From Acrocarpospora corrugata (lineage in GTDB: Bacteria > Actinomycetota > Actinomycetes > Streptosporangiales > Streptosporangiaceae): 64,000 nucleotides of DNA. Both the position numbers and the translations under genes were made by a program. The stretch is taken from NCBI RefSeq assembly GCF_009687845.1, contig NZ_BLAD01000037.1, positions 227,416 through 291,415 on the forward strand, given 5' to 3'. Shown here in pieces: positions 1 through 64,000 of this stretch (position 1 is its first letter; each line of letters begins with the position of its first letter). Below the pieces are notes generated by a model, which saw only the letters and a program-made list of their open reading frames with translations, was not told the DNA's origin and did no database searches.

Positions 1-104
1 GGGGCCGGGGGAGTGGGGTAGGGCGGGGCGGTCACCAGGTAGTCCGGGAAGGCCGAGGGCCGCGGACGATCGGGTCCGGTGCCGGGAAACGGATTGCGGC
101 GCAT
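1..104 (-). CDS. Partial 5' end of an unknown protein (runs off the window)
   Basis: A minus-strand reading frame starts with ATG at 104 and stays open to the window edge (34 codons). The start is supported by a strong ribosome binding site, GAAGGAG, five to six bases upstream. The translated start is proline-rich (MRRNPFPGTGPDRPRP, later DYLVTAPPYPTPP) with no signal peptide or recognisable domain. Function cannot be assigned from this fragment. It is divergent from the ATP-grasp gene that begins at 562. Confidence 0.5.
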   Translation of the reverse strand, partial: MRRNPFPGTGPDRPRPSAFPDYLVTAPPYPTPPA

Positions 105-387
105 GCCGCTCCTTCGGGTCAGCGGGCGCGCGGCCCGCGTTGAACTGGGGTTCGGGTGGTCCGCGAGGACCAATGTTCAGTGACCTGCTATTTCTTCTCG
201 ACGACGTTCTTGACAAGATTCAATTCTTTGAGTCGGGAGCATAGACAGGCGAACTCGAATCACGCTAGGGGTTCGATGAAAGTTCACATAAATGGCACGC
301 GAACGGGCGCTTTTCTTGACTCCAGTAAGCTTACTGACTGGCCATTTCTGTCAGGTGAGAAGGGGGTATCAGAAATGTCATGACGGT

Positions 388-413
388 GCCCTTGACAACC
401 GTGTGTCAAGGGC
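388..413. promoter_or_regulatory. 10-bp inverted repeat, operator or hairpin
   Basis: GCCCTTGACA and TGTCAAGGGC form perfect arms around a 6-base loop (accgtg). No T-run follows, so an operator or RNA hairpin in the leader of the gene at 562 fits better than an intrinsic terminator. The TTGACA inside the arm could also act as a -35 element. Confidence 0.4.
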
Positions 414-508
414 CTGACCATCACATTGATTGCCTGGCGTGCTAGGGGAGTCAGTCACCGCAGGGTGGCGGAGAAGGGCGCCAGGCAGTCGGAAAACTAA
501 ATCAGCGA

Positions 509-543
509 CTTATCTAGAGAGCTTTGCGAGCCTTATCTAGAGA
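509..543 (+). repeat. 12-base direct repeat upstream of the ATP-grasp gene
   Basis: CTTATCTAGAGA occurs at 509-520 and again at 532-543, a 23-base period (about two helical turns), ending 18 bases before the ATG at 562. The spacing suits a regulator binding as a tandem dimer, but no known regulator box is recognised. Confidence 0.4.
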
Positions 544-561
544 CGTTACTTCATATTCCCG

Positions 562-1989
562 ATGCAATTCCCGCCGAGTAGAACGGTGGCCGCTGTGAAC
601 CTCGCCTATCCGTATTCAGATGCCGATGACCAGGAACCCGCGCCGACCCCGGTGCGCCGTCCGTGGCCGCACCGCAGGGCCGTTCGCGCGGTGCCGGAGG
701 CCGGCCCGCTGATCGCGATGATCGGCGGCGGGCAGGCCGACAGGACCGGCCGCGAGCACCTCTACCGCCGGCTGCACGAAGCCGGGGTCCGGGTGCTCTC
801 CTTCGACCGGTCCGCCCCCGCCGCGTGGCAGCGGCCGTACCTGGCCGGGCACAAGTGGGTGTCCGCGATGAACGCCGCCACCCTGTCGGCGGTCGTGGCC
901 GCCCACCCGGACCCGGTCAACGGGATCATCTGCTGGGAGGACCGGCACTTCGCCGCCGCCGCCGCGGTCGCCGACCGGCTCCGCCTCCCCGGGTACGGCC
1001 GGACCGCCGCCACCGCCAGCCGGGACCGTGCCGTCACCCGGACCCTGCTGGAGGCCTCCGGCTGCGCGGTGCCGCGCTCGGCGCTCGCGGTCGACCTGGC
1101 CGAGGCCGAGGAGGCGGCCAGGACGCTCGGCTACCCGGTCGTGCTCAAGCCCCGCCTCAAGACCACCGGCTACCCGGCCAGGCTGGCCGAGGACCACGGC
1201 CGCCTCATCACCGGCTTCGCCGCCACCGCCGGGGCCGCCACCGCCGCCGCGGCCACCCTGGGCGCCCGCCGCGGCGTGCTGGTGGAGCAGCGCCTGGACG
1301 GCCCCGAGATCGTCGCGATCTGCCTGACCGTCGGCGGGGTCACCCAGCTGGTCAGCATCGTCCGCACCATGGTGGACTTCACCCCCAGCGCCGCCGACCT
1401 GGGCCACCTGGTCGACGCGGCCGATCCGCTGCTGGACGACCAGACCATCAGGCACGCCGCCAACGTGAGCCTGCGGGCGCTGGGCGTCCAGGACGGCGCC
1501 AGCCAGGTGAGCATGCGCCTCACCCCGGCGGGGCCGTGCGTGATGGCCGTCAACCCCGGGCTGCACGACCTGGTCACCCGGCTGGTCTACCTGGCCACCG
1601 GGGCGGACCTGGCCACCGCCGAAACCATGATCGCCTGCGGCGCCCCGATGACCGTCACGCCGCAGCGCCACCACCGGGTGGCCGCCGTCACCTACCTCAG
1701 CGCGCCCGCCCCGGGCAAGGTCTCCCGGCTGGAGCTGGGCGCCCAGCTGAGCGACCAGGTCGGCCGGGCCGCCTGGCTGGAGCGGCTGGTGCTGGACGTC
1801 GCGCCGGGCAGCGCCGTGGACCCGTCCCCCGACGGGCACACCGCGCGGATCGGGCTCGCCGTCGTCACCGGCCGCAACCGCAGGGAATGCCACGAACGGC
1901 TGGACCGGCTGCGCAGGGCGCTGAAGGTCACGGTCGTCGCCGCCGACGGCTCCGCGCCGCCGGCCATGTCGGTGTCGGGCTCCCGATAA
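562..1989 (+). CDS. ATP-grasp family protein, probably without catalytic metal ligands
   Basis: 475 residues with the fold signature of the biotin-carboxylase-like ATP-grasp enzymes, which join a carboxylate to an amine or thiol through an acyl phosphate. The nucleotide-binding lysine region (GYPVVLKPRLKTTGYP, about residue 190) and the hinge segment (GVLVEQRLDGPEIVAICL, about 240) are present. The family normally ends in two acidic metal ligands, 'hxE' followed by 'ExNpR'. Here the matching positions read QVSMRL (about 315) and VMAVNPGL (about 328), so both glutamates and the arginine are replaced. I infer a non-catalytic or strongly altered member. Start: ATG 562 has a weak ribosome site; GTG 595 is an alternative. 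The sigma-like gene follows after 35 bases, so co-transcription is likely. Confidence 0.75.
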   Translation: MQFPPSRTVAAVNLAYPYSDADDQEPAPTPVRRPWPHRRAVRAVPEAGPLIAMIGGGQADRTGREHLYRRLHEAGVRVLSFDRSAPAAWQRPYLAGHKWVSAMNAATLSAVVAAHPDPVNGIICWEDRHFAAAAAVADRLRLPGYGRTAATASRDRAVTRTLLEASGCAVPRSALAVDLAEAEEAARTLGYPVVLKPRLKTTGYPARLAEDHGRLITGFAATAGAATAAAATLGARRGVLVEQRLDGPEIVAICLTVGGVTQLVSIVRTMVDFTPSAADLGHLVDAADPLLDDQTIRHAANVSLRALGVQDGASQVSMRLTPAGPCVMAVNPGLHDLVTRLVYLATGADLATAETMIACGAPMTVTPQRHHRVAAVTYLSAPAPGKVSRLELGAQLSDQVGRAAWLERLVLDVAPGSAVDPSPDGHTARIGLAVVTGRNRRECHERLDRLRRALKVTVVAADGSAPPAMSVSGSR

Positions 1990-2024
1990 CGATCACGTTC
2001 GACCTCTTCCGGGAGACAAAGGGA

Positions 2025-4166
2025 ATGGTAAGCCGAGCACCGCAGGACCCGTCGGAAGCCGCTCCGCCGAAGGCCCCCATCATGCGGTTACCCGCGGCCG
2101 AAGATCTCATCTCCGACCACGGGCGGAGCCTCTACGACTACTGTTCCCTCTGGCTCGGCGACAAGCTGGCCACCGTCAACGCGGTGCGCAACACCTTCGC
2201 GCTGGCGGTGGTGCACCAGGACCTGTACCCCGGACACGAGCACCTGCGCTCCTGGCTGTACGCCATCGCCCGGGTGCACTGCCTGGCCCAGCCCCACTAC
2301 GGCGGCTTCACCACCGCCCCCTTCCCGCCGATCAGCGGCACCCCGCACGGGGACGACACCGAGCTGACCGCCAACGCCATGGGCGCGCTCGGCCGCCGCG
2401 AGCGGGAGGTGCTGGAGCTGATCCACCGGCACGGGCTCTCCATCCCCGCGGTCGGCCTGGTGCTCGGGGTGCCCACCGACGAGGCGGCCCGCCTCGCCCT
2501 GAGCGCCCAGGACCTGGTCGAGTCCTTCGTGACCTGCGTCCGGCTGGCGCAGACCGGCCGTTCGGTCTGCCGGGCCGGCGAGCCGATCGCGCTGGACTGG
2601 CTGGAGTCCCCGCGCAGGGAGCTCCGCAGCCGGCTCAAGACGCACCTGCTGACCTGCGGCACCTGCGCCCAGGCGGCCAACCTGACCGTCTCGGTCCCGG
2701 CCCTGCTGGCCCGGCTGCCGATCGCCGAGCTGGACGACCTGGCCCGCGCCAGGATCGAGCAGCCGGCCCGGCCGGAGAGCGTCGAGATCCGGTGGAGCCA
2801 GCACGACTACCCGCTCCAGCCGGACGCGTACGACACCCACGACGCCTACCGCGAGCCGGCCAAGCCGCTGGCCCGCCGGCACCGGCAGGAGAGCGGGCAC
2901 GCGCCCAGGCGGCGGCCCGAGCCCGAGCCCGAGCCGATGTTCCGCGACTCGCGGGGACGGCCGCGCTCGATGCCGCTCGGCGCGCCCGTCTACGCGGACT
3001 ACTACGCCGACACCGACACAGAAACCGAATCCTCCGGTCCTTCCGGCCCATACCCGACGGAAGACGCCCGGGAGGAGCGTCGCCCTCCCGCCCCCCGCCT
3101 GCCGGAGGAGGTGCGGGAGGGCCGCGCCCCGCTCCCGTGGGAGGACAAGGTCTGGGAGAACCGTCCCGCGCTCCGCCTGCCGGACTCCGCCTGGGACGAC
3201 GCCACGCCGCTGCGCACCCGCCGCCCGCGCGCCAACCCGCACCTGATCCCCGGGCCGCGCCGGCCGCTGGACGACGACCTGGGCGACCTCGCCCCGGCCG
3301 AGGAGATCTGGGACCGCCGCATCACCGCCCGGGTCCCCGCCCCTGTGCGGGAACGTTCCGTGGTGACCGGCGCCGAGGTCTGGGACGAGAACGTCTCCAC
3401 CCGCGGCAAGCTGTCCAGGCGCGGCACCAGGGCGCGGGCCAGGCGGCGCAGGGAGAGCAGGGAGCGGCGCAGGGAGAACGGGGAACGCCCCCGCCGCCCG
3501 GTCAGGGTGGTCGCGCTCGGCGCGGCGGCGCTGCTCATCGTGTCGCTGGCGTGGCGCGGCCTGTCGGCCCGGGACTACCACCCGTCGGGGCTGACCGTCG
3601 CCACCACCGGGGCGCGGGAGCCGGTCGCCGTGCCGCAGCTGACCAAGCCGGTGCCGACCCCGGCCAGGGCCGAGCCGAGCGCCGTGCCCGCCGTGCCCGT
3701 CACGTCGGCGAAGCCGAAGCCGTCTCCGGCGCAGCGCCGTACCCAGCCGGCCAGCAGTAAGCCCGTGGTGCGGCCGGTCGTCAAGCCGGTGGTCAAGAAG
3801 CCGGCGCCGGTGGTGCGCCCGGCCCTGACCGTACGGCCCCAGCGGATCGAACTGCAGGACGGCGTCGGGACCGTCGCCTTCTCGGTCAACGCGGGGACGG
3901 TCAAGTGGCGGGCCGTCAGCGAGGACGGCCTGGTCGAGCTCAATCCCGGCTCCGGCGCCATCGCGGCCGGCCAGAAGATCCGGCTGGAGATCGGCCTGAC
4001 CGACGCGGGCCTGGGGACCTCCTCCTGCCTGTTCGAGTCGGACGACGTGCTGGACGTGGAGACCAGCGCGATGGACGTCATCACGATCAGGTGGACCGGC
4101 AGGAACAAGGGCGTCAGCACCGACGGGAAGATCACCCTCACCGTCGTCAGCTGCGCGTCCAACTGA
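2025..4166 (+). CDS. ECF-sigma-like protein fused to a ZAS-type zinc finger, one membrane helix and an extracellular domain
   Basis: 713 residues. The frame is open far upstream, but ATG 2025 is chosen because GGGAG and AAGGGA precede it and family homology starts here. Order: sigma-70 region-2-like segment (about 35-90), region-4-like helix-turn-helix (GRREREVLELIHRHG, about 120-165), then a zinc-finger signature Hx3Cx2C (HLLTCGTC, about 206) as in ZAS anti-sigma factors, a long Arg/Pro/Glu-rich linker, one transmembrane helix (VVALGAAALLIVSLAW, about 500), a Pro/Lys-rich stalk and a C-terminal beta domain resembling BACON/Ig modules (about 600-700). The layout implies a membrane-tethered transcription regulator with sigma and anti-sigma parts in one chain. 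Whether it binds core RNA polymerase is inference. It lies downstream of the ATP-grasp gene. Confidence 0.7.
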   Translation: MVSRAPQDPSEAAPPKAPIMRLPAAEDLISDHGRSLYDYCSLWLGDKLATVNAVRNTFALAVVHQDLYPGHEHLRSWLYAIARVHCLAQPHYGGFTTAPFPPISGTPHGDDTELTANAMGALGRREREVLELIHRHGLSIPAVGLVLGVPTDEAARLALSAQDLVESFVTCVRLAQTGRSVCRAGEPIALDWLESPRRELRSRLKTHLLTCGTCAQAANLTVSVPALLARLPIAELDDLARARIEQPARPESVEIRWSQHDYPLQPDAYDTHDAYREPAKPLARRHRQESGHAPRRRPEPEPEPMFRDSRGRPRSMPLGAPVYADYYADTDTETESSGPSGPYPTEDAREERRPPAPRLPEEVREGRAPLPWEDKVWENRPALRLPDSAWDDATPLRTRRPRANPHLIPGPRRPLDDDLGDLAPAEEIWDRRITARVPAPVRERSVVTGAEVWDENVSTRGKLSRRGTRARARRRRESRERRRENGERPRRPVRVVALGAAALLIVSLAWRGLSARDYHPSGLTVATTGAREPVAVPQLTKPVPTPARAEPSAVPAVPVTSAKPKPSPAQRRTQPASSKPVVRPVVKPVVKKPAPVVRPALTVRPQRIELQDGVGTVAFSVNAGTVKWRAVSEDGLVELNPGSGAIAAGQKIRLEIGLTDAGLGTSSCLFESDDVLDVETSAMDVITIRWTGRNKGVSTDGKITLTVVSCASN

Positions 4167-4173
4167 GCTCGGG

Positions 4174-4214
4174 CTCCGGGGGCGGGCGGGCGCGCGGCAA
4201 GGCCGCCCCCGGAG
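4174..4214. terminator. Bidirectional hairpin between convergent genes
   Basis: CTCCGGGGGCGG (4174-4185) pairs perfectly with CCGCCCCCGGAG (4203-4214), a 12-bp stem. It lies between the stop of the sigma-like gene (4166) and the stop of the convergent zinc-finger gene (4221). There is no T-run, as is common for actinomycete terminators. Confidence 0.6.
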
Positions 4215-4220
4215 ACCGGA

Positions 4221-5786
4221 TTATCTGCGCACCTCGGGCGGGTTGATCCCGTGGTCGCGCAGCGCCTTGTAGACGGTGGCCTGGGACAGGCCGGTCCTTC
4301 GTTCGATCAGCGACAGGTTGTGGGTGCCGGCCCGCCAGCACTCGGCGATCAGCTGGTCCCGCTTGCCGCGGGCGGCCAGTTCGGCGTCCGCGGTGTGCGC
4401 GAGGATCTCGCTCAGCCGGCCGATGCCCTGCAGGAGCCGCAGGCTGATGCCCTGGCGCAGCTGGGTCAGCTCGCCGATCTCGGCCACCGACCGCTCCAGC
4501 GCCTCCACCACCGGTGAGGGAGGCGCGTGCCGGCCCCGCCCGGGATGGCGCTGGTAGCCGTTGCCGCGGGCGGCCAGGATGATCCGCTCGACCTCGGACT
4601 TGGGCAGGCCGCTGGCCCGGCGCAGCGCGGCGGCGTTGGTGGCGCCGCTCTCCCAGCAGGCCACGACCAGTTCGGCCCGCTCCCGGTCGGCGCGGGCGAT
4701 GGCCGCCCCGGCCGCGCTCAGGTCGGTCAGCAGCGGCCGCCACTCGGCCAGCCGCTCGGGCTCGTCGGCGTGCTCGGCCCGGTGCGCGATGATCTGCCGG
4801 AGGGTGCCCTGCCGCAGGCCCGAGGCCGCGGCCAGCCGGGCGCTGGCCGTCTCGCCCGAGATCAGGGCGAAGGTCCGTACCAGGTCGTTGCGGTCCCGGC
4901 GGCCGGCCGTCACCTCGGCGGAGACCTCGCGCCACCGGCGGGCCGCCTCGGCGGCCTCCGCCAGCGCCATGACCGCCTCCGGCCGCGGCGCCTTGGCGGC
5001 GCGCTCCCGCAGCCGCTCCCGGCGCAGCTGGGCGGCGTGCCTGGGGCAGCGGCCGAGATCCCTGGCCCGCTCCTGGCAGTCCGCCACCGCGCACGGCCGC
5101 CGCTCCCAGCGCGGCGGCACCCGGGTCGGGTCCCCGTAGGCGCGGCGGCGCTGGTAGTGCATCCCGCACAGCTCGCGGCTCCACACCGCCCGCTCGCACC
5201 CGTCGATCGCGCACAGGTGCTGCGCCGCCTCGGCCCGCGGCCGCTCGGCTGGCTCCTTCTGGCGGGTACGGCGCGGCCGGGCGTCCCCCGGGTCGCCGGT
5301 CTTGGTCAGCCGGGCGTAGTGCATGCCGCACAGCTTGCGGGCCACCACCGGCTTCTCGCAGCCGTCGATCGAGCAGGGCAGCCCGTGCGCCAGGTAGTGG
5401 CCGCGGCACAGCCCGCGCGTGAAGATCTTCAGCTCGCAGCCGTCCTCGCCGCAGAGCCCGTCGGTGGAGCGCAGCCGCGAGGCCGCCTCACCCGCCCGGC
5501 CGGACTTGCGCACCCGCTGGACGTGCAGCCCGCACATGCCGCTGTCGGCGGCTGGGCGCTCGCAGCCCTCGATGGAGCAGGGCTCGGCCACGGCGAGCCG
5601 CCAGAGGCGGTAATGCGAGGTGCACAGGCCGCGCCGGTGGACCTGGCGGTCGCAGTCGGCCGTGCAGGTGGAGCGTTTGTCTGGGGCGCCGTAGTAATGC
5701 TGGGCGCATACGCCGAGGGCCAGGACGGTCCGTTCGCATTCCCGGACGGAGCATCCCTTATCTGTCATGAGCGCTGGAGTGGTCAT
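4221..5786 (-). CDS. Protein with seven tandem Cys/His finger repeats and C-terminal helix-turn-helix segments
   Basis: 521 residues from ATG 5786; GTG 5792 and ATG 5768 are alternatives and none has a clear ribosome site. The N-terminal half is an array of seven copies of a C-x3/4-C-x9-C-x2-H unit, for example CSIEGCERPAADSGMCGLHV and CSIDGCEKPVVARKLCGMHY. Single copies of this finger occur beside HNH nucleases in phages, but no HNH motif is visible here. The C-terminal half has two helix-turn-helix-like segments, TNAAALRRASGLPKSEVERI and HNLSLIERRTGLSQATVYKA. I infer a nucleic-acid-binding protein. It starts about 20 bases after the unknown gene upstream, so the two form an operon. Confidence 0.65.
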   Translation of the reverse strand: MTTPALMTDKGCSVRECERTVLALGVCAQHYYGAPDKRSTCTADCDRQVHRRGLCTSHYRLWRLAVAEPCSIEGCERPAADSGMCGLHVQRVRKSGRAGEAASRLRSTDGLCGEDGCELKIFTRGLCRGHYLAHGLPCSIDGCEKPVVARKLCGMHYARLTKTGDPGDARPRRTRQKEPAERPRAEAAQHLCAIDGCERAVWSRELCGMHYQRRRAYGDPTRVPPRWERRPCAVADCQERARDLGRCPRHAAQLRRERLRERAAKAPRPEAVMALAEAAEAARRWREVSAEVTAGRRDRNDLVRTFALISGETASARLAAASGLRQGTLRQIIAHRAEHADEPERLAEWRPLLTDLSAAGAAIARADRERAELVVACWESGATNAAALRRASGLPKSEVERIILAARGNGYQRHPGRGRHAPPSPVVEALERSVAEIGELTQLRQGISLRLLQGIGRLSEILAHTADAELAARGKRDQLIAECWRAGTHNLSLIERRTGLSQATVYKALRDHGINPPEVRR

Positions 5787-5808
5787 CGGCACCCGTCAAT
5801 GCGACCTG

Positions 5809-7020
5809 TCAAGGTTTCCCCCGGAGCCCCGCGCGTTCCATGAGCCTGACCTCGTTGACGAGCTGCCGGGGCTCGTGCCCGAGATCCCGGAGCAGGCAGC
5901 AGATATAGGCGTGCACGTCGGAATCGAGCGGGCGCGCCTCGAACGCGCGTGAGACGAGGTAATGCACATAAGCCACGGAGAGGACGTAAGTCCGCCCGGA
6001 CAGCTCCTCAAGCGAATTCACCTCAGATCCAGGAAGGAACTCCGGCGACCAGTTTCCGCGGACGAATTCGATCAGCTCCGGTCCCATCGCCGGCAGCGGA
6101 TCGCGCAGCCGCGCGTGCGCGTGCGACGAGTACGGGCAGGACGGGATCTCCAGCTGGAACTCGCCGTCCACCGATTCCGCCCCCTCCAGCCGGTACGGCA
6201 GCGCCCGCCCGTTCGTCGTGATCGCGTCGGGGTCGGTCAGCGGGAAGGCGGCGTCCACGATCTGGGCCACCGTCACCGCGACCGGATAGCCGAGAGTGAG
6301 CCCGCGGACCGCGCCGCCCACCTCGTCCAGCTGGCAGTGCGCGGCCACGTAGGTGGCGAGCGACAAAGTGCGGTGGTACTCAAGGGATTCGATCTCCCGC
6401 TCCGCGATCGCCTTCGGCAGCACCTCACGGTAACCGTCGATGATGGCGTCGATGGGGAACAGCCGCCCGTACGTCTCGTCCCGGGAGGCGGTGATCAGCA
6501 GCAGATCGTTCCCGGCCTCGGCCAGCGGGTCGGGCGGCCCGCCCCGGGTGATGTTGGCGATCACGCCGGCCCGCCCGGCGGCGGCGCACCAGCGCAGCGC
6601 GTCGGACTCCGGCAGGGTCAGCCGGGCGAAGGGCAGCAGGCCGTCGAGGAGCGCCCGCGCCTTCCATAGATCGATCCAATTGGCCCGCCCGCTGGGTTCG
6701 GGGCCGGCCCACTGGAGGCTGCGTCCCGCCTGGTCGGCCCGCGCCCTGACCAGCCAGCCGGAGGCGGCGAAGTCGTCGGCGTAGACCAGGTTCCAGATGC
6801 TGAGCAGCGGGGACGCGTCCACGGTGAAGCGTGCGGCTTCCTCGCCCTGCCACAGCCGGTGGCCGTTCCAGGTGACGAGGAGGTCGCAGAAGGCGGCCTT
6901 GGTGGGCCGCCGGTACACCCCGTGCATGGGGTGACCGTCCACGACGAAACGGCCTGGCGGGGGTTCGGCGTCAGGCAGTGCCGGGCAGCGAGGATCTGGC
7001 GAGACCTCCCAGTCGCCCAC
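5809..7020 (-). CDS. Unknown protein, operon partner of the zinc-finger array protein
   Basis: 403 residues, no family recognised. The frame is open to ATG 7041, but AGGAGG lies inside that extension, six bases before an in-frame GTG at 7020, so GTG 7020 (VGDWEVSPDPRCPALP) is the better start. The protein is soluble with mixed alpha/beta character, has no signal peptide or membrane helix, and no catalytic motif can be named. Its stop is about 20 bases from the start of the zinc-finger gene, so they are probably co-transcribed. Confidence 0.6.
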   Translation of the reverse strand: MGDWEVSPDPRCPALPDAEPPPGRFVVDGHPMHGVYRRPTKAAFCDLLVTWNGHRLWQGEEAARFTVDASPLLSIWNLVYADDFAASGWLVRARADQAGRSLQWAGPEPSGRANWIDLWKARALLDGLLPFARLTLPESDALRWCAAAGRAGVIANITRGGPPDPLAEAGNDLLLITASRDETYGRLFPIDAIIDGYREVLPKAIAEREIESLEYHRTLSLATYVAAHCQLDEVGGAVRGLTLGYPVAVTVAQIVDAAFPLTDPDAITTNGRALPYRLEGAESVDGEFQLEIPSCPYSSHAHARLRDPLPAMGPELIEFVRGNWSPEFLPGSEVNSLEELSGRTYVLSVAYVHYLVSRAFEARPLDSDVHAYICCLLRDLGHEPRQLVNEVRLMERAGLRGKP

Positions 7021-7323
7021 GTGGCGCCTCCTCTTATGCATTAAGGCAACTTTAAGGCTTGTCCAAAACTAGATATTTCGACTTACTCTTTCTCGGCTCC
7101 GGCACTTCCCTCGCCAGTCAGAAGCAGTCGGAGTGGGTTACGGGCGGGACCAGATGTGCACCCTGGTGACATGAGGGAAACTCCTGCCTGTCCGGGGCTT
7201 TGAACGCTATCCAGGGGTGGTAATCGGGAGGTTGCAACCCAGTCAGCATTTAGTCATGGCCTGGAGACAGAAAGGCAGTAGTATCTCCACTGCGCTGTTT
7301 TCAACGGATTCCCGGTCAATGTC
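7021..7323. other. Divergent promoter region upstream of the SARP gene
   Basis: About 300 bases between the minus-strand unknown gene and the SARP-type regulator. It is less GC-rich than the flanking genes. A 10-bp palindrome GGTTGCAACC is at 7230-7239. No coding sequence or RNA gene is visible. Confidence 0.4.
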
Positions 7324-10293
7324 ATGTTGTTGACGCGCACCTCCGAGCGGATTGGGGGCCAGGCGTTGCACTTCCGGATCTTGACCCGGTTGGAAGTGAT
7401 CCCGGACGAGGGCGGCCCGCTGGCCATTTCGCCGATCAAGAGAAGGGCCCTGTGCGCGCTTCTGCTGGCCGGTGAACAAGGGCTGTCACCGGGTGAGTTG
7501 ATGGAGGCCGTCTGGGGGGACGGGTACGCCCGCGACGGCTCGCTCAAGACCTGCCTCTCGCAGCTGCGCCGGGTGCTGCCCGGCCGGATCCCGGCCGGCG
7601 GTTCCGGCGGCTACCGGATCGAGTTCGACCCCGCCGACACGCTGGACGCGCACCGGTTCCGCGCCCTGGTCGCCGCCAGCGCCGAGGCGGTCAGGCTGGG
7701 CGAGCACGAGACGGCCGTACAGACGCTACAGGAGGCCCTGAACCTCTGGGGGCAGGGGGAACCCCCGCTGGCCGACCTGCCCGACCACACCGCCCGGCTG
7801 CGGCTGATGCGGGACGAGCTGATCTTCGAGCGCCGGGCCGCGCAGATCTCGCTCTTCCGCGAGCGGATCCAGCTCGGCGACCACCGCGACGTCCTGGGCG
7901 ACCTGCGCCGCGGCATCGCCGAGGACCCGTTCTCCGAGCAGCTGCACGCGCTGCTGATGACGGCCCTGTACCGGTCCGGCTACCGGGCCGAGGCGCTCCG
8001 GCACTTCGACGCGGTCAGCACGCTCCTGCTGCGCGAGGCCGGCAGCGGCCCCGGCCAGGCGTTGCGCCAGCTCAGGGACGCCATCGACGTCGACGACGAG
8101 GCGCTGGTGCTGGACACCAGGGCGCCCGCGCCGGCCGCCGCCACGCCCGCCCCCGCGCCGCCGCCCCCGCCGCTGGCCCAGCTCCCGCCTGACGTGATCG
8201 ACTTCACCGGCCGCGAGGACGAGGTCGCCCGGGTGGCCGAGTTCCTGACCCCGGGCCCCGACGTGATGGGCGTGCCGATCGCGTCCCTGATCGGCCCGCC
8301 GGGGGTGGGCAAGTCCGCGCTGGCCATCCACATCGCGCACCGGCTGCGCGCCGCCTTCCCCGACGGCCAGATCTACATCCACCTGGCCGGCATGTCCGCC
8401 CGCCCGCGCGAGGCCGCCGAGGTGCTCGGCGAGCTGCTCACCTCGATGGGGGCGCCCGCCGACAGCCTGCCCGCCGGCACGGGGGAGCGGGCCGCGCTGT
8501 TCCGGTCCATGCTGGCCGGCCGCCGCGTCCTGGTGGTGATCGACGACGCCGCCGGCGCCGACCACGTCCAGCCCTTCCTGCCCGGTACGGCGGGCTGCGC
8601 CGTGATCGTCACCTCCCGGGCGTACCTCACGGGCGGGGCCGGTATCCGTCCCTTTCGGCTGGACCCGCTCCAGCGCCAGGAGGCGCTGCGCCTGCTGGAG
8701 GAGATCATCGGGGCCGACCGGGTCGCCGCGGAACCGGAGGCCGCCGACGAGGTGATGGCCGCCTGCGGCGGCTTCCCGCTGGCCGTGCGGATCGCGGGGG
8801 CCCGGCTGTCCGCCCAGCCCAACTGGCCGATCGCCTACTTCGCCGGGCGGCTCAGCGACCGGCTGCGCGCGCTGCGGGCCAACGAGATGACCGTCAGCGC
8901 CAGCATCGCCGACAGCTACGACGCCCTGCCCGCCCCCGCCAAGCAGGCGTTCCGGGTGCTCGCGCTGGCCGGTCCCGGCGACTTCCCGGTCTGGCTGATC
9001 GCCATGCTGCTGGGCACCCTGGAGGCCGAGGAGCTGCTGGAGACGCTGTCGGACCGGAGCCTGCTGGTCACGGTCAGCGCGGGCACCGTCGGGCAGCCCC
9101 GCTACCGCCAGCACGACCTGCTCCGCGACTACGCCGAGCAGCAGCTGCAGGACCACGTGAGCGAGCGGGACCTGGCCGTGGAGCGGCTGCTGCTGGGCTG
9201 GCTGGAGCTCGTCGACCGGGCCGACGCACGCCTGCCCGGAGAGCCACACTTTCCTCGCCCGGCCCGCCTGAACGTGGAGCTGTTCGCCCCCGACGAGGCC
9301 CGGCACCTGATCGATTCCGGGCCCGGGGTCTGGTTCATCGCCGAATGCGCGAACATCCTGGCCGCGATCCGCCTGGCCTGCGACGAGAGGCGCTACCGGC
9401 TGGCGTACGGGCTGGCCCTGCGGCTCTCCTCGTTCCTGGCCCACCAGAACCGGCATCGCGAGGCCGAGGACATGTGGGAGCGGGTGATGAGCGCCGCCGC
9501 GGCCGAGGAGGACACCCGGCTGGCCGCCGAGGCCCGGCTCCGGCTGGCCGCCGTGGTCGCCAGGCAGCCCGGCGACGAGCACCGCCCGATCCAGATGCTG
9601 ACCACCTGCCTGGAGGCGTTCGAGCAGGTCAAGAACGCCGAAGGGGTGGCCAGGTCACTGGCCTGGCGGGCCCTGGTCGGCTACCGGCAGGGGGCGCTCG
9701 ACGAGGCCGCCGCGGACGCGGGGCGCGGCCACAAGCTGGCCCGCGAGGTCGAGGACGCCCCCGCCGAGGTGGCCTGCCTGCGGGTGCTCGGCCTGGTGGC
9801 GGGCGCGGAGGGCCGCCACGAGGAGGCGATCCAGCTCTGCGAGTCGGCCTTCACCCGGGCCGGGAAGATCGCCAGGGAGAGCGGCGAGCGCGTCTACGAG
9901 AGCCTCGCGCTGGACACCCTGATCACCGTACGGCTCGCCGCCGGCCACCACGACCAGGCGCTGCACCTGTGCGATCACGGCCGGGTGCTGGGCCAGGAGA
10001 CCGGCGACATCCTGGCCGAGGCGGCCTTCGAGGAGTTCGCCGGGGACGCGCTCGCGGGCCTGGCCAGGCACGCCGAGGCGGTCGTCCGCTACACCCGCGC
10101 GGCGGGCCTGTTCGAGATCGCGGCCGACGACCGCCGTGCCCCGCTGTGCCGGGCCAGGATCGCCGCCATGCGGGCCGCTCAGGGCTCGCTGGAGGAGGCC
10201 AGGAAGCTGGCCGACCAGAGCGCGTCGGAGCTGGAGAACCTGGGGTTCCAGGTAGAGGCCACCGAGACCCGCCGGCTGGCGCAGGGCTGGTAA
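7324..10293 (+). CDS. SARP/AfsR-type transcriptional regulator with NB-ARC and TPR domains
   Basis: 989 residues. Order: OmpR-type winged helix (about 20-100, RRALCALLLAGEQGLSPGEL), bacterial transcriptional activation domain (about 105-250), a Pro/Ala linker, NB-ARC ATPase with Walker A GPPGVGKSALA (about 325) and Walker B RRVLVVIDDA (about 400), then TPR-like helical repeats to the end. This is the AfsR/large-SARP plan that activates secondary metabolism or development in actinomycetes, with nucleotide binding acting as a switch. Family starts usually read MxFRILGPLEV; the matching segment here is LHFRILTRLEV, so TTG 7366 with GGGGG seven bases upstream is a realistic alternative start. No biosynthetic genes adjoin it, so its target is unknown. 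Confidence 0.85.
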   Translation: MLLTRTSERIGGQALHFRILTRLEVIPDEGGPLAISPIKRRALCALLLAGEQGLSPGELMEAVWGDGYARDGSLKTCLSQLRRVLPGRIPAGGSGGYRIEFDPADTLDAHRFRALVAASAEAVRLGEHETAVQTLQEALNLWGQGEPPLADLPDHTARLRLMRDELIFERRAAQISLFRERIQLGDHRDVLGDLRRGIAEDPFSEQLHALLMTALYRSGYRAEALRHFDAVSTLLLREAGSGPGQALRQLRDAIDVDDEALVLDTRAPAPAAATPAPAPPPPPLAQLPPDVIDFTGREDEVARVAEFLTPGPDVMGVPIASLIGPPGVGKSALAIHIAHRLRAAFPDGQIYIHLAGMSARPREAAEVLGELLTSMGAPADSLPAGTGERAALFRSMLAGRRVLVVIDDAAGADHVQPFLPGTAGCAVIVTSRAYLTGGAGIRPFRLDPLQRQEALRLLEEIIGADRVAAEPEAADEVMAACGGFPLAVRIAGARLSAQPNWPIAYFAGRLSDRLRALRANEMTVSASIADSYDALPAPAKQAFRVLALAGPGDFPVWLIAMLLGTLEAEELLETLSDRSLLVTVSAGTVGQPRYRQHDLLRDYAEQQLQDHVSERDLAVERLLLGWLELVDRADARLPGEPHFPRPARLNVELFAPDEARHLIDSGPGVWFIAECANILAAIRLACDERRYRLAYGLALRLSSFLAHQNRHREAEDMWERVMSAAAAEEDTRLAAEARLRLAAVVARQPGDEHRPIQMLTTCLEAFEQVKNAEGVARSLAWRALVGYRQGALDEAAADAGRGHKLAREVEDAPAEVACLRVLGLVAGAEGRHEEAIQLCESAFTRAGKIARESGERVYESLALDTLITVRLAAGHHDQALHLCDHGRVLGQETGDILAEAAFEEFAGDALAGLARHAEAVVRYTRAAGLFEIAADDRRAPLCRARIAAMRAAQGSLEEARKLADQSASELENLGFQVEATETRRLAQGW

Positions 10294-10371
10294 GCCGAAC
10301 ACCCGGAAAGACGGATTCGGACCGCCCGCAAAGCGAAAAATTCTTCCCTCGGAATTATCGGCTATGTCGGG

Positions 10372-10448
10372 CATGTAGTCATATACTCGCGACGGTCAAG
10401 GCACGTTCATGTCGTTCGCGGGGAAACTCCGGACGACATGACTACATG
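10372..10448. promoter_or_regulatory. Nested inverted repeats upstream of the methyltransferase gene
   Basis: CATGTAGTCAT (10372-10382) and ATGACTACATG (10438-10448) are a perfect 11-bp inverted repeat. Inside it, TCATGTCGT (10407-10415) pairs with ACGACATGA (10433-10441). The two right arms overlap, so the pairings exclude each other. The right end (10432-10448, GACGACATGACTACATG) recurs almost unchanged upstream of the XRE gene at 11763-11779, which suggests a shared regulator site. Confidence 0.45.
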
Positions 10449-10540
10449 ATCCACACCTGACGTGAATTGCGCGGGTTGCTATGGTTGATCGATGAAAGTG
10501 ATCAAACGCTAGCTCAATGGGCACCGGCGAGGGTGACTAC

Positions 10541-11347
10541 ATGAAGCGGCAGAACGTGTTCGACCATGACTGTCCGAATGCCTCCAGGATCTACGATCAT
10601 CTGCTCGGCGGGAGCGACAACCACGCTCCCGACCGGGTCGCGGCCGAGGAGCTCCTCAAGGTCGCGCCCGACGCCGCCGACGTGGCGGTGGGGAACCGGG
10701 CGTTCCTCAAGCGCGCCGTGAAGTACCTCGCCGAGCGTGGGATCAGGCAGTTCCTCGACATCGGCAGTGGCCTCCCGACCAGGGAGAACACCCACCAGAT
10801 GGCCCAGGCGGCGGCGCCGGGGGCCCGGGTCGTGTACGTCGACAACGACCCCATCGTCTTCGCCCACATCCAGGCGATCCTGTCCGACGGCAATACCGTG
10901 GCCACCAGTGGCGACATGCGCGCGACCGAAAAGATCCTGGCCGATCCCCGCCTGAACGAGATGATCAGTTTCGACGGGCCGGTCGGTGTGATCCTCACTT
11001 CTGTCCTGCACTATGTCTCCGACGCTGACGATCCGCATGACATCGTCGGCCGCATAATGCGCGCGATGCCGCCCGGAAGTTATCTGGTCCTATCTCACAG
11101 TAAACACGGGGATGTGACCACCCAAGAAGACGAAGAACGAATTATCGAAATATATAACCGAACCAATAAACCACTTTATCCGCGGGACCGGGCCCAGATA
11201 GTCCAGTTCTTCGACGGGCTCGACATTCTGCACCCCGGCGTCGTCCCGGTGCAGGACTGGCACCCCAACGGGGACGCTCCTGGCGCGTCCGCGCCCGATT
11301 TCGTCCCCGGCCACATCCTGGGTGGAGTCGCGGTCAAGCCTCACTGA
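10541..11347 (+). CDS. SAM-dependent methyltransferase, PF04672 (DUF574) family
   Basis: 268 residues. It belongs to the actinomycete S-adenosylmethionine methyltransferase family seen beside whiJ-type regulators; substrates are mostly unknown. Visible signatures are the N-terminal ASRIYDHLLGGSDNHAPDR, the SAM-binding stretch FLDIGSGLPTRENTHQ (about 75), the acidic strand end VVYVDNDPIV (about 105) and PVGVILTSVLHYVSD (about 155). ATG 10541 is preferred over ATG 10517 because GAGGGTG lies upstream and family homology begins at RQNVFDHD. Its stop overlaps that of the convergent XRE gene by 7 bases. The region around 11100-11180 is unusually AT-rich. Confidence 0.85.
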   Translation: MKRQNVFDHDCPNASRIYDHLLGGSDNHAPDRVAAEELLKVAPDAADVAVGNRAFLKRAVKYLAERGIRQFLDIGSGLPTRENTHQMAQAAAPGARVVYVDNDPIVFAHIQAILSDGNTVATSGDMRATEKILADPRLNEMISFDGPVGVILTSVLHYVSDADDPHDIVGRIMRAMPPGSYLVLSHSKHGDVTTQEDEERIIEIYNRTNKPLYPRDRAQIVQFFDGLDILHPGVVPVQDWHPNGDAPGASAPDFVPGHILGGVAVKPH

Positions 11348-11733
11348 CCCGGCACCGCGCCCTCGCCCACCCGGCGTATGTAGGTGATCATCAGCAGCGC
11401 CCCCGACTGACGGTATTCGACCTTGTCACCAGGGCGGAACCCGGCCAGGGGGCGCTTGAGCGGGCGCAGCAGCCGGCGACTGGCGGCACCCCGCGTCTCC
11501 ACCGAGTACTGCACCGGGATCCCCGCCTTGCCGTACAGCAGGTACTCCGCGGTGCACCCGAGCTCGGCCGCCAGCGCCGCTGTCACCTCGGGCGACGGGA
11601 CCCGCCTCCCCGTCTCGATCAGAGAGATGTAACTGTCGTTCACATGCGCGCGTCGCGCCAGTCGATCCTGGGTCAGGCCCGCCTCCTTGCGGAGTTGGCG
11701 GAGGCGGTCACCCAGCACCTCGGACACTGTCAC
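11341..11733 (-). CDS. XRE-family helix-turn-helix regulator
   Basis: 130 residues from GTG 11733, which has AAAGG eight bases upstream; the frame is open to 11760. The N-terminal Cro/CI-type helix-turn-helix (about 8-60) contains LRQLRKEAGLTQDRLARRAH and the recognition region VNDSYISLIETGRR. The C-terminal half (GKAGIPVQYSVETRGAASRR) is a small unassigned basic domain. It is convergent with the methyltransferase gene and shares a 17-base upstream motif with it, so it may control both. Function as a repressor is inference. Confidence 0.8.
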   Translation of the reverse strand: MTVSEVLGDRLRQLRKEAGLTQDRLARRAHVNDSYISLIETGRRVPSPEVTAALAAELGCTAEYLLYGKAGIPVQYSVETRGAASRRLLRPLKRPLAGFRPGDKVEYRQSGALLMITYIRRVGEGAVPGQ

Positions 11734-11762
11734 TTGACAAGCCTTTCGACCCGAAGTCAATT

Positions 11763-11779
11763 GACGACATGCTTACATG
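11763..11779. promoter_or_regulatory. Candidate autoregulatory site of the XRE gene
   Basis: GACGACATGCTTACATG lies 30 bases upstream of the XRE start and matches 10432-10448 (upstream of the neighbouring methyltransferase) at 15 of 17 positions. The two sites frame the methyltransferase/XRE pair. Confidence 0.4.
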
Positions 11780-11992
11780 CGGGCCCCCCGAATGGCTAGG
11801 CCCCATTTTTTGTGAAGCGCCGAGTTCTATAGAGAACTTGAATGTCCGGGATATTTAGCGGGAATTGCATTTGAGTTTGCCACAGCCGGTAGTTAGCCGG
11901 GGAAATATAACTGGAGCGGCGATGACCTGCGCAATCGGCCCGCCGCGATAGGGGCGGGCCGTTTCCCGGCGCGTCCGGGCCGTCACAGGGCG

Positions 11993-12014
11993 CCACGCCG
12001 CGACCGCGGCGTGG
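11993..12014 (-). terminator. Hairpin downstream of the XRE/DUF5753 gene
   Basis: CCACGCCGC (11993-12001) pairs with GCGGCGTGG (12006-12014) around a GACC loop, about 24 bases beyond the stop of the minus-strand gene at 12038. It has no U-run. Confidence 0.5.
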
Positions 12015-12037
12015 GAACGTTCCGAAGCGGCTCCCGG

Positions 12038-12910
12038 TTACGCGGAGCTATGCCCATTCGGTAGGTTTCTGGCGGCCTTGATCAGGAACTGCAGGCTCTG
12101 GTCAGGGGGCAGGGCCGCCGCCCGGATGCGGGTGTAAAGGGTCTCGTAGCGGGTCGCGGCGTCCGGCTCGGTCAGCACGAGGTCGTCCGTGACGGTGTCC
12201 ACCGCCACCACCGTGGGGTCGCCGGGGTCGGCGAAGGTGTAGATCGAGAAGGCCGAGCGCGGCAGGCTGTAGCCGTCGATGATCGCGTCGATCGGCAGCA
12301 CCCGCAGGGTGATCTTCGGGTCCCCGTTGACGGTAGCCGCAAGGTGATAAAGCTGTTGCTGCACGACTTCCAGGGGGGCCGCGCGCCGCCGTACGGCGAC
12401 CTCATCGATGATCACTTCGTAGGTCGGGCCGCCCGGCCGGCGCAGCATCCGCTGGCGGCCCAGGCGCGCCTCGGCGGCCTTGTCCGGCTTGTAGCCGTCG
12501 GCGCCGTCCTGGCGGTCGGTGTGGGCGCGGGCCCGGGTGAACTCGGCCGTCTGCAGCAGGCCGGGCAGGAAGGTCATCTGGAACTCGCGGATCGTCTCCG
12601 CGCCCGCCTCCAGGTCGGCGAAGAGCGCCTGCCGCTCGCCCATCGCCTTGTTCGACTCCCACCAGCCGCGCTCGCCGGCCTCCCGGGCGATCGTGATGAT
12701 CTGGGTCCACTGGTCGCCCTGCACGCCCAGCTCTTCCAGAATGGCCATGATGTCGGCGAGGTCGACCACGTGGCCGTTCTCCAGCCGGGAGATCTGCGCG
12801 CGCGGCAGCCCGATCCGCTTGGCGAGCTGCTCGTGGGTGAGGTGCGCGCCGATCCGCAGGTGCCGGAGCTCGGTGGCCAGCCGCAGGCGCCGTACATAGG
12901 GACTGATCAT
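12038..12910 (-). CDS. XRE regulator with DUF5753 domain (WhiJ type)
   Basis: 290 residues. The N-terminal helix-turn-helix (about 15-70, LTHEQLAKRIGLPRAQISRL) is followed by the DUF5753 module (about 100-280) with the typical FLPGLLQTAEFTRA and a C-terminal VDTVTDDLVLTEPDAATRYE. This is the WhiJ/AbaA-orf class of actinomycete developmental regulators, which work with a small DUF397 protein. It starts 15 bases downstream of the methyltransferase at 12926-13735, so they form one operon, and a DUF397 gene lies just beyond on the opposite strand. Regulation of that partner is inferred from known gene pairs. Confidence 0.9.
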   Translation of the reverse strand: MISPYVRRLRLATELRHLRIGAHLTHEQLAKRIGLPRAQISRLENGHVVDLADIMAILEELGVQGDQWTQIITIAREAGERGWWESNKAMGERQALFADLEAGAETIREFQMTFLPGLLQTAEFTRARAHTDRQDGADGYKPDKAAEARLGRQRMLRRPGGPTYEVIIDEVAVRRRAAPLEVVQQQLYHLAATVNGDPKITLRVLPIDAIIDGYSLPRSAFSIYTFADPGDPTVVAVDTVTDDLVLTEPDAATRYETLYTRIRAAALPPDQSLQFLIKAARNLPNGHSSA

Positions 12911-12925
12911 CCAAGCCTCCGGACG

Positions 12926-13735
12926 TTACGGCACCCGGGCCACGCCGCTGTGGCCGGTGATCGCGCCCTCGGGCGCGTCGTCGTTCAGGTCGGGCCGCCA
13001 CTGGTGCCACTGGGTCAGCCCCGGCTCGACCAGTTCCAGCCCCTCGAAGAACGCGGCCACCTCGTCGCGGGAGCGCAGCCGCTGCCCGGTGGCCACATGC
13101 TGGTTGTAACGCTTGCTCGCCTCGCCCTGGGTGGCCGGGAGCAGGTCGCTGGCCGGGTGCGAGATGACCAGGTAACTGCCGGAGGGCACGGCGGCGGTGA
13201 GCGCGTTCACGATGCCGTACGGGTCGTGCTCGTCCGGGATGTGGTGCATGACGCCGAGCAGCAGGATCGCCACCGGCTGGGTGAAGTCCAGCGTCGCCGC
13301 CGCCTCGCGGAGCAGCTTCTCGGTGTCCCGCAGGTCGCCGTTGATGTAGTCGGTGGCGCCCTCGGGGGAGGTGCGCAGCAGTTCGTGCGCGTGCGCCAGC
13401 ACGATCGGGTCGTTGTCCGCGTACACCACCCGGGCTCCAGGCACCGTCGCCTGGGCCACCTCGTGGGTGTTGTTCTCGTTCGGGATCCCGGTGCCGATGT
13501 CCAGGAACTGCCGTACGCCCATCTCGCCGGCCAGCCAGCTGACCACCCGGACCAGGAACGCGCGGTTGGCCCGCACGCTGTAGCGGAGCCCGGGACGGGC
13601 GGCGAGCACCGCGTCGCCCGCGGCGCGGTCGGCGGCGAAGTTGGTGGTGCCGCCCAGCCAGTAGTCGTACACCCGGGCCGAGTGGGCCGCGGTGGTGTCG
13701 ATTCTGATGGGCTCCGACTCGTGGCTGTCAGACAC
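12926..13735 (-). CDS. SAM-dependent methyltransferase, PF04672 (DUF574) family
   Basis: 269 residues from GTG 13735, with GGAG five bases upstream; the open frame reaches 14374, but that extension is not homologous. Family marks are ARVYDYWLGGTTNFAADR (about 20), FLDIGTGIPNENNTHEVAQ (about 70), ARVVYADNDPIVLAHA (about 95) and AILLLGVMHHIPDEHDPYG (about 150). It is a paralogue of the gene at 10541. It lies between the DUF397 gene (divergent) and the XRE/DUF5753 gene (downstream, same strand), inserted within a pair that is normally adjacent. Confidence 0.9.
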   Translation of the reverse strand: MSDSHESEPIRIDTTAAHSARVYDYWLGGTTNFAADRAAGDAVLAARPGLRYSVRANRAFLVRVVSWLAGEMGVRQFLDIGTGIPNENNTHEVAQATVPGARVVYADNDPIVLAHAHELLRTSPEGATDYINGDLRDTEKLLREAAATLDFTQPVAILLLGVMHHIPDEHDPYGIVNALTAAVPSGSYLVISHPASDLLPATQGEASKRYNQHVATGQRLRSRDEVAAFFEGLELVEPGLTQWHQWRPDLNDDAPEGAITGHSGVARVP

Positions 13736-13936
13736 CTGCTCCGGCCCCTGTCTGTCCGTCCGGCTGGATATCTCCGGGTTCGCTACTGTCCGAGGTTTTT
13801 GATCGTGCCGAGTATCCATCTGTATCGCGTGCCGGGCAAGACCGGGGTGACGTCCGGTTCGGGCGTGCACGGCCACATTCTGAACATGCGACACTTTTGT
13901 ACAGTCCAGAATTGGCCGTTGTCCGGAAGACGGTTC

Positions 13937-14161
13937 ATGAACCAGAACAGCAAGTTCAGCAACTGGCGCAAGTCCAGCCACTCCAGTGGCGGCGACAACT
14001 GCGTCGAGGTCGCGACCGCCGGGAACCCCGGCGGTTCCGACCCTGTCATCGGCGTGCGCGACTCCAAGCAGCACGGGCGAGGGCCGGTGCTGGAGTTCAC
14101 CCCAGCGGAATGGCGTGCCTTCGTCAACGCGGTGAAGGACGGCGAATTCGACCTGAGCTAA
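13937..14161 (+). CDS. DUF397 small protein (partner of the WhiJ-type regulator)
   Basis: 74 residues from ATG 13937, with GGAAG about seven bases upstream; the open frame upstream is not coding. It carries the full DUF397 pattern: NWRKSSHSSGGDNCVEVA, VRDSKQHGRGPVLEFTPAEW and RAFVNAVKDGEF. DUF397 proteins are encoded with XRE/DUF5753 regulators in actinomycetes and are thought to modulate them, in some cases in a toxin-antitoxin-like way. Here it diverges from the methyltransferase, and a terminator follows at 14203. Confidence 0.9.
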   Translation: MNQNSKFSNWRKSSHSSGGDNCVEVATAGNPGGSDPVIGVRDSKQHGRGPVLEFTPAEWRAFVNAVKDGEFDLS

Positions 14162-14202
14162 GCCTCTCGGCCAGCGCTTATCCATGTTTTCCCGAGTTTT
14201 CC

Positions 14203-14229
14203 CGAAGAGCCGGCGACCCCGGCTCTTCG
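14203..14229 (+). terminator. Rho-independent terminator after the DUF397 gene
   Basis: CGAAGAGCCGG (14203-14213) and CCGGCTCTTCG (14219-14229) form a perfect 11-bp stem with a 5-base loop, followed by TGGTTTT. It lies 42 bases after the DUF397 stop. Confidence 0.75.
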
Positions 14230-14352
14230 TGGTTTTCGGGCGTTGGTCATCTTGCGTCGGGCGCGGAAACCGATAGATACTTAGGACGTTCCGCACATTT
14301 GGATTGTCCAGCCGCGCGAATGCCCGGAAGATCGACGTGTGAGAGGGACCGT

Positions 14353-14880
14353 GTGAGAGGGACGGAGTCCGCACTCGCCTCGCCGCTCATCAGATTCGCG
14401 GAGACCGGCATGGACCGGGCCGCATCGCTCGCCGTCTGGCCGCTGGCCGAGGGATCGCGCGCCGTGGTGCGCAGCCGCGATCTCATCCGCGGCGTCCTGA
14501 CCGGCCTGGGCCTCGGCGGCGAAGCGATCGACGACGGCGTGGTGATGGTCTCGGAGCTGGTCACCAACGCGCTGCGGCACGCCTGCGCACCCTTCGAGCT
14601 GCGCCTCTACCGGAGCCCGCCGATGGTGGTGTGCGAGGTCGTGGACGGCTCGGAGACGCTGCCCGCCATCCCCGGGCCGCTCGCGGTGCAGCTGACCCTG
14701 GACGCGATCGACGCCATCCCCGACCCGCTGCTGCTGGAGTCCGGCCGCGGCCTGGACGTCGTGCACCGCCTCTCCCACGGCTGGTGCGGCGCCTACCCCA
14801 CCAAGATCTCCACCACCAACCGGGTCACCGGCGGCAAGGCCGTCGCGTTCGCCCTGCCGCTCCCCGTCGACCGGGCCTAG
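14353..14880 (+). CDS. Histidine-kinase-like ATPase (RsbW/anti-sigma type)
   Basis: 175 residues from GTG 14353, with GAGAGGG five bases upstream. It contains the GHKL ATPase boxes: N box VVMVSELVTNALRHA (about 65-80), a G1-like DG in CEVVDGSETLP (about 98), GRGLDVVHRLSHGW (about 130) and a final GKAVAFALPL strand. These small single-domain ATPases accompany whiJ/abaA groups and resemble anti-sigma kinases; no dedicated partner is visible. Its stop overlaps that of the tiny minus-strand ORF at 14877-15044. Confidence 0.85.
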   Translation: MRGTESALASPLIRFAETGMDRAASLAVWPLAEGSRAVVRSRDLIRGVLTGLGLGGEAIDDGVVMVSELVTNALRHACAPFELRLYRSPPMVVCEVVDGSETLPAIPGPLAVQLTLDAIDAIPDPLLLESGRGLDVVHRLSHGWCGAYPTKISTTNRVTGGKAVAFALPLPVDRA

Positions 14881-15044
14881 CCCGGCCCGCCGTCCCAGTC
14901 CGCGGGGTCCAGATCCGGGTCGTCCAGCGAGTCGTCGGTCATGACGAGCGTGTACAGCGCGGCCAGGCGGTCGGTCAGCAGCTCCGGATCAATCTCGGTC
15001 TCGGTGCTGGTCAGGTCTTGGTCGAGTTCCGGCATCGGTGTCAT
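14877..15044 (-). CDS. Small acidic protein translationally coupled to the RCC1 gene
   Basis: A 55-codon frame whose ATG at 15044 overlaps the stop of the upstream RCC1-repeat gene as ATGA, the classical coupling arrangement; a second in-frame ATG is at 15035. The product is strongly acidic (MTPMPELDQDLTSTETEIDP, later LYTLVMTDDSLDDPDLDPAD) with one predicted helix in the middle. There is no signal peptide, so if made it stays in the cytoplasm although the upstream product is secreted. No family is recognised. The stop overlaps the stop of the convergent HATPase gene by two bases. Confidence 0.5.
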   Translation of the reverse strand: MTPMPELDQDLTSTETEIDPELLTDRLAALYTLVMTDDSLDDPDLDPADWDGGPG

Positions 15045-16897
15045 CCGATCGGGTCGGTGAGGGTCAGCTGGTAGCTGACCGTTCTGGTCAGGTCGGTGCC
15101 GTTCGCCTTCCCGGTGATCGTCACGGCGAACGCGAACCGCCCCGGCTTCGACTCCGGCGACGCGGTCAGGGTCAGTACGGCCTTGCCGCCCCCGATGACC
15201 GCCTTCGGCGCGAACGCCGCGCTCACCCCGCTCGGCAGCGGGCCGACGCCGAACACGACGGTGTCCATGAATCCATCCTCCCCAGTGACCGCCAGCGGCA
15301 CACCAATCGTGCCCCCCACCGGCAGCGCCCCGGCCGTCTCCCCGACGGCCAACTCAAACTCTGCCACCGGTTGCGGCGGACCGAGCGTGGGAGTTCCCGA
15401 AACGGTTGGCGTCGGATCCTGCGGACCGAGCGTGGGAGTTCCCGAAACGGTTGGCGTCGGATCCTGCGGACCGAGCGTGGGCGTTCCCGGAATGGGGTCC
15501 TGCGGGCCGAGCGTGGGCGTCCCCGGGATGGTCGGAAGCGGGAACTGCGGGCCCGGGATGGTCGGCTGGGGGTTCGTCGGCCCGGTCGGAAGCGGGCCTT
15601 GAGGGCTGGATGTGGGCGTTCCCGGCGAGACGGTCGGAAGCGGATCCTGCGGGCCCAGGGTGGGCGTTCCCGGCGGCTCGCTCGGTGTCGGCGTCGGGGC
15701 GGGGGGCGGGATGGGGATGGTGCGGATCGCCGCCGCGAACGACGACTGCGGGCCGGAGGTGACCTTGAGGCTGCCCGCCAGTGCCGGGATTGGGACCGGG
15801 AGGTCGCGGTCGCCCAGCACGCCGAGGCCCAGCTGGCCGAAGTCGTTGCCGCCCCAGCCCCACACGTTCGAGTTCTGCCCCGCCCCGCTCCTGGCCAGGC
15901 CGAAGTACTGGCCGGACGCGATGCCGACGATGTTGGTCAGCCCGCGCACCCGGTCGGGGGTGGCGCGGTAGCCGTTGCTGCTGCCGATGCCGAGCTGCCC
16001 CCGGTCGTTGTCGCCCCACGCCCACACCTGGCCGGTCCCGCTCAGCGCCAGGCTGTACGACCACCCGGTGGCGACGCTGCCGACGCCGGTCAGTCCCGGC
16101 ACCAGCGCCGGGACGGTCGCCGGGGTCGTGGTCCCGTTGCCGAGCTGGCCGCGGTCGTTGCGGCCCCACGCCCTGACCTGGCCGGTGTTCGTGGCGGCCA
16201 GGCTGTGGGTGTCCCCGGCGGCCAGGTCCACCACCCCGACCAGTGAGACCACCGCGCCCGGCGTGGCGCGCGGCACCGTGTTGCCCGTGCCCAGCTGGCC
16301 GTTGGCGTTGTCGCCCCAGCTGGACAGGTGACCGTTGCCGAGCAGCGCCAGACCGTGCCGCCCGCCCAGGGAGATTTTGAGCACGCCGGTCAGCGCGGGT
16401 ACCTGTACCGGTGCGAAGCGGTTCGGACCGCCTCCGATGCCCAGCTGCCCCGCCACGTTGCTGCCCCAGGCCCACACGCTCCCGTCGGAACGTTTGGCCA
16501 TGCTGAACGCGCCCCCGGCGTACACGGCCACGACGTTGGTCAGGCCGACGACCCGGACCGGGGTGTTACTCCGGTTGACCACGCCACCGTCGCCCAGCTG
16601 CCCGGAGGTGTTGAACCCCCACGCCCACACCGTCCCGTCGGCGGCCTTGGCCACCGCGTGACTACCCCCCAGCGCGACATCGGTGAACTGCAGATCGGTC
16701 CGCCCGGCGAGCACGGGCGTGGCGTGCACCTCCTGGGTACTGCCATCGCCCAACTGCCCGTAGTAGTTGGAACCCCAACTGGTCACATGCGACCAGCCGA
16801 ACTGCGCCGCCGCCGGACCGCCCGGCAACAGCACAGCGGCCACCAACAGGACAGGCGACAGGACCAGCCCTGCGACCTGCCATCGGAACCGCGCCAT
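15041..16897 (-). CDS. Secreted RCC1-repeat beta-propeller protein with Pro/Thr-rich repeat and C-terminal Ig-like domain
   Basis: 618 residues. ATG 16897 is chosen because GAAGGG lies upstream and the signal peptide starts at once (MARFRWQVAGLVLSPVLLVA, cleavage after the Ala stretch before QFGW). About seven RCC1 units follow, each with a WGxNxxGQLG core such as VWAWGSNVAGQLGIG, forming a seven-bladed propeller (about 30-390). A low-complexity Pro/Thr/Gly stretch (about 400-510) is built on GTPTLGPQDP units, then an Ig-like beta domain (about 515-618). The ligand is unknown; the protein is exported. The acidic ORF at 14877-15044 follows with overlapping stop and start. Confidence 0.85.
   Translation of the reverse strand: MARFRWQVAGLVLSPVLLVAAVLLPGGPAAAQFGWSHVTSWGSNYYGQLGDGSTQEVHATPVLAGRTDLQFTDVALGGSHAVAKAADGTVWAWGFNTSGQLGDGGVVNRSNTPVRVVGLTNVVAVYAGGAFSMAKRSDGSVWAWGSNVAGQLGIGGGPNRFAPVQVPALTGVLKISLGGRHGLALLGNGHLSSWGDNANGQLGTGNTVPRATPGAVVSLVGVVDLAAGDTHSLAATNTGQVRAWGRNDRGQLGNGTTTPATVPALVPGLTGVGSVATGWSYSLALSGTGQVWAWGDNDRGQLGIGSSNGYRATPDRVRGLTNIVGIASGQYFGLARSGAGQNSNVWGWGGNDFGQLGLGVLGDRDLPVPIPALAGSLKVTSGPQSSFAAAIRTIPIPPPAPTPTPSEPPGTPTLGPQDPLPTVSPGTPTSSPQGPLPTGPTNPQPTIPGPQFPLPTIPGTPTLGPQDPIPGTPTLGPQDPTPTVSGTPTLGPQDPTPTVSGTPTLGPPQPVAEFELAVGETAGALPVGGTIGVPLAVTGEDGFMDTVVFGVGPLPSGVSAAFAPKAVIGGGKAVLTLTASPESKPGRFAFAVTITGKANGTDLTRTVSYQLTLTDPIG
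15378..15467. repeat. Tandem 45-bp coding repeat in the RCC1 gene
   Basis: Two identical 45-base units (15378-15422 and 15423-15467) are followed by a diverging third partial copy. They encode the 15-residue GTPTLGPQDPTPTVS unit of the stalk and keep the frame. The identity at DNA level points to recent slippage or duplication. Confidence 0.85.
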
Positions 16898-17076
16898 CGG
16901 TGTCACGCCCTTCTCTGAATAACCGTCACCCCTATGGCGGGACATTCCGTTCCATCCCGTGCCACATCCCGGCCAACCTGCCGCGGGCGCCGGCCGGCCT
17001 TGATCGCGGTGGTTTCGGCGTTCCGTAAGGTGCGCGGTGGGTGCGGTCTACGGGCTTGGCGTGCCAAGGTAAACGG

Positions 17077-17640
17077 ATGCCCGAATCAACAAGACTGCCC
17101 CGATCTGTTCAAGAGGCGATCGACGCGGAGCAGGCGGGGACGCGGTTGCGGTACCTGTGGTTCTGGGGGCACCGGCCGACGCGTGGCGGGGGAGTCGGCG
17201 CGGGCTGCCTGAGTCAGTGGTGGCCCGCCGAGTGCACCGAGGACGGCCATGTCTTCCGTACCGCCGAGCACTACATGATGTCCCACAAGGCGTGGCTCTT
17301 CGGTGACGAAGCCACCGCGCGCGAGATCCTGGCCGCGGCCACGCCGGGCGAGGCCAAGGCCCTGGGCCGGAAGGTGCGCGGGTTCGACGACGAGGTGTGG
17401 GCCGCGTACCGGTATCCGATCGTGGTGCGGGCCGGGATCGCCAAGTTCGGCCAGAATCCGGAGCTCAAGGCGTTCCTGCTGGCCACCCGCGAGCGGGTCC
17501 TGGTCGAGGCCAGCCCGCGCGACCGGATCTGGGGCATCGGCCTGGCCGCCGCCGACCCGGCCGCCGCGTCACCCTCGACCTGGCTGGGCCTCAACCTGCT
17601 CGGCTTCGCCCTCATGGACGCCCGCGACACCCTTCAGTGA
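17077..17640 (+). CDS. NADAR family protein (YbiA-like)
   Basis: 187 residues from ATG 17077, with AAGG eight bases upstream. It shows the NADAR pattern: LRYLWFWGHRP, LSQWWPAECTEDGHVFRTAE, HYMMSHKAWLFGD and RDRIWGIGLA, the last containing the conserved Trp-Gly-Ile-Gly. The family includes N-glycosidases acting on ADP-ribose-type substrates and on riboflavin-pathway intermediates, and some members are linked to phage conflict systems; the role here is not known. Its stop overlaps the stop of the convergent gene at 17634. Confidence 0.85.
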   Translation: MPESTRLPRSVQEAIDAEQAGTRLRYLWFWGHRPTRGGGVGAGCLSQWWPAECTEDGHVFRTAEHYMMSHKAWLFGDEATAREILAAATPGEAKALGRKVRGFDDEVWAAYRYPIVVRAGIAKFGQNPELKAFLLATRERVLVEASPRDRIWGIGLAAADPAAASPSTWLGLNLLGFALMDARDTLQ

Positions 17641-18095
17641 ACGACGATTAACTCCCGGGACAGGCTCTCCAGAGCCCGTGCCACCACGACGTCCCCGGCG
17701 AGGGCCGCGCCGACGACCGGATCGTGGTCCAGCAGGTACGCGAGATGCCGCAGCGCATGAGCGGCCACGTTGTCCAGATCCACGTGCTCAGGCGAGGGCG
17801 AGGCGGGACCGGAGCCCCGTGCCAGCCGGAAGGACTCCAGCTCGGTGCCCGGCAGGTACGGAAACGGATCCGGACAGACGACATACGTCAGGACGATCTG
17901 CCCTTGCGGTCGGTACCGCCAGCTGGTGGAGTGGACCACCGTGGAGGCGTCGCCGGCCTGCACGCCGGCACCGCGTCGGGCCGCCTGGTCAGGGGATTCA
18001 CTCGCGCCAAGGCGGGTGACCAGGTGCCGGTAACGCCAGGTCCCGGCGGCGTCGACCCGAATCGGCAGCACCTCGACACTGACCTGACCGTTCAC
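17634..18095 (-). CDS. Unknown protein, divergent from the S51-like gene
   Basis: 153 residues from GTG 18095, with GGGGGC upstream; the open frame reaches 18143. No family recognised. The sequence is soluble, with a beta-rich first half (GQVSVEVLPIRVD, STSWRYRPQGQIVLTYVVCP) and a helical C-terminus (LDNVAAHALRHLAYLLDHD). Its start is within 40 bases of that of the divergent S51-like gene, so they share a promoter region. Confidence 0.6.
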   Translation of the reverse strand: MNGQVSVEVLPIRVDAAGTWRYRHLVTRLGASESPDQAARRGAGVQAGDASTVVHSTSWRYRPQGQIVLTYVVCPDPFPYLPGTELESFRLARGSGPASPSPEHVDLDNVAAHALRHLAYLLDHDPVVGAALAGDVVVARALESLSRELIVVH

Positions 18096-18131
18096 GGAAG
18101 CCCCCAGTAGGTGGTGGTTATTGCGAACAGT

Positions 18132-19310
18132 ATGCAGCAACAACCAGGTCGCGTACTGATCCTGATGGGCTCAGGCGAGACGAGCCCGACCATGGTCGAG
18201 GTCCACCGCTCCGCCGTACTGCCCCTCGGCGACCGCCCCCGGGCCGTCCTGCTCGACACCCCCTACGCGTTCCAGGAGAACTCCGCCGACATCTCGGCCC
18301 GCGCCTGCGGATACTTCGCCCGCAGCGTCGGCCTGGAGGTCCAGGTCGGGGGCGACGTCGCCACCGCGGACTGGGTGTTCTCCGGCCCCGGCAGCCCGAC
18401 GTACGCACTGGACCGCTGGCTCGCCTCCGGCACCGCCGCCGACCTCCGCGCCCGCGTCCGCTCCCGCCCCGGCGTGACGGTCCTGGCCTCAGCCGCCGCC
18501 TGTACGGCAGGCGTGGCGACCATCCCCGTCTACGAGATCTACAAAGTCGGCGCGGACCCGCACTGGCGCGAGGGCCTGAACCTGCTCGCCGCACTGGATC
18601 TCCCCGTCGTGGTGATCCCGCACTACGACAACACCGAAGGCGGCACCCACGACACCCGCTTCTGCTACCTCGGCGAGCGCCGCCTGTCCCGGATGGAAGC
18701 AGAGCTCCCCGACGGCGTCGCCGTCCTCGGCATCGACGAACACACCGCCGCCGTCATCGACCTGACCACCGGCCGGCTCCGCGTTGCCGGCCGCGGCGCC
18801 CTCACCATCCGCCTCCCCGGCCGCAGCACCCGCCTCCCCGCCGGCCTCACCCTCCCGCTCCCCGAACTCCGCCATCTCACCAGCGGCCACAGCACCCTGC
18901 CCCCACCCCCGCCGCCACCAGCCCCCCAGATCACCCTGGCCGAACTGATAGAAACCCGCGAAACCCACTTCGCCACCGCCCTGACCCGCAACGACGCCAC
19001 CACCGCCACCCAGGCCATCCTCGACCTGGAAGCCGACCTGCTCGCCTGGTCCGCCGACACCGAGGAAGACGACGGCGGCGTCGACCAGGCCCGCCAGACC
19101 CTGCGCCACCTCATCACCCAACTGGGCCGCCAGGCCGACTCCACCCGCCGCCTGACCACCCTCACCGACGCCTTGCTGAAACTCCGCGACGACCTCCGCC
19201 ACAACGGCCACTACGCTCTCGCCGACGCCCTCCGCACCGCCCTCCAAACCAGCGGCATCCACCTCGAAGACACCCCAACCGGCCCCCGCTGGTCCATCCC
19301 ACGCCCCTGA
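18132..19310 (+). CDS. Peptidase S51/class I glutamine-amidotransferase-like domain joined to a CysRS-like C-terminal domain
   Basis: 392 residues from ATG 18132; GTG 18111 is an alternative. Residues 1-250 resemble the PF03575 peptidase S51/cyanophycinase group: RVLILMGSGETSPTMVEVHR, WVFSGPGSPTYALDRWL, and a nucleophile elbow LASAAACTAG where the family usually has G-x-S-A-G-A. After a proline run (about 262-270), residues 275-390 are helical and end in LADALRTALQTSGIHLEDTP followed by GPRW, closely like the C-terminus of cysteinyl-tRNA synthetases (ADxIRxxLxxxGIxLEDTPxGTxW). No HIGH or KMSKS motifs are present, so it is not a tRNA synthetase. Function is unknown; tRNA or RNA binding through the tail is inference. 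Confidence 0.7.
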   Translation: MQQQPGRVLILMGSGETSPTMVEVHRSAVLPLGDRPRAVLLDTPYAFQENSADISARACGYFARSVGLEVQVGGDVATADWVFSGPGSPTYALDRWLASGTAADLRARVRSRPGVTVLASAAACTAGVATIPVYEIYKVGADPHWREGLNLLAALDLPVVVIPHYDNTEGGTHDTRFCYLGERRLSRMEAELPDGVAVLGIDEHTAAVIDLTTGRLRVAGRGALTIRLPGRSTRLPAGLTLPLPELRHLTSGHSTLPPPPPPPAPQITLAELIETRETHFATALTRNDATTATQAILDLEADLLAWSADTEEDDGGVDQARQTLRHLITQLGRQADSTRRLTTLTDALLKLRDDLRHNGHYALADALRTALQTSGIHLEDTPTGPRWSIPRP

Positions 19311-19383
19311 CGCACCTCGCGATCAAGCAGACTCGCCAGGACAGTCATCTGACGATCTTGTCGCCGGGCCGCCCCCGAACCGG

Positions 19384-19905
19384 TCAACCGCTGCGCCGGT
19401 CGATCAAAAGCGACGGCGGCGTACGCCCCTCCGCGTGCTTGCGTTCGATGTCCCGGGCGAATCCGGCGGCCTCCTCCCGTACGTGCCGGCGTACGAACCA
19501 GCCGGTGGCGGACGTTTTCGACAGCAGGCGCAGGACCGGTGCGAGGTTGATCTCGACCACGCAGCGGAGGCTGGAACCCGTGGCGCCGCGCGGTTCGGCC
19601 GACATCGTCCAGCGGACCTCCATCCGGATCGGAATCAGGTGGAAGAAGTAGCCGCGGCTGCGCGGTGAGAACAGCTCGAAATGCCGCCGGTCGGCCGAAA
19701 CCTCCCGGTAGTGCTGGACGATGAGGGTCCCGCCGATGTCCTCCACGTTGACCGTGCCACGCACGCCGTCGTACATCGTCGTGCCTGCGGCACGGTGCGC
19801 CTTCGACGCGGCCTGGTAGTCCTCATCCGACAGCGTGAAAATCCAGTTCTCCAGATCGACCGACTCGATCGGCACCCGCAGCGGGACAACGTGCTCAGCC
19901 TTCAT
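19384..19905 (-). CDS. Possible SRPBCC/START-like protein
   Basis: 173 residues. ATG 19905 is chosen over ATG 19911 because GGAGG is seven bases before it. The order MKAEHVVPLRVPIESVDLEN, MYDGVRGTVNVEDIGGTLIV, HLIPIRMEVRWTMSAEP suggests the helix-grip fold of polyketide cyclase/SRPBCC proteins, which hold hydrophobic ligands, followed by a helical tail (FARDIERKHAEGR). The assignment rests on overall pattern only. No operon partner. Confidence 0.5.
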   Translation of the reverse strand: MKAEHVVPLRVPIESVDLENWIFTLSDEDYQAASKAHRAAGTTMYDGVRGTVNVEDIGGTLIVQHYREVSADRRHFELFSPRSRGYFFHLIPIRMEVRWTMSAEPRGATGSSLRCVVEINLAPVLRLLSKTSATGWFVRRHVREEAAGFARDIERKHAEGRTPPSLLIDRRSG

Positions 19906-20135
19906 GACCATGCCTCCGGTTCCATTGGCTCTCCCGTGTCATCTCGGTGTGCCATGCCAACCACGTTAGGAAAACGGCCTGTGCTATCGCATCCGGATCC
20001 CCCTGGTGCGAGCCCCGTGCCGATAGCCGACCCGGCCAGAGGCACAGCACCCGCCCCCTTCTGAGCCCAGAGGCTGGAGCTCCATTCTGGAATCGGGCGC
20101 GCCAAAGGTCAGGTTCGACGTGTAACGGCCGAAAT

Positions 20136-21323
20136 CTATGAGGATGGACTCTGTCCGTGGCGTTGGCGCAGGAAGTCCGAGTCCACCATCAGGTCGCCCA
20201 CCAATCGCCATGCTCGTCTTTCATAGACCAGGTCACCGGTCACTGTGAAAGGCAATTTTTCCCGGTAGGCAACAATCGCCCAATCGTGGTCTTCGCCGCC
20301 GAGAGTCATATGTACGTTCCGGAATCGCCCTTTAACTGCGGCGTGCAAGATGATCGTGCCCGACTCTTCGTCTTCTCGATTTTCTTCTCGGGTCAAGGAT
20401 CGAACTGTGCCAATGAGAGTTTCGCGCCGCTTCGGTTCTTCTTGACGAATAAGGCGTTCGCGAACCCGCCCTAGCTGTCCGAATGCCTGATGCTCCAGCT
20501 TGATGGGAGAATTCCCCACATTCGGCTTGATTTCCGCCGCAGCCCATTCGAAGGACAGGTCCAGTGCCCGAAGGCTGTCGGGCTCCGCCATCTCTTCGAT
20601 CGCTTCGACGAGTCCGGCGCTGAGGCCCCATCGGGAGGGGTCGTCCAGTGCCTCGGGATTCTGGCCGAGCGTGAGGTCGCGGGTGGTTTCCAGGCCCTGT
20701 GCGAGCGTCTCCATAACCCGCCGGGGAAAGGGCTGGATCACATCAGAGGACTGATCTGGCTGCTCATTAGGGGAGTGGTCGCCGAGTCGGGTGACCACGG
20801 TGAAGACGAAGCTGCCTCGCTTGGTGTGGCCCAGTCGCACGTCTTCGTCAAGGAAGTCGGCCACCGCGGTCGGTCTGCGCCCAAGGTGGGAGTGCTTGGG
20901 ATCGGCGGCCGTCGTGGCCGCGGCGCGCAGCATCTTCCAGATCGCGTCGACAGTGATTTCAGCCTGGCGAAACGGAATCGTGCCGTCGGCCATCGCCTGA
21001 TCCAGCCGGACAAAGAAAAGATCCGCCCTGGCCGCCATGATTCGCTCCTGCAGTTTGTCGGCGTCCCAGTCGTTTATCCGGCTGATGGCGAACAGGGCGT
21101 CGTAGAAGCGCGGCAGAAAGTCCTCATAGTCGACGGCGAGCGGCAGAAGTATCCGGCCAAGGCGTTGCCCGTCGGTGCCGGGAAGCCGCCAGATCTCGCG
21201 AATGTGATCCTGCCTCGACTCAAGTTCCCAAGGCTGCGTGGCCAGGTACTGAGAGACCGCAACCGGAGTGATCGAGTGCGCAAGCTCAAGGATTGAGGAA
21301 TCCGGCGCGAAGTCGCCTACCAT
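20136..21323 (-). CDS. Unknown protein, second gene of a DUF4365 cassette
   Basis: 395 residues from ATG 21323, which overlaps the stop of the upstream DUF4365 gene (ATGGTAG) and has GAGGGGG upstream, so the pair is translationally coupled. No family is recognised. The protein is soluble and largely helical, with acidic stretches (LTREENREDEESG) and a C-terminal beta-rich part (GTIILHAAVKGRFRNVHMTL, WAIVAYREKLPFTVTGDLVY). Its base composition is clearly less GC-rich than the neighbours, a sign of horizontal transfer. Context suggests a partner of the nuclease-like DUF4365 protein. Confidence 0.6.
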   Translation of the reverse strand: MVGDFAPDSSILELAHSITPVAVSQYLATQPWELESRQDHIREIWRLPGTDGQRLGRILLPLAVDYEDFLPRFYDALFAISRINDWDADKLQERIMAARADLFFVRLDQAMADGTIPFRQAEITVDAIWKMLRAAATTAADPKHSHLGRRPTAVADFLDEDVRLGHTKRGSFVFTVVTRLGDHSPNEQPDQSSDVIQPFPRRVMETLAQGLETTRDLTLGQNPEALDDPSRWGLSAGLVEAIEEMAEPDSLRALDLSFEWAAAEIKPNVGNSPIKLEHQAFGQLGRVRERLIRQEEPKRRETLIGTVRSLTREENREDEESGTIILHAAVKGRFRNVHMTLGGEDHDWAIVAYREKLPFTVTGDLVYERRAWRLVGDLMVDSDFLRQRHGQSPSS

Positions 21324-21895
21324 TCGCCCCCCTCGCCGATGGTCTTCATAATGCCTCGAAGCTGTGGTACATCAAACAGATTACTTCGCGGTAGGCGGAC
21401 GGTTTTGGCTGACGCGCCAGCGTCGATCGAACCCAGATCTGCAGCACTCTGCCAGTACATGCGGCTATCCGTGAGGAGCCTCCGCTCGTCCTGGTCCAGC
21501 CAGTCCCCCTCCGGCAGCAACAGGACTCCAAGATACGCAGGGACGAACCGCTTCGGGTTGGTCAGCTTCCTGAACCGATCGGCTGTCATCGTCCAGGACA
21601 AGTGTTCGGGCTTGAGGAGATCATGCTGGGAGGTGGCTTTGAGCTGTAGCTCAAACTCAGGGCAGTAGTAGGTGGCGTACTCGGCCGAGGAGGAGACCGT
21701 GATGTCGACACCGTCGTAGTCGGTGGCGTGGCTCTTGATGGAGCAACCGGCGGCCGAGGCGACCATGTGCACGAAGCTGAGGCTGAACTGCTCCTTCATG
21801 GCGTTGAGCGGGAGCTGAGTGATCTCGTCGGCAGGCAACTCGATCACAGGCCGCCGAACCCTTCCGCCACCCGGCCCCCTGCTTCCGCCGACCAT
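21317..21895 (-). CDS. DUF4365 domain protein, PD-(D/E)xK nuclease-like
   Basis: 192 residues. The core resembles DUF4365: EQFSLSFVHMVASAAGC, then HATDYDGVDITV and FELQLKATSQHDLL. The spacing of the D in YDGVDI and the E-x-Q-x-K strand (FELQLK) matches the PD-(D/E)xK nuclease fold, and DUF4365 proteins are often found in bacterial conflict islands. A helical C-terminus includes RLLTDSRMYWQSAADL. The start (ATG 21895) has no strong ribosome site. The 395-residue gene follows in the same transcript with overlapping stop and start. Nuclease activity is inference. Confidence 0.7.
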   Translation of the reverse strand: MVGGSRGPGGGRVRRPVIELPADEITQLPLNAMKEQFSLSFVHMVASAAGCSIKSHATDYDGVDITVSSSAEYATYYCPEFELQLKATSQHDLLKPEHLSWTMTADRFRKLTNPKRFVPAYLGVLLLPEGDWLDQDERRLLTDSRMYWQSAADLGSIDAGASAKTVRLPRSNLFDVPQLRGIMKTIGEGGEW

Positions 21896-21956
21896 CGAAT
21901 CCGGAGCTTACTCTTGGCACCTCCCTCAAGGGATGCCAATACGCACGATCGAACCT

Positions 21957-22742
21957 CTACCAGGCGCCGCCGAGTTCCTTGAGGGTGAACTGGCCGCCCG
22001 CGCGGTTGTGGAGGGGGTGGGTCAGGTCGGGTTCGCCTTCTGTGGTGAGTAGGGCGGGGGCGTAGAGCTCGGAGTCGTCGCGGGGGGCGTAGCCGATGGC
22101 CAGGGCCTCGTCGAGGGACCACCAGCGGCGTTTGTTGGCGGAGACGCCCCAGACGATGTGGAAGCCGGGGGCGGTGAGGGCCGCTTCGATGAGGCGGGCG
22201 CAGTCGTCGGGGGAGATCCAGGTGGCCAGGCAGCGGGTGTCGGTGGGGCGTTCCGTGCAGGTGCCGAGGCGGATGACGGTGATGTTGAGGCCGAATCTGT
22301 CGTGGTAGAGGCTGCCCAGGGCCTCCATGACGACCTTGCTCACGCCGTAGAAGGTGTCGGGGCGGGGGTAGGCGTAGTCGGGCAGGTCGGCGGTGTCGGG
22401 TGGGCGGGTGTGGTAGCCGGCGGCGTGGTGGCTGCCGGCCAGGACGACGTTCCGTACCCCTTCGAGGCGGGCGGTTTCCAGCAGGGTGTGGGTGCCGGTC
22501 ATGTTGGCGTGGACGATGTCGGGCCATGGGTGTTCGCGGCTCTGGCCGCCCAGGTGGATCACGGCGTCCACGCCGCGCATGGCCGCCGCCATCGCGACGG
22601 GGTCGGTGAGGTCGGCCACCACCGAGTCGGGTGAGTCGATGGGGACCAGGTCCGCCAGGCGGAGCACCCGTCCGTCGCGGGCCAGCCGGGGGCGGAGCAG
22701 GGTTCCGACCTTCCCGGCCGCGCCGGTCATCAGGATTCGCAT
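21957..22742 (-). CDS. udh: Uronate dehydrogenase-like NAD-dependent epimerase/dehydratase family protein
   Basis: 261 residues from ATG 22742 with GGGGA upstream; an ATG 60 bases further up has no such site. It is a short-chain dehydrogenase with the Rossmann glycine motif TGAAGKVG (about 7-14) and the catalytic YGVSK, and resembles uronate dehydrogenase, which oxidises D-glucuronate or D-galacturonate to the aldarolactone. The assignment is reinforced by the nearby glucarate dehydratase and 5-dehydro-4-deoxyglucarate dehydratase, the next steps of the oxidative uronate route. It is divergent from the ABC transporter operon; the space between carries two copies of a candidate IclR operator. 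Confidence 0.8.
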   Translation of the reverse strand: MRILMTGAAGKVGTLLRPRLARDGRVLRLADLVPIDSPDSVVADLTDPVAMAAAMRGVDAVIHLGGQSREHPWPDIVHANMTGTHTLLETARLEGVRNVVLAGSHHAAGYHTRPPDTADLPDYAYPRPDTFYGVSKVVMEALGSLYHDRFGLNITVIRLGTCTERPTDTRCLATWISPDDCARLIEAALTAPGFHIVWGVSANKRRWWSLDEALAIGYAPRDDSELYAPALLTTEGEPDLTHPLHNRAGGQFTLKELGGAW

Positions 22743-22773
22743 GTCCCCATGGTGTACACGTCCCTGACGAAAA

Positions 22774-22787
22774 TCCACATACATGGA
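22774..22787. promoter_or_regulatory. Candidate IclR-family operator, copy 1
   Basis: TCCACATACATGGA is an inverted repeat (TCCA...TGGA), 32 bases upstream of the uronate dehydrogenase start. Similar sites at 22863-22876 and 25928-25941 lie in front of the other transcription units of the same pathway. Confidence 0.55.
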
Positions 22788-22862
22788 TACGTTCCAACCC
22801 ATTGACGGATTTTTCGGTACTGGTTACGTTCACATGAACTCGCGACACGCTCCCGAAACAAG

Positions 22863-22876
22863 TCCATATATGTGAA
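22863..22876. promoter_or_regulatory. Candidate IclR-family operator, copy 2
   Basis: TCCATATATGTGAA lies 15 bases before the ATG of the substrate-binding protein gene, overlapping the likely transcription start or leader, a repressor position. It matches the TCCAxxTAxxTGGA pattern with one end degenerate. Confidence 0.5.
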
Positions 22877-22890
22877 CATGAGGTGGTCTG

Positions 22891-24198
22891 ATGTCACGCC
22901 ATCTGTTCGGGGCCGTGATCGCCATCGCGCTCGCCACCACCGTGGCCGGGTGCGGTTCCGATGATGTCGCCGGCGGCGAACCGCTCGAAATCTGGATCCG
23001 GCAGCCGCCGGACTCCGACGCCGCCAAGACCGCGGCCAAGCTGGCCGCCGCCTTCACCACGGCCAGCGGGGTGCAGACGAAGGTCGTCGCCCTGCTGGAC
23101 GACTTCGAGACCAAACTGCAGCAGCAGGCCGCGCAGAAGAACCTGCCGGACATCGTCATCAACGACACCGCCCAGCTCGGCAACATGCAGACCCAGGGCT
23201 GGCTGCGCGAGGTCGACAAGGCCGCGCTTCAGGGCGGCGACCAGCTGGCCGACCGGGCCTGGCAGGCCGCCCAGGCGAGCGACGGCAAGTACTACGCGGC
23301 GCCCTTCTCGGCGCAGTCGTTCGCGCTGATCGTCAGGAAGGACTGGCGCGAGAAGCTCGGCCTGGAACCCCCGCAGAGCTGGGGCGACCTGGCCGCGCTC
23401 GCCAAGGCGTTCACCGAGAAGGACCCGGACGGCAACGGCGCCGCCGACACGGCCGGCTTCGTCATCCCGGCCAGCACCAAACGCGGCTACGCCTCCTGGT
23501 ACGCCGCCTCGATGATCTACGCCAACGGCGGCGCCTTCCTCACCCCCACCGGCCCCGGCAAGTTCGCCCCCGCCGTCGCCGACCCCAAGTTCGTGGAAGC
23601 CATCACCTTCCTGCAGGACCAGTTCTGCGCCGCCAAGACGGTCAACCCGGGCGCGGTCAGCAACGACACCACCGTCACCCACGAGGTGTTCGAGAAGGGC
23701 CAGGGCGGGATCTACCTGGTCGGTCCGTACGTGCTGGCGAGGTTCGAGCAGTCCATCGGCGCGGACAAGCTCGAAGTCGTCAAGGTGCCCAAGGGGCCGT
23801 CCGGCGGCCCCGGCACACTCGGCGAAGGCGAGAACGTCTACCTGATGGCGGGCTCCGCCGACGAGGCCGGTCAGCAGAAGTTCGCCGAGTTCGCGGTGTC
23901 CGCCGAAGGCCAGCGGATCGGCATGAACAAGGACGCCCCCGGCGCTATCGTCCGGCTCCCGGTCAACTCGACCGTGGACATGGGGGCTGAGCGCAAGGCG
24001 CCCGGCTGGAAGGTCTTCCAGGAGGCGTACGCGGACGCGGTCTACAGTTCGGCGGTGCCCAACTGGGCGCCCATCCGGCAGACCACCGCCGACGCGATCA
24101 ACGCCGTCTGGGCCGACTGCTCGGCCGACGTCAAGACCGGTATGGACGGCCTGGCGACCAAGCTGACGGCGGAACTGCAGGCCCAGAAGGCATCGTGA
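22891..24198 (+). CDS. ABC transporter sugar-binding lipoprotein
   Basis: 435 residues with a lipoprotein signal: MSRHLFGAVIAIALATTVAGC with lipobox VAGC, so the mature protein is anchored at the outer face of the membrane at Cys 21. The body is an extracellular solute-binding protein of the family that delivers sugars to MalFG-type permeases (family 1 type). ATG 22891 has GAGGTGG just upstream. It overlaps the first permease gene by four bases. With the uronate enzymes around it, the likely cargo is a uronic acid, an aldarate or an oligouronide; this is inference. Confidence 0.9.
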   Translation: MSRHLFGAVIAIALATTVAGCGSDDVAGGEPLEIWIRQPPDSDAAKTAAKLAAAFTTASGVQTKVVALLDDFETKLQQQAAQKNLPDIVINDTAQLGNMQTQGWLREVDKAALQGGDQLADRAWQAAQASDGKYYAAPFSAQSFALIVRKDWREKLGLEPPQSWGDLAALAKAFTEKDPDGNGAADTAGFVIPASTKRGYASWYAASMIYANGGAFLTPTGPGKFAPAVADPKFVEAITFLQDQFCAAKTVNPGAVSNDTTVTHEVFEKGQGGIYLVGPYVLARFEQSIGADKLEVVKVPKGPSGGPGTLGEGENVYLMAGSADEAGQQKFAEFAVSAEGQRIGMNKDAPGAIVRLPVNSTVDMGAERKAPGWKVFQEAYADAVYSSAVPNWAPIRQTTADAINAVWADCSADVKTGMDGLATKLTAELQAQKAS

Positions 24199-25067
24199 CG
24201 CACTCCCGGCGAGGTACGGCAGTGGTGTGGCTGCTTCTGGCGCCCGCGCTGCTGCTGTTCCTCTACTTCAAGTTCATCCCGATGGGGCTGGGCCTGTGGA
24301 AGAGCTTCTTCAAGGTCCAGCCGTTCCTCGGGGACGAATGGGTGGGCCTGGACAACTACCGCGCGATCATGGCGGACGACGCGTTCGTCGGCGCGGTCTG
24401 GCACAGCCTGCTGCTGGCCGTGGGGACCACCGCCGGGTCGCTCGCCCTCGGGCTCGGGCTCGCGCTGCTGATCGAGGGGCCGGCGCGATATCTCTGGTTC
24501 GTCCGGGCGGCGGTCTTCCTGCCGGTGGTCACCACGATGGCGGCGGTGGCGGAGGTGTGGCGGATCATGTACCACCCGGCGGACACCGGGCTGCTCAACA
24601 CGATTCTCGGCTGGATCGCGATCGACCCGCAGCCGTTCCTGGCCAGCGAGCACTCCTCGCTCTGGTCGATCATGGGCATGAACGTCTGGCGCGGCGCGCC
24701 GTACGACATGATGATCATTCTGGCCGGGCTGGTGGGCATCGACCGGACCCTGTACGAAGCGGCGGCCGTCGACGGAGCGACCACCTGGCGGCGGCTGCGG
24801 CACATCACCCTGCCCGCGCTGCGGCCGGTCTTCTGGATCCTGTTCACCCTCGCCGCCATCCGCGGCCTGCGGGTGTTCGTCGAGGTGTACGTGCTGACCA
24901 ACGGCGGCCCGAACGGCTCCTCCGAGGTCATCATGACCCTGATCTACAAGCTGGGATTCCAGCGCGGCGAGCTCGGGGTCGCGTCGGCGGGCGGCGTCGT
25001 CCTGTTCGCGGCCACCCTCGTGCTCACCGTCGCCGTCCAGCTCATGCGCCGCAGGCAGGCCCGATGA
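24195..25067 (+). CDS. ABC sugar transporter permease (MalF type)
   Basis: 290 residues from GTG 24195, four bases inside the preceding gene (GTGA overlap). Six transmembrane helices are expected, the first being VVWLLLAPALLLFLYFKFIP. The EAA loop that contacts the ATPase is seen at EAAAVDGATTWRRLRHITLP (about 190-210). It forms a heterodimer with the next gene's product. No ATPase gene lies in the operon, so a shared MsiK-like ATPase encoded elsewhere is expected, as in other actinomycete sugar importers. Confidence 0.9.
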   Translation: MTHSRRGTAVVWLLLAPALLLFLYFKFIPMGLGLWKSFFKVQPFLGDEWVGLDNYRAIMADDAFVGAVWHSLLLAVGTTAGSLALGLGLALLIEGPARYLWFVRAAVFLPVVTTMAAVAEVWRIMYHPADTGLLNTILGWIAIDPQPFLASEHSSLWSIMGMNVWRGAPYDMMIILAGLVGIDRTLYEAAAVDGATTWRRLRHITLPALRPVFWILFTLAAIRGLRVFVEVYVLTNGGPNGSSEVIMTLIYKLGFQRGELGVASAGGVVLFAATLVLTVAVQLMRRRQAR

Positions 25068-25924
25068 GATTCGACACCGCGCTCGGCCTGGAGGCCAGAA
25101 AGGGCCCGCTCGCCACCCTCGGCAAGATCGTCATGTACGGAGCGATGCTCGTCGTCTTCACCGGACCGCTCTTCGGCCTGCTGGTCAGCGCGTTCAGCCC
25201 GACCCTCGACCCGACCGCCTTCACCCTCTGGCCGGACGAGCTCACCCTGGAGAACTTCGCGCAGGCCGGCGAGAAGAACGTCTATCTCTACCTGCTCAAC
25301 TCGTTCGTGGTCGTCGGGTTCGGCCTGCTGCTGCAACTGGTGGTGAGCGTGTTCGCCGCGTACGCGCTGGCCCGGAAGAAGTTCCGGGGCATGACGTTCG
25401 TGCTGCTCATCATGCTGACGACGATGATGCTCCCGGAGGAGATCATCGCGATCCCGCTGTCACTGGTGCTCGCCGACCTGCCGCTCCTGCACGTGAACCT
25501 GATCGACACCTACCTCGGGATGATCCTGCCGGTCGGCGCGTGGGGTTTCTCGATCCTGGTGATGACCGAGTTCATGAAAGAGGTCCCGATCGAGCTGGAG
25601 GAGGCCGCCAGGATCGACGGCGCCGGCGAGCTGCGCACCTTCTTCACCATCATCCTGCCGCTCTGCCGCCCCGCCCTCGGCGTGATCGGCGTCTTCGGCT
25701 TCACCATGATCTGGGATCAGTACCTGCTGCCGCTCATCGTGGCCAACGAGTCCGACCACTGGACGCTGCCCATCGCGCTGCGCTCGCTCCGCTCCGACGA
25801 GGAGGCCGGCATCGGGGTGCTGCTCGCGGCGTCGCTGCTGGCCCTGCTGCCGTCGGTGATCGCGTTCCTGGCGTTCCAGCGCCAGTTCATGCGTGGTCTG
25901 ACCAGCGGCGCGGTCAAAGGGTAG
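25064..25924 (+). CDS. ABC sugar transporter permease (MalG type)
   Basis: 286 residues from ATG 25064, overlapping the preceding stop as ATGA. Hydrophobic segments include MLVVFTGPLFGLLVSAF near the N-terminus and VVGFGLLLQLVVSVFAAYAL. The EAA loop is EEAARIDGAGELRTFFTIIL (about 180-200). It is the second permease half of the importer. An IclR regulator gene follows about 70 bases downstream with its own operator-like site. Confidence 0.9.
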   Translation: MRFDTALGLEARKGPLATLGKIVMYGAMLVVFTGPLFGLLVSAFSPTLDPTAFTLWPDELTLENFAQAGEKNVYLYLLNSFVVVGFGLLLQLVVSVFAAYALARKKFRGMTFVLLIMLTTMMLPEEIIAIPLSLVLADLPLLHVNLIDTYLGMILPVGAWGFSILVMTEFMKEVPIELEEAARIDGAGELRTFFTIILPLCRPALGVIGVFGFTMIWDQYLLPLIVANESDHWTLPIALRSLRSDEEAGIGVLLAASLLALLPSVIAFLAFQRQFMRGLTSGAVKG

Positions 25925-25927
25925 GTG

Positions 25928-25941
25928 TCCATGTATCTGGA
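25928..25941. promoter_or_regulatory. Candidate IclR-family operator, copy 3
   Basis: TCCATGTATCTGGA, an inverted repeat of the same pattern as the sites at 22774 and 22863, located 53 bases before the IclR gene. This suggests autoregulation. Confidence 0.5.
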
Positions 25942-25994
25942 CGGCATCCGGTATTCTGCCCGTCATATAGCACAACGACGGAAATGGGACAGCT

Positions 25995-26750
25995 ATGGAG
26001 CCCCAGCTGGTCAAGTCCGCCGAGCGAACGGTCCGCATCCTCGAAGCCCTCGCCGCGTCCCCCGACCGTCTGACCCTCTCCGAACTCCAGCAACTCACGG
26101 GTTTCCCGCGGAGCAGCCTGCACGCGCTGATGCGCACCCTCGCCGAACTGAAGTGGATCGAGGCGACCGGGTCGGCGTACGGGATCGGGCCGCACGCCTT
26201 ACTGACCGGGACCGCTTACCTGGACAAGGACCTGGCCCTGCCGCTCGCGCACGACACGCTGGAGGACCTGCGCGAGGAGATCGGGCATACGGTTCATTTC
26301 GCGCGCCGGGATGGGGCGCATGTGCTGTATCTGGCCAGCCGGGAGTCGAGGGAACGGCATCGGATGATCCCCCGGGTCGGGCGTCGGCTGCCCGCTCACG
26401 TGACCGCGCTCGGGCAGGTGCTGCTCGCGCAGTTGACCGACGACGAGGTGGGGGCGTTGCTGCCGTCGCCGCTGGTGCGGATCACCGATCACACGATCAC
26501 CGAACTGGTACGGCTCAGCGGGGAACTGGACCAGGTCCGGGGGCGGGGGTACGCGTACGAGCGGGAGCAGGGCACGCCCGGGGTGGCTTGTGTGGCGGTC
26601 GCCGTCGACTACCGGATTCCGGCGACGGACGCGATCAGTTGTTCCATGCCGTCCGGGTTGCCCGCGGAGGAGATCGAGAAGGTCGCGGACGCTGTGATGC
26701 GGCATACCCGCAAACTCGCCGCGGCTTTGCGCCGAGAGGGTATTCGTTAG
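25995..26750 (+). CDS. IclR-family transcriptional regulator
   Basis: 251 residues. The N-terminal winged helix (about 5-65, RTVRILEALAASPDRLTLSE and FPRSSLHALMRTLAE) is followed by the effector-binding domain (about 80-245; GIGPHALLTGTAYL, LPAHVTALGQVLLAQL, GVACVAVAVDYR). IclR proteins bind small carboxylates or sugar acids and control the adjoining catabolic genes. The palindromes at 22774, 22863 and 25928 are its probable operators. Start ATG 25995 follows GGGAC. Confidence 0.9.
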   Translation: MEPQLVKSAERTVRILEALAASPDRLTLSELQQLTGFPRSSLHALMRTLAELKWIEATGSAYGIGPHALLTGTAYLDKDLALPLAHDTLEDLREEIGHTVHFARRDGAHVLYLASRESRERHRMIPRVGRRLPAHVTALGQVLLAQLTDDEVGALLPSPLVRITDHTITELVRLSGELDQVRGRGYAYEREQGTPGVACVAVAVDYRIPATDAISCSMPSGLPAEEIEKVADAVMRHTRKLAAALRREGIR

Positions 26751-27083
26751 CCGCCATCAGGCGGGACGGCGCAGCGGGTGGGCGGGCCGAGCTTGTGCGT
26801 GACCCGGTTGAAGCGCCGTTCACGCAGGTGATGGTCCCCACCGCCTGGGCGCCAAAGAGGCGCGGCCCATTCTGTTGGTGGTGCCGCCAAGCGGGTAGCC
26901 ACCGCGACAGCGGGGTCGGGCGGAGCCCGAGAGAGATCCAAAGGGTGGATGGGTGGGAGAACCACGCCTGCCCGGCGGAGCCGCCGTCATCGTCGCCAGG
27001 GCGGCCATCGGGGGCGGGCGGAGGCCCGCAATCAAACAAACGGGTGGGTGGGAGAACCACTCCGACTTTCGTAGGAGGAAATA
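26751..27083. other. Intergenic region with two diverged copies of a repeat unit
   Basis: 333 bases. Two imperfect copies of a unit of roughly 95 bases are seen, each beginning in a GGGCGGAG-type segment and ending in GTGGGAGAACCAC (26950-26962 and 27048-27060). The second copy leads into the strong ribosome site AGGAGG of the dehydratase gene. No gene is supported here; short open frames exist only because of the GC content. Confidence 0.45.
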
Positions 27084-27986
27084 ATGCGTCTTGATGGGGT
27101 TCTCTTTTTTCCGGTTACTCCTTTTGCGGCGGATGGTTCGCTGAATCTGCGGGGGCTTGCCGAGCATGTGGCGGATGGGGTTGCGGCAGGGCCTGGGGGA
27201 GTTTTTGCCGCTTGTGGGACGGGGGAGTTCAATGCGCTGAGCTTGGATGAATACGCGGCGGTGGTGGCGACTACGGTGGAGGCAGTCGGGGGGCGGGTGC
27301 CGGTTATTTCGGGGGCTGGGGGTTCGCTTCCGTTTGCGCAGGCGTGTGCGGGTGCGGCGGCGAGGGCGGGGGCGGAGGGGTTGCTGTTGATGCCGCCCTA
27401 TCTGGTGACGGCACCGGCGTCTGGCCTAGTGGAATATGTTCGGCAAATCGCTCAGGTTACGGATTTGCCGATTATTGTTTACCAGCGTGGAACTGCCAGG
27501 TTCACGCCTGATGCGGTGGTAGAACTTGCCGAACTTCCCAACGTCATCGGTTTCAAGGACGGCTTGGGTGATATCGACTTGCTTCAGCGGATCATCCTGC
27601 GGGTGCGTCAAGCCACTGACCGTGAGTTCACGTTCTTCAACGGGCTTCCTACCGCCGAACTCACCGTCCCCGCCTATCGCGGGCTTGGAGTTCCGCTCTA
27701 TTCGAGCGCCGTCTTCGCCTTCGCCCCCGAAATCGCGCTGGCCTTCTACAAAGCGATCACCGATGGCGACGAACTGCTGACCCGGCGACTGCTGACCAAG
27801 TTCTACCTCCCCCTGGTAGACCTGCGCGACCGCGTACCCGGCTACGCGGTATCCCTGGTCAAAGCAGGCGTGCGGCTACGCGGCCTGGACGCGGGAACAG
27901 TAAGAGCCCCACTCGTGGACCCCACTCCCGAACACATCACCACCCTCGCGCAACTTATCGAAGCGGGCCTCGCAATCGCCTCATAA
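27084..27986 (+). CDS. kdgD: 5-dehydro-4-deoxyglucarate dehydratase
   Basis: 300 residues from ATG 27084 with AGGAGG five bases upstream. It belongs to the DapA/N-acetylneuraminate lyase superfamily, TIM barrel. Schiff-base lysine is in VIGFKDGLGDI (about 158); GVFAACGTGEFNALS (about 40) and IIVYQRGTARFTPDA are typical of the decarboxylating 5-keto-4-deoxyglucarate dehydratases, which give 2-oxoglutarate semialdehyde, CO2 and water. The first half of the gene is noticeably less GC-rich than the second. Glucarate dehydratase, the preceding enzyme, is encoded 36 bases downstream. The semialdehyde dehydrogenase needed next is not in the window. Confidence 0.9.
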   Translation: MRLDGVLFFPVTPFAADGSLNLRGLAEHVADGVAAGPGGVFAACGTGEFNALSLDEYAAVVATTVEAVGGRVPVISGAGGSLPFAQACAGAAARAGAEGLLLMPPYLVTAPASGLVEYVRQIAQVTDLPIIVYQRGTARFTPDAVVELAELPNVIGFKDGLGDIDLLQRIILRVRQATDREFTFFNGLPTAELTVPAYRGLGVPLYSSAVFAFAPEIALAFYKAITDGDELLTRRLLTKFYLPLVDLRDRVPGYAVSLVKAGVRLRGLDAGTVRAPLVDPTPEHITTLAQLIEAGLAIAS

Positions 27987-28022
27987 CCCTGGTCGGCACC
28001 CAAAGTCTGGCGGTCGTTCCCC

Positions 28023-29279
28023 ATGAACATCCGAGAGATCACCGTAACCCCGGTCGCCTTCCGCGACCCGCCCCTGCTCAACGCCGCCGGCGTACACGAG
28101 CCCTGGGCCCTGCGAACAATCGTCGAGGTAACCACTGACGAGGGCCTGACCGGCCTGGGCGAAACCTACGGCGACCTGGGCCACCTCACCAAAGTACGCG
28201 AAGCCGCCGCCGCCCTAATCGGCCTCGACATCTACCAACAAAACCAGATATATCACCGCATCACCACAGTAGTCGGCGACGCCGTAAGCGACCTCCACGG
28301 CCTGACCGGAGTGGCCACCAAAGAGAAAAGCATCGACCGCGTCTACTCCCCATTCGAAGTAGCCTGCCTCGACATCCAAGGCAAAGCCATCGGCCGCCCC
28401 GTCTCCGACCTCTTCGGCGGCGCGGTCCGCGACGCCGTCCCCTACAGCGCCTACCTCTTCTACAAATGGCCCGGCCACCCCGATTCCCCCGACGACCGTT
28501 TCGGCCCGGCCCTGACCCCCGAAGGAATCGTCACCCAAGCCCGCCTGCTAATCGACGAGTACGGCTTCCAATCGATAAAACTAAAAGGCGGCGTCTACCC
28601 CCCAGACCAGGAAATCGACGCGATCCTCGCCCTCCGCGAAGCCTTCCCCACCCACCCCCTCCGCCTGGACCCCAACGCCGTCTGGTCAGTGGAAACCTCA
28701 ATCCGCGTCGCCCAAGCCCTCGACGGCACTCTCGAATACCTGGAAGACCCCACCTCCGGCATCCCCGGAATGGCCGCCGTCGCAGCCGAAGCCCCCATGC
28801 CCCTGGCCACCAACATGTGCGTGGTCACCCACGACCACCTCCCACCCGCCATCGCCCAGCGCGCCATCGGCGTCCTCCTCTCCGACCACCACTACTGGGG
28901 CGGCCTGACCCGCTCAGTCCAGTTGGCCCGCCTCTGCGAAACCTTCGGCATAGCGGTCTCCATGCACTCCAACTCCCACCTGGGCATCAGCCTCGCCGCC
29001 ATGACCCACCTCGCGGCCGCCGTCCCCCACGTCACCACCGCCTGCGACACCCACACCCCCTGGCAGGACGGCCAGGACGTCATCGCCCCCGGAACGCTCC
29101 GCTTCGTCAACGGCGCCGTCCCCGTCCCCACCACCCCCGGCCTCGGCATCGAACTAGACCACGACGCCCTCGCCACCATGCACGAGCAGTACCTCAAATG
29201 CGGCCTCACCGTCCGCGACGACACCACCTACATCCGCCGCTTCGACCCCACATTCCCCACCACCAGACCCCGCTGGTGA
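28023..29279 (+). CDS. gudD: Glucarate dehydratase (enolase superfamily)
   Basis: 418 residues. It converts D-glucarate to 5-dehydro-4-deoxy-D-glucarate. Enolase-superfamily landmarks are visible: capping domain start MNIREITVTPVAFRDPPLLN, the K-x-K motif SIKLKGG (about 182), metal ligands in RLDPNAVW and EYLEDPTSG, the asparagine in TNMCVVTH, and the catalytic histidine loop MHSNSHLGIS (about 315). Length fits the family. It lies between the dehydratase of the next step and an unknown gene; all three are co-directional. Confidence 0.92.
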   Translation: MNIREITVTPVAFRDPPLLNAAGVHEPWALRTIVEVTTDEGLTGLGETYGDLGHLTKVREAAAALIGLDIYQQNQIYHRITTVVGDAVSDLHGLTGVATKEKSIDRVYSPFEVACLDIQGKAIGRPVSDLFGGAVRDAVPYSAYLFYKWPGHPDSPDDRFGPALTPEGIVTQARLLIDEYGFQSIKLKGGVYPPDQEIDAILALREAFPTHPLRLDPNAVWSVETSIRVAQALDGTLEYLEDPTSGIPGMAAVAAEAPMPLATNMCVVTHDHLPPAIAQRAIGVLLSDHHYWGGLTRSVQLARLCETFGIAVSMHSNSHLGISLAAMTHLAAAVPHVTTACDTHTPWQDGQDVIAPGTLRFVNGAVPVPTTPGLGIELDHDALATMHEQYLKCGLTVRDDTTYIRRFDPTFPTTRPRW

Positions 29280-29342
29280 ACTGCGACCGCGTTCCCCGCC
29301 AGTGACCATCGCCCCCGCTGTCCGCACCGAGAGGCCCTGCTG

Positions 29343-30431
29343 GTGAACATCGGCTACGTCTTCCCGTGGGACATAGTCGGCGACCCCGCCGCCCCCGAAC
29401 GCCTGGCCGCCACCGGCGTCGACGCGATAGCCCTGGCCGCCTCCTACCACTCCACCCGCGCCGCGACCCCCTTCCACCCCGCCCACCGCGTCCTGGAAGT
29501 CCCTCATTCGGCCTTCTACCTCCCCGTACGCCGACCCGCCTACGGCGTCCTCCACCCTCACGCACCAACCTGGACACCCCCGGACGCCTACCTCCAGGCC
29601 CGGGACGCACTCGCCTCAGTCGGCCTGCCGGTCCACGCCTGGACCCCCCTCACCCACAACACCCTCCTCGGCCGCCTCCACCCCGAACTGACGGTCCGCA
29701 ACGCCTTCGGCGACCGATACCCGCACGCCCTCTGCCCGTCCCACGAGGACGTCCTCGACTACTGCACCCGCCTGATCAGCGAGATCGTCGAACTCGGCGA
29801 CCCCGCCGGACTCATCCTCGAAGCCTGCGGCCCCATGGGCGTGACCCACCAGAGCGTCCACGACAAGACAGCCGGCGCCGACTGGTCCGCCACCCAGTCC
29901 GCCCTCCTCTCCCTCTGCTTCTGCACCGCCTGCACGCCGAAATACCCCGACCCCCGAACCCAGGCCCGAGTCCGCACCGCGATCGATACCTCCGCCACCT
30001 CGATGCAGGAAGCCCTGGGCGACCTCACCCAGCCGATCGCCCACCTCCGCACAGCCCTGACGACCACCCTGCTCACCCGGCTGATCCCCGCCACCCAAGG
30101 CCGCCCGCTCCGCCTCCACGCCTCCACCGACCACTGGTCCACCGGCTCCTTCGCCGCGCTCCCGCCCCAGAACCAGCACGGCCTCACCGGGGCCGCCGCC
30201 CTCTGCTGGGGCCCAGACGACGAGGCCACCACGAACCTCGCCCGCCTGGCGCATCCCGCCCGAAAACTCGGCGCGTACACGACGATCCTGCCCCCAAGAC
30301 CCCCAGACCCCGACCAGCTCGCACGCTCCTTCGCGGCCTACTCAAAGGCAGGCGCGGACGAACTTCACCTCTACCACCTGGGCCTCGCGTCGCAGGCCCG
30401 GCTGGCCGCCATGACCGTCGCGCTCCGTTGA
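29343..30431 (+). CDS. Unknown protein at the end of the uronate catabolic genes
   Basis: 362 residues from GTG 29343 with GAGAGG upstream. I do not recognise the family. The alternating pattern (MNIGYVFPWDIVG, TGVDAIALAASYHS, GLILEACGPMG, GRPLRLHASTDHWSTGSFAA, KLGAYTTILPP, AGADELHLYHLGL) is consistent with a TIM-barrel protein, perhaps a glycosidase-like or sugar-processing enzyme, and it has a Cys pair (CFCTACTPKYPD). No signal peptide, so cytoplasmic. It follows glucarate dehydratase by 63 bases and is probably in its transcript. Confidence 0.6.
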   Translation: MNIGYVFPWDIVGDPAAPERLAATGVDAIALAASYHSTRAATPFHPAHRVLEVPHSAFYLPVRRPAYGVLHPHAPTWTPPDAYLQARDALASVGLPVHAWTPLTHNTLLGRLHPELTVRNAFGDRYPHALCPSHEDVLDYCTRLISEIVELGDPAGLILEACGPMGVTHQSVHDKTAGADWSATQSALLSLCFCTACTPKYPDPRTQARVRTAIDTSATSMQEALGDLTQPIAHLRTALTTTLLTRLIPATQGRPLRLHASTDHWSTGSFAALPPQNQHGLTGAAALCWGPDDEATTNLARLAHPARKLGAYTTILPPRPPDPDQLARSFAAYSKAGADELHLYHLGLASQARLAAMTVALR

Positions 30432-30467
30432 TCTACATTGTAAAGTCCGGTGAGCTGTCCTGTGCAC

Positions 30468-30483
30468 TTGAAGAATTCTTCAA
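30468..30483. promoter_or_regulatory. 16-bp perfect palindrome, candidate ArsR operator
   Basis: TTGAAGAATTCTTCAA is a perfect inverted repeat in an AT-rich pocket just upstream of the small ORF/ArsR/hydrogenase-like operon. Such palindromes are typical ArsR/SmtB-family operators. In M. tuberculosis the homologous regulator Rv0081 controls its own operon, so autoregulation is likely. Confidence 0.65.
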
Positions 30484-30529
30484 TTGCTAACATGATGTGA
30501 TCGCAAGTGAGCTGGGACGGATCGGAGGC

Positions 30530-30706
30530 ATGGTGCCGGGCTTCGCGGGTGGGCTTCGCCGCCGGGTCGAGGAGGCGCGGGCGGCGTCGCGGGCGGCGAA
30601 GGAGGCCGACGACCTGTACGCCGTCCAGGCGCACACGGCGGATCTGGAGGATCTGCTGCGTCTCGCCGAGGAACACGGTGTGTCGATAGAACCCGAGGAG
30701 GAGTAG
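30530..30706 (+). CDS. Small charged helical protein leading the hydrogenase-like operon
   Basis: 58 residues from ATG 30530; GTG 30497 (69 residues) or GTG 30533 (GGAGG four bases upstream) are alternatives. The sequence is one long amphipathic helix rich in Arg, Ala and Glu (GLRRRVEEARAASRAAKEAD, ending SIEPEEE), suggesting a coiled coil or docking peptide. It lies between the palindrome at 30468 and the ArsR gene, separated from the latter by two bases, and its tail supplies the GAGGAGG ribosome site for it. No family recognised. Confidence 0.6.
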   Translation: MVPGFAGGLRRRVEEARAASRAAKEADDLYAVQAHTADLEDLLRLAEEHGVSIEPEEE

Positions 30707-30708
30707 CC

Positions 30709-31053
30709 ATGCCCGTGCCGCTCTACCAGGCCAAGGCCGAGTTCTTCCGGACGCTGGGGCATCCCGTGCGAATCCGGGTCCTGGAGCTCCTGCAGGACGG
30801 GCCGCTTCCGGTGCGTGACCTGCTGGCCAGCCTGGACGTGGAGGCCAGCAGCCTGTCCCAGCAGCTGGCCGTGCTGCGCCGTACCGGCATCGTGGTGTCC
30901 ACCCGGGAAGGTGCCACGGTCGTATATGCGCTGAGCAGCGATGAATTCGTCACGTTGCTGAAGGTCGCGCGGACCATCCTGGCGGACCTGATCTCCGGCC
31001 AGGAGGGCCTGCTGGCCGAGCTGCGCGAGTCCGACACCGCGCCGTCGGACTGA
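30709..31053 (+). CDS. ArsR-family transcriptional regulator (Rv0081-like)
   Basis: 114 residues, the same length as I recall for M. tuberculosis Rv0081, which heads the same gene order. Winged helix: FFRTLGHPVRIRVLELLQDG, LLASLDVEASSLSQQLAVLR (recognition helix), wing GIVVSTREGATVVYALSSDE. No obvious metal-binding cysteines, so the signal is probably not a metal bound by Cys. GAGGAGG precedes ATG 30709. It probably represses the operon by binding the palindrome at 30468. Confidence 0.9.
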   Translation: MPVPLYQAKAEFFRTLGHPVRIRVLELLQDGPLPVRDLLASLDVEASSLSQQLAVLRRTGIVVSTREGATVVYALSSDEFVTLLKVARTILADLISGQEGLLAELRESDTAPSD

Positions 31054-31064
31054 CCCTGGAGTTC

Positions 31065-31547
31065 ATGGTGAGTTTGCTGCGGAAGATCAGAAAGACGGGC
31101 CGGGTGGCCGAGCCCGCCCCCGAACGGACCCTGGAAGACCTGCCGGCGGCGGCACAGCTGCGCGGTTCCGTGCAGATCAGGCACGTGGACGCGGGTTCCT
31201 GCAACGGCTGCGAGGTCGAGATCGCCTCGGCGTTCGGCCCGGTCTACGACGGCGAACGGTATGGCGCCCGCCTGGTGGCCTCGCCGCGGCACGCCGACGC
31301 GCTCCTGGTGACGGGTCCGGTGACGCGCAACATGGCGTCGGCTCTGCGCCGCACGTTCGAGGCGGTGCCGGAGCCGCGGCTGGTGGTCGCGTTGGGCGAC
31401 TGCGCCCGCGACTGCGGCGTGTTCGCGGGCGCGTACGGCGTGGCGGGCGCGGTGCGCGACGTGGTGCCCGTCGATCTGGAGGTGCCGGGCTGCCCGCCGG
31501 AACCTCAAGTGATCATTGAGGCGCTGCGGAGGATGACCGGTCGATGA
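31065..31547 (+). CDS. NuoB/HycG-like Fe-S subunit of a hydrogenase-like membrane complex
   Basis: 160 residues, the length class of M. tuberculosis Rv0082. Iron-sulfur ligand pattern: GSCNGCEVE (about 44), GDCARDCG (about 110) and PGCPPEP (about 145), the arrangement that holds the N2-type [4Fe-4S] cluster in complex I and group 4 hydrogenases. ATG 31065 has GGAG upstream. The stop overlaps the next start (ATGA). Acts as the electron-transferring peripheral subunit next to HycE. Confidence 0.88.
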   Translation: MVSLLRKIRKTGRVAEPAPERTLEDLPAAAQLRGSVQIRHVDAGSCNGCEVEIASAFGPVYDGERYGARLVASPRHADALLVTGPVTRNMASALRRTFEAVPEPRLVVALGDCARDCGVFAGAYGVAGAVRDVVPVDLEVPGCPPEPQVIIEALRRMTGR

Positions 31548-33553
31548 TCCTGGTCGGTGTCTGGTACGTCGCGGCGTTGTCGGCGTGCGCGCTGGCCGCG
31601 CTCGCCGCCGTGCTCGGGCCGGCGCGCGGGCGCCCGGCCCTGGTCGGCACGATCACCGTGGGAGCGGGTGCGCTCGCGGCGGTCGCGGGGGTGGCCGCGA
31701 TGGGTGGCGGCGGCTGGCAGGCGTGGCTGCCCGAGGTGCTGCCGCTGGCGGGCGTACGGCTGGCCATCGACCCGCTGTCGGGCGTGTTCATCGCCGTCAC
31801 GGGTGCGGTCACCAGCTGCGCCGCCCTGTACGGGGTGGGTTACGCCAAGGACGGGCACGGCCCGGCGGGACGGGTGACCCAGGCCGCGGTGCCGCTCTTC
31901 GTGGCCTCGATGCTGCTGGTTCCGGCGGCGGCGAGCGTCAGCACGCTACTGCTCACCTGGGAGTTGATGGCGATCACGTCGCTGCTGCTGGTGCTGGCGG
32001 AGCACCGGCGGCGGGCGGCGGTGGGGGAGGCGGCGCTCTGGTACGCCGTGATGACCCACCTGGGATTGGTGGCGATCCTGTCCGGCCTGTTCGCCTTCGC
32101 CGCTTCGGCGGGCGGGGAGTCCTTCGCCCAGTTGCGGGCCGCCGAACTGTCCCCGGCGATGCGCTCCGCGGTGTTCGTGGCGACCTTCGTCGGGTTCGCG
32201 TCCAAGGCGGGGATCGTGCCGTTGCACGTGTGGCTGCCCCGGGCGCACCCGGAAGCGCCGAGTCATGTGTCGGCGTTGATGAGTGCCGCGATGGTGAACC
32301 TGGGCTGCTACGGCATCCTGCGGGTCGGGCTTGATCTGCTGGGCGGCGGCCCGGCCTGGTGGTGGCTGCTGGTCCTGGCCGCGGGTGCGGTCTCCGCCCT
32401 GTATGGGATCTTGCACGCGGTGGTGGCCGCGGATCTGAAGCGGCTGCTCGCCTACTCCACCACCGAGAACATGGGCCTGGTGCTGATCGGTCTGGGCGCG
32501 GCCGGCTTCTTCGCCACCGCGGGCTTCGACGCACTGGCGGGCGTCGCGTTGACGGCGGCTTTGCTGCACGTGGTCAACCATGCGGCGTTCAAGACGGTGT
32601 TGTTCCTGGCGGCCGGTTCGGTGCTGCGGGCCACGGGCACCCGCGACCTGGACGCGCTGGGCGGGCTGCGTACGCGCATGCCGTACACGACCGGGCTGTT
32701 CGCGGTCGGCGCGCTGTGCGCGTCCGCGTTGCCGCCCGGCAACGCCTTCATCAGCGAGTGGCTGCTACTGCAGAGCCTGATCCAGTCAGGGTCGGTCTCC
32801 GGCCTGGCCGGGGTCGTCCTCATGCCGCTGGCCGTCGCGGTGATCGCGCTGTCGGCGGGGCTGGCGGTGGCCACGTTCGTGAAGGCGTTCGGCGTCGGGT
32901 TCCTGGCCCGGCCGCGCAGCCCGGCCGCCGGGGCGGCCCGGGAGAGCCCGCCGGCCATGGTGGGCGGGATGGCGCTGGCGGCCGGGTGCTGCCTGGCCCT
33001 GGCCTTGGCCCCGGTCCTGATCGTGCCCGCGCTGACCCGGCCCGTCCTGGCCGTGGTCGCCGGTACCGGGGTGAGCGCGCGCGACCTGATCCTGGCCGGC
33101 GGAGCCGGCGCGATCTCGCCGACGCTCATCGCGGCAGCCCTCGTGCTGGCCGTCGGCGCCGTGCTGGCGCTGACCCGGGCGGTGATGGTCCGGCGGAGCC
33201 GCCGCGTGGCCCGGCTGTGGGACTGCGGGGCCGGGCCGATGTCGGCCCGGATGGAGTACACGGCGACGTCCTTCGCCGAACCGCTTCAGCGGGTCTTCGA
33301 CGACGTCCTGGCACCGGAGAACGACGTCGATGTGACCCCCGCACGCGAGTCGGCGTACCTGGTGCGGCGGGTGGCCTTCCACGCCCGCGTTCCCGACCGG
33401 ATCGAGCGCCGCCTCTACGACCCGCTGCTGGCCGTCGCCGACGACGTCGGCATCCGAGCCCGCCGGCTGGCCAACGGCAGCGTGCACCGGTATCTGGCCT
33501 TCGGCTTCTGCGTCCTGACCGGCGCGCTGGTGGTGCTGGCGGTGATCGAGTGA
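31544..33553 (+). CDS. Antiporter-like membrane subunit (HyfB/NuoL/MrpA family)
   Basis: 669 residues, polytopic, about 14-16 helices. The proton-pumping family signature is at residues 190-300: SKAGIVPLHVWLPRAHPEAP with the lysine and histidine of the channel, then LLAYSTTENMGLVLIGLG. The E. coli HyfB counterpart is of similar size. It starts with ATG 31544 inside the end of the previous gene and ends in a GTGA overlap with the next. Proton or ion translocation coupled to electron transfer is the family role. Confidence 0.88.
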   Translation: MILVGVWYVAALSACALAALAAVLGPARGRPALVGTITVGAGALAAVAGVAAMGGGGWQAWLPEVLPLAGVRLAIDPLSGVFIAVTGAVTSCAALYGVGYAKDGHGPAGRVTQAAVPLFVASMLLVPAAASVSTLLLTWELMAITSLLLVLAEHRRRAAVGEAALWYAVMTHLGLVAILSGLFAFAASAGGESFAQLRAAELSPAMRSAVFVATFVGFASKAGIVPLHVWLPRAHPEAPSHVSALMSAAMVNLGCYGILRVGLDLLGGGPAWWWLLVLAAGAVSALYGILHAVVAADLKRLLAYSTTENMGLVLIGLGAAGFFATAGFDALAGVALTAALLHVVNHAAFKTVLFLAAGSVLRATGTRDLDALGGLRTRMPYTTGLFAVGALCASALPPGNAFISEWLLLQSLIQSGSVSGLAGVVLMPLAVAVIALSAGLAVATFVKAFGVGFLARPRSPAAGAARESPPAMVGGMALAAGCCLALALAPVLIVPALTRPVLAVVAGTGVSARDLILAGGAGAISPTLIAAALVLAVGAVLALTRAVMVRRSRRVARLWDCGAGPMSARMEYTATSFAEPLQRVFDDVLAPENDVDVTPARESAYLVRRVAFHARVPDRIERRLYDPLLAVADDVGIRARRLANGSVHRYLAFGFCVLTGALVVLAVIE

Positions 33554-34494
33554 CCGACGTGGCCGGGGTGGTCCTCCAGGTAGTCCTCGTGGGGCTCGGT
33601 TCACCGCTCCTGGTGGGGGTGATGCGGCAGGTCCGGGCCCGGCTGGAAGGGCGGGCCGGAGCGGGGATCTGGCAGCCCTGGCGCGACCTGCGCAAGCTGA
33701 TGCGCAGGCAGCCGATCACCCCGGCCGGAACGGGGTGGATGTTCCGCGCGGCCCCGCTGCTGCTGCCGGGTACCGCGCTGGTGGTGGCCTCGGTCGTGCC
33801 GCTGGTCACCACCGCGTCCCCGCTCGACGGCGTAGCCGACCTGTTCGCGGTGACGGCGCTGCTCACCCTGGGCTCGGTGGCTCTGGCGCTGGCCGGGCTC
33901 GACACCGGGACCGCTTTCGGCGGGATGGGGGCCAGCCGTGAGGTGACCGTGCTGGCGCTGGTCGAACCGACCATCCTGTTGTCGGTGTTCGCGCTGTCGG
34001 TGCCGGCCGGTTCCACGAACCTGGGCGACATCGTGACCGCCGCCGCCGAGCATCCGCTGTCGCTGATCTCGCCGGTCAGCCTGCTCGCGGCGGTCGCACT
34101 GGTGATCGTCTCCATCGCCGAGACCGGCCGCATCCCGGTGGACAATCCCGCCACGCACCTTGAGCTGACGATGATCCATGAGGCGATGACCCTGGAGTAC
34201 GCCGGGCTCGACCTGGCCCTGATCGAATGGGCGTCGGCGATGCGGCTGAGCCTGCTGCTCGGGTTGCTGGCGGGGCTGTTCGCCCCGTGGGGCATCGCCA
34301 CGGCCGGAGCCGGGCCGCTCGCGCTGCTGGTCGCCGCGGTGGTGATCGCGCTCAAGGTCACCGTGCTGGGCGGGCTCCTGGCCGCCAGTGAGGTGTTCAT
34401 GGCCAAGCTGCGGCTCTTCCGCATCCCCGAGCTGCTGGCCGGGTCGTTCCTGATGGCGCTGCTGGCCGTGGCCGCCTCCTACTTTCTGGCGTGA
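33550..34494 (+). CDS. hycD: HycD/NuoH-like membrane subunit
   Basis: 314 residues from GTG 33550 in a GTGA overlap. Family marks: GKL-type cytoplasmic loop DLRKLMRRQPITPAGTGWMF, then ETGRIPVDNPATHLELTMIH (about 195-215), the conserved acidic loop of NuoH/HycD that faces the quinone or cluster site. It anchors the peripheral arm. M. tuberculosis Rv0084 (hycD) has nearly the same length. Confidence 0.88.
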   Translation: MTDVAGVVLQVVLVGLGSPLLVGVMRQVRARLEGRAGAGIWQPWRDLRKLMRRQPITPAGTGWMFRAAPLLLPGTALVVASVVPLVTTASPLDGVADLFAVTALLTLGSVALALAGLDTGTAFGGMGASREVTVLALVEPTILLSVFALSVPAGSTNLGDIVTAAAEHPLSLISPVSLLAAVALVIVSIAETGRIPVDNPATHLELTMIHEAMTLEYAGLDLALIEWASAMRLSLLLGLLAGLFAPWGIATAGAGPLALLVAAVVIALKVTVLGGLLAASEVFMAKLRLFRIPELLAGSFLMALLAVAASYFLA

Positions 34495-35159
34495 TCGACA
34501 TGACCGAGGCGATCTACGTTCAGCTGCTGTACCTGGCCTGCGGGGCTTTCCTGCTCACCGGGGTGCTGGTGCTCTGGCGGCGCGACCTGTCCGCGATCAT
34601 CCGGCTGTTCGCTCTGCAGGGCCTCGCGCTGGGGGCCCTGATCCTCGTGCTCGCCGCGTACCAGCGCGATCTCGCGCTCGCGCTGGTCGGCGTCGGCGTC
34701 GGGGGATTGCGGGCGGGGCTGCTGCCGTACGTGATGCGACGGGCGCTCGCCGCCGCGGGCGCGCACCGGGAAACCCGGCCACTGGTGAATGCGGCGACCT
34801 CGCTGCTGGTGGCCGCGGTGCTGGCGATGCTCGCGTACGCGATCTCGCGTCCGCTGACGCAGCTGGCACCGGGACCGACCATCCGGGCCGTGCCGGTCGC
34901 GCTGACCGTGCTGCTGGTCGGCTTCTTCGTCCTGGTCACCAGGCGGCGGGCGTTGTCGCAGGTGGTGGGGTTCCTGTTGATGGACAATGCGATTACCGCG
35001 ACCGCGTTCCTGACCACCAGCGGCGTGCCGTTGGTGGTGGAGCTGGGCGTCTCCCTGGACGTGCTGCTGGCCGTGCTGGTCCTGTACACGCTGACCGACC
35101 GGATCCGGGCGTCCTTCGGCGGCACCGACCTGGACGAACTGCGGGAGCTGCACGACTGA
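34491..35159 (+). CDS. hycP: HyfE/HycP-like membrane subunit
   Basis: 222 residues from GTG 34491 (GTGA overlap); ATG 34500 is an alternative. It has about seven transmembrane helices, a NuoK-like small subunit of hydrogenase-4-type complexes: YLACGAFLLTGVLVLWRRDL, VAALTVLLVGFFVL-like segments and GFLLMDNAITATAFLTTSGV. It is followed directly by the HycQ gene (TGATG junction). Matches the size of Rv0085. Confidence 0.85.
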   Translation: MIDMTEAIYVQLLYLACGAFLLTGVLVLWRRDLSAIIRLFALQGLALGALILVLAAYQRDLALALVGVGVGGLRAGLLPYVMRRALAAAGAHRETRPLVNAATSLLVAAVLAMLAYAISRPLTQLAPGPTIRAVPVALTVLLVGFFVLVTRRRALSQVVGFLLMDNAITATAFLTTSGVPLVVELGVSLDVLLAVLVLYTLTDRIRASFGGTDLDELRELHD

Positions 35160-36640
35160 TGACCGCTTCTCTGGTGACCGCGCCGATCGTGGTTCCGCTC
35201 CTGTCGGCGGCCGGCTACGCCGTGTTCGGGTGGAACCGCCGCACGGCGTGGCTGGGAGCGGTCGCCGCGGCCGGGCTGCTGGTCGGCGCGGCACTCCTGG
35301 CGGCCGGGACGCGCGGCGGGGCCGTCCTGGCGGCGTTGGGGCTGCTGCGGGCGGACGCGCTCAGCGCGTACATGCTGATCGTGATCGGCGTGGTGGCCCT
35401 GCCGGCGATGCTGGCCGGGCCGGCCTACCTGGCGGCGGAGGCCGCCGCCGGGCACGTGAGCCCGGCGGCGGCACGCAGGTACGGCATGCTCACCCAGATG
35501 TTCCTCGCGGCGATGGCACTGGCCGTGCTGGCCGCCAACCTGGGGCTGGTGTGGGTGGCGGTCGAGGCCACCACGATCGTGACCGCCTTCCTGGTCGGGC
35601 ATCGGCATACCCGCGAGGCCACCGAGGCGGCCTGGAAGTACGTGGTCATCTGCTCGGTCGGCATCGGTCTGGCGCTGCTGGGGGTCGTGCTGGTGTACTT
35701 CGCCGCCCTGCACGCCGGGCTCTCCGAGGCCCAGGGCCTGGACCTGGCCATGCTGACCGAGCGTGCCACCGGCCTGGATCCTGGCGTGACCCGGCTCGCC
35801 GTCCTGCTGCTCGTGCTCGGGTTCGGGACGAAGGCCGGTCTCGCGCCCATGCACGCCTGGCTGCCGGACGCCCACAGCCAGGCGCCGGCTCCGGTGTCGG
35901 CGCTGATGTCGGGCGTGCTGCTGTCGGTGGCGTTCTACGCGATCCTGCGGGTGAAGGTGATCGCCGATCAGGCGCTCGGCCCGGACTTCGCCCGCGTGCT
36001 CCTGGTCGTGGCCGCGCTGGGCTCCCTCGCGGTCGCGGCGGCCCTGCTGCTGGCCCAGCGGGACTACAAGCGGCTGCTCGCCTACTCCAGCATCGAGCAC
36101 ATGGGCCTGCTGGCCTTGGGCGCCGCGGTGGGCGACGCTCTCGCGCTGGCCGCGGTGCTGCTGCACGTCCTCGGGCACGGGCTGGCCAAGTCGGTGCTGT
36201 TCCTGGGCGCGGGCCACATCCAGCACGCCGTGGGAAGCAGCCGGATCTCGGCCCTGGGCGGCCTGCTCGCGCGGGCCCCGCTGCTGGGCGGCACGTTCGG
36301 GCTCGGCCTGCTCGCGCTGCTGGGGCTGCCGCCGTTCAGCCTGTTCGCCAGCGAGCTCGGCATCGCCCGGGCGGGCTTCCCGTCCGGGCTGGGCTGGGCG
36401 GTCGTCGTGGCGTTCACGCTGATGCTGGTCATCGTCGCCGCGGTCGGACGGCACGCCCGCCTGATGCTGCTCGGCCCGGCGCCCGCCGTGGCCGCCGAAC
36501 CGGGCATCAGGGTGCCGCGGGCCGTGGCCGGTTCGCTGGTCGCCGCCCTGGCGGTGTGCGTCCTGCTGGGCGTCACGACCGCGCCGCTGGACGGGCTGCT
36601 GCGCTCGGCCGCCGCAATCGCCACCGGAGCCGCCCCATGA
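35159..36640 (+). CDS. hycQ: HyfF/HycQ-like antiporter subunit
   Basis: 493 residues, second antiporter-like subunit. Signature: GTKAGLAPMHAWLPDAHSQA (about 222-241) and LLAYSSIEHMGLLALGAAVG. About 13-14 helices. Start ATG 35159 shares a base with the preceding stop; the end overlaps the HycE start by four bases. With HyfB the complex has two ion-channel-type subunits. Confidence 0.88.
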   Translation: MTASLVTAPIVVPLLSAAGYAVFGWNRRTAWLGAVAAAGLLVGAALLAAGTRGGAVLAALGLLRADALSAYMLIVIGVVALPAMLAGPAYLAAEAAAGHVSPAAARRYGMLTQMFLAAMALAVLAANLGLVWVAVEATTIVTAFLVGHRHTREATEAAWKYVVICSVGIGLALLGVVLVYFAALHAGLSEAQGLDLAMLTERATGLDPGVTRLAVLLLVLGFGTKAGLAPMHAWLPDAHSQAPAPVSALMSGVLLSVAFYAILRVKVIADQALGPDFARVLLVVAALGSLAVAAALLLAQRDYKRLLAYSSIEHMGLLALGAAVGDALALAAVLLHVLGHGLAKSVLFLGAGHIQHAVGSSRISALGGLLARAPLLGGTFGLGLLALLGLPPFSLFASELGIARAGFPSGLGWAVVVAFTLMLVIVAAVGRHARLMLLGPAPAVAAEPGIRVPRAVAGSLVAALAVCVLLGVTTAPLDGLLRSAAAIATGAAP

Positions 36641-38103
36641 CCCTCCGCACCGTCACCGATATCCGGCCCCGCGACGTCGTCCATGAGGCCGGGGCGCTGC
36701 TCGGCGCGGGCTACCGGCTCGCCTTGGTCTCCGCGCACGAGCAGGCGCGCGGGCTGGAGGTCGTCTACCTGTTCACCGCCGCCGCCCCGGATCGGCGGAC
36801 CGAGCTTCGCCTGCTGCTGCCGCTGGAGCGGCCCGCCGTCGACAGCCTGGCCGGCCTGTCCTTCCCGGCGGGCCGGTTCGAACGCGAGATGCGCGACCTG
36901 TACGGCATCACCCCGCTCGGGCACCCGATGCCGCGCCGTCTGGTCCGGCACCACCACTGGCCGCGCGGCTGGTATCCGATGCGGGCTCAGACCGGACCGC
37001 CGCCCGCCTTCGGCGACCCAGAAGGGCCCTTCCCGTTCGTGACCGTGGAAGGCCCCGCCGTCTACGAGATCCCCGTCGGGCCGGTCCACGCCGGGCTCAT
37101 CGAGCCGGGCCACTTCCGCTTCTCCGTGGTGGGTGAGTCCATCATCAAACTCAAGGCCCGCCTGTGGTTCGTCCACCGCGGCCTGGAGAAACTCTTCCAG
37201 GGGCGCGACCCCGCCGACGGGCTCCCGCTGGCCGAGCGGGTCAGCGGTGACACCTCCCTGGGGCATGCCCTGGCGTTCTGCCTGGCCGTCGAGGAGGCCA
37301 CCGGGCTGGAGGTGAATCCCGCGGCGCACGCAGGGCGGGCGATGCTGCTGGAGCTGGAACGCCTGTACAACCACGTCACCGACCTGGGCGCGCTCTGCAA
37401 CGACGTCGCCCATTCGATCCTGAACGCCCAGGCCGGGCGGGTACGCGAACAGTTGCTGCGGATCAACGCGGAAGTCACCGGCCACCGGCTGCTGCGCGGC
37501 GCCGTCACGATCGGGGGTGTGCGCCTGCGCGCGCTGCCCGACCCCGGCCGGCTGCGGGCGATCGGAGCGGACATCGCCGAGATCGCCGCGCTGGCCCAGG
37601 GCCACAGCGTCATCGCCGACCGGTTCACCGGAACCGGCATCCTCCCCGCCCGGGCCGCACGCGACCTCGGCACCCTCGGGTACGTGGCGCGTGCCAGCGG
37701 TCTCGACGTGGACGCCCGCCGCGACCATCCGACCCTCGACCTGGGGCCGTTCTCGCCGGTCGTCCAGACCGACGGGGACGTGCTGGCCAGGTTCCAGGTG
37801 CGCGTCCGGGAGATCGCCGCCTCGATCGAGCTGATCGCCCGGCTGGCCGAGGGCACAGCTGCCGGCGTCGATCCGAGCAGCGGTCCGCGCGGTACCGGAG
37901 TGGGCATCGTCGAGGGCTGGCGGGGGACGATCCTGCACCGGATCGAACTCGATTCCGGCGGCGCGCTCCGCCGGGTCAAGATCGTCGATCCGTCCTTCTT
38001 CAACTGGCCCGCCCTGCCGGTCGCGCTCAGCGGGGCGATCGTTCCCGACTTTCCGCTGGTCAACAAGAGCTTCAACCTGTCGTACGCGGGCAACGACCTG
38101 TGA
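36637..38103 (+). CDS. hycE: HycE-like large subunit (NuoC + NuoD fusion) without NiFe ligands
   Basis: 488 residues from ATG 36637 (ATGA overlap). An N-terminal NuoC-like domain (about 1-120, REMRDLYGITPLGHPMPRRL) is fused to a NuoD/HycE-like domain. In NiFe hydrogenases two CxxC motifs hold the metal. Here the first position reads ERVSGDTSLGHA (about 199) and the last DPSFFNWPALP (about 450), so neither pair exists. The C-terminus ends in INKSF-type sequence LVNKSFNLSYAGNDL. Therefore it is not an H2-evolving enzyme but belongs to the hydrogenase-related (Ehr-type) complexes; its electron partner is unknown. Rv0087 of M. tuberculosis is the matching gene. Confidence 0.88.
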   Translation: MTLRTVTDIRPRDVVHEAGALLGAGYRLALVSAHEQARGLEVVYLFTAAAPDRRTELRLLLPLERPAVDSLAGLSFPAGRFEREMRDLYGITPLGHPMPRRLVRHHHWPRGWYPMRAQTGPPPAFGDPEGPFPFVTVEGPAVYEIPVGPVHAGLIEPGHFRFSVVGESIIKLKARLWFVHRGLEKLFQGRDPADGLPLAERVSGDTSLGHALAFCLAVEEATGLEVNPAAHAGRAMLLELERLYNHVTDLGALCNDVAHSILNAQAGRVREQLLRINAEVTGHRLLRGAVTIGGVRLRALPDPGRLRAIGADIAEIAALAQGHSVIADRFTGTGILPARAARDLGTLGYVARASGLDVDARRDHPTLDLGPFSPVVQTDGDVLARFQVRVREIAASIELIARLAEGTAAGVDPSSGPRGTGVGIVEGWRGTILHRIELDSGGALRRVKIVDPSFFNWPALPVALSGAIVPDFPLVNKSFNLSYAGNDL

Positions 38104-38125
38104 TCATCGGCTCCTGACGCCAAAA

Positions 38126-38161
38126 TCAGGGCGTCGTTCCCGGGTGGGGACGACGCCCTGA
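38126..38161. terminator. Bidirectional terminator between the hyc operon and the tRNAs
   Basis: A 12-bp perfect stem, TCAGGGCGTCGT (38126-38137) with ACGACGCCCTGA (38150-38161), 23 bases after the hycE stop. Read on the minus strand it is followed by TTTT, so it also ends the tRNA transcript. Confidence 0.8.
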
Positions 38162-38166
38162 ATGGG

Positions 38167-38237
38167 AGGTGGAGACGGGATTTGAACCCGTGTACACGGC
38201 TTTGCAGGCCGTTGCCTCGCCTCTCGGCCACTCCACC
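38167..38237 (-). tRNA. tRNA-Cys (anticodon GCA)
   Basis: 71-base cloverleaf on the minus strand. Acceptor stem GGTGGAG/CTCCACC, T arm with GGTTCAAATCC, anticodon GCA complementary to plus-strand 38203-38205. CCA is not encoded. It lies 12 bases downstream of tRNA-Gly in the same transcript. Confidence 0.95.
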
Positions 38238-38249
38238 GGGGAAGATCCG

Positions 38250-38321
38250 AGCGGAAGACGGGATTCGAACCCGCGACCCTCACCTTGGCAAGGTGATGCT
38301 CTACCACTGAGCCACTTCCGC
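38250..38321 (-). tRNA. tRNA-Gly (anticodon GCC)
   Basis: 72-base cloverleaf on the minus strand. Acceptor stem GCGGAAG/CTTCCGC, D arm GGCTCAGTGGTAGAGC, anticodon GCC (plus-strand 38287-38289), T loop GGTTCGAATCC. CCA is not encoded. Confidence 0.96.
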
Positions 38322-38371
38322 GAACGCCATCCGGCGATTTCCGAATTCTAGCGGGTTTCCGCGAGTGATCG

Positions 38372-39037
38372 TCAATCCGGGGCGCGCGTGGCGAGATTGC
38401 GGAAGGCTCGGTCGGCGCCGCGTTCGATGGCGGGGAGCATCAGGAAGATCTCCAGGATGCGGGTCAGGCGGTGGACTTCGATGCGGTGGAAGTCGGGGCC
38501 TTCGGCGCGGGCGAGCACCAGGGACAGCGCGAGCGGGGGGAGCGGCGCGGTGATCAGGTGCAGGCCGGATTCGAGGGTCGAGGCCGTGGGGCGAGCAGGC
38601 GTCTCGGCGGGGTACGGGATGTTTTCCGGCGCGCGCCAGCTGGAGTAGACGGTCTCGCGAGGGATGCGGTCGGTCCCGGCGGCGGCCCAGTCGGCGCTGA
38701 ACAGGACGGGCATCGAGTCGATGAGCGTGGCCAGCGCGCGCTCCCCCGCCGTGGTCAGGAACTTGAGGATTTCCAGTTCCGGGTAGGTGCCGGGGGCTTC
38801 GCGGGTGGACCAGATCCCCTCGACCTTGATGTCGTCGATGGCTTCCAGGGCGCTGATCAGGTATTCGCGCGGGGCCGCGTCCGGCCAGTAGACGGTGAAG
38901 TCGTCGACGGCGCGGCCGTCGCCGCGTTCCAGCACGACGACCTGGGTTATGTCCGCTCCGGCCGCGCCGAGCGCGCTGGTCACCTGCCCCAGCGAACCCG
39001 GACGATCCGGTACGGCGATGCGCAGCCGCAACAACAT
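38372..39037 (-). CDS. ACT-domain protein
   Basis: 221 residues from ATG 39037, with GGGAGG six bases upstream. An N-terminal ACT domain (MLLRLRIAVPDRPGSLGQVT, ADITQVVVLERGDGRAVDDF) is of the amino-acid-binding regulatory type; a second half (about 90-210) of unclear fold includes LATLIDSMPVLFSADWAAAG and RLTRILEIFLMLPAIERGAD. Proteins of this form are common single genes in actinomycetes. The ligand is not known. It lies upstream of and divergent from dusB. Confidence 0.8.
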   Translation of the reverse strand: MLLRLRIAVPDRPGSLGQVTSALGAAGADITQVVVLERGDGRAVDDFTVYWPDAAPREYLISALEAIDDIKVEGIWSTREAPGTYPELEILKFLTTAGERALATLIDSMPVLFSADWAAAGTDRIPRETVYSSWRAPENIPYPAETPARPTASTLESGLHLITAPLPPLALSLVLARAEGPDFHRIEVHRLTRILEIFLMLPAIERGADRAFRNLATRAPD

Positions 39038-39129
39038 GGACGACCTCCCCGACCGCTGCCCAGCACCCAGGCTATCCGCCCTGCCGCGATCTTGTAACCC
39101 GAGGACACGCTCAAAGCCGCGACAATGGC

Positions 39130-40248
39130 ATGGTGAAAGTCGGGACGCTTGAGGTCTGGCCGCCGGTGGTGCTCGCGCCGATGGCCGGCATCACCAACAT
39201 CGCCTTCCGCACGCTCTGCCGGGAGCAGGGCGGCGGGCTTTTCGTGTGCGAGATGATCACGTCGCGGGCGTTGGTGGAGCGTAATCCGCTGACGTTCGAG
39301 ATGATCAGGTTCGGGGCCGGTGAGCGGCCGCGGAGCCTTCAGCTGTACGGGGTCGATCCGGTCGTCATCGGCAGGGCCGCGCGGATGATCGCGGAGGAGG
39401 ATCTGGCCGATCACATCGATCTCAACTTCGGGTGCCCGGTGCCGAAGGTGACGCGGCGTGGGGGCGGGTCGGCGCTGCCGTACAAGCGGAAGTTGCTGCG
39501 GGAGATTCTGCGGCAGGCGGTCGCCAACGCGGGCGGGTTGCCGGTGACGATGAAGATGCGGAAGGGGATCGATGACGATCACCTGACCTATCTGGACGCC
39601 GGGCGGATGGCCGCCGAAGAGGGGCTCGCCGCGGTCGCGCTGCATGCGCGGACCGCCAAGCAGCACTACGGCGGCAACGCCGACTGGGACGCGATCAAGC
39701 GGCTTCGGGATGCCGTGCCGGATATTCCGGTGCTGGGTAACGGCGACATCTGGACCGCCGACGACGCGCTGCGCATGGTCGCCCAGACCGGCTGCGACGG
39801 TGTGGTCGTCGGCCGCGGCTGTCTCGGCCGTCCGTGGCTCTTCCGTGATCTCGAAAACGCTTTCAACGGCGTCGAAGACCGCGCCCAGCCGACCCTGGGC
39901 GAGGTCACCCGCACGCTGCTCCGCCACGCCGAACTCCTCTGCGAGGTCATCGGCAGCGAAAGGTACGGCGTCGCCGACTTCCGCAAACACATCGGCTGGT
40001 ACCTGAAGGGCTTCGTCGTCGGCGCCGAAACCCGCCGCCTGCTCGCCCTCTCCAACGGCCTGGCCGAACTCGAAGACCGCCTCGCGGACCTCGACCACGA
40101 CCAGCCCTGGCCCGGCGAAGCCGCCGACGGCCCCCGCGGCAAGAGCGGCGAACGCCAGAAGGTCATGCTTCCCCACGGCTGGCTCGACGATCCGGACGAA
40201 CTGACCGTGCCTTCGCCAGACGCCGAGGATACGACTTCGGGCGGCTGA
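39130..40248 (+). CDS. dusB: tRNA-dihydrouridine synthase
   Basis: 372 residues. An FMN-dependent reductase of uridines in tRNA D-loops. TIM barrel with the start VLAPMAGITNIAFRTLCREQ, the catalytic cysteine in HIDLNFGCPVPKV (about 107), lysine in TMKMRKGIDDDH (about 142), HARTAKQHYGGNADWDAIKR (about 175) and VLGNGDIWTADDAL with GCDGVVVGRGCLGRPWLF for phosphate binding. A C-terminal helical part completes the family length. ATG 39130 or GTG 39133 could start it. Confidence 0.95.
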   Translation: MVKVGTLEVWPPVVLAPMAGITNIAFRTLCREQGGGLFVCEMITSRALVERNPLTFEMIRFGAGERPRSLQLYGVDPVVIGRAARMIAEEDLADHIDLNFGCPVPKVTRRGGGSALPYKRKLLREILRQAVANAGGLPVTMKMRKGIDDDHLTYLDAGRMAAEEGLAAVALHARTAKQHYGGNADWDAIKRLRDAVPDIPVLGNGDIWTADDALRMVAQTGCDGVVVGRGCLGRPWLFRDLENAFNGVEDRAQPTLGEVTRTLLRHAELLCEVIGSERYGVADFRKHIGWYLKGFVVGAETRRLLALSNGLAELEDRLADLDHDQPWPGEAADGPRGKSGERQKVMLPHGWLDDPDELTVPSPDAEDTTSGG

Positions 40249-40349
40249 AACCGGCTGGTCGCCGTTATCCGGCGCCGATTACGTTGTCACCACGTCTCGC
40301 CGCACCGGCGCCAAGAAGGCCAGGGATTGACGGCGTATTGAGTATCCGG

Positions 40350-42845
40350 TTACAGACGTACCAGGCCCGTGACGTGGATTACGGCGGAGCCGGCTTCGTC
40401 GGAGGCGGCCAGGTCTACCTCGGCGGTGATGCCCCAGTCGCCGTGGGCGGCGGGGTCTTCGATTACCTGGCGGACGCGCCAGAGTTCCTTTTCTTCCTCG
40501 ATGTGGAGGAAGGCGGGGCCGCGGGCCGAGGGGCCGGTGCCGATTTCGTCGTGTTCCTCGTAGTAGGCGTCCATGGCGGAGGCCCAGTCGACGTCGGGGT
40601 GGAGTTCTTCGAGTTCTTCCTGCCGGTCGAGGGCGGTGAGTTCGACGAGGCGGAACATGACGTTGCGGACCAGGACGCGGAAGGCGCGGGCGTTCGCGGT
40701 GACCGGGCGGATCTTGGATTCGAGTTCGTCGCGGCTTTCGAGGGCCTCGGACGGGTTGGCGAGCTTCTCCCACTCGTCGATGAGGCTGGAGTCGACCTGC
40801 CGGACCAGCTCGCCGAGCCATTCGATCAGGTCGATCAGGTCCTCGGTCTTGAGATGCTCGGGGACGGTCTTGGAGAGGGTGCGGTACGCGTCCGCGAGAT
40901 AGCGCAGAACGGTGCCCTCGGAGCGGGCGAGCTCGTAGAACTGGATGTAGTCGACGAAGGTCATCGCGCGTTCGTACATGTCGCGGATGATGGACTTGGG
41001 GCTGACCGTGTGGTCGCCGACCCAGGGGTGGCCCTGCCGGTAGGTCTCGTACGCGCCGAAGAGCAGCGTCTCCAGCGGCATCGGATAGGTGATCTCCTGG
41101 AGGAGCTCCATCCGCTCCTCGTACTCGATGCCGTCGGCCTTCATCTGGGCGACCGCCTCGCCGCGCGCCTTGTTGAGCTGGGCGTGCAGGATCTGCCGCG
41201 GGTCGTCGAGGGTGGATTCGACCACCGAGACGATGTCCAGCGCATAGGTGGGCGAGTCCGCCGACAGCAGTTCGAAGGTGGCCAGCGCGAACGTGGACAG
41301 CGCCTGGTTGAGGGCGAAGTCCTGCTGCAGGTCGACGGTGAGGCGGGCCCGGCGGCCCTGGTCGTCGGGCTCCTTGAGGGTCTCCACGATGCCGCCGGCG
41401 AGCAGCGACCGGTAGATCGCGATGGCGTGGCTGACGTGCCGGCGCTGCCATTTGCGGTCGTCGTGGTTGTCGGTGAGCAGGCGCTTCATCGCCTGGAAGC
41501 AGTCCCCGGGGCGGTTGATGACGGCCAGCAGCATCGCGTTGCTGACCTTGAAGCGGGAGTTCAGCGGTTCCGGTTCGGCGGTCTGGAGGTTGGTGAAGGT
41601 CTCCTCGCTCCAGTTGACGAAGCCCTCCGGCGGCTTCTTGCGGGCGTAGCCGCGGCGGCGTTTGGGGTCGTCGCCGATCTTGGCGAGGGCGCGTTCGTTC
41701 TCGATGACGTGGTCGGGGGCCTGGCAGGCGACATACCCGATGGTGTCGAAGCCGGCCCGGCCGGCCCGGCCGGCGATCTGGTGGAACTCGCGGGCGCGCA
41801 GGCGGCGGACGCGGCTGCCGTCGTATTTGGTGAGCGCGGTGAACAGGACGGTCCTGATCGGGACGTTGACGCCGACGCCGAGCGTGTCGGTGCCGCAGAT
41901 GACCTTGAGCAGGCCGGCCTGGGCCAGGCGTTCGACCAGGCGGCGGTATTTGGGCAGCATGCCGGCGTGGTGCACGCCGATGCCGTGCCGTACCAGCCGG
42001 GAGAGGGCCCGCCCGAACTTCGTGGTGAACCGGAAATTTCCGATAAGCGTGGCGATGGCTTCTTTTTCGGCCTTCGAGCACATGTTGATGGACATGAGCG
42101 CCTGGGCGCGCTCCATCGCGGCGGCCTGGGTGAAGTGCACGACGTACACGGGGGCCTGGTTGGTGGTGAGGAACTCTTCCAGGGTCTCGTGCAGCGGGCT
42201 CATCCGATAGGAGTAGACCAGCGGAACCGGGCGTTCGGCGTTCTTGACCACGGCGGTGGGGCGGCCGGTCCTGCGGGTCAGGTCCTTCTCGAAACGCTCG
42301 ACGTCCCCCAGCGTGGCCGACATCAGCACGAACTGGGCCTGCGGGAGTTCCAGCAGCGGCACCTGCCAGGCCCAGCCCCGGTCCGGCTCGGCGTAGAAGT
42401 GGAACTCGTCCATGATGACCATGCCGACGTCGGCGCGCGTGCCCTCGGCCAGCGCGACCTGCGCGAGGATCTCCGCCGTGCAGCAGATGATGGGCGCGTC
42501 CGCGTTCACGGACGCGTCCCCGGTCATCATGCCGACGTTCTCGGTGCCGAACACCGCGCACAGGTCGAAGAACTTCTCCGACACCAGCGCCTTGATCGGC
42601 GCGGTGTAGAAGCTCACCTCGTCCCGGGCCAGCGCCGCGAAATGCGCCCCGGCGGCGACCAGGCTCTTACCGGAGCCGGTCGGCGTCGCCAGGATCACGT
42701 TGCTACCCGAGACGACTTCCATCAGCGCCTCTTCCTGCGCCGGATACAGCGTCAGGCCACGCTCCTGGTTCCACTGCACGAAGGTCTCGAACAGGGAATC
42801 GGGGTCGGCGGTCTGGGGCAGTCGCTGGGTCAGGTTGAGGGTCAC
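40350..42845 (-). CDS. DEAD/DEAH-box helicase, DUF3516 type (Ski2-like)
   Basis: 831 residues from GTG 42845, where homology begins; the frame is open to 43025 but the extension crosses the IS end. Motifs: Q-like YPAQEEALMEVV, Walker A ATPTGSGKS (about 60), Ia YTAPIKALVSEKF, DExH as MDEFHFY (about 140), SAT in LMSATLGDVERF, and motif VI HQIAGRAGRAG (about 335). The long C-terminal half is the DUF3516 region. An ATP-dependent RNA (or DNA) helicase, cytoplasmic. The IS element at 42894 sits directly upstream of the start, so its promoter may have been separated or replaced. Confidence 0.88.
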   Translation of the reverse strand: MTLNLTQRLPQTADPDSLFETFVQWNQERGLTLYPAQEEALMEVVSGSNVILATPTGSGKSLVAAGAHFAALARDEVSFYTAPIKALVSEKFFDLCAVFGTENVGMMTGDASVNADAPIICCTAEILAQVALAEGTRADVGMVIMDEFHFYAEPDRGWAWQVPLLELPQAQFVLMSATLGDVERFEKDLTRRTGRPTAVVKNAERPVPLVYSYRMSPLHETLEEFLTTNQAPVYVVHFTQAAAMERAQALMSINMCSKAEKEAIATLIGNFRFTTKFGRALSRLVRHGIGVHHAGMLPKYRRLVERLAQAGLLKVICGTDTLGVGVNVPIRTVLFTALTKYDGSRVRRLRAREFHQIAGRAGRAGFDTIGYVACQAPDHVIENERALAKIGDDPKRRRGYARKKPPEGFVNWSEETFTNLQTAEPEPLNSRFKVSNAMLLAVINRPGDCFQAMKRLLTDNHDDRKWQRRHVSHAIAIYRSLLAGGIVETLKEPDDQGRRARLTVDLQQDFALNQALSTFALATFELLSADSPTYALDIVSVVESTLDDPRQILHAQLNKARGEAVAQMKADGIEYEERMELLQEITYPMPLETLLFGAYETYRQGHPWVGDHTVSPKSIIRDMYERAMTFVDYIQFYELARSEGTVLRYLADAYRTLSKTVPEHLKTEDLIDLIEWLGELVRQVDSSLIDEWEKLANPSEALESRDELESKIRPVTANARAFRVLVRNVMFRLVELTALDRQEELEELHPDVDWASAMDAYYEEHDEIGTGPSARGPAFLHIEEEKELWRVRQVIEDPAAHGDWGITAEVDLAASDEAGSAVIHVTGLVRL

Positions 42846-42893
42846 GCCTCCTATCCTGCCCTGAACAGCCGCTTTCGCCGAATGAAGGACTAG

Positions 42894-44747
42894 GTGGCTG
42901 GTGTTAAGCGGGCCATTCTGAGCATGGAATGCGCCAGGTGGACCACCCAGCACAGTTGTGGCGCGGCTGGCTGATCCAGCTGCGAGACCGGGACGGTTCC
43001 GATCCGCCCCATCAGACCTCGTCAAGGGACGGCTGGGCGATGACCCGAGCCGACCCTGCCCGCCCGCCCTGGCCGGTCAAGCCGTGACCATCGTCCAGGA
43101 TCCGCCGGTGGCGGAGGCGATGCCCAGCACGGCCAGCCGTGCGAGGTTGACGGCGGCCGCCAGGAGGGAGAAGTCGGCGTCGATCTTCGCCCGGCCACGC
43201 ATCCGGGCGCGGCGTCCGCCGTGACGGCGTCGCATCAGATGCGCGATCTTGCGTTCCACTTTGGGCCGGGTGGCCCGGTAGGTGGCCAGCCAGGCCGGAT
43301 CGGCGCCATCGGCTCTTCCCCGCGCGAGATGTTCCTCATAGGGGCTGATGGTGATCCGGCGGCCGTCCTTGGCCGTGGTGCACCCGGCGGCCAGCGGGCA
43401 GGCCGCGCAGGCGGCGCCGAAACAGGCGGCGCCGCCGCCGTCGTTTCGGGGCCGGATGGCCGCGGTCACCTGGTTCGGGCAGGTGACCTGCCCGGCGTCC
43501 AGGTCGATGGTGAAAGCGTCCTTGGTGAAGCGTCCGCCCGCCGCGCTGGCCGGCTGCACCTTGACCATGGCCCTGATACCGGCCTCGGCCAGCCGCGCCA
43601 GCAGCGGGCCGGTCCCATAGGCGGCATCACCGTAAACCTCGGCCCGCCCGCCCTCGGCCGGGGAGGCGAGGACGTCGGCCAGCAGTTCGGCGGCGGGCTC
43701 GGCGTCACCGACGTTGCCCGCGCTCACCACGGCCGCGGTGATGATCTCACTGTCGGGATCCTCGGCCAGATGCCCCTTATATCCGTCGAAGGAGCGGCGC
43801 ACCGTCTTATGGCCATGCCGGGCCTGGGGATCGACGGTGGAGATGATCCGGTCCCTGGCGACCTTGCGGGCGATCCGGAAGACCCCGTCCTCCTGGTCTC
43901 GGTCCAGGTCCTGGCCGAGCACGGTGGCCAGCAACCACGCGGCCTCGGCCACCTCCCGCTCCAGCTTCCGCCCCTCCAGGACGGCCAGCAGCGCGTACCC
44001 GTCCTTGGCGCGTGAATCGACCAGCGCCTCCCGCTCGGCGGCGTCGCTCCAGTCGATGACGGGTTTGCCCGTGCTGGTGTAGTCGTCCCCGCTGGAGATC
44101 ACCGCCCGCAGCCCGGCCCGCAGCACGTGATCGGCCGCTCGCAGCAGAGCGCGGATCGCCGAGCGGATCAGCGTGATGGTGTCCTGAGTGGCCACCGCGT
44201 CGTAGATCGGCGCGCTGTCCAGGACCCGCCGCCGTCCCACCAGCCCGGCCTGGCCGGCCACCTCCACCGTCCGCTCGAAGATCCGGTCCGGCCGATCCGA
44301 GGCCGCCAACCTGGCCCGCATGTCCACCAGCACTGTGTGCACGAACCCCGGATGGTCGAAGTCCAGGCCGCCGGCGGCGTACTTCCACCGCACATCGAAC
44401 GCGAAGCGATCCACCGCCTCGCGATCCGACAACCCTTCCAGCCGCTGCAGCACCATCACCACCGCCACGATCATCGGCGGCACCGACCGGCGGCCGTCGG
44501 CGGCGAACAGATCGGCGAACATCTCATCGGGAAACAACGCCCGGCACTCACGGTGCAGCACCGCGTAGATCGAGTTCGGCGCCAGCCGGCCCTCGCAGAA
44601 ACCCACCGTGGAGGAGAGCAACCCCGGCTGCATCGGAGTCTGGCCCACTGCCATCGCTCGACCTCTCCCCGCTCTCGGTGACCAACAACGATCACCCTGG
44701 CACACGGGAAGAGGTCACCGCGAGATCACCAGAAAAACACCAGTCAC
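42894..44747 (-). mobile_element. IS1182-family-like insertion sequence with terminal inverted repeats and CTAG duplication
   Basis: The ends are GTGGCTGGTGTT (42894-42905) and, on the other strand, GTGACTGGTGTT (44736-44747), matching 11 of 12. Both are flanked by CTAG (42890-42893 and 44748-44751), a palindromic 4-bp target duplication. The element is about 1.85 kb, carries one transposase gene and has about 170 non-coding bases behind it. The intact frame and near-identical ends suggest it is recent and possibly active. Confidence 0.8.
43077..44654 (-). CDS. IS1182-like transposase
   Basis: 525 residues from ATG 44654; the frame reaches 44705. The N-terminal DUF772-like domain (CRALFPDEMFADLFAADGRR, VVMVLQRLEGLSDREAVDRF) is followed by an RNase H-type DDE domain: SFDGYKGHLAEDPDSEIITA and EVYGDAAYGTGPLLARL hold the second Asp, and the C-terminal glutamate region is near RPKVERKIAHLMRRRHGGRR. 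A Cys cluster (ACFGAACAACPLAAGC, about 400) is the zinc motif usual for this family. The frame is intact, so the gene is probably functional. Confidence 0.9.
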   Translation of the reverse strand: MAVGQTPMQPGLLSSTVGFCEGRLAPNSIYAVLHRECRALFPDEMFADLFAADGRRSVPPMIVAVVMVLQRLEGLSDREAVDRFAFDVRWKYAAGGLDFDHPGFVHTVLVDMRARLAASDRPDRIFERTVEVAGQAGLVGRRRVLDSAPIYDAVATQDTITLIRSAIRALLRAADHVLRAGLRAVISSGDDYTSTGKPVIDWSDAAEREALVDSRAKDGYALLAVLEGRKLEREVAEAAWLLATVLGQDLDRDQEDGVFRIARKVARDRIISTVDPQARHGHKTVRRSFDGYKGHLAEDPDSEIITAAVVSAGNVGDAEPAAELLADVLASPAEGGRAEVYGDAAYGTGPLLARLAEAGIRAMVKVQPASAAGGRFTKDAFTIDLDAGQVTCPNQVTAAIRPRNDGGGAACFGAACAACPLAAGCTTAKDGRRITISPYEEHLARGRADGADPAWLATYRATRPKVERKIAHLMRRRHGGRRARMRGRAKIDADFSLLAAAVNLARLAVLGIASATGGSWTMVTA

Positions 44748-45149
44748 CTAGAGGCGTTCGAGCACCACCACGGGGATCTCGCGCGCGGTCTTCTTCTGGT
44801 AGTCGTCGTAGGCGGGCCAGGCGGCCGTCATCACCGGCCACATCTCCGCCTTCTCCTCGGCGGTGGCGGTCCTGGCGTGTGCCTTGAACCGATCCCCGAG
44901 CACCTGGAACTCCACCTCAGGGTTGGCTTCCAGGTTGAGATACCACTCCGGCGGCGTCGGCGTCCCGCCCTTGGACGCCACGACCAGGTATTTGTCCTCC
45001 CACGGCTGATAGATCAGCGGCGTGGTGTGCTGGTTCCCGGTGCGCCGCCCTTTCGTGGTCAGCAAACCGGTCGTGGTCCCCTGCCAGTCGTGGCCCTCCG
45101 CGCCGTCCGTCGCGAGGTACCTCTCCACATGTTCCGCACCATAGAGCAT
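44748..45149 (-). CDS. Deazaflavin (F420)-dependent nitroreductase family protein
   Basis: 133 residues. The DDN-type split-barrel proteins use F420H2 to reduce quinones or nitro compounds. Typical: TTTGLLTTKGRRTGNQHTTP, PLIYQPWEDKYLVVASKGGT, PPEWYLNLEANPEVEFQV and the Trp/Tyr-rich C-terminus (AAWPAYDDYQKKTAREIPVV). The last codon pair CTC TAG contains the CTAG target duplication of the IS element, so the insertion sits exactly at the stop codon without changing the protein. Confidence 0.88.
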   Translation of the reverse strand: MLYGAEHVERYLATDGAEGHDWQGTTTGLLTTKGRRTGNQHTTPLIYQPWEDKYLVVASKGGTPTPPEWYLNLEANPEVEFQVLGDRFKAHARTATAEEKAEMWPVMTAAWPAYDDYQKKTAREIPVVVLERL

Positions 45150-45176
45150 GATGATTCACCTACCCTTTCCCCGCGC

Positions 45177-45791
45177 CTAACCATCTGCCGCGTCGATCAA
45201 TTCCAGGGCAACCTTCAGTGACGCCTCGTTCCGCTCGGCCTCGTTCGCGTCGCCCTCGGGCAGCAGGAACCAGACGGCGTGCATGGCGAACAGCGCCAGC
45301 GAACGCTTCAGCTGCACGGTCAGCGGGTCACTGGAATCGGTGAACAGCCGGAGCAGGGTCAGCATCTTCAGCCGGGTCTGGCCCATCAGCGGATGGTCCT
45401 TGAGCGCGGTCTGGTTGCGTTCCATGAACCGCATCACCTGGTGGTGGCGGCCGCCGTGCAGCCAGTCGGCGTACCGGCGGACGATCTCGCGCCGTGACTC
45501 CATCGACTTCGGCTGTTCGCGCGCCCATTCGATCAGTTCGTCCAGGAACGCCACCCGGTCGGCCACCATGCCGGCGACGATGTCTTCCTTGGTGCGGAAG
45601 TGGTAGTACAGCGCCGCTTTCGTCACCCCGAGCGCCTCGGCGATCTCCCGCAGCGAGGTCGCCTCGTAGCCCTGCTCAGTGAAGAGCCGGAGCGCGATCT
45701 CCTGGATGCGCGCGCGGGTGTCGCGCGGACGATCCTCGGTGGTCTCCGACTCCGGGGCGAACGCACGGTTTGTGCTCGTTCGCTCGCTCAT
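45177..45791 (-). CDS. TetR-family repressor of the divergent efflux gene
   Basis: 204 residues from ATG 45791. The helix-turn-helix domain (about 28-75) reads RIQEIALRLFTEQGYEATSL, REIAEALGVTKAALYYHFRT, a clear TetR signature. The ligand-binding C-terminal half is helical. It is divergent from the DHA2 exporter with about 110 bases between starts, the classical repressor/pump layout. The repeated CGGCAAGTAAG in that space is its probable operator. Confidence 0.92.
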   Translation of the reverse strand: MSERTSTNRAFAPESETTEDRPRDTRARIQEIALRLFTEQGYEATSLREIAEALGVTKAALYYHFRTKEDIVAGMVADRVAFLDELIEWAREQPKSMESRREIVRRYADWLHGGRHHQVMRFMERNQTALKDHPLMGQTRLKMLTLLRLFTDSSDPLTVQLKRSLALFAMHAVWFLLPEGDANEAERNEASLKVALELIDAADG

Positions 45792-45817
45792 GATCACCCT
45801 TGTCCCTTTAATTCAAC

Positions 45818-45852
45818 TTGACGGGCGGCAAGTAAGGACTTTAGCGTATCTT
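45818..45852 (+). promoter_or_regulatory. Candidate promoter of the exporter gene
   Basis: TTGACG at 45818-45823 is followed after about 18-23 bases by AT-rich -10 candidates (TAGCGT at 45842 or TATCTT at 45847). The first CGGCAAGTAAG repeat lies between the two elements, a position where a bound repressor would block polymerase. Confidence 0.4.
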
Positions 45853-45878
45853 AGGTCACTAGCCGGTCGGCAAGTAAG
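45826..45878. repeat. Direct repeats CGGCAAGTAAG, probable TetR operator sites
   Basis: CGGCAAGTAAG occurs at 45826-45836 and again at 45868-45878, 42 bases apart (four helical turns), within the divergent promoter of the TetR gene and the exporter gene. Confidence 0.5.
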
Positions 45879-45903
45879 TAAGAGTTTATCAAGGGGGCCC
45901 CAA

Positions 45904-47481
45904 ATGACGGAAGCTTCGGCCGCTCCAGCGCGGTCGAGAGAGGTCATGATCGTCCTGCCAGGTCTGATGCTGGCCATGATGCTGGCGATGCTGGACAACA
46001 TGATCGTCGGTACGGCCATGCCGCGCATCGTAGGCGAACTGAACGGCCTGGAGTACTTCACCTGGGTCACCACCGCCTACGTGCTCGGAACCACCGTCTC
46101 CACCCCCATCTGGGGCAAGCTGGGCGACCTCTACGGCCGCAAGAACATCTTTCTCAGCTCCATCGTCATCTTTCTGGTCGGCTCCGCCCTCTGCGGCATG
46201 GCCGGTTCCGCCCTCTTCGGCGGCGTCAGCGGCGGCATGACCGAACTGATCGCCTTCCGCGCGCTGCAGGGTCTCGGCGCGGGCGGCCTGATCGTCGGCG
46301 TGATGGCCATCATCGGCGACCTGGTCCCGCCGCGTGAGCGCGGCCAGTACCAGGGCATCATGGCCGCGATCATGTCCCTCGCGATGATCGCCGGACCGCT
46401 CGCGGGCGGCTTCATCACCGACCACCTCGACTGGCGCTGGGCCTTCTACGTGAACCTGCCGCTCGGCGGCATCGCGCTGGTCTGGCTGTTCCTCAAGCTG
46501 GACCTGCCGAAGTACCGCACCGAGCACCGGATCGACTGGCTGGGCGCGGCCGTCCTCACCGTCGGCATCACCGCGCTGGTCCTGATCACCTCGTGGGGCG
46601 GCCAGAGCCACGGCTACCCGTGGGGCTCCTGGCAGATCATCTCGCTGGGCGTGCTCGCGGTCGTGACACTCGCCCTGTTCCTGCCGATCGAGCGCCGCGC
46701 CGCCGAGCCGATCATGCCGTTGCACGTCTTCAAGGACCGCAACTTCAACCTGATCTCCTGGATCGGCTTCCTGCTCGGCTTCGCCATGTTCGGCGCGATC
46801 AGCTTCCTGCCGCTGTTCCAGCAGACCGTGCAGGGCTCCACCGCCACCAACTCCGGCCTGCTCCTGCTGCCGATGATGGGCGCGGCCATGGTCGTCTCCC
46901 TGTTCGTCGGCCGCACGATCACCAAGACCGGCAAGTACAAGATCTTCCCGGTGCTCGGCGGGGTCGGGATGGCGGCCGGCATGTGGCTGCTGTCCCTGAT
47001 GGACGTCAACACCCCGGCCTGGCACACCGGCGTCTTCATCGCCGTGCTCGGCCTGGGCATGGGCTTCCTGATGCAGACCACCATGCTCATCGCGCAGAAC
47101 AGCGTCGAGCAGAAGGACCTCGGCGTGGCGAGCAGCGCCAACACCTTCTTCCGCTCGATCGGCGGCTCCTTCGGCGTCGCCCTGTTCGGCGCGATCTTCA
47201 ACAACCATCTCACCAGCAGCCTGACCGAGAAGTTCGGCCCTCAGGCGGGCGAGATGGTCTCCTCGGGCGGCCAGATGAGCCCGGCCGCCATGGCCCAGCT
47301 CCCGCCGGAGATCAAGACCGGCTTCCTGGAGTCGCTCGCCGACTCCATCAGCGGCGTCTTCGGCTGGGCGATCGTCTTCGCCGTGGTCGTCCCCGTCCTG
47401 GCCGTCTTCATCAAGGAGATCCCGCTGCGCAGCGGCAACGACGCCACCCCCGAGGTGGCAGAACCGGCCGCCGCGCTCTGA
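45904..47481 (+). CDS. Major facilitator efflux protein, DHA2 (EmrB/QacA) family
   Basis: 525 residues from ATG 45904, with AAGGGGG upstream. Fourteen transmembrane helices are expected. Motifs: MLAMMLAMLDNMIVGTAMPR (motif D1), WGKLGDLYGRKNIFL (motif A) and GPLAGGFITDHLDWRWAFYV (motif C with the following loop). A drug or toxic-compound exporter driven by the proton gradient; substrate not predictable. It is controlled by the divergent TetR gene and ends at a strong terminator. Confidence 0.92.
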   Translation: MTEASAAPARSREVMIVLPGLMLAMMLAMLDNMIVGTAMPRIVGELNGLEYFTWVTTAYVLGTTVSTPIWGKLGDLYGRKNIFLSSIVIFLVGSALCGMAGSALFGGVSGGMTELIAFRALQGLGAGGLIVGVMAIIGDLVPPRERGQYQGIMAAIMSLAMIAGPLAGGFITDHLDWRWAFYVNLPLGGIALVWLFLKLDLPKYRTEHRIDWLGAAVLTVGITALVLITSWGGQSHGYPWGSWQIISLGVLAVVTLALFLPIERRAAEPIMPLHVFKDRNFNLISWIGFLLGFAMFGAISFLPLFQQTVQGSTATNSGLLLLPMMGAAMVVSLFVGRTITKTGKYKIFPVLGGVGMAAGMWLLSLMDVNTPAWHTGVFIAVLGLGMGFLMQTTMLIAQNSVEQKDLGVASSANTFFRSIGGSFGVALFGAIFNNHLTSSLTEKFGPQAGEMVSSGGQMSPAAMAQLPPEIKTGFLESLADSISGVFGWAIVFAVVVPVLAVFIKEIPLRSGNDATPEVAEPAAAL

Positions 47482-47487
47482 TCACGG

Positions 47488-47522
47488 TACGGCTGCCGCC
47501 CCCTACCGGGGCGGCAGCCGTA
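47488..47522 (+). terminator. Strong rho-independent terminator after the exporter gene
   Basis: TACGGCTGCCGCCCC (47488-47502) pairs perfectly with GGGGCGGCAGCCGTA (47508-47522), a 15-bp stem with 5-base loop, followed by TTTCTTTT. It lies 6 bases after the stop codon. Confidence 0.92.
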
Positions 47523-47597
47523 TTTCTTTTCCCAGCAGAGTAACCCCTTGCGTTCACTTCCCTACATTTTTCATCTCTTGTCACTCTTATTGAGAAA

Positions 47598-49495
47598 GTG
47601 ATGATCCCCATGTCTGCCTCAATCGTGTGCCACGGAGTGCGTGGGGGTACGCATGGGAACGGTACGAGGAAATTCGCCTCCCGGCTCGGGCTGCTCGAGT
47701 TACCCGCCTGCGCCCTGGACCCGGTCGTGACGCCCGGCTGCCGGGCGGAGACCGGCGAGGCGCGCCGGCTCACCGTGCGGAACGATCTGGCGAACGGCCG
47801 GATCAGGGCGGAGGTGACCGCGCGGCCCGAGGGCGGCGGCTCGGTGTTCCTGCCGGCCTCCTTCGCCGAGCCGCCGGATCCCACCTCGGCGACCGGCAGC
47901 TTCGCGGCCACCGACCTGAAGCCGTCCGGCGCCCGGCAGTCCGGCAACTCGGGCGGCGACTTCTCCTACACCGTCCCGGTCCCGCTGCCGCCTTCGGTGT
48001 CCGGGCACGCGCCCGAGCTTTCGCTGTCCTATTCGTCTTCCGCGGTGGACTCGCTGACCGGCTACACCAACAACCAGGCGCCCTGGGTGGGGATGGGATG
48101 GGGGTTGTCGGAGGCGTACATCGAGCGGCGGTTCCGCTCCTGCGCGAGCGACGCGTTCTTCTCCGTGATCGCGCCGGAGCTGAGCAAGAACATCAATCAG
48201 GGCAGCTGGAAGCACTGGTGCTGGGAGTCCCCTGACGAGAACGACGAGGATGCGGCGACCACCGATCGCGCCAACTCGCATCTGGTGCTGTCGCTGGAAG
48301 GGCGTTCTTCGGCGATCGTGAAGGACCGCACGTCCGGGACGTACAAGACGGTGGAGGATTTCGGCTGGAAGATCGAGCAGATCGCCGCCGGCGCGGAGAG
48401 CGGGCAGCCCTACTGGCGGGTGACCACCCAGGAGGGGACCGTCTACCGGTTCGGCTTCCGGCGCGACGCCTCCCTCCAGGCGCCCTACCTGGGGGACGAT
48501 CCGGGGGAGCCGTGCCACAGCCAGTATCCGAAGCACAATTTCATCACCGGGCAGAGTCCCGCGCTCGGGGCCGGTTCGTTCTGCCGGTCGCCGTGGCGCT
48601 GGTATCTCGACCAGGGGCCGACCTGAGATCAACGTGGTCGACTACTTCTACGCCCGCGAGGAGAACGGCTACTGCGGCGGCTGCGGGGTGGGCGGCGCGC
48701 TCCGCTACGACCGGGGCGGCTACCTGTCCAGGATCGAGTACGGGCACAACTCCGGCGTGGCGGGTTCCGTCCCGGCCGCGCAGGTGGTGTTCAACGCCGT
48801 CAACCGGGGGACCCCGCCCTCCGGCCACGGCGGTCCCTGGTTCGACGACACCCCGGGCGACCTGAACTGCGTGCCCGGCTCGACCAGCTGCCAGAACGCC
48901 AGCACCGCCTTCTACATCACCAAACGGCTGGACTCGATCGTCACCTCGGCGCGGCTCGGCACCGGACCGTGGGACGAGGTGGCCAGGTACGAGCTCGGCT
49001 ACAAGTGGGTCGCCTCCCATCCCGTGACGCCGGGCGGGGCCGTCAACCAGCTGCTCTGGCTCGACCGGATCAAGACGGTCGGCCTGGCCGGCGACGCCCC
49101 GGACGTCGCCCTGCCGGTCATCGCCTTCGACTCGATCCTGCGCGACAACCGGGCCGACCACGCCCGCCTGGTCGAAGGCGACCGCACCGCCCGGCTGAGC
49201 GTCCCCCGCGTCGCCGCGATCGCCAACGGACTGGGCGGCCGGATCGAGGTGCCTACTGCCGGCCGAAGGGCTGCAACTGGACCAGCAGCCCGACCGGCTG
49301 GGACACCAGGGTCGCCGACTGCAGATGGCGGCGAACCAGAAGTTCCTGGACCGCGGGATCGTCAACGGCGACATCTTCATTCTGGCGTCGCCGACCGCGC
49401 GGAAGGGCTCCGTCTATGAATGGGAGATCAGTTACCTGAAGGGCAAGGGCTATGTGCTGTCGCCGGACGGAAAGAGTTTGATTCCGCCGCCTTGA
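47598..49495 (+). pseudogene. Decayed RHS/SpvB-type secreted toxin gene with retained C-terminal tip
   Basis: Pieces of one large RHS-repeat/SpvB-like protein lie in successive frames. Frame 1 runs 47598-48626 (SVSGHAPELSLSYSSSAVDS, GWGLSEAYIERRFRSCASDA, RSPWRWYLDQ) and stops at TGA. Homology continues in another frame from about 48622 (NVVDYFYAREENGYC) to about 49250 (GGRIEV), shifts frame again for PKGCNWTSSPTGWDTR, then joins directly at about 49318 to a third frame, 49325-49495, a 56-residue piece (NQKFLDRGIVNGDIFILA, YEWEISYLKGKGYVLSPDG) that looks like the extreme C-terminus. There is no signal peptide, so the 5' end is missing too, and a large middle part is deleted. Complete relatives are over 2000 residues long. 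Confidence 0.75.
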
Positions 49496-49513
49496 CCGGC
49501 GGCTCCGGGCCGG

Positions 49514-49909
49514 TCAGCGGAAGAAGAAGAAACGGCCGCCGCCGTCCTCGATCTCCGGCAGGGAGGTGGAGTCCAGGCGGAGCGTGTCCACGCCGGACTG
49601 GGGATAGCCTTCGCGCCGCAGCAGAGCCCTGGCGTGTTCGAGGTACCCGGCCAGTTCGGCGGGATCGCGGACGCGCTCGGCCTCTTCGGCGGTGGCGAAG
49701 ATCAGCCAGATGGTCATGTTGTCCGGACTGCCGTCGAATGAGCAGATGATCTCGAAGTCGACCGGTCTGGGGGCCAGGCCGGCGAATCCGTCCACCTTCA
49801 GATAGCTCTCCACCTCGATCAGATGGGCGTAGTGGATCCGCGCCTCCGCCGCTTCGCGCTGCTGGCGGAGGCGCTTCCTGGCCCGCTTGTTCATCGGCTC
49901 GTCGGTCAC
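49514..49909 (-). CDS. Unknown small soluble protein next to the RHS remnant
   Basis: 131 residues from GTG 49909; ATG 49894 is an alternative. A basic N-terminus (NKRARKRLRQQREAAEAR) is followed by an alpha/beta body (VDFEIICSFDGSPDNMTIWL, YLEHARALLRREGYPQSGVD) and an unusual C-terminus GGGRFFFFR. No family recognised. It is convergent with the RHS remnant (19 bases between the ends). An immunity role is possible from position but unsupported. Confidence 0.6.
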   Translation of the reverse strand: MTDEPMNKRARKRLRQQREAAEARIHYAHLIEVESYLKVDGFAGLAPRPVDFEIICSFDGSPDNMTIWLIFATAEEAERVRDPAELAGYLEHARALLRREGYPQSGVDTLRLDSTSLPEIEDGGGRFFFFR

Positions 49910-49921
49910 GTTCTCACGATC

Positions 49922-49951
49922 ACGCCTTGACCGCCGCCGCGGTCAAGGCGT
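49922..49951 (-). terminator. Terminator hairpin downstream of gnd
   Basis: ACGCCTTGACCGC (49922-49934) pairs with GCGGTCAAGGCGT (49939-49951), a 13-bp perfect stem with a 4-base loop, 53 bases beyond the gnd stop. No U-run. Confidence 0.6.
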
Positions 49952-50003
49952 CCACGATGTATTTCTGTGGCCACCGCTTCCGGATGGGTGTGGGCGGTTC
50001 TGC

Positions 50004-51422
50004 CTAGGCGGGCCGCTCGGTACGGTCGCCCGACCAGTCCGTGTGGAAAGTCCCGTCCCGGTCGATCCGCCGGTAGGTGTGCGCGCCGAAGAAGTCGCGC
50101 AGGCCCTGGATGAGGGCGGCGGGCAGCCGTTCCCGGCGCAGCCCGTCGTAGTAGGCCAGCGCCGAGGAGAAACCGGGCGTCGGCACCCCGATCTGCGCCG
50201 CCGTGGACACCACCCGCCGCCACGCCTGCTGCGCCTCGGTCAGCGCCTCGGCGAAGGTCGGGTCGGCCAGCAGGGTCGGCAGCTGCGGGTTCGCCTCGTA
50301 CGCCGTCCGGATCCGGTCCAGGAACCGGGCCCGGATGATGCAGCCGCCCCGCCAGATCGTCGCCATCGCGCCACGGTCGATGTTCCAGCCGAACTCCTCG
50401 CTGGCGGCCGTGATCTGGTCGAAGCCCTGCGCGTACGCGATGATCTTCGACGCGTACAGGGCCAGCCGGACGTCCTCCACCAGGGAGTAGTTCGGCGCGG
50501 TCCCGTTCGGGCCCTCCAGGTTCCGGGCGGCGGCCCGCTGCTCCGGGTGGCCGGACAGCGCGCGGGCGAACACCGCCTCGGCGATGCCGGTGACCGGCAC
50601 GCCCAGGTCCAGCGCGCTCGCCACGGTCCAGCGGCCGGTGCCCTTCTGCTCGGCCTGGTCCACGATGACGTCCACCAGCGGCTGCCCGGAGGCGTCCACG
50701 TGGTCGAGCACCTCGGCGGTGATCTCGATCAGGTACGACTCCAGGTCGCCCCGGTTCCACTCGCGGAAGATCTCCGCCAGCTCGGCGGGGGAGCGGCCGA
50801 GCGCCTGCCTGAGCAGGTCGTACGCCTCCGCGATGAGCTGCATGTCGGAGTACTCGATGCCGTTGTGCACCATCTTCACGAAATGCCCGGCGCCGTCGGG
50901 GCCGACGTGCACGCAGCACGGCACCCCGTCCACCTGGGCGGCGATGCTCTCCAGCATCGGCCCCAGCTCCCGGTAGGACTCCACGGAGCCGCCCGGCATG
51001 ATGCTCGGGCCGTTCAGCGCGCCCTCCTCGCCACCGGAGATACCGGCCCCGACGAAGTGCAGCCCGCGCTCCTTCAGCGCCGCCTCCCGCCGCCGGGTGT
51101 CGGCGAAGTGCGCGTTGCCGCCGTCGACGATCATGTCGCCGGGCTCCATCAGCGCCGCCAGCTCCTCGATCACCGCGTCCGTGGCAGGACCGGCCTTGAC
51201 CATGATGATCGCGCGGCGCGGGCGGCGGAGCGACGCCACGAACTCGGCCATCGAGCTCGCGGGGAGGAACGCCCCCTCATCCGAGTGATCCGCCATGATC
51301 TGCTTGGTCTTGCTCTCCGAGCGGTTGTGCAGCGCCACCACGTAGCCGTGGTGGGCCAGGTTCCTGGCCAGGTTGCGGCCCATCGTCGCTAGGCCCGTGA
51401 CTCCGATGTCTGCTGTCTCCAT
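50004..51422 (-). CDS. gnd: 6-phosphogluconate dehydrogenase, decarboxylating
   Basis: 472 residues from ATG 51422, with AAGGAG upstream. It oxidises 6-phosphogluconate to ribulose 5-phosphate and CO2 in the pentose phosphate pathway. NADP site GLATMGRNLARNLAHHGY with the NRSESKT loop that favours NADP; substrate motifs VDGGNAHFADTRRR, FVGAGISGGEEGALNGPSIM and the lysine region GHFVKMVHNGIEYSDMQ (about 180). Length is that of the long (470-residue) homodimeric class. TIGR03118-type gene lies directly upstream on the same strand. Confidence 0.97.
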   Translation of the reverse strand: METADIGVTGLATMGRNLARNLAHHGYVVALHNRSESKTKQIMADHSDEGAFLPASSMAEFVASLRRPRRAIIMVKAGPATDAVIEELAALMEPGDMIVDGGNAHFADTRRREAALKERGLHFVGAGISGGEEGALNGPSIMPGGSVESYRELGPMLESIAAQVDGVPCCVHVGPDGAGHFVKMVHNGIEYSDMQLIAEAYDLLRQALGRSPAELAEIFREWNRGDLESYLIEITAEVLDHVDASGQPLVDVIVDQAEQKGTGRWTVASALDLGVPVTGIAEAVFARALSGHPEQRAAARNLEGPNGTAPNYSLVEDVRLALYASKIIAYAQGFDQITAASEEFGWNIDRGAMATIWRGGCIIRARFLDRIRTAYEANPQLPTLLADPTFAEALTEAQQAWRRVVSTAAQIGVPTPGFSSALAYYDGLRRERLPAALIQGLRDFFGAHTYRRIDRDGTFHTDWSGDRTERPA

Positions 51423-51448
51423 GAGCCGCTCCTTTCCGTCAGGCCAGG

Positions 51449-52630
51449 TCAGTAACCGTACGACGAGCCCCCGGCTTTACTCGGCGTCGGTGTGGGGGTC
51501 GGCGTCGTGGACGACCCGGTCGCTGCGGCGGCGCCGGACGGGCGGAGCAGCCCCAGCAGTCCATGCTGGGCCTTGCTAATCCCGGCCGAGAACCAGATCG
51601 CGTTGGTTCCGCCATTCTCGGCGGTCCCACGCTCCAGGTCCCACAGCCCCTCGATCGCGATCGGCGATCCGTTGGCGTTACGCAGCGGGCCGAGGTAACG
51701 GCCGTTGCGCGGATTGTACGCGTTGACCCATCCGTCCCCGAAGTTGCCCACCAGCAAAGCGCCGGAGAACCCGCCGAAGCCCTGCGGTGCGATCGTCATC
51801 GCCCACGGCGCGTTGAGCGCGCCCCGGCTGACGACCCGCCCGCGGAAGCGGCCGTTCGCGGTGAACGTGCTGACGAAGCCCTTGCCCTTGCCTGGCACGA
51901 CCTTGCCGGTGGTCTTGTCCCGCACGGCGTACGCGACCAGGACGGAGTCGCCGACGACCTCGACGTTCCACGGCGAGTAGGTGGCGGGCATGGTCGGGTC
52001 GCGGAACTGCCAGCGCGCCAGACGTACCCGGTTGAACTGGCTGTCGAAGACGTGCACCTTGCCGTGCGAGAACGATGGCGCGAGCAGGAACTGGCCGCGG
52101 TTGGTCTCCATCAGGGCCAGGCCCTTGTAGTCGGCGTTCCGGGTGAACGCGGCGATCTGGGCGTTCTTGGCGTCCACTTCCGCGTTCCAGGCGGTGATCG
52201 CGCCGGACGGGCTGGAGAAGATGAACGTGGCCGGTTTGTCCTTGATGGTGAAGCCGTCGCCCTTGTTGACGACCTGGCCGGTGGGCGCGCCGCCCGGGAT
52301 GGCGACCTCGGTCTGCTCCTTCTTCACCGAGCCCGAGTAGACGGTCGCGGTGCCGGTGCCGGTGCCGGACACCCACAGGGTCTTGCCCATGGCCAGCCCC
52401 CACGGGTTGACCAGTTTGGGGTCGGTGACGGTGGCTTTGCCGGCCACGTCGGAGACGAGGTTGACCTGGCTGAAGCGGGTCGCGATACCGGTGGGTTTGT
52501 GTCCTGCGGCCGGGGTTTTGGCGGGGGTTTTGGCGGGGGTTTTGGTGGGGGTGTGGATGGTCGCATGCGCTGTGCCGGGGATGCTCAGGATGAGAGCGCC
52601 AGCACAGACAACGGCGATGCGTGATCGCAT
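51449..52630 (-). CDS. Secreted TIGR03118 family protein
   Basis: 393 residues from ATG 52630 with AGGAGG five bases upstream. It has a signal peptide (MRSRIAVVCAGALILSIPGTAHA), a short Lys-Thr-Pro-Ala repeat, then the TIGR03118 body: TRFSQVNLVSDVAGKATVTD, KLVNPWGLAMG, WGLWDLERG-like IEGLWDLERGTAENGGTNAI and WFSAGISKAQHGLLG. A beta-propeller of unknown function, extracellular. The C-terminus has a Thr/Pro-rich tail ending GSSYGY. Confidence 0.85.
   Translation of the reverse strand: MRSRIAVVCAGALILSIPGTAHATIHTPTKTPAKTPAKTPAAGHKPTGIATRFSQVNLVSDVAGKATVTDPKLVNPWGLAMGKTLWVSGTGTGTATVYSGSVKKEQTEVAIPGGAPTGQVVNKGDGFTIKDKPATFIFSSPSGAITAWNAEVDAKNAQIAAFTRNADYKGLALMETNRGQFLLAPSFSHGKVHVFDSQFNRVRLARWQFRDPTMPATYSPWNVEVVGDSVLVAYAVRDKTTGKVVPGKGKGFVSTFTANGRFRGRVVSRGALNAPWAMTIAPQGFGGFSGALLVGNFGDGWVNAYNPRNGRYLGPLRNANGSPIAIEGLWDLERGTAENGGTNAIWFSAGISKAQHGLLGLLRPSGAAAATGSSTTPTPTPTPSKAGGSSYGY
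52511..52556. repeat. 12-bp tandem repeat (KTPA) in the TIGR03118 gene
   Basis: About three and a half copies of a 12-base unit (GGGGTTTTGGCG type) code for the KTPAKTPAKTPA stretch after the signal peptide. It is G-rich on the plus strand and likely prone to slippage in steps of four residues. Confidence 0.75.
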
Positions 52631-52849
52631 CGAGCCTCCTAGAAACCTGCTCGGGGTTCTTGACTGCTGAGGTAGCTGAGTTCGCGAAGCTCCCTTACGG
52701 GCCGAGATACGCGGTCATTTCCGGATCGGTTCAGACAATCTAAAACCCAGTAATCAGATAGGCTTAGTGGAGTTAACGGCCCGGCAAAGCCGGTCGAAGG
52801 CCCGGACCTGGGCGTCTATCGTCATCGTGTGATCAATGGAGACCCGCAC

Positions 52850-53737
52850 GTGTTCCTACCTCAGCCGGCGCAGTCCACCCTCGCCGTTCCCCCGCCCGGC
52901 GACGGTCCCGGCTTCTGGGCGGGCGCCCCGAGCGCCGTCGCCGCCGACGGGTTCGTCTACCTCGCCTACCGGCTGCGCCGCCCGCTCGGCGAAGGCCGGG
53001 GCTACGCGGTGGCGGTCGCCCGCTCGGCCGACGGCGAGCGGTTCGAGACCCTGCTCACCATCACCAAAGAGCAGATGCACACCGAGTCCCTGGAACGTCC
53101 CACCCTGGTACGGACTCCGTCCGGCCGCTGGCGGCTCTACCTCAGCTGCGCCACCTACGGCACCAAGCACTGGCGGGTGGAACTCCTGGAAGCCGACGAT
53201 CCGGCCGGGTTCGACCCCGGGCAGACCCGGGTGGTCCTCCCCGGCGACCTGAAGACCGGCGTCAAGGACCCGGTCATCGTCCACCACGGCGGCGGCTGGC
53301 ATCTGTGGGCGTCGTGCCATCCGCTGGAGATTCCCGCCGAGGCCGACCAGATGGTCACCGACTACGCGACCAGCTCCGACGGCGTCGCCTGGACCTGGCA
53401 GGGCACCGCCCTCGACCGCCGTCCCGGCCACTGGGACTCCCGCGGCGTCCGCGTCTCCGCCGTCCGCTTCACGCCCGAGGGCGTCACCGCCTACTACGAC
53501 GGCCGCGCCTCCGCCCAGGAGAACTACGAGGAGCGCACCGGCGTCGCCACCGGCCCCGACCCGTCGACGCTCACCGCGGTCGGCACCGGCCCGCACGCGG
53601 CCTCCCCGTACGGCGGCCTGCGCTACCTGGACCTGGTGCCGCTCCCGGGCGGTGGAACGCGCCTTTACTACGAGTGGACCCGCCCCGACGGCGCCCACGA
53701 ACTCCGCACCGAGCTCCGCACCGAGTTCCGGCCTTAG
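52850..53737 (+). CDS. Five-bladed beta-propeller protein, glycoside hydrolase 43/exo-arabinanase-like
   Basis: 295 residues from GTG 52850, which has GGAGA seven bases upstream; GTG 52829 has none. Blade motifs: PGFWAGAPSAVAADGFVYLA, YRLRRPLGEGRGYAVAVARS, RPTLVRTPSGRWRLYLSCAT, VKDPVIVHHGGGWHLWASCH. The organisation resembles family-43-like sugar-active propellers. Catalytic acids cannot be placed with confidence. There is no signal peptide, so it would be cytoplasmic. Its end overlaps the sulfotransferase end by four bases. Confidence 0.7.
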   Translation: MFLPQPAQSTLAVPPPGDGPGFWAGAPSAVAADGFVYLAYRLRRPLGEGRGYAVAVARSADGERFETLLTITKEQMHTESLERPTLVRTPSGRWRLYLSCATYGTKHWRVELLEADDPAGFDPGQTRVVLPGDLKTGVKDPVIVHHGGGWHLWASCHPLEIPAEADQMVTDYATSSDGVAWTWQGTALDRRPGHWDSRGVRVSAVRFTPEGVTAYYDGRASAQENYEERTGVATGPDPSTLTAVGTGPHAASPYGGLRYLDLVPLPGGGTRLYYEWTRPDGAHELRTELRTEFRP

Positions 53738-54690
53738 GTTCTGGGGCGGCCGTTGCGGGACTGGGACTGGCCGGTGGGGCGGGTGCCGACCAGGCCGCCG
53801 GAGCGCGGGCGGGGGCGGAGCCAGTCGGAGAAGTCCTCGCCGGTGGTGGCCTGGAGCAGGGCGACGTCCTGGGTGAAGTGGGGGAGGAGTTCGGCGCGCT
53901 GAGCCCAGGTGAGCGGGCGGCGGGGATGGGCCCGGTGCTGGAGCAGGCGGGTGAGCGGGGCGGTCAGGCGCTGCCCGGCCAGGCGGTCGGTGATGCGGAC
54001 CAGGGCGGCCAGGAATCGCGTCCGGGGGGATTTCGCCGGCTGGGCGGTGACGTTCTCGCGGGGGATCGTGGTGAGCAGGTCCTGGTCGACGTCGAGGAAG
54101 GCGCAGATGCGGTTCAGGGTGGGGGCCGGGCGGTCCAGCAGGTCGCGGTAGCGGAAGACGAGGACCTGGTCGCGGGGGAAGAGGGTGTAGAGGTGGGCCA
54201 GCTGCTCGCCGTACCGGCCTAAGGCGAGGTAGTGCCAGAAGGGGGCCCAGCCCTCGCGGACGCGGCGGGGTTCCTCGGCGCAGGCGGCCAGGAAGTCGCC
54301 GACGGGTTCCAGGCCCGCGGACCAGAGGTGGGTCCAGTTGGAGTGGGCGCGTTCCACCGGGTCGCGCAGGATCACGATCAGCTTGGCCTGCGGGATGAGG
54401 GTGTGGATGCGGCGCTGGGCCGCGTAATCGTACAGGTAGAACGGGGTGGATTCGCCGTTCAGGGCGCCGGGGCGGAACAGGGCCTCGTAGTCGGGGCGCC
54501 GCCAGATGTGCTCGCGGTAGGTCTCGGCGTCGCCGGGGCCGCCCTTGGTCGGGGGCGGGCCGTCGGAGAGGAAGAACTTGGGTTCCTTGACCGCGGATAG
54601 GTGCAGCCGGGGGTGGCCGGCCAGGGCGGCGTGCAGGGCCGTGGTGGCGGCTTTGGGGGCGCCGATCACCAGGAAGTCGGGCAGCGGCAA
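53734..54690 (-). CDS. Sulfotransferase (PAPS-dependent)
   Basis: 318 residues from TTG 54690, chosen because AGGAGG lies five bases upstream and PLPDFLVIGAPKAATTALH starts the family homology. The 5'-phosphosulfate loop is IGAPKAATTALH (about 8-19), the 3'-phosphate motif LRDPVERAHSNW (about 107-118) and KEPKFFL (about 35) is typical of heparan/NodH-type sulfotransferases. A C-terminal Arg/Ser/Gly-rich tail. Acceptor unknown. It is convergent with the GH43-like gene. Confidence 0.9.
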   Translation of the reverse strand: MPLPDFLVIGAPKAATTALHAALAGHPRLHLSAVKEPKFFLSDGPPPTKGGPGDAETYREHIWRRPDYEALFRPGALNGESTPFYLYDYAAQRRIHTLIPQAKLIVILRDPVERAHSNWTHLWSAGLEPVGDFLAACAEEPRRVREGWAPFWHYLALGRYGEQLAHLYTLFPRDQVLVFRYRDLLDRPAPTLNRICAFLDVDQDLLTTIPRENVTAQPAKSPRTRFLAALVRITDRLAGQRLTAPLTRLLQHRAHPRRPLTWAQRAELLPHFTQDVALLQATTGEDFSDWLRPRPRSGGLVGTRPTGQSQSRNGRPRT

Positions 54691-54769
54691 GACAACCTCC
54701 TACTTTTCCTACAAACTTAGTTGGTAATAGTGCCTCCCGGAAGAGTTTTCTGGTTGCATGGGGGGTGGG

Positions 54770-54798
54770 GGCTGCCGCCGCTTTGCCCGGCGGCAGCC
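54770..54798 (-). terminator. Terminator downstream of the secreted nuclease gene
   Basis: GGCTGCCGCCG (54770-54780) pairs with CGGCGGCAGCC (54788-54798), an 11-bp stem, 12 bases after the nuclease stop. No U-run on the minus strand. Confidence 0.6.
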
Positions 54799-54809
54799 TT
54801 CTCGCCGGG

Positions 54810-55439
54810 CTAGCAGTAACCGAGCATCGTGGTGAGCGCGGACTTCTCGGCGCTCTGGAGCTTCAGCGCGTACTTGTACTTCACGGCGATCCAGGACTTG
54901 GCGTACGTGCACCAGAACGCGGTCCGGGAGGGCTTCCAGGCGGCCGGGTCCTTGTCACCCTTGGACTGGTTGACGTTGTCGGTGACGGCCCAGAGCTGAG
55001 GGCTGCTCAGTTCGTTGGCGAACTGCTGGCGCTTGGCGGTGGTCCAGGCGTTGGCGCCCGACTTCCAGGCCTCGGAGAGCGCCACCATGTGGTCGATGTC
55101 GACGTCGGAGGCCAGCGTCCAGGTGGCGCCGTCGTACGGGCTGTACCAGCTGCCGGAGGTGGCGGAGCAGCTGGAGTTGGTGACCACGCCGGAGCCGTCC
55201 CGCTTGAGCACGGTCTCCCGGGTGTCGCAGGAGCCCGAGATCGTGATCCAGTGCGGGAACAGGTCCCGGTTGTAGCTGGCCGCGTTGGCCTCGTTGGCGA
55301 CGGTCAGCGCGGCGAGCTGCGAGGTGGCGGTCGCCGTCGACGGAATCCCCGGCGGCGTCGCCGAAGCCGGCGAACTGACGGCGAGGCTCAGGGCCAGGGT
55401 GGCGCATAACGCCGCGAACAGAGCGATGACTCGCTGCAC
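54810..55439 (-). CDS. Secreted HNH-family (GmrSD C-terminal/DUF1524-like) nuclease
   Basis: 209 residues from GTG 55439, with GGAGGG five bases upstream; the longer frame to 55526 would hide the signal peptide VQRVIALFAALCATLALSLA. Catalytic region: ASDVDIDHMVALSEAW (about 105-120), with Asp-His as in the DHxV nuclease motif, then NVNQSKGDKDPAAWKPSRTA (Asn/Lys) and WCTYAKSWIAVKYKY. Typical of actinomycete extracellular nucleases of this family. Cysteines (SGSCDTRE, SSCSAT, CTYAK, GYC) suggest disulfides. Confidence 0.88.
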   Translation of the reverse strand: MQRVIALFAALCATLALSLAVSSPASATPPGIPSTATATSQLAALTVANEANAASYNRDLFPHWITISGSCDTRETVLKRDGSGVVTNSSCSATSGSWYSPYDGATWTLASDVDIDHMVALSEAWKSGANAWTTAKRQQFANELSSPQLWAVTDNVNQSKGDKDPAAWKPSRTAFWCTYAKSWIAVKYKYALKLQSAEKSALTTMLGYC

Positions 55440-55721
55440 GAGTCCCTCCTTCGGTCCGGCCCCGGCCAGGCGATTCCTGGACGGCCACGAGGCCGAACTA
55501 CGAAGGACGGTGACATTAGCTACCAAGCCACGAAATATCAGGCTTTGACCATCCAGAAGTGGACTATTCGTGTGATCACGCCTGTTCTACGCTCGCGCAA
55601 TGCGCTGATCTGCGGCGATGTCGCAACGTGACTTTGCAAGCCGTCCGAACTGGATGTGAAGTTCCTGTAAACGCGACCTGGCCGACCCCGCGGCCCGGGC
55701 GAAGCCGGTGCTGCGCTGGAT

Positions 55722-57476
55722 TCACAGGTCGAGCCAGTAACCGCTCGGGGCGGTTTGCCAGAGATGCCAGAGGGCGCCGTCGTCGCCGCGTACGAAGATT
55801 TCCAGGCGGCCGTCCTGGTTGGCGGCGATGACCGGGCCTTCGGACACGCGCGGACCGGGGATGCTGAACCAGCTGCCCCAGCCGTTGTTGGGGGCCGTCT
55901 GCTCGATGATCGAGATCTGGTCGCCGGCGTTGCGGGCGCATACGGTGAGGCGGCCGTCCTTGTTGCGGGCGACGGCGGGTTGGATCGCGTGACCGCCGCG
56001 AGTGCCCCACCCGCTCCAGCTTCCGTCGGGTTTCTGCCAGATGTGGTGCAGGGATTTGTCGGGCCCGGTCCCGAAGACCTCCAGGCGACCATCGGCGTTG
56101 GTGCCGACCACGGGATTGATGATCTTTCCGCCAAGGGATTTCCAGGGATGCCAGCCGGGGCCGCTCGGATTCTGGGACAGCAGGTGGAGGGCGCCGTCGG
56201 TCCCGACCGCGAACACCTGGAGCCAGCCGGCCTTGTCCAGGGCAACCGTGATGGGCGGGCGGATCGTCCCCGCGTTGAGGGGTTCCCACGTGCCCCAGCC
56301 ATTGCTGGGTTTGGTCTGGGCGACGTGGATGAGTGCCCCGCCGGGCGTACAGGCGAATACGTGCTGGCGGCCGCCGGGGGTGCGGATCGTGGTCGGAGAG
56401 TGGATGTTTCCGCCCAGGGTGCCCCAATGGCTCCAGCCGTTGTTGGGGCGGGTCTGCCAGATCGCGGCCAGGGAGTTGTCGCCGGTGACGGCGAACAGCT
56501 CCAGCCGGCCGTCCTGGTTGCGGCCGACGGCGAGCTGGCGGAGGACGTTCGCGCCGAGGGATCCCCACGCGCTCCAGACACTGTTGGGGGCGACCTGCCA
56601 GATCTGGTGGACTTCGCTGTCCATGCCGACGCCGAAGACCTCCAGCCGGCCGTCCAGATTGGCGCCGACCGTCGGCTCGTAAATCTCACCGCCGAGCGAG
56701 CGCCACGGCCAGCCGTACCGGGGTCCGTAGATCACCTGGGCGCCTTGGACGTCGTCGCGGGTCAGTTCCGCGGTGTCGTTGAGGGTGGCGTACATGACGG
56801 CTCGGGGATCGTCGGAGTGCCCCAAGCCGATGGCGTGTCCGAATTCATGGAGAGCGACACGGTTCAGCCTGTTTGAGGGCCATGAATCGTCCGGGTCGTA
56901 CCTGCTGGTGACGGGTTTACCGCTGTCGGTTGGATACTGGGTACGTGCCAGAGCTTTGCCAGGACCATCCCATTTGAACCATGAGATCTGGATGAGGCCA
57001 TCTTTCGGGATCTCGGTGAAGTCCAGTGGAATGACCGCCTGCCACCGATCGAAGGCGCCACGGAAAGCCAGGCGCTGCGCTTCTTCGCTGATCTTGGGGT
57101 TGAATTCGACGATGTTGTAGGTGATGTCATGGTGCTGCCACCCGGGAGGCTGCACGCTGTACCGAGCCGCTCTGGCCGCACCGACATCGGGGTTGCCGCA
57201 GCGAGGCCGGGCCATGAGGGCCAGGGTGGGCCCATCCACCTGTCCGGTGACGGGTAATCCCATCGCCTGCTGGTACTTGGTGACCGCGCTGGCCATCGTG
57301 TCGTCGTATCGGCTCGGGTTCGCCGGCGCGATGGGCACGGCCGCCCTGAACCCAGGGTATTGGGCCTGGATCTCAGCGTTGGGGAAGTACCCGTACTGCC
57401 TCAGGAACCCATACAAGGCCTGAACATCCGACCCTTGATCACCTTTTCTCAACATCTTTCCAGGAATTGCCGCCAT
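55722..57476 (-). CDS. Matrixin-like metalloprotease with cysteine switch and PLL-type propeller
   Basis: 584 residues. Residues 1-90 are a peptidoglycan-binding-like helical prodomain (VQALYGFLRQYGYFPNAEIQ, YQQAMGLPVTGQVDGPTLAL). PRCGNPDV (91-98) is the matrixin cysteine-switch motif that blocks the zinc in the zymogen. The catalytic domain follows (FDRWQAVIPLDFTEI, then HEFGHAIGLGH at 210-220, with Met 228 as the Met-turn). From about 240 there are seven repeats of about 50 residues (NLDGRLEVFGVGMDS, NADGRLEVFGTGPDKS, NQDGRLEIFVRGDDG), a seven-bladed propeller like the PLL family of lectins. There is no N-terminal signal peptide although family members are exported. Start ATG 57476 follows AAAGG. 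Confidence 0.88.
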   Translation of the reverse strand: MAAIPGKMLRKGDQGSDVQALYGFLRQYGYFPNAEIQAQYPGFRAAVPIAPANPSRYDDTMASAVTKYQQAMGLPVTGQVDGPTLALMARPRCGNPDVGAARAARYSVQPPGWQHHDITYNIVEFNPKISEEAQRLAFRGAFDRWQAVIPLDFTEIPKDGLIQISWFKWDGPGKALARTQYPTDSGKPVTSRYDPDDSWPSNRLNRVALHEFGHAIGLGHSDDPRAVMYATLNDTAELTRDDVQGAQVIYGPRYGWPWRSLGGEIYEPTVGANLDGRLEVFGVGMDSEVHQIWQVAPNSVWSAWGSLGANVLRQLAVGRNQDGRLELFAVTGDNSLAAIWQTRPNNGWSHWGTLGGNIHSPTTIRTPGGRQHVFACTPGGALIHVAQTKPSNGWGTWEPLNAGTIRPPITVALDKAGWLQVFAVGTDGALHLLSQNPSGPGWHPWKSLGGKIINPVVGTNADGRLEVFGTGPDKSLHHIWQKPDGSWSGWGTRGGHAIQPAVARNKDGRLTVCARNAGDQISIIEQTAPNNGWGSWFSIPGPRVSEGPVIAANQDGRLEIFVRGDDGALWHLWQTAPSGYWLDL

Positions 57477-57799
57477 GACACAGGACCTTTCGGTGAGAAG
57501 TGGTCCAAATTAGCCTCGCACGCGGCAGCGGAATTCCAAGTAGCTCACGGCATTCGATATCAGAACCGCAGGATGATGGATGCCATCACGGATCACGTCC
57601 AGGCGGGGATCATGGTGTCGGGATCGGCCCGCAGACCGCCGCCGCACACACCGCGTTCACCACGCCGACGATGATGACGGCCTCCCCGGCATCGTGGTCA
57701 CGGACGACGATGGGGATGGCATCCCGGACTTCGTCGAAGACGTGGGGGAGAGAGAATGAGGAGCGCATTTCCCGTATGTGCCTGCCAGGGGGCCCTGAC
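57477..57799. other. Region upstream of the unknown gene, with an EF-hand-like fragment
   Basis: 323 bases between divergent genes. A reading frame ending at TGA 57757-57759 encodes a C-terminal piece VVTDDDGDGIPDFVEDVG (57694-57747), which has the DxDxDG calcium-binding pattern, but no start is seen in that frame. It may be a frameshifted remnant of a small gene. Otherwise no feature is supported. Confidence 0.35.
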
Positions 57800-58294
57800 G
57801 TGATCACCTTCGAATTCACTCCGTCGGCTTCCGATGATTCATGGACTGACAAATGGAGCCCGCGTAGCAACGGCAGGAACGTGCCCCCGCAGGAGGTGGA
57901 CCAGTACGGGTTCTTGTTCAACTGCTTTCACGTGGAAGTGGACCTGGCCATGGCGCAGTTGAGCATCCAGCGCAGGCGCCTCACTGTCCCGGTGGTCGAC
58001 CTCATACTGATGTTTGAGCTGATCAGGAAATCATTGATCAGAGAAGGGTTCGTCGAGGCCGCGGCCTCAAGAAATCAGATCATGCTCGTCTGCCGACTTG
58101 TGGGGGAGCACGTGCTGGTCCAGGCCGAGGGTCAGTCCGGGGAAGCCCGGGTCTCGTTCACGGAGTTTCTCGAATTCCATCGGCTCGCCTCGATTCGGGC
58201 CATGTCGATGCTGTACGCCGCGCACCAGGAACTGCACCAGAATCCCTACCTGGCCCACGTGGAGGAGATCCTGGACGTGGTCGGTGTGGCCTGA
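57800..58294 (+). CDS. Unknown soluble protein downstream of the metalloprotease region
   Basis: 164 residues. GTG 57800 is preferred, with AGGGGG seven bases upstream; ATG 57776 and an open frame up to 57500 are less likely. The sequence has alternating strands and helices (VITFEFTPSASDDSWTDKWS, EVDQYGFLFNCFHVEVDLAM, DLILMFELIRKSLI, RVSFTEFLEFHRLASIRAMS) and no signal peptide, membrane helix or recognised domain. The size and acidic, soluble character would suit an immunity-type protein, but this is only a guess. Confidence 0.55.
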   Translation: MITFEFTPSASDDSWTDKWSPRSNGRNVPPQEVDQYGFLFNCFHVEVDLAMAQLSIQRRRLTVPVVDLILMFELIRKSLIREGFVEAAASRNQIMLVCRLVGEHVLVQAEGQSGEARVSFTEFLEFHRLASIRAMSMLYAAHQELHQNPYLAHVEEILDVVGVA

Positions 58295-58879
58295 ACCCGC
58301 ACGACAATTCAGCTCCGAGAAGGTTCTCGCTCTTCCGCGACGCTGACGGCCGATCGACGACTGGTCCGCCACGGGATTCCGGCGGGCCGGTCCCGCACGT
58401 CCAGCGAGGGTGCCATTGGTCATTCCGGCGGGTTCCTCGGGAACGGCGATGAGGCCGAGTACCGCGTCGGCTGCCATCAACGACCCGGATGCCACCGTCG
58501 CGGGTGAACCGCAGTGCATCGACTACGCCCGAATCCCTGGATCGATTTCGACGGGATCACCGTGGCCGCGACCAGGCCAGGGCCATCATCCGCAAGATCG
58601 TCAAGCGGGGCGGCGGCCTCTTGGCAGGATGAGTTGCTGGGCAGGGACGATCTCCCCAATCTGGTCGATAAACCACACTCCAGGCCAGAGGTGATGTATT
58701 GGCCCTTTGAGAGCGGCGTCGTTTTGAGACGCGGGTACCGCCGGTTGGGGTGGGCGTGATCCAATGCCCGGGAGCGGTTCTGGTCGTTAGTTGACCCGTT
58801 GCCTCATTCGTGGTGTTTGGGGTTTTGGGGCTGGGAGACAGCGGTGCTGGTGGGTGGTGTGCCCGGGAGTCCGTGCCGA
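58295..58879. other. Non-coding stretch, possibly eroded
   Basis: 585 bases without a supported gene. Short open frames on the plus strand (for example 58514-58759) have no ribosome site and lack coding bias; local GC content is lower. A T/G-rich tract is at about 58805-58850. The stretch separates the metalloprotease/unknown-protein group from the NRPS locus. Confidence 0.4.
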
Positions 58880-60229
58880 TTATGTGGAGGCGGTCAATTC
58901 GGTCAGGAGCCTGGCGAAGTTGGCCGGGAGGGCATGGATTTCGGCGGGGGAGAAACGGGTCACCCGGCCGGTGAAAGCGAGTTCGTATTCGTCGCCGCGG
59001 GGGGTGGCGGTCATCGCCAGGTCGAGGGTGGCGTCGTCGACCTCGTGGTCCCAGACCTGGGCGGTCAGGCCGTCCCAGTCGGCGGGGGGCTTGGGGTCCT
59101 CGCGGTGCACGAAGGACGCCTGGAAGACCGGGTGCACACCGGGGATGCGGGCGATCCCGGCCCGGGAGACGAGGGTGTCGAAGGGGATCTCGTTCGCCAG
59201 GGCGCCGGCGGCGGCCTCGCGGACGCGGGTGACCAGGGCGGGGAAGCTCTGCCCTGCCGGTTGCGCGACCCGGAGCGGGATCATGTTGACGAATGTGCCG
59301 ACCACGGATTCGAGTTCGCGGCGGGTGCGGGAGGCGGACACGATGCCCACGGTGACGTCGCGGTGGCCGGTCATCCGCTGGAGCAGCACCACGTAGGCCG
59401 CGCACAGGGCGACGAACGGCGTGGTCGGCCCGCCGGCGACGCGGCGCAGGCGGTTGACGGCCTCCCGGTCGACCCTGACCATGGCGGTGGCTCCCGCGCG
59501 GGCGGCGGTCTCGGGCGGCTTGCCGCCGAACAGCGGCGGCGGCAGCGCGCGCAGGCGTTCGGTCCAGTACGGCAGGCGTTCCGGCAGCCGCCGGGCGCTG
59601 CGCTCGGCCGACCAGGCCGCGTAGTCGGCGTACTGCACGGCGGGCACGGCGGGCTGCGCGCCGGAGTAGAGCGCGGCGAGATCATCGGCCATGATCGCGA
59701 GCGAGCCGCCGTCGGCGGCGATGTGATGGCAGACCAGGAACAGCCGGTGCTCATCGGCGGAGATCCGGTAGAGGGTCAGCCGCAGCAGCGGCCCCGACGT
59801 CACCGGGAACCGCTCCGCGCTGGCCGCCCTGGCCATGGTGAGCGCGGCCGGCTCGCGCTCCCCGGCGGGCAGCCCGCTCAGGTCGACGAACTCGAACGGC
59901 GCGGGCAGGCCGGGCCGCACGCTCTGGTACGGCTCGCCGTCCGCCAGCGTGTAGATCGTGTGCAGCGCCTCGTGCCGGGCGACCAGCGCCGTGAAAGTCC
60001 CCGCCAGCCGGGCCAGGTCGAGCGGCCCGGTGAGGCGCACGCCGAGCGTGACGTTGGGCGCGGCGGTCGGGTCGGACTGCTGGGCGAGCCAGATTCGGCG
60101 CTGTTCGTGGGAGCACGCGAGCGGCGAGCCGTCCCGTGGGAGAGGGGTCACGCCCTGCGGAGCGGCTTTCCGGGCGAGCAGCTTGGCAACCAGTTCGCGT
60201 CGGCGATCGGCCTGCTCGGGCAGGGGCAT
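58880..60229 (-). CDS. Stand-alone NRPS condensation-domain protein
   Basis: 449 residues from ATG 60229 with GGAG six bases upstream. It is a full condensation domain: C1-like PLACSHEQRRIWLAQQSDPT, C2-like VARHEALHTIY, C3 active site FLVCHHIAADGGS (intact HHxxxDG at about 168), C4-like ADYAAWS, C5-like VTVGIVSASRTRRELESVVG and FVNMIPLRV. The N-terminal segment (MPLPEQADRRRELVAKLLAR) looks like a short docking region. It transcribes away from the synthetase at 60537 but shares the divergent promoter. It may supply in trans the condensation function that the synthetase's first C domain has lost, or catalyse release or transfer. Confidence 0.88.
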   Translation of the reverse strand: MPLPEQADRRRELVAKLLARKAAPQGVTPLPRDGSPLACSHEQRRIWLAQQSDPTAAPNVTLGVRLTGPLDLARLAGTFTALVARHEALHTIYTLADGEPYQSVRPGLPAPFEFVDLSGLPAGEREPAALTMARAASAERFPVTSGPLLRLTLYRISADEHRLFLVCHHIAADGGSLAIMADDLAALYSGAQPAVPAVQYADYAAWSAERSARRLPERLPYWTERLRALPPPLFGGKPPETAARAGATAMVRVDREAVNRLRRVAGGPTTPFVALCAAYVVLLQRMTGHRDVTVGIVSASRTRRELESVVGTFVNMIPLRVAQPAGQSFPALVTRVREAAAGALANEIPFDTLVSRAGIARIPGVHPVFQASFVHREDPKPPADWDGLTAQVWDHEVDDATLDLAMTATPRGDEYELAFTGRVTRFSPAEIHALPANFARLLTELTAST

Positions 60230-60268
60230 CCTGGGCTCCGCTCTGATTCCGGGTACGGCAGAGAGGCT

Positions 60269-60282
60269 TGGGAGCGCTCCCA
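60269..60282. promoter_or_regulatory. CebR-type operator TGGGAGCGCTCCCA
   Basis: A perfect 14-bp palindrome (16 bp with the outer T and A, 60268-60283), identical to the known CebR (cellobiose repressor) binding site of Streptomyces. It lies 40 bases upstream of the condensation gene and overlaps its probable transcription start. Confidence 0.7.
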
Positions 60283-60286
60283 AATC

Positions 60287-60317
60287 AGCATAGAAGAAGC
60301 GGCCCGGGGCGCGTCAA
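60287..60317 (-). promoter_or_regulatory. Candidate promoter of the stand-alone condensation gene
   Basis: On the minus strand TTGACG (60317-60312) is followed after 19 bases by TATGCT (60292-60287). The operator at 60269-60282 begins five bases downstream, so a bound LacI-family repressor would cover the start site. Confidence 0.45.
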
Positions 60318-60396
60318 CCCCCAATTCGGTGCGAACTAAATATTCGCAGTTGAAGGCCGTATTTTCGGTGAAATTTTCTGAAATATGGATGATCTA

Positions 60397-60425
60397 TTGA
60401 CGCCACCACACGGTAATTCTAGCCT
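60397..60425 (+). promoter_or_regulatory. Candidate promoter of the NRPS gene
   Basis: TTGACG (60397-60402), 17 bases, TAGCCT (60420-60425). The operator at 60435-60448 would lie across the transcription start. Confidence 0.45.
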
Positions 60426-60434
60426 CAGAAAGCG

Positions 60435-60448
60435 TGGGAGCGTTCCCA
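60435..60448. promoter_or_regulatory. CebR-like operator TGGGAGCGTTCCCA
   Basis: A near-perfect palindrome, one base different from the site at 60269 and centred 166 bases from it. It is in the leader or start region of the NRPS gene. Confidence 0.65.
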
Positions 60449-60452
60449 CGCC

Positions 60453-60480
60453 CCGCACGCTCCCCCTTCTGGCGGTGCGG
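60453..60480 (+). terminator. Possible attenuator hairpin in the NRPS leader
   Basis: CCGCAC (60453-60458) pairs with GTGCGG (60475-60480), followed directly by CTTTTT, about 50 bases before the start codon. The stem is short with a 16-base loop, so its effect is uncertain. Confidence 0.3.
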
Positions 60481-60536
60481 CTTTTTCTGATGCCTGCCCT
60501 CTGGTTGCCTGACCACCGGCTTGGGAGACACGAGCG

Positions 60537-63500
60537 ATGACCGAAACGACCGGAGTGCACCCGCGTACCGAGTTGGCGCTGCCGGACGTGCCGACGATCG
60601 TCGATCTCTTCGAGGATCAGGTCGCGGCAGGCCCCGACCGGGTCGCGGTGGTCGCGCGCGCCCGCACCCTGACCTACGCCGAGCTGAACGGGGCGGCTGA
60701 CGCGGTGGCGGCGCGACTGCAGGCCGCCGGGATCGGTCCCGGGGAGCTGGTCGCGCTGTTCGCGGACCGTTCCGCGGAGATGCTGGCCGGGCTGCTGGGC
60801 GTGCTGAAGGCGGGCGCGGCCTACCTGCCGCTGGACCCCGGCTATCCGGCGGCCAGGATCGCGATGGTGCTGGCCGACTCGGGCGCGCGGGCCGTGCTCA
60901 CCCTGAGCCACCTGCGCGACAGCCTGCCCGCGTTCACCGGCCCGGTGCTCACCCTCGACGAACCCCCCAAAGACACACAGGTCACGAAATATCCGCGCAA
61001 AAGGGCTGGCAGGGCGTATGTGCTTTACACGTCCGGCTCCACCGGCCGCCCCAAAGGCGTCGTCGTCCCGCACGGCGCGCTGCTCAACTTCCTCTGGTCG
61101 ATGCGCGACATCCTGGACGCGGACTCCGGCCACGCCTGGCTCGCCCTCACCTCCCTTTCCTTCGATATTTCGGGACTTGAGCTGTACCTGCCGCTGATCA
61201 CCGGCGGCCGGGTCGTCGTCGCCGACGGCGAGACCGCCCGGGACGGCGGCCGGCTCCGCGACCTGATCACCCAGCAGGGCGTCACCCATGTCCAGGCCAC
61301 CCCCTCCGGCTGGCGCGTCCTCCTGGACGCGGGCTTCGCCGGAGGCGTCGTCGGCCTGGTCGGCGGCGAGGCCCTCCCCGTCGCCCTCGCCAGAACCCTC
61401 GCCGACCGCTGCGCCCGCCTGATCAACGTGTACGGCCCCACCGAGACCACGATCTGGTCCACCTCCTGGGAGGTCCCCCCGGGCACCGCGTCGGTCAGCA
61501 TCGGCACCCCCATCGGCAACACCCACGTCCACATCGCCGACGACCGGCTGCACCCCGCCGACGAGGGCGAACTCCTGATCGGCGGCGTCGGCGTGGCCGA
61601 CGGCTACCTCGGCCGCCCCGCCCTGACCGCGGAACGCTTCGTCCCCGACCCGTACGGCGAGCCGGGCGCCCGCCTCTACCGCACCGGCGACACCGTACGC
61701 CGCCGCGACGACGGCACGCTCGACTTCCTCGGCCGCTCCGACAACCAGGTCAAACTCCGCGGCCACCGGATCGAGCTGGGCGAGATCGAAACCGTCCTGG
61801 AGGAGCTCCCCGGCGTCCGGCAGGCGATCGTCACCGTGCACAAGGAGATCCTCGTCGCCTACGTCGTCGGCGCGGACACCGATCCCAGGGACGCGCTGGC
61901 CGAGCGGCTGCCGCCGTACATGGTGCCGTCGGTCGTGGTGCCGATGGCGGCGATGCCGCTGACCCCGAACGGCAAGGTGGACCGGCTGGCGCTGCCCGCG
62001 CCGGTGACCGCGGCCGGGGAGATCGAGCCGCGCACCGAGTCGGAGCGGGTGGTGGCCGAGGCGTTCGCCGAGGTGCTCGGCCTGGACCGGGTCGGCGCGG
62101 AGGCGGACTTCTTCGCGGTCGGCGGGCACTCGCTGCTGGCCACGAAGGTGACGGCCCGGCTGACCCGGCGGCTCGGCGTGGAGATCCCGGTCCGGGAGCT
62201 GTTCGCGGCCCCGACCGTGGCCGGGCTGGCCGCGATCCTGGACGGCCTGGACACCGTGTCGGTGCCGCTGGAGCCGCGCCCGCCCGGCACGCCGGTGCTG
62301 CTGTCGCCGGCCCAGGAGCGGCTGTGGTTCCTGCACCGTTTCGACCCGGGCGACGCCTCCTACAACATGCACCTGACCCGGCTGCTGCGCGGCCCGCTCG
62401 ACGTCGCCGCGCTCACGGCCGCGCTGGCCGCCGCGCTCGCCCGGCACGAGGCGCTGCGCACCCGCTTCCCCGACGTGGACGGCCGCCCGGTCGCGGTGAT
62501 CGAGGAGCCGGGCGAGGTCGTCGTCGAACAGCTGGCGGCGGCCACCGAGGCGGACGCGCGTGCGCTGCTGTCGGCCCGGGTGAACGCGCCGTTCGACCTG
62601 GCGGCCGCCCCGCCGGTGCGGATCTCGCTGGTCCGGCTGGCCTCCGGCGACCACGTGCTCTGCGTGGTGTTCCACGCCGTCGCCGGCGACGAGTGGTCGC
62701 TGGACGTGCTGGTGGAGGACCTGGCCGACCCGCGCAGGGAGCCGCCGGTGGTGCAGCACGGCGACGTGGTCGCCTGGCAGCACGGCCGGGAGGCGCTGGG
62801 CGCCGGCGCGGACGCGCTCGCGCACTGGCGGGAACGCCTGGCCGGCCTGCCGGTCCTGAACCTGGCCACCGACCGGCCGCGCCCGCCGGTGGCGTCCCGG
62901 CGCGGCCACGCGGTCCGGGTTCGGGTTCCGGTGGCTCCGCTGGAGCAGCTGGCGCAGCGGCACGGCACGACGTTGTTCAGCGTGCTGCTCGCCGCGTACC
63001 AGGCGGTGCTGTCGGCGGAGACCGGCCAGCACGACTTCGCGGTCGGCGCGCCCACGGCGGGCCGGGGCCGGGTCGAGCTGGAGCCGGTGATCGGTCATCT
63101 CGGGAATGTGCTGGTCCTGCGCGCCGACCTGTCCGGAGACCCTTCGTACGGGGATCTGCTCGCGCGGGCCCGGTCGACCGTGCTGGCGGCGATGGCGCAC
63201 GAGGAGATCCCGGTCGAACGCCTGCTCGCCGACCTGGAGCTGGCCAGGGACACTGGCCAGACGCCGCTCTACCAGACCGTTCTCGCGCTGGACACGAGGC
63301 CGGAGCCTGTCGAGGTGGCGGGCGCGTCCTGCGTGCCGTTCGACCTGGATCACGTCCCCGCCCGCTTCGACCTGACTTTGGACGCGTGGCGGACCGCCGA
63401 GGCGCTGTCGCTGGTGTTCACCTACGACGCGGCCCTGTTCGACGAGGCCAGGATCGAAGCCCTGGCGGCCAGGTTCACCGCCCTGCTGGACGCCGTACAC

Positions 63501-64000
63501 GCCGAACCGGACCGCCCGCTCGCCGACCTGCTGTTCCCGGGCGTCACGCTCGGCGGCGCGGCCTGGCGGGCCGAAGGGCTGGCCGCGCTCCCGGGCGTCC
63601 GCGCCGAGACCGTCGCCGCCCCGCGGACCGGACGCCCGCCCGCCAACCCCGCGGAACGCCTCATCGCCCGCGTGTTCGGCGAGGTCGTCGGCGTCGACGG
63701 GGTCGCCGCGGACGACGACTTCTTCGCGCTCGGCGGCAGATCCCTGCTGGCCCCCCGCGCCGCCGCCCTGCTCGCCAAGGCGTTCGGCGTCCCGGTCCCG
63801 GTCCGGGTGCTGTTCGCCCACCCCACCGTGGCCGGCCTGGCCACCGCGATCGGCGCCGACCCCGGCGTGATCCCGCTCGAACCCCGCCCCGAGGGCGCCC
63901 CCGTGCCGCTGTCGGCGGCCCAGGAGCGGCTGTGGTTCATGGACCACTTCACGCCTGGTGACGCCTCCAGCAACATGTACCTGGCCCGGCGTCTGTACGG
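60537..64000 (+). CDS. Non-ribosomal peptide synthetase, A-T-C*-T-C... (3' end outside the window)
   Basis: ATG 60537; 1154 residues are visible and the frame is open to the edge. Order: adenylation domain (about 15-490: A3 YTSGSTGRPKG, A4 FDISGLELYLP, A5 NVYGPTETT, A7 YRTGDTVRRR, A8 GHRIELGEIE, A10 NGKVDRLALP), carrier domain (about 500-570, GGHSL), condensation domain (about 585-1000) in which HHxxxDG reads HAVAGDE (about 712), a short A10-like linker (APRTGRPPANPAERL), a second carrier domain (LGGRSLL, about 1066) with no adenylation domain before it, then the start of another condensation domain (LSAAQERLWFMDHF). It starts with A-T, so it is an initiation module. Substrate cannot be predicted safely; residues 235, 236 and 239 (GrsA numbering) appear to be D, I and L. 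Confidence 0.92.
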   Translation, partial: MTETTGVHPRTELALPDVPTIVDLFEDQVAAGPDRVAVVARARTLTYAELNGAADAVAARLQAAGIGPGELVALFADRSAEMLAGLLGVLKAGAAYLPLDPGYPAARIAMVLADSGARAVLTLSHLRDSLPAFTGPVLTLDEPPKDTQVTKYPRKRAGRAYVLYTSGSTGRPKGVVVPHGALLNFLWSMRDILDADSGHAWLALTSLSFDISGLELYLPLITGGRVVVADGETARDGGRLRDLITQQGVTHVQATPSGWRVLLDAGFAGGVVGLVGGEALPVALARTLADRCARLINVYGPTETTIWSTSWEVPPGTASVSIGTPIGNTHVHIADDRLHPADEGELLIGGVGVADGYLGRPALTAERFVPDPYGEPGARLYRTGDTVRRRDDGTLDFLGRSDNQVKLRGHRIELGEIETVLEELPGVRQAIVTVHKEILVAYVVGADTDPRDALAERLPPYMVPSVVVPMAAMPLTPNGKVDRLALPAPVTAAGEIEPRTESERVVAEAFAEVLGLDRVGAEADFFAVGGHSLLATKVTARLTRRLGVEIPVRELFAAPTVAGLAAILDGLDTVSVPLEPRPPGTPVLLSPAQERLWFLHRFDPGDASYNMHLTRLLRGPLDVAALTAALAAALARHEALRTRFPDVDGRPVAVIEEPGEVVVEQLAAATEADARALLSARVNAPFDLAAAPPVRISLVRLASGDHVLCVVFHAVAGDEWSLDVLVEDLADPRREPPVVQHGDVVAWQHGREALGAGADALAHWRERLAGLPVLNLATDRPRPPVASRRGHAVRVRVPVAPLEQLAQRHGTTLFSVLLAAYQAVLSAETGQHDFAVGAPTAGRGRVELEPVIGHLGNVLVLRADLSGDPSYGDLLARARSTVLAAMAHEEIPVERLLADLELARDTGQTPLYQTVLALDTRPEPVEVAGASCVPFDLDHVPARFDLTLDAWRTAEALSLVFTYDAALFDEARIEALAARFTALLDAVHAEPDRPLADLLFPGVTLGGAAWRAEGLAALPGVRAETVAAPRTGRPPANPAERLIARVFGEVVGVDGVAADDDFFALGGRSLLAPRAAALLAKAFGVPVPVRVLFAHPTVAGLATAIGADPGVIPLEPRPEGAPVPLSAAQERLWFMDHFTPGDASSNMYLARRLY

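Follow-up and report, generated by a model that had tools for sequence, protein, structure and literature searches.

Thaxtomin biosynthesis in Streptomyces scabies (also S. scabiei) is described in PMC5332605 as an NRPS pathway under the control of the cellulose repressor CebR. In that account, the boxes of the thaxtomin genes lie upstream of txtR/txtA and inside txtB and have their mismatches at the outer base; the paper describes binding at these imperfect boxes as weaker than at perfect cellulase boxes, the form that most cellulase boxes take. Thaxtomin is the only cluster reported in PMC8914351 to be under direct CebR control in S. scabiei and, for Thermobifida fusca, PMC3377646 gives single box changes as possibly reducing affinity. 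In the CelR/CebR regulon of Thermobifida and Streptomyces (PMC3377646, PMC4898821), a 14-bp box stands at cellulase genes and at a cellobiose ABC transporter-bglC-regulator locus; the targets given in the available parts of these reports are glycosyl hydrolases, transporters and regulators, and NRPS targets are not named there. A further described system is the nrps-3 cluster of Herbidospora, with the domain order A(Gly)-T-C-T-C-A(Gly)-T and then C-A(Asp)-T-TE and a predicted product Gly-?-Gly-Asp (PMC4599437); the text of that paper mentions neither cellulose regulation nor a fused MFS domain.

The locus analysed here lies near the right end of a 64,000-nucleotide stretch of Acrocarpospora corrugata DNA (the window). 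Like thaxtomin, it is an NRPS pathway whose cluster contains cellulose-repressor boxes; unlike in thaxtomin, both boxes stand at predicted start sites, the mismatch lies beside the central CG, and five or more NRPS loci are wired to the box. As in the Thermobifida and Streptomyces regulon, the same 14-bp box is found at cellulases and at a transporter-bglC-regulator locus. The window NRPS genes are orthologous to Herbidospora nrps-3 in the same domain order, whereas the promoter there is without a box. The gating of an NRPS by a cellulose repressor is known from thaxtomin; as far as the literature searched shows, the suite of loci, the operator form and its spread are new. In one open-access library we found no published account of cellulose-repressor wiring at a suite of NRPS loci, nor of a fused NRPS-TE-MFS protein.

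The divergent promoter and its conservation

The features of the locus, from left to right, are the following.

58880..60229, minus strand: stand-alone NRPS condensation-domain protein, 449 aa (PF00668, E 3.4e-66), the leftward target
60269..60282, no strand assigned: operator 1, predicted, the perfect CebR/CelR box TGGGAGCGCTCCCA, kept in 5/5 Acrocarpospora genomes
60287..60317, minus strand: predicted leftward promoter, with -35 TTGACG (60317-60312), 19 bp, -10 TATGCT (60292-60287), 4 bp, then the box
60376..60395, no strand assigned: conserved block TTCTGAAATATGGATGATCT, 20 bp, just upstream of the rightward -35, in 5/5 Acrocarpospora sequences with one variable base
60397..60425, plus strand: predicted rightward promoter, with -35 TTGACG (60397-60402), 17 bp, -10 TAGCCT (60420-60425), 9 bp, then the box
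60435..60448, plus strand: operator 2, predicted, the one-mismatch box TGGGAGCGTTCCCA, 9 bp past the -10 and 88 bp ahead of the NRPS start codon
60537..64000, continuing beyond the window end, plus strand: NRPS1, 2148 aa, A-T-C-T-C-A-T (whole gene, L016:2953-9399)
L016:9396-14735, just past the window end: NRPS2, 1779 aa, C-A-T-TE-MFS, a single open frame after NRPS1

The original prediction had read two palindromes in this divergent promoter as CebR-type operators controlling both sides of an NRPS locus. Both palindromes are present, the first being identical to the CebR/CelR box, as had been said, and the second departing from it at 1 position, so that the promoter carries the 14-bp palindrome on one side and its one-mismatch form on the other. 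Both flanking genes are of NRPS type, a stand-alone condensation domain to the left and a synthetase beginning A-T-C to the right. The placing of each box across a transcription start stands as a prediction only, made from -35/-10 pairs that end 9 bp (rightward) and 4 bp (leftward) before the boxes. The block at 60376-60395 is a possible site of an additional regulator or a promoter element. A cluster-bound activator of the TxtR type (AraC/XylS) was not seen among the subset of cluster-neighbouring genes scanned. To the left of the cluster, at 55722-57476 of the window, lies a gene for a matrixin-type metallopeptidase with peptidoglycan-binding and FG-GAP matches.

The arrangement is conserved in the genus. 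The pair of boxes, at a spacing of 166 bp, is present in all four other Acrocarpospora genomes, those of A. pleiomorpha, A. macrocephala, A. phusangensis and A. catenulata (5/5 with the window genome), where orthologues of the condensation-domain protein (78-87% identity) occupy the same place. An alignment of the five promoters shows that the rightward -35 and -10 and both boxes are kept and that much of the spacer is variable; for the leftward promoter, the -35 is found in 5/5 aligned sequences and the -10 in 3/5. Box 2 reads TGGGAGCGTTCCCA in the window genome and TGGGAACGCTCCCA in the four orthologues; the two forms differ from one another at two bases, and each is one mismatch from perfect.

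Boxes at cellulase genes and a CelR-like repressor

A scan of the whole genome, as the original prediction had proposed, placed the box at five NRPS loci as well as at cellulases. At a limit of one mismatch there are 29 places, 16 exact and 13 with one mismatch, against 2 for the same pattern read backward; at two mismatches the signal nears the background (93 against 55 for the reversed control, genome-wide). The neighbours of the boxes include two GH9, two GH5, a GH6 and a GH12 gene, genes for CBM2 proteins, and a family-5 solute-binding protein accompanied by a LacI gene of its own; a few neighbours are not obviously connected with cellulose (a methyltransferase, PhoX, a sulfatase and a HATPase). 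Contig C37 ends within the GH48 gene. Three relatives have a box in the interval that separates GH48 from a NUDIX gene; in the window genome the NUDIX gene that opens contig C35 carries such a box, which, given this arrangement in the relatives, is presumably the GH48 promoter box.

On contig C51 there is a locus resembling cebEFG-bglC, in which a solute-binding protein gene, preceded by two boxes, is accompanied by two genes in the permease position (labelled by position) and by genes for a GH1 enzyme and a LacI repressor. The box set thus takes in cellulases together with cello-oligosaccharide uptake genes. The genome does encode a CebR-like protein, on whose existence the original prediction depended: the C51 repressor has a LacI fold, a CelR recognition helix and a position beside the cebEFG-bglC-like genes. 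Its best solved relative is PDB 5ysz (E 3.6e-123), with recognition helix and hinge identical in the alignment. We take this structure to be T. fusca CelR, which is supported by the 57% identity of the C51 protein to a construct annotated MalR-CelR. Among 23 helices compared, out of 41 LacI-type matches, the helix GVGRGTVSRVINGS occurs only in this protein. No named equivalog lies above its cut-off: the 18 NCBIfam matches at E 1e-10 or better are all below their cut-offs, and no CebR or CelR model is among those 18.

A one-mismatch box also lies inside the coding sequence of the repressor itself (C51:90857), as it does in two relatives. Beside the repressor, at L025:6068-12322 on the same contig, is a box-led operon with a carrier protein, a glycosyltransferase, dehydrogenase E1/E2 subunits and a GH1 enzyme.

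NRPS loci with a variant box, within and beyond the genus

The inference of a second, unrelated peptide pathway is supported and can be extended in two respects: there is not one pathway but a family of NRPS loci, and the boxes at NRPS genes have a form of their own, with one mismatch. Five NRPS loci of the window genome have the box, in every case as the variant TGGGAGCGTTCCCA, oriented towards the NRPS.

Locus A, C37:287.7 kb: the window cluster
Locus B, C37:159 kb: NRPS locus with TGGGAGCGTTCCCA
Locus C, C50:155 kb: NRPS locus with TGGGAGCGTTCCCA
Locus D, C37:312.9 kb: immediately downstream of GH48
Locus E, C69:91 kb: immediately downstream of a GH5 gene

The variant is enriched at these genes, TGGGAGCGTTCCCA standing at NRPS loci in 5/5 cases and the other 24 places including three at NRPS or carrier-protein genes (Fisher p 5e-4). 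Loci A, B and C encode related C-A-T-TE synthetases with a fused MFS (58-67% identity over synthetase-TE, up to 78% over the MFS), and the genes of D and E are pairwise paralogues (40-57% identity). A sixth site lies within the C51 locus, where the window genome has only a carrier protein after the box; in four relatives the orthologous sites have an NRPS after it, and the one traced comprises a 1726-aa NRPS, a carrier protein and a glycosyltransferase. The link between box and NRPS is not a general one, since about nine NRPS places of the window genome, out of some 14 places holding 49 condensation-domain matches, are without the box. The TE-MFS part of NRPS2 has matches in 110/250 genomes of the family. 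That all TE-MFS synthetases are controlled by the box was rejected, because a locus at C51:132692 has none at one mismatch or fewer in 11.5 kb; the same rule fails at a Herbidospora TE-MFS locus, likewise without a box at that limit, and at three Micromonospora loci, which have none at two mismatches or fewer. Contig C50 also encodes an odd 704-aa protein (L065:12231-14345) with a glycosyltransferase, the C-terminal part only of an adenylation domain and a carrier domain, which could be genuine or an assembly error.

For the four relatives, the surroundings of all listed box places with C or T at position 9 were taken (71 loci). Across the five Acrocarpospora genomes, the first gene is an NRPS at 22/25 variant boxes; at two of the remaining ones a glycosyltransferase comes first (followed by an NRPS in one case and cut by the contig end in the other), and at one neither is found. 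For perfect boxes the count is 14/84, taking an NRPS or carrier-protein gene as the first gene on one side. The p value of this contrast, 9e-11, is an overstatement, since the rows are orthologous and thus not independent. A fixed orientation of the variant box was considered as a rule; it holds for all five loci of the window genome, but in the four relatives the box of the cluster orthologous to that of the window has the opposite orientation, as have the boxes at L143 and L301, and the rule was dropped.

The same association is seen on the scale of the family, where 202 of 250 genomes have a perfect box and 92 a variant box. In samples of one locus per genome, which were unmatched by genus, the nearest gene is an NRPS at 21/30 variant and 1/29 perfect loci (Fisher p 6e-8), a thirtieth perfect locus, L001, being one already covered; the 21 variant loci span three genera, with 5, 13 and 3 genomes. 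Outside Acrocarpospora, a variant box stands at 16 NRPS loci, and at 14 of these a perfect one lies 176-200 bp from it. Forty further variant sites adjoin an NRPS in 10/20 cases where no TE-MFS match was listed nearby, in 10/10 of those chosen for a nearby TE-MFS match and in 1/10 of those drawn from the remainder. Variant boxes do stand at non-NRPS genes, in 9/30 of the one-per-genome sample, 10/20 and 9/10 of the further sets, and 1/25 within the genus.

Divergent promoters with a perfect and a variant box and with NRPS1-like genes (57-59%) occur in two other genera. In one of these genera (L304) the opposite gene is an orthologue of the window condensation-domain gene (58%), and in the other (L297, L298, L300) it encodes a carrier protein. 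In Herbidospora (including H. mongoliensis), orthologues of the condensation-domain protein are 69-70% identical, and the orthologous cluster has no box at three mismatches or fewer in two genomes and none at one or fewer in four; perfect boxes are found there before two other NRPS genes.

Proposed control, its alternatives and the products

A strong -35/-10 pair ending 3-11 bp before the variant box was found in 16 of the 25 tested and in 9 of 10000 shuffled upstreams, with a promoter-strength threshold set after a first look at the promoters. In cluster D (5 boxes) the best -10 lies within the box, and cluster B has no strong promoter adjoining the variant box (4 boxes examined). A -10 falling within the box, taken as the sole cause of the variant form, would account for cluster D, but 16 boxes have a separate -10 and speak against it. 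The position of the variant box downstream of a strong -10 suggests repression by blocked initiation, as a repressor bound there would cover the start site.

Taking these data together, we regard it as probable that the cellulose-utilisation repressor CebR/CelR, of the LacI family, uses both palindromes as operators, and that they serve repression in both directions. When cello-oligosaccharides are lacking, the repressor would sit on the first transcribed bases, just past both -10s, and initiation would be blocked both ways, towards the stand-alone condensation-domain gene on the left and towards NRPS1-NRPS2 on the right. Cellobiose or a relative, produced by the co-regulated cellulases and imported through the CebEFG-like transporter, would free the repressor, and the peptide pathway would come on together with the cellulases. 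Cello-oligosaccharides are the presumed inducer because of the regulator, transporter and cellulase context. As an interpretation of the DNA, the LacI/CebR-type control originally proposed for the locus is thus supported by the repressor, the genome-wide boxes and their conservation.

Whether CebR would be the protein that reads the NRPS boxes is the first point on which a different view may be taken. A second CelR-like protein is encoded on contig C59 (L031:6468-8992), followed by a Ser/Thr kinase gene; it has a perfect box just upstream of its start, 5ysz is its best solved relative (E 5.6e-69), and over the 269-aa part compared it is 99-100% identical in the four other Acrocarpospora genomes. 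If this or another LacI protein read the NRPS sites, the boxes would be real operators answering to another sugar or forming a second layer of control, and the distinct NRPS box form is what a second reader would require; we consider this unlikely, since the C59 recognition helix, SPATASRVLTG, departs from the CelR helix, GRGTVSRVING, which the bglC-adjacent LacI keeps, and since perfect and variant boxes, one base apart, stand side by side in the same promoters.

It is likewise improbable that CebR binds the boxes merely to fine-tune genes chiefly controlled by another regulator. The conserved block upstream of the rightward -35 and the Herbidospora cluster, retained without boxes, would be in keeping with such a role, and most cellobiose-responsive clusters of S. 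scabiei are given in PMC8914351 as outside direct CebR control; against it, the box lies at a predicted start, is kept amid a variable promoter in five genomes and recurs at independent NRPS loci. Chance palindromes in GC-rich DNA, considered first because the window alone is weak evidence (a chance mean of 0.67 matches with at most two mismatches, and at least two matches in 12/100 shuffles), have next to no probability left after the genome-wide counts and the near-zero controls in 250 family genomes, and are refuted by the conservation of the 166-bp pair.

Under direct CebR/CelR control, the one-mismatch operator on the NRPS side, the usual form at the NRPS promoters of the regulon, would probably be bound more weakly and require a lower level of inducer; by analogy with S. 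scabies and T. fusca, NRPS boxes would then release earlier than the perfect cellulase boxes. With less than even confidence, we extend this to several genera, in which a set of NRPS loci may stand in the cellulose regulon under an operator form of its own, TGGGAGCGTTCCCA, held by selection exactly one base off perfect; with this weaker operator, traces of cello-oligosaccharide would bring on the peptides before the cellulases. If so, the early peptides could, for example, guard the sugars later released by the cellulases or fetch a metal that the cellulases need.

Under laboratory conditions most NRPS clusters stay silent, for want of a known trigger. Here, because the same wiring recurs at clusters in related bacteria, cellulose breakdown probably turns on a set of peptides. 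If this is true, several uncharacterised peptide pathways of Acrocarpospora and its relatives would be induced together by one cheap sugar (cellobiose or cellotriose) or by deleting one repressor gene, and the cellulose repressor's direct hold on peptide biosynthesis would be a wider trait of cellulose-degrading actinomycetes and not a peculiarity of a plant pathogen. The boxes would also form a natural graded series of operators with which to ask how a single repressor sets different thresholds.

As to the product of the window cluster, the adenylation motifs, read with the Stachelhaus code, are Gly-like, Gly-like and Asp-like and agree with the prediction for nrps-3. In-frame TTA codons, of which six other genes checked have none, occur in the TE-MFS synthetases, with one in NRPS2, two in that of cluster B and three in that of cluster C.
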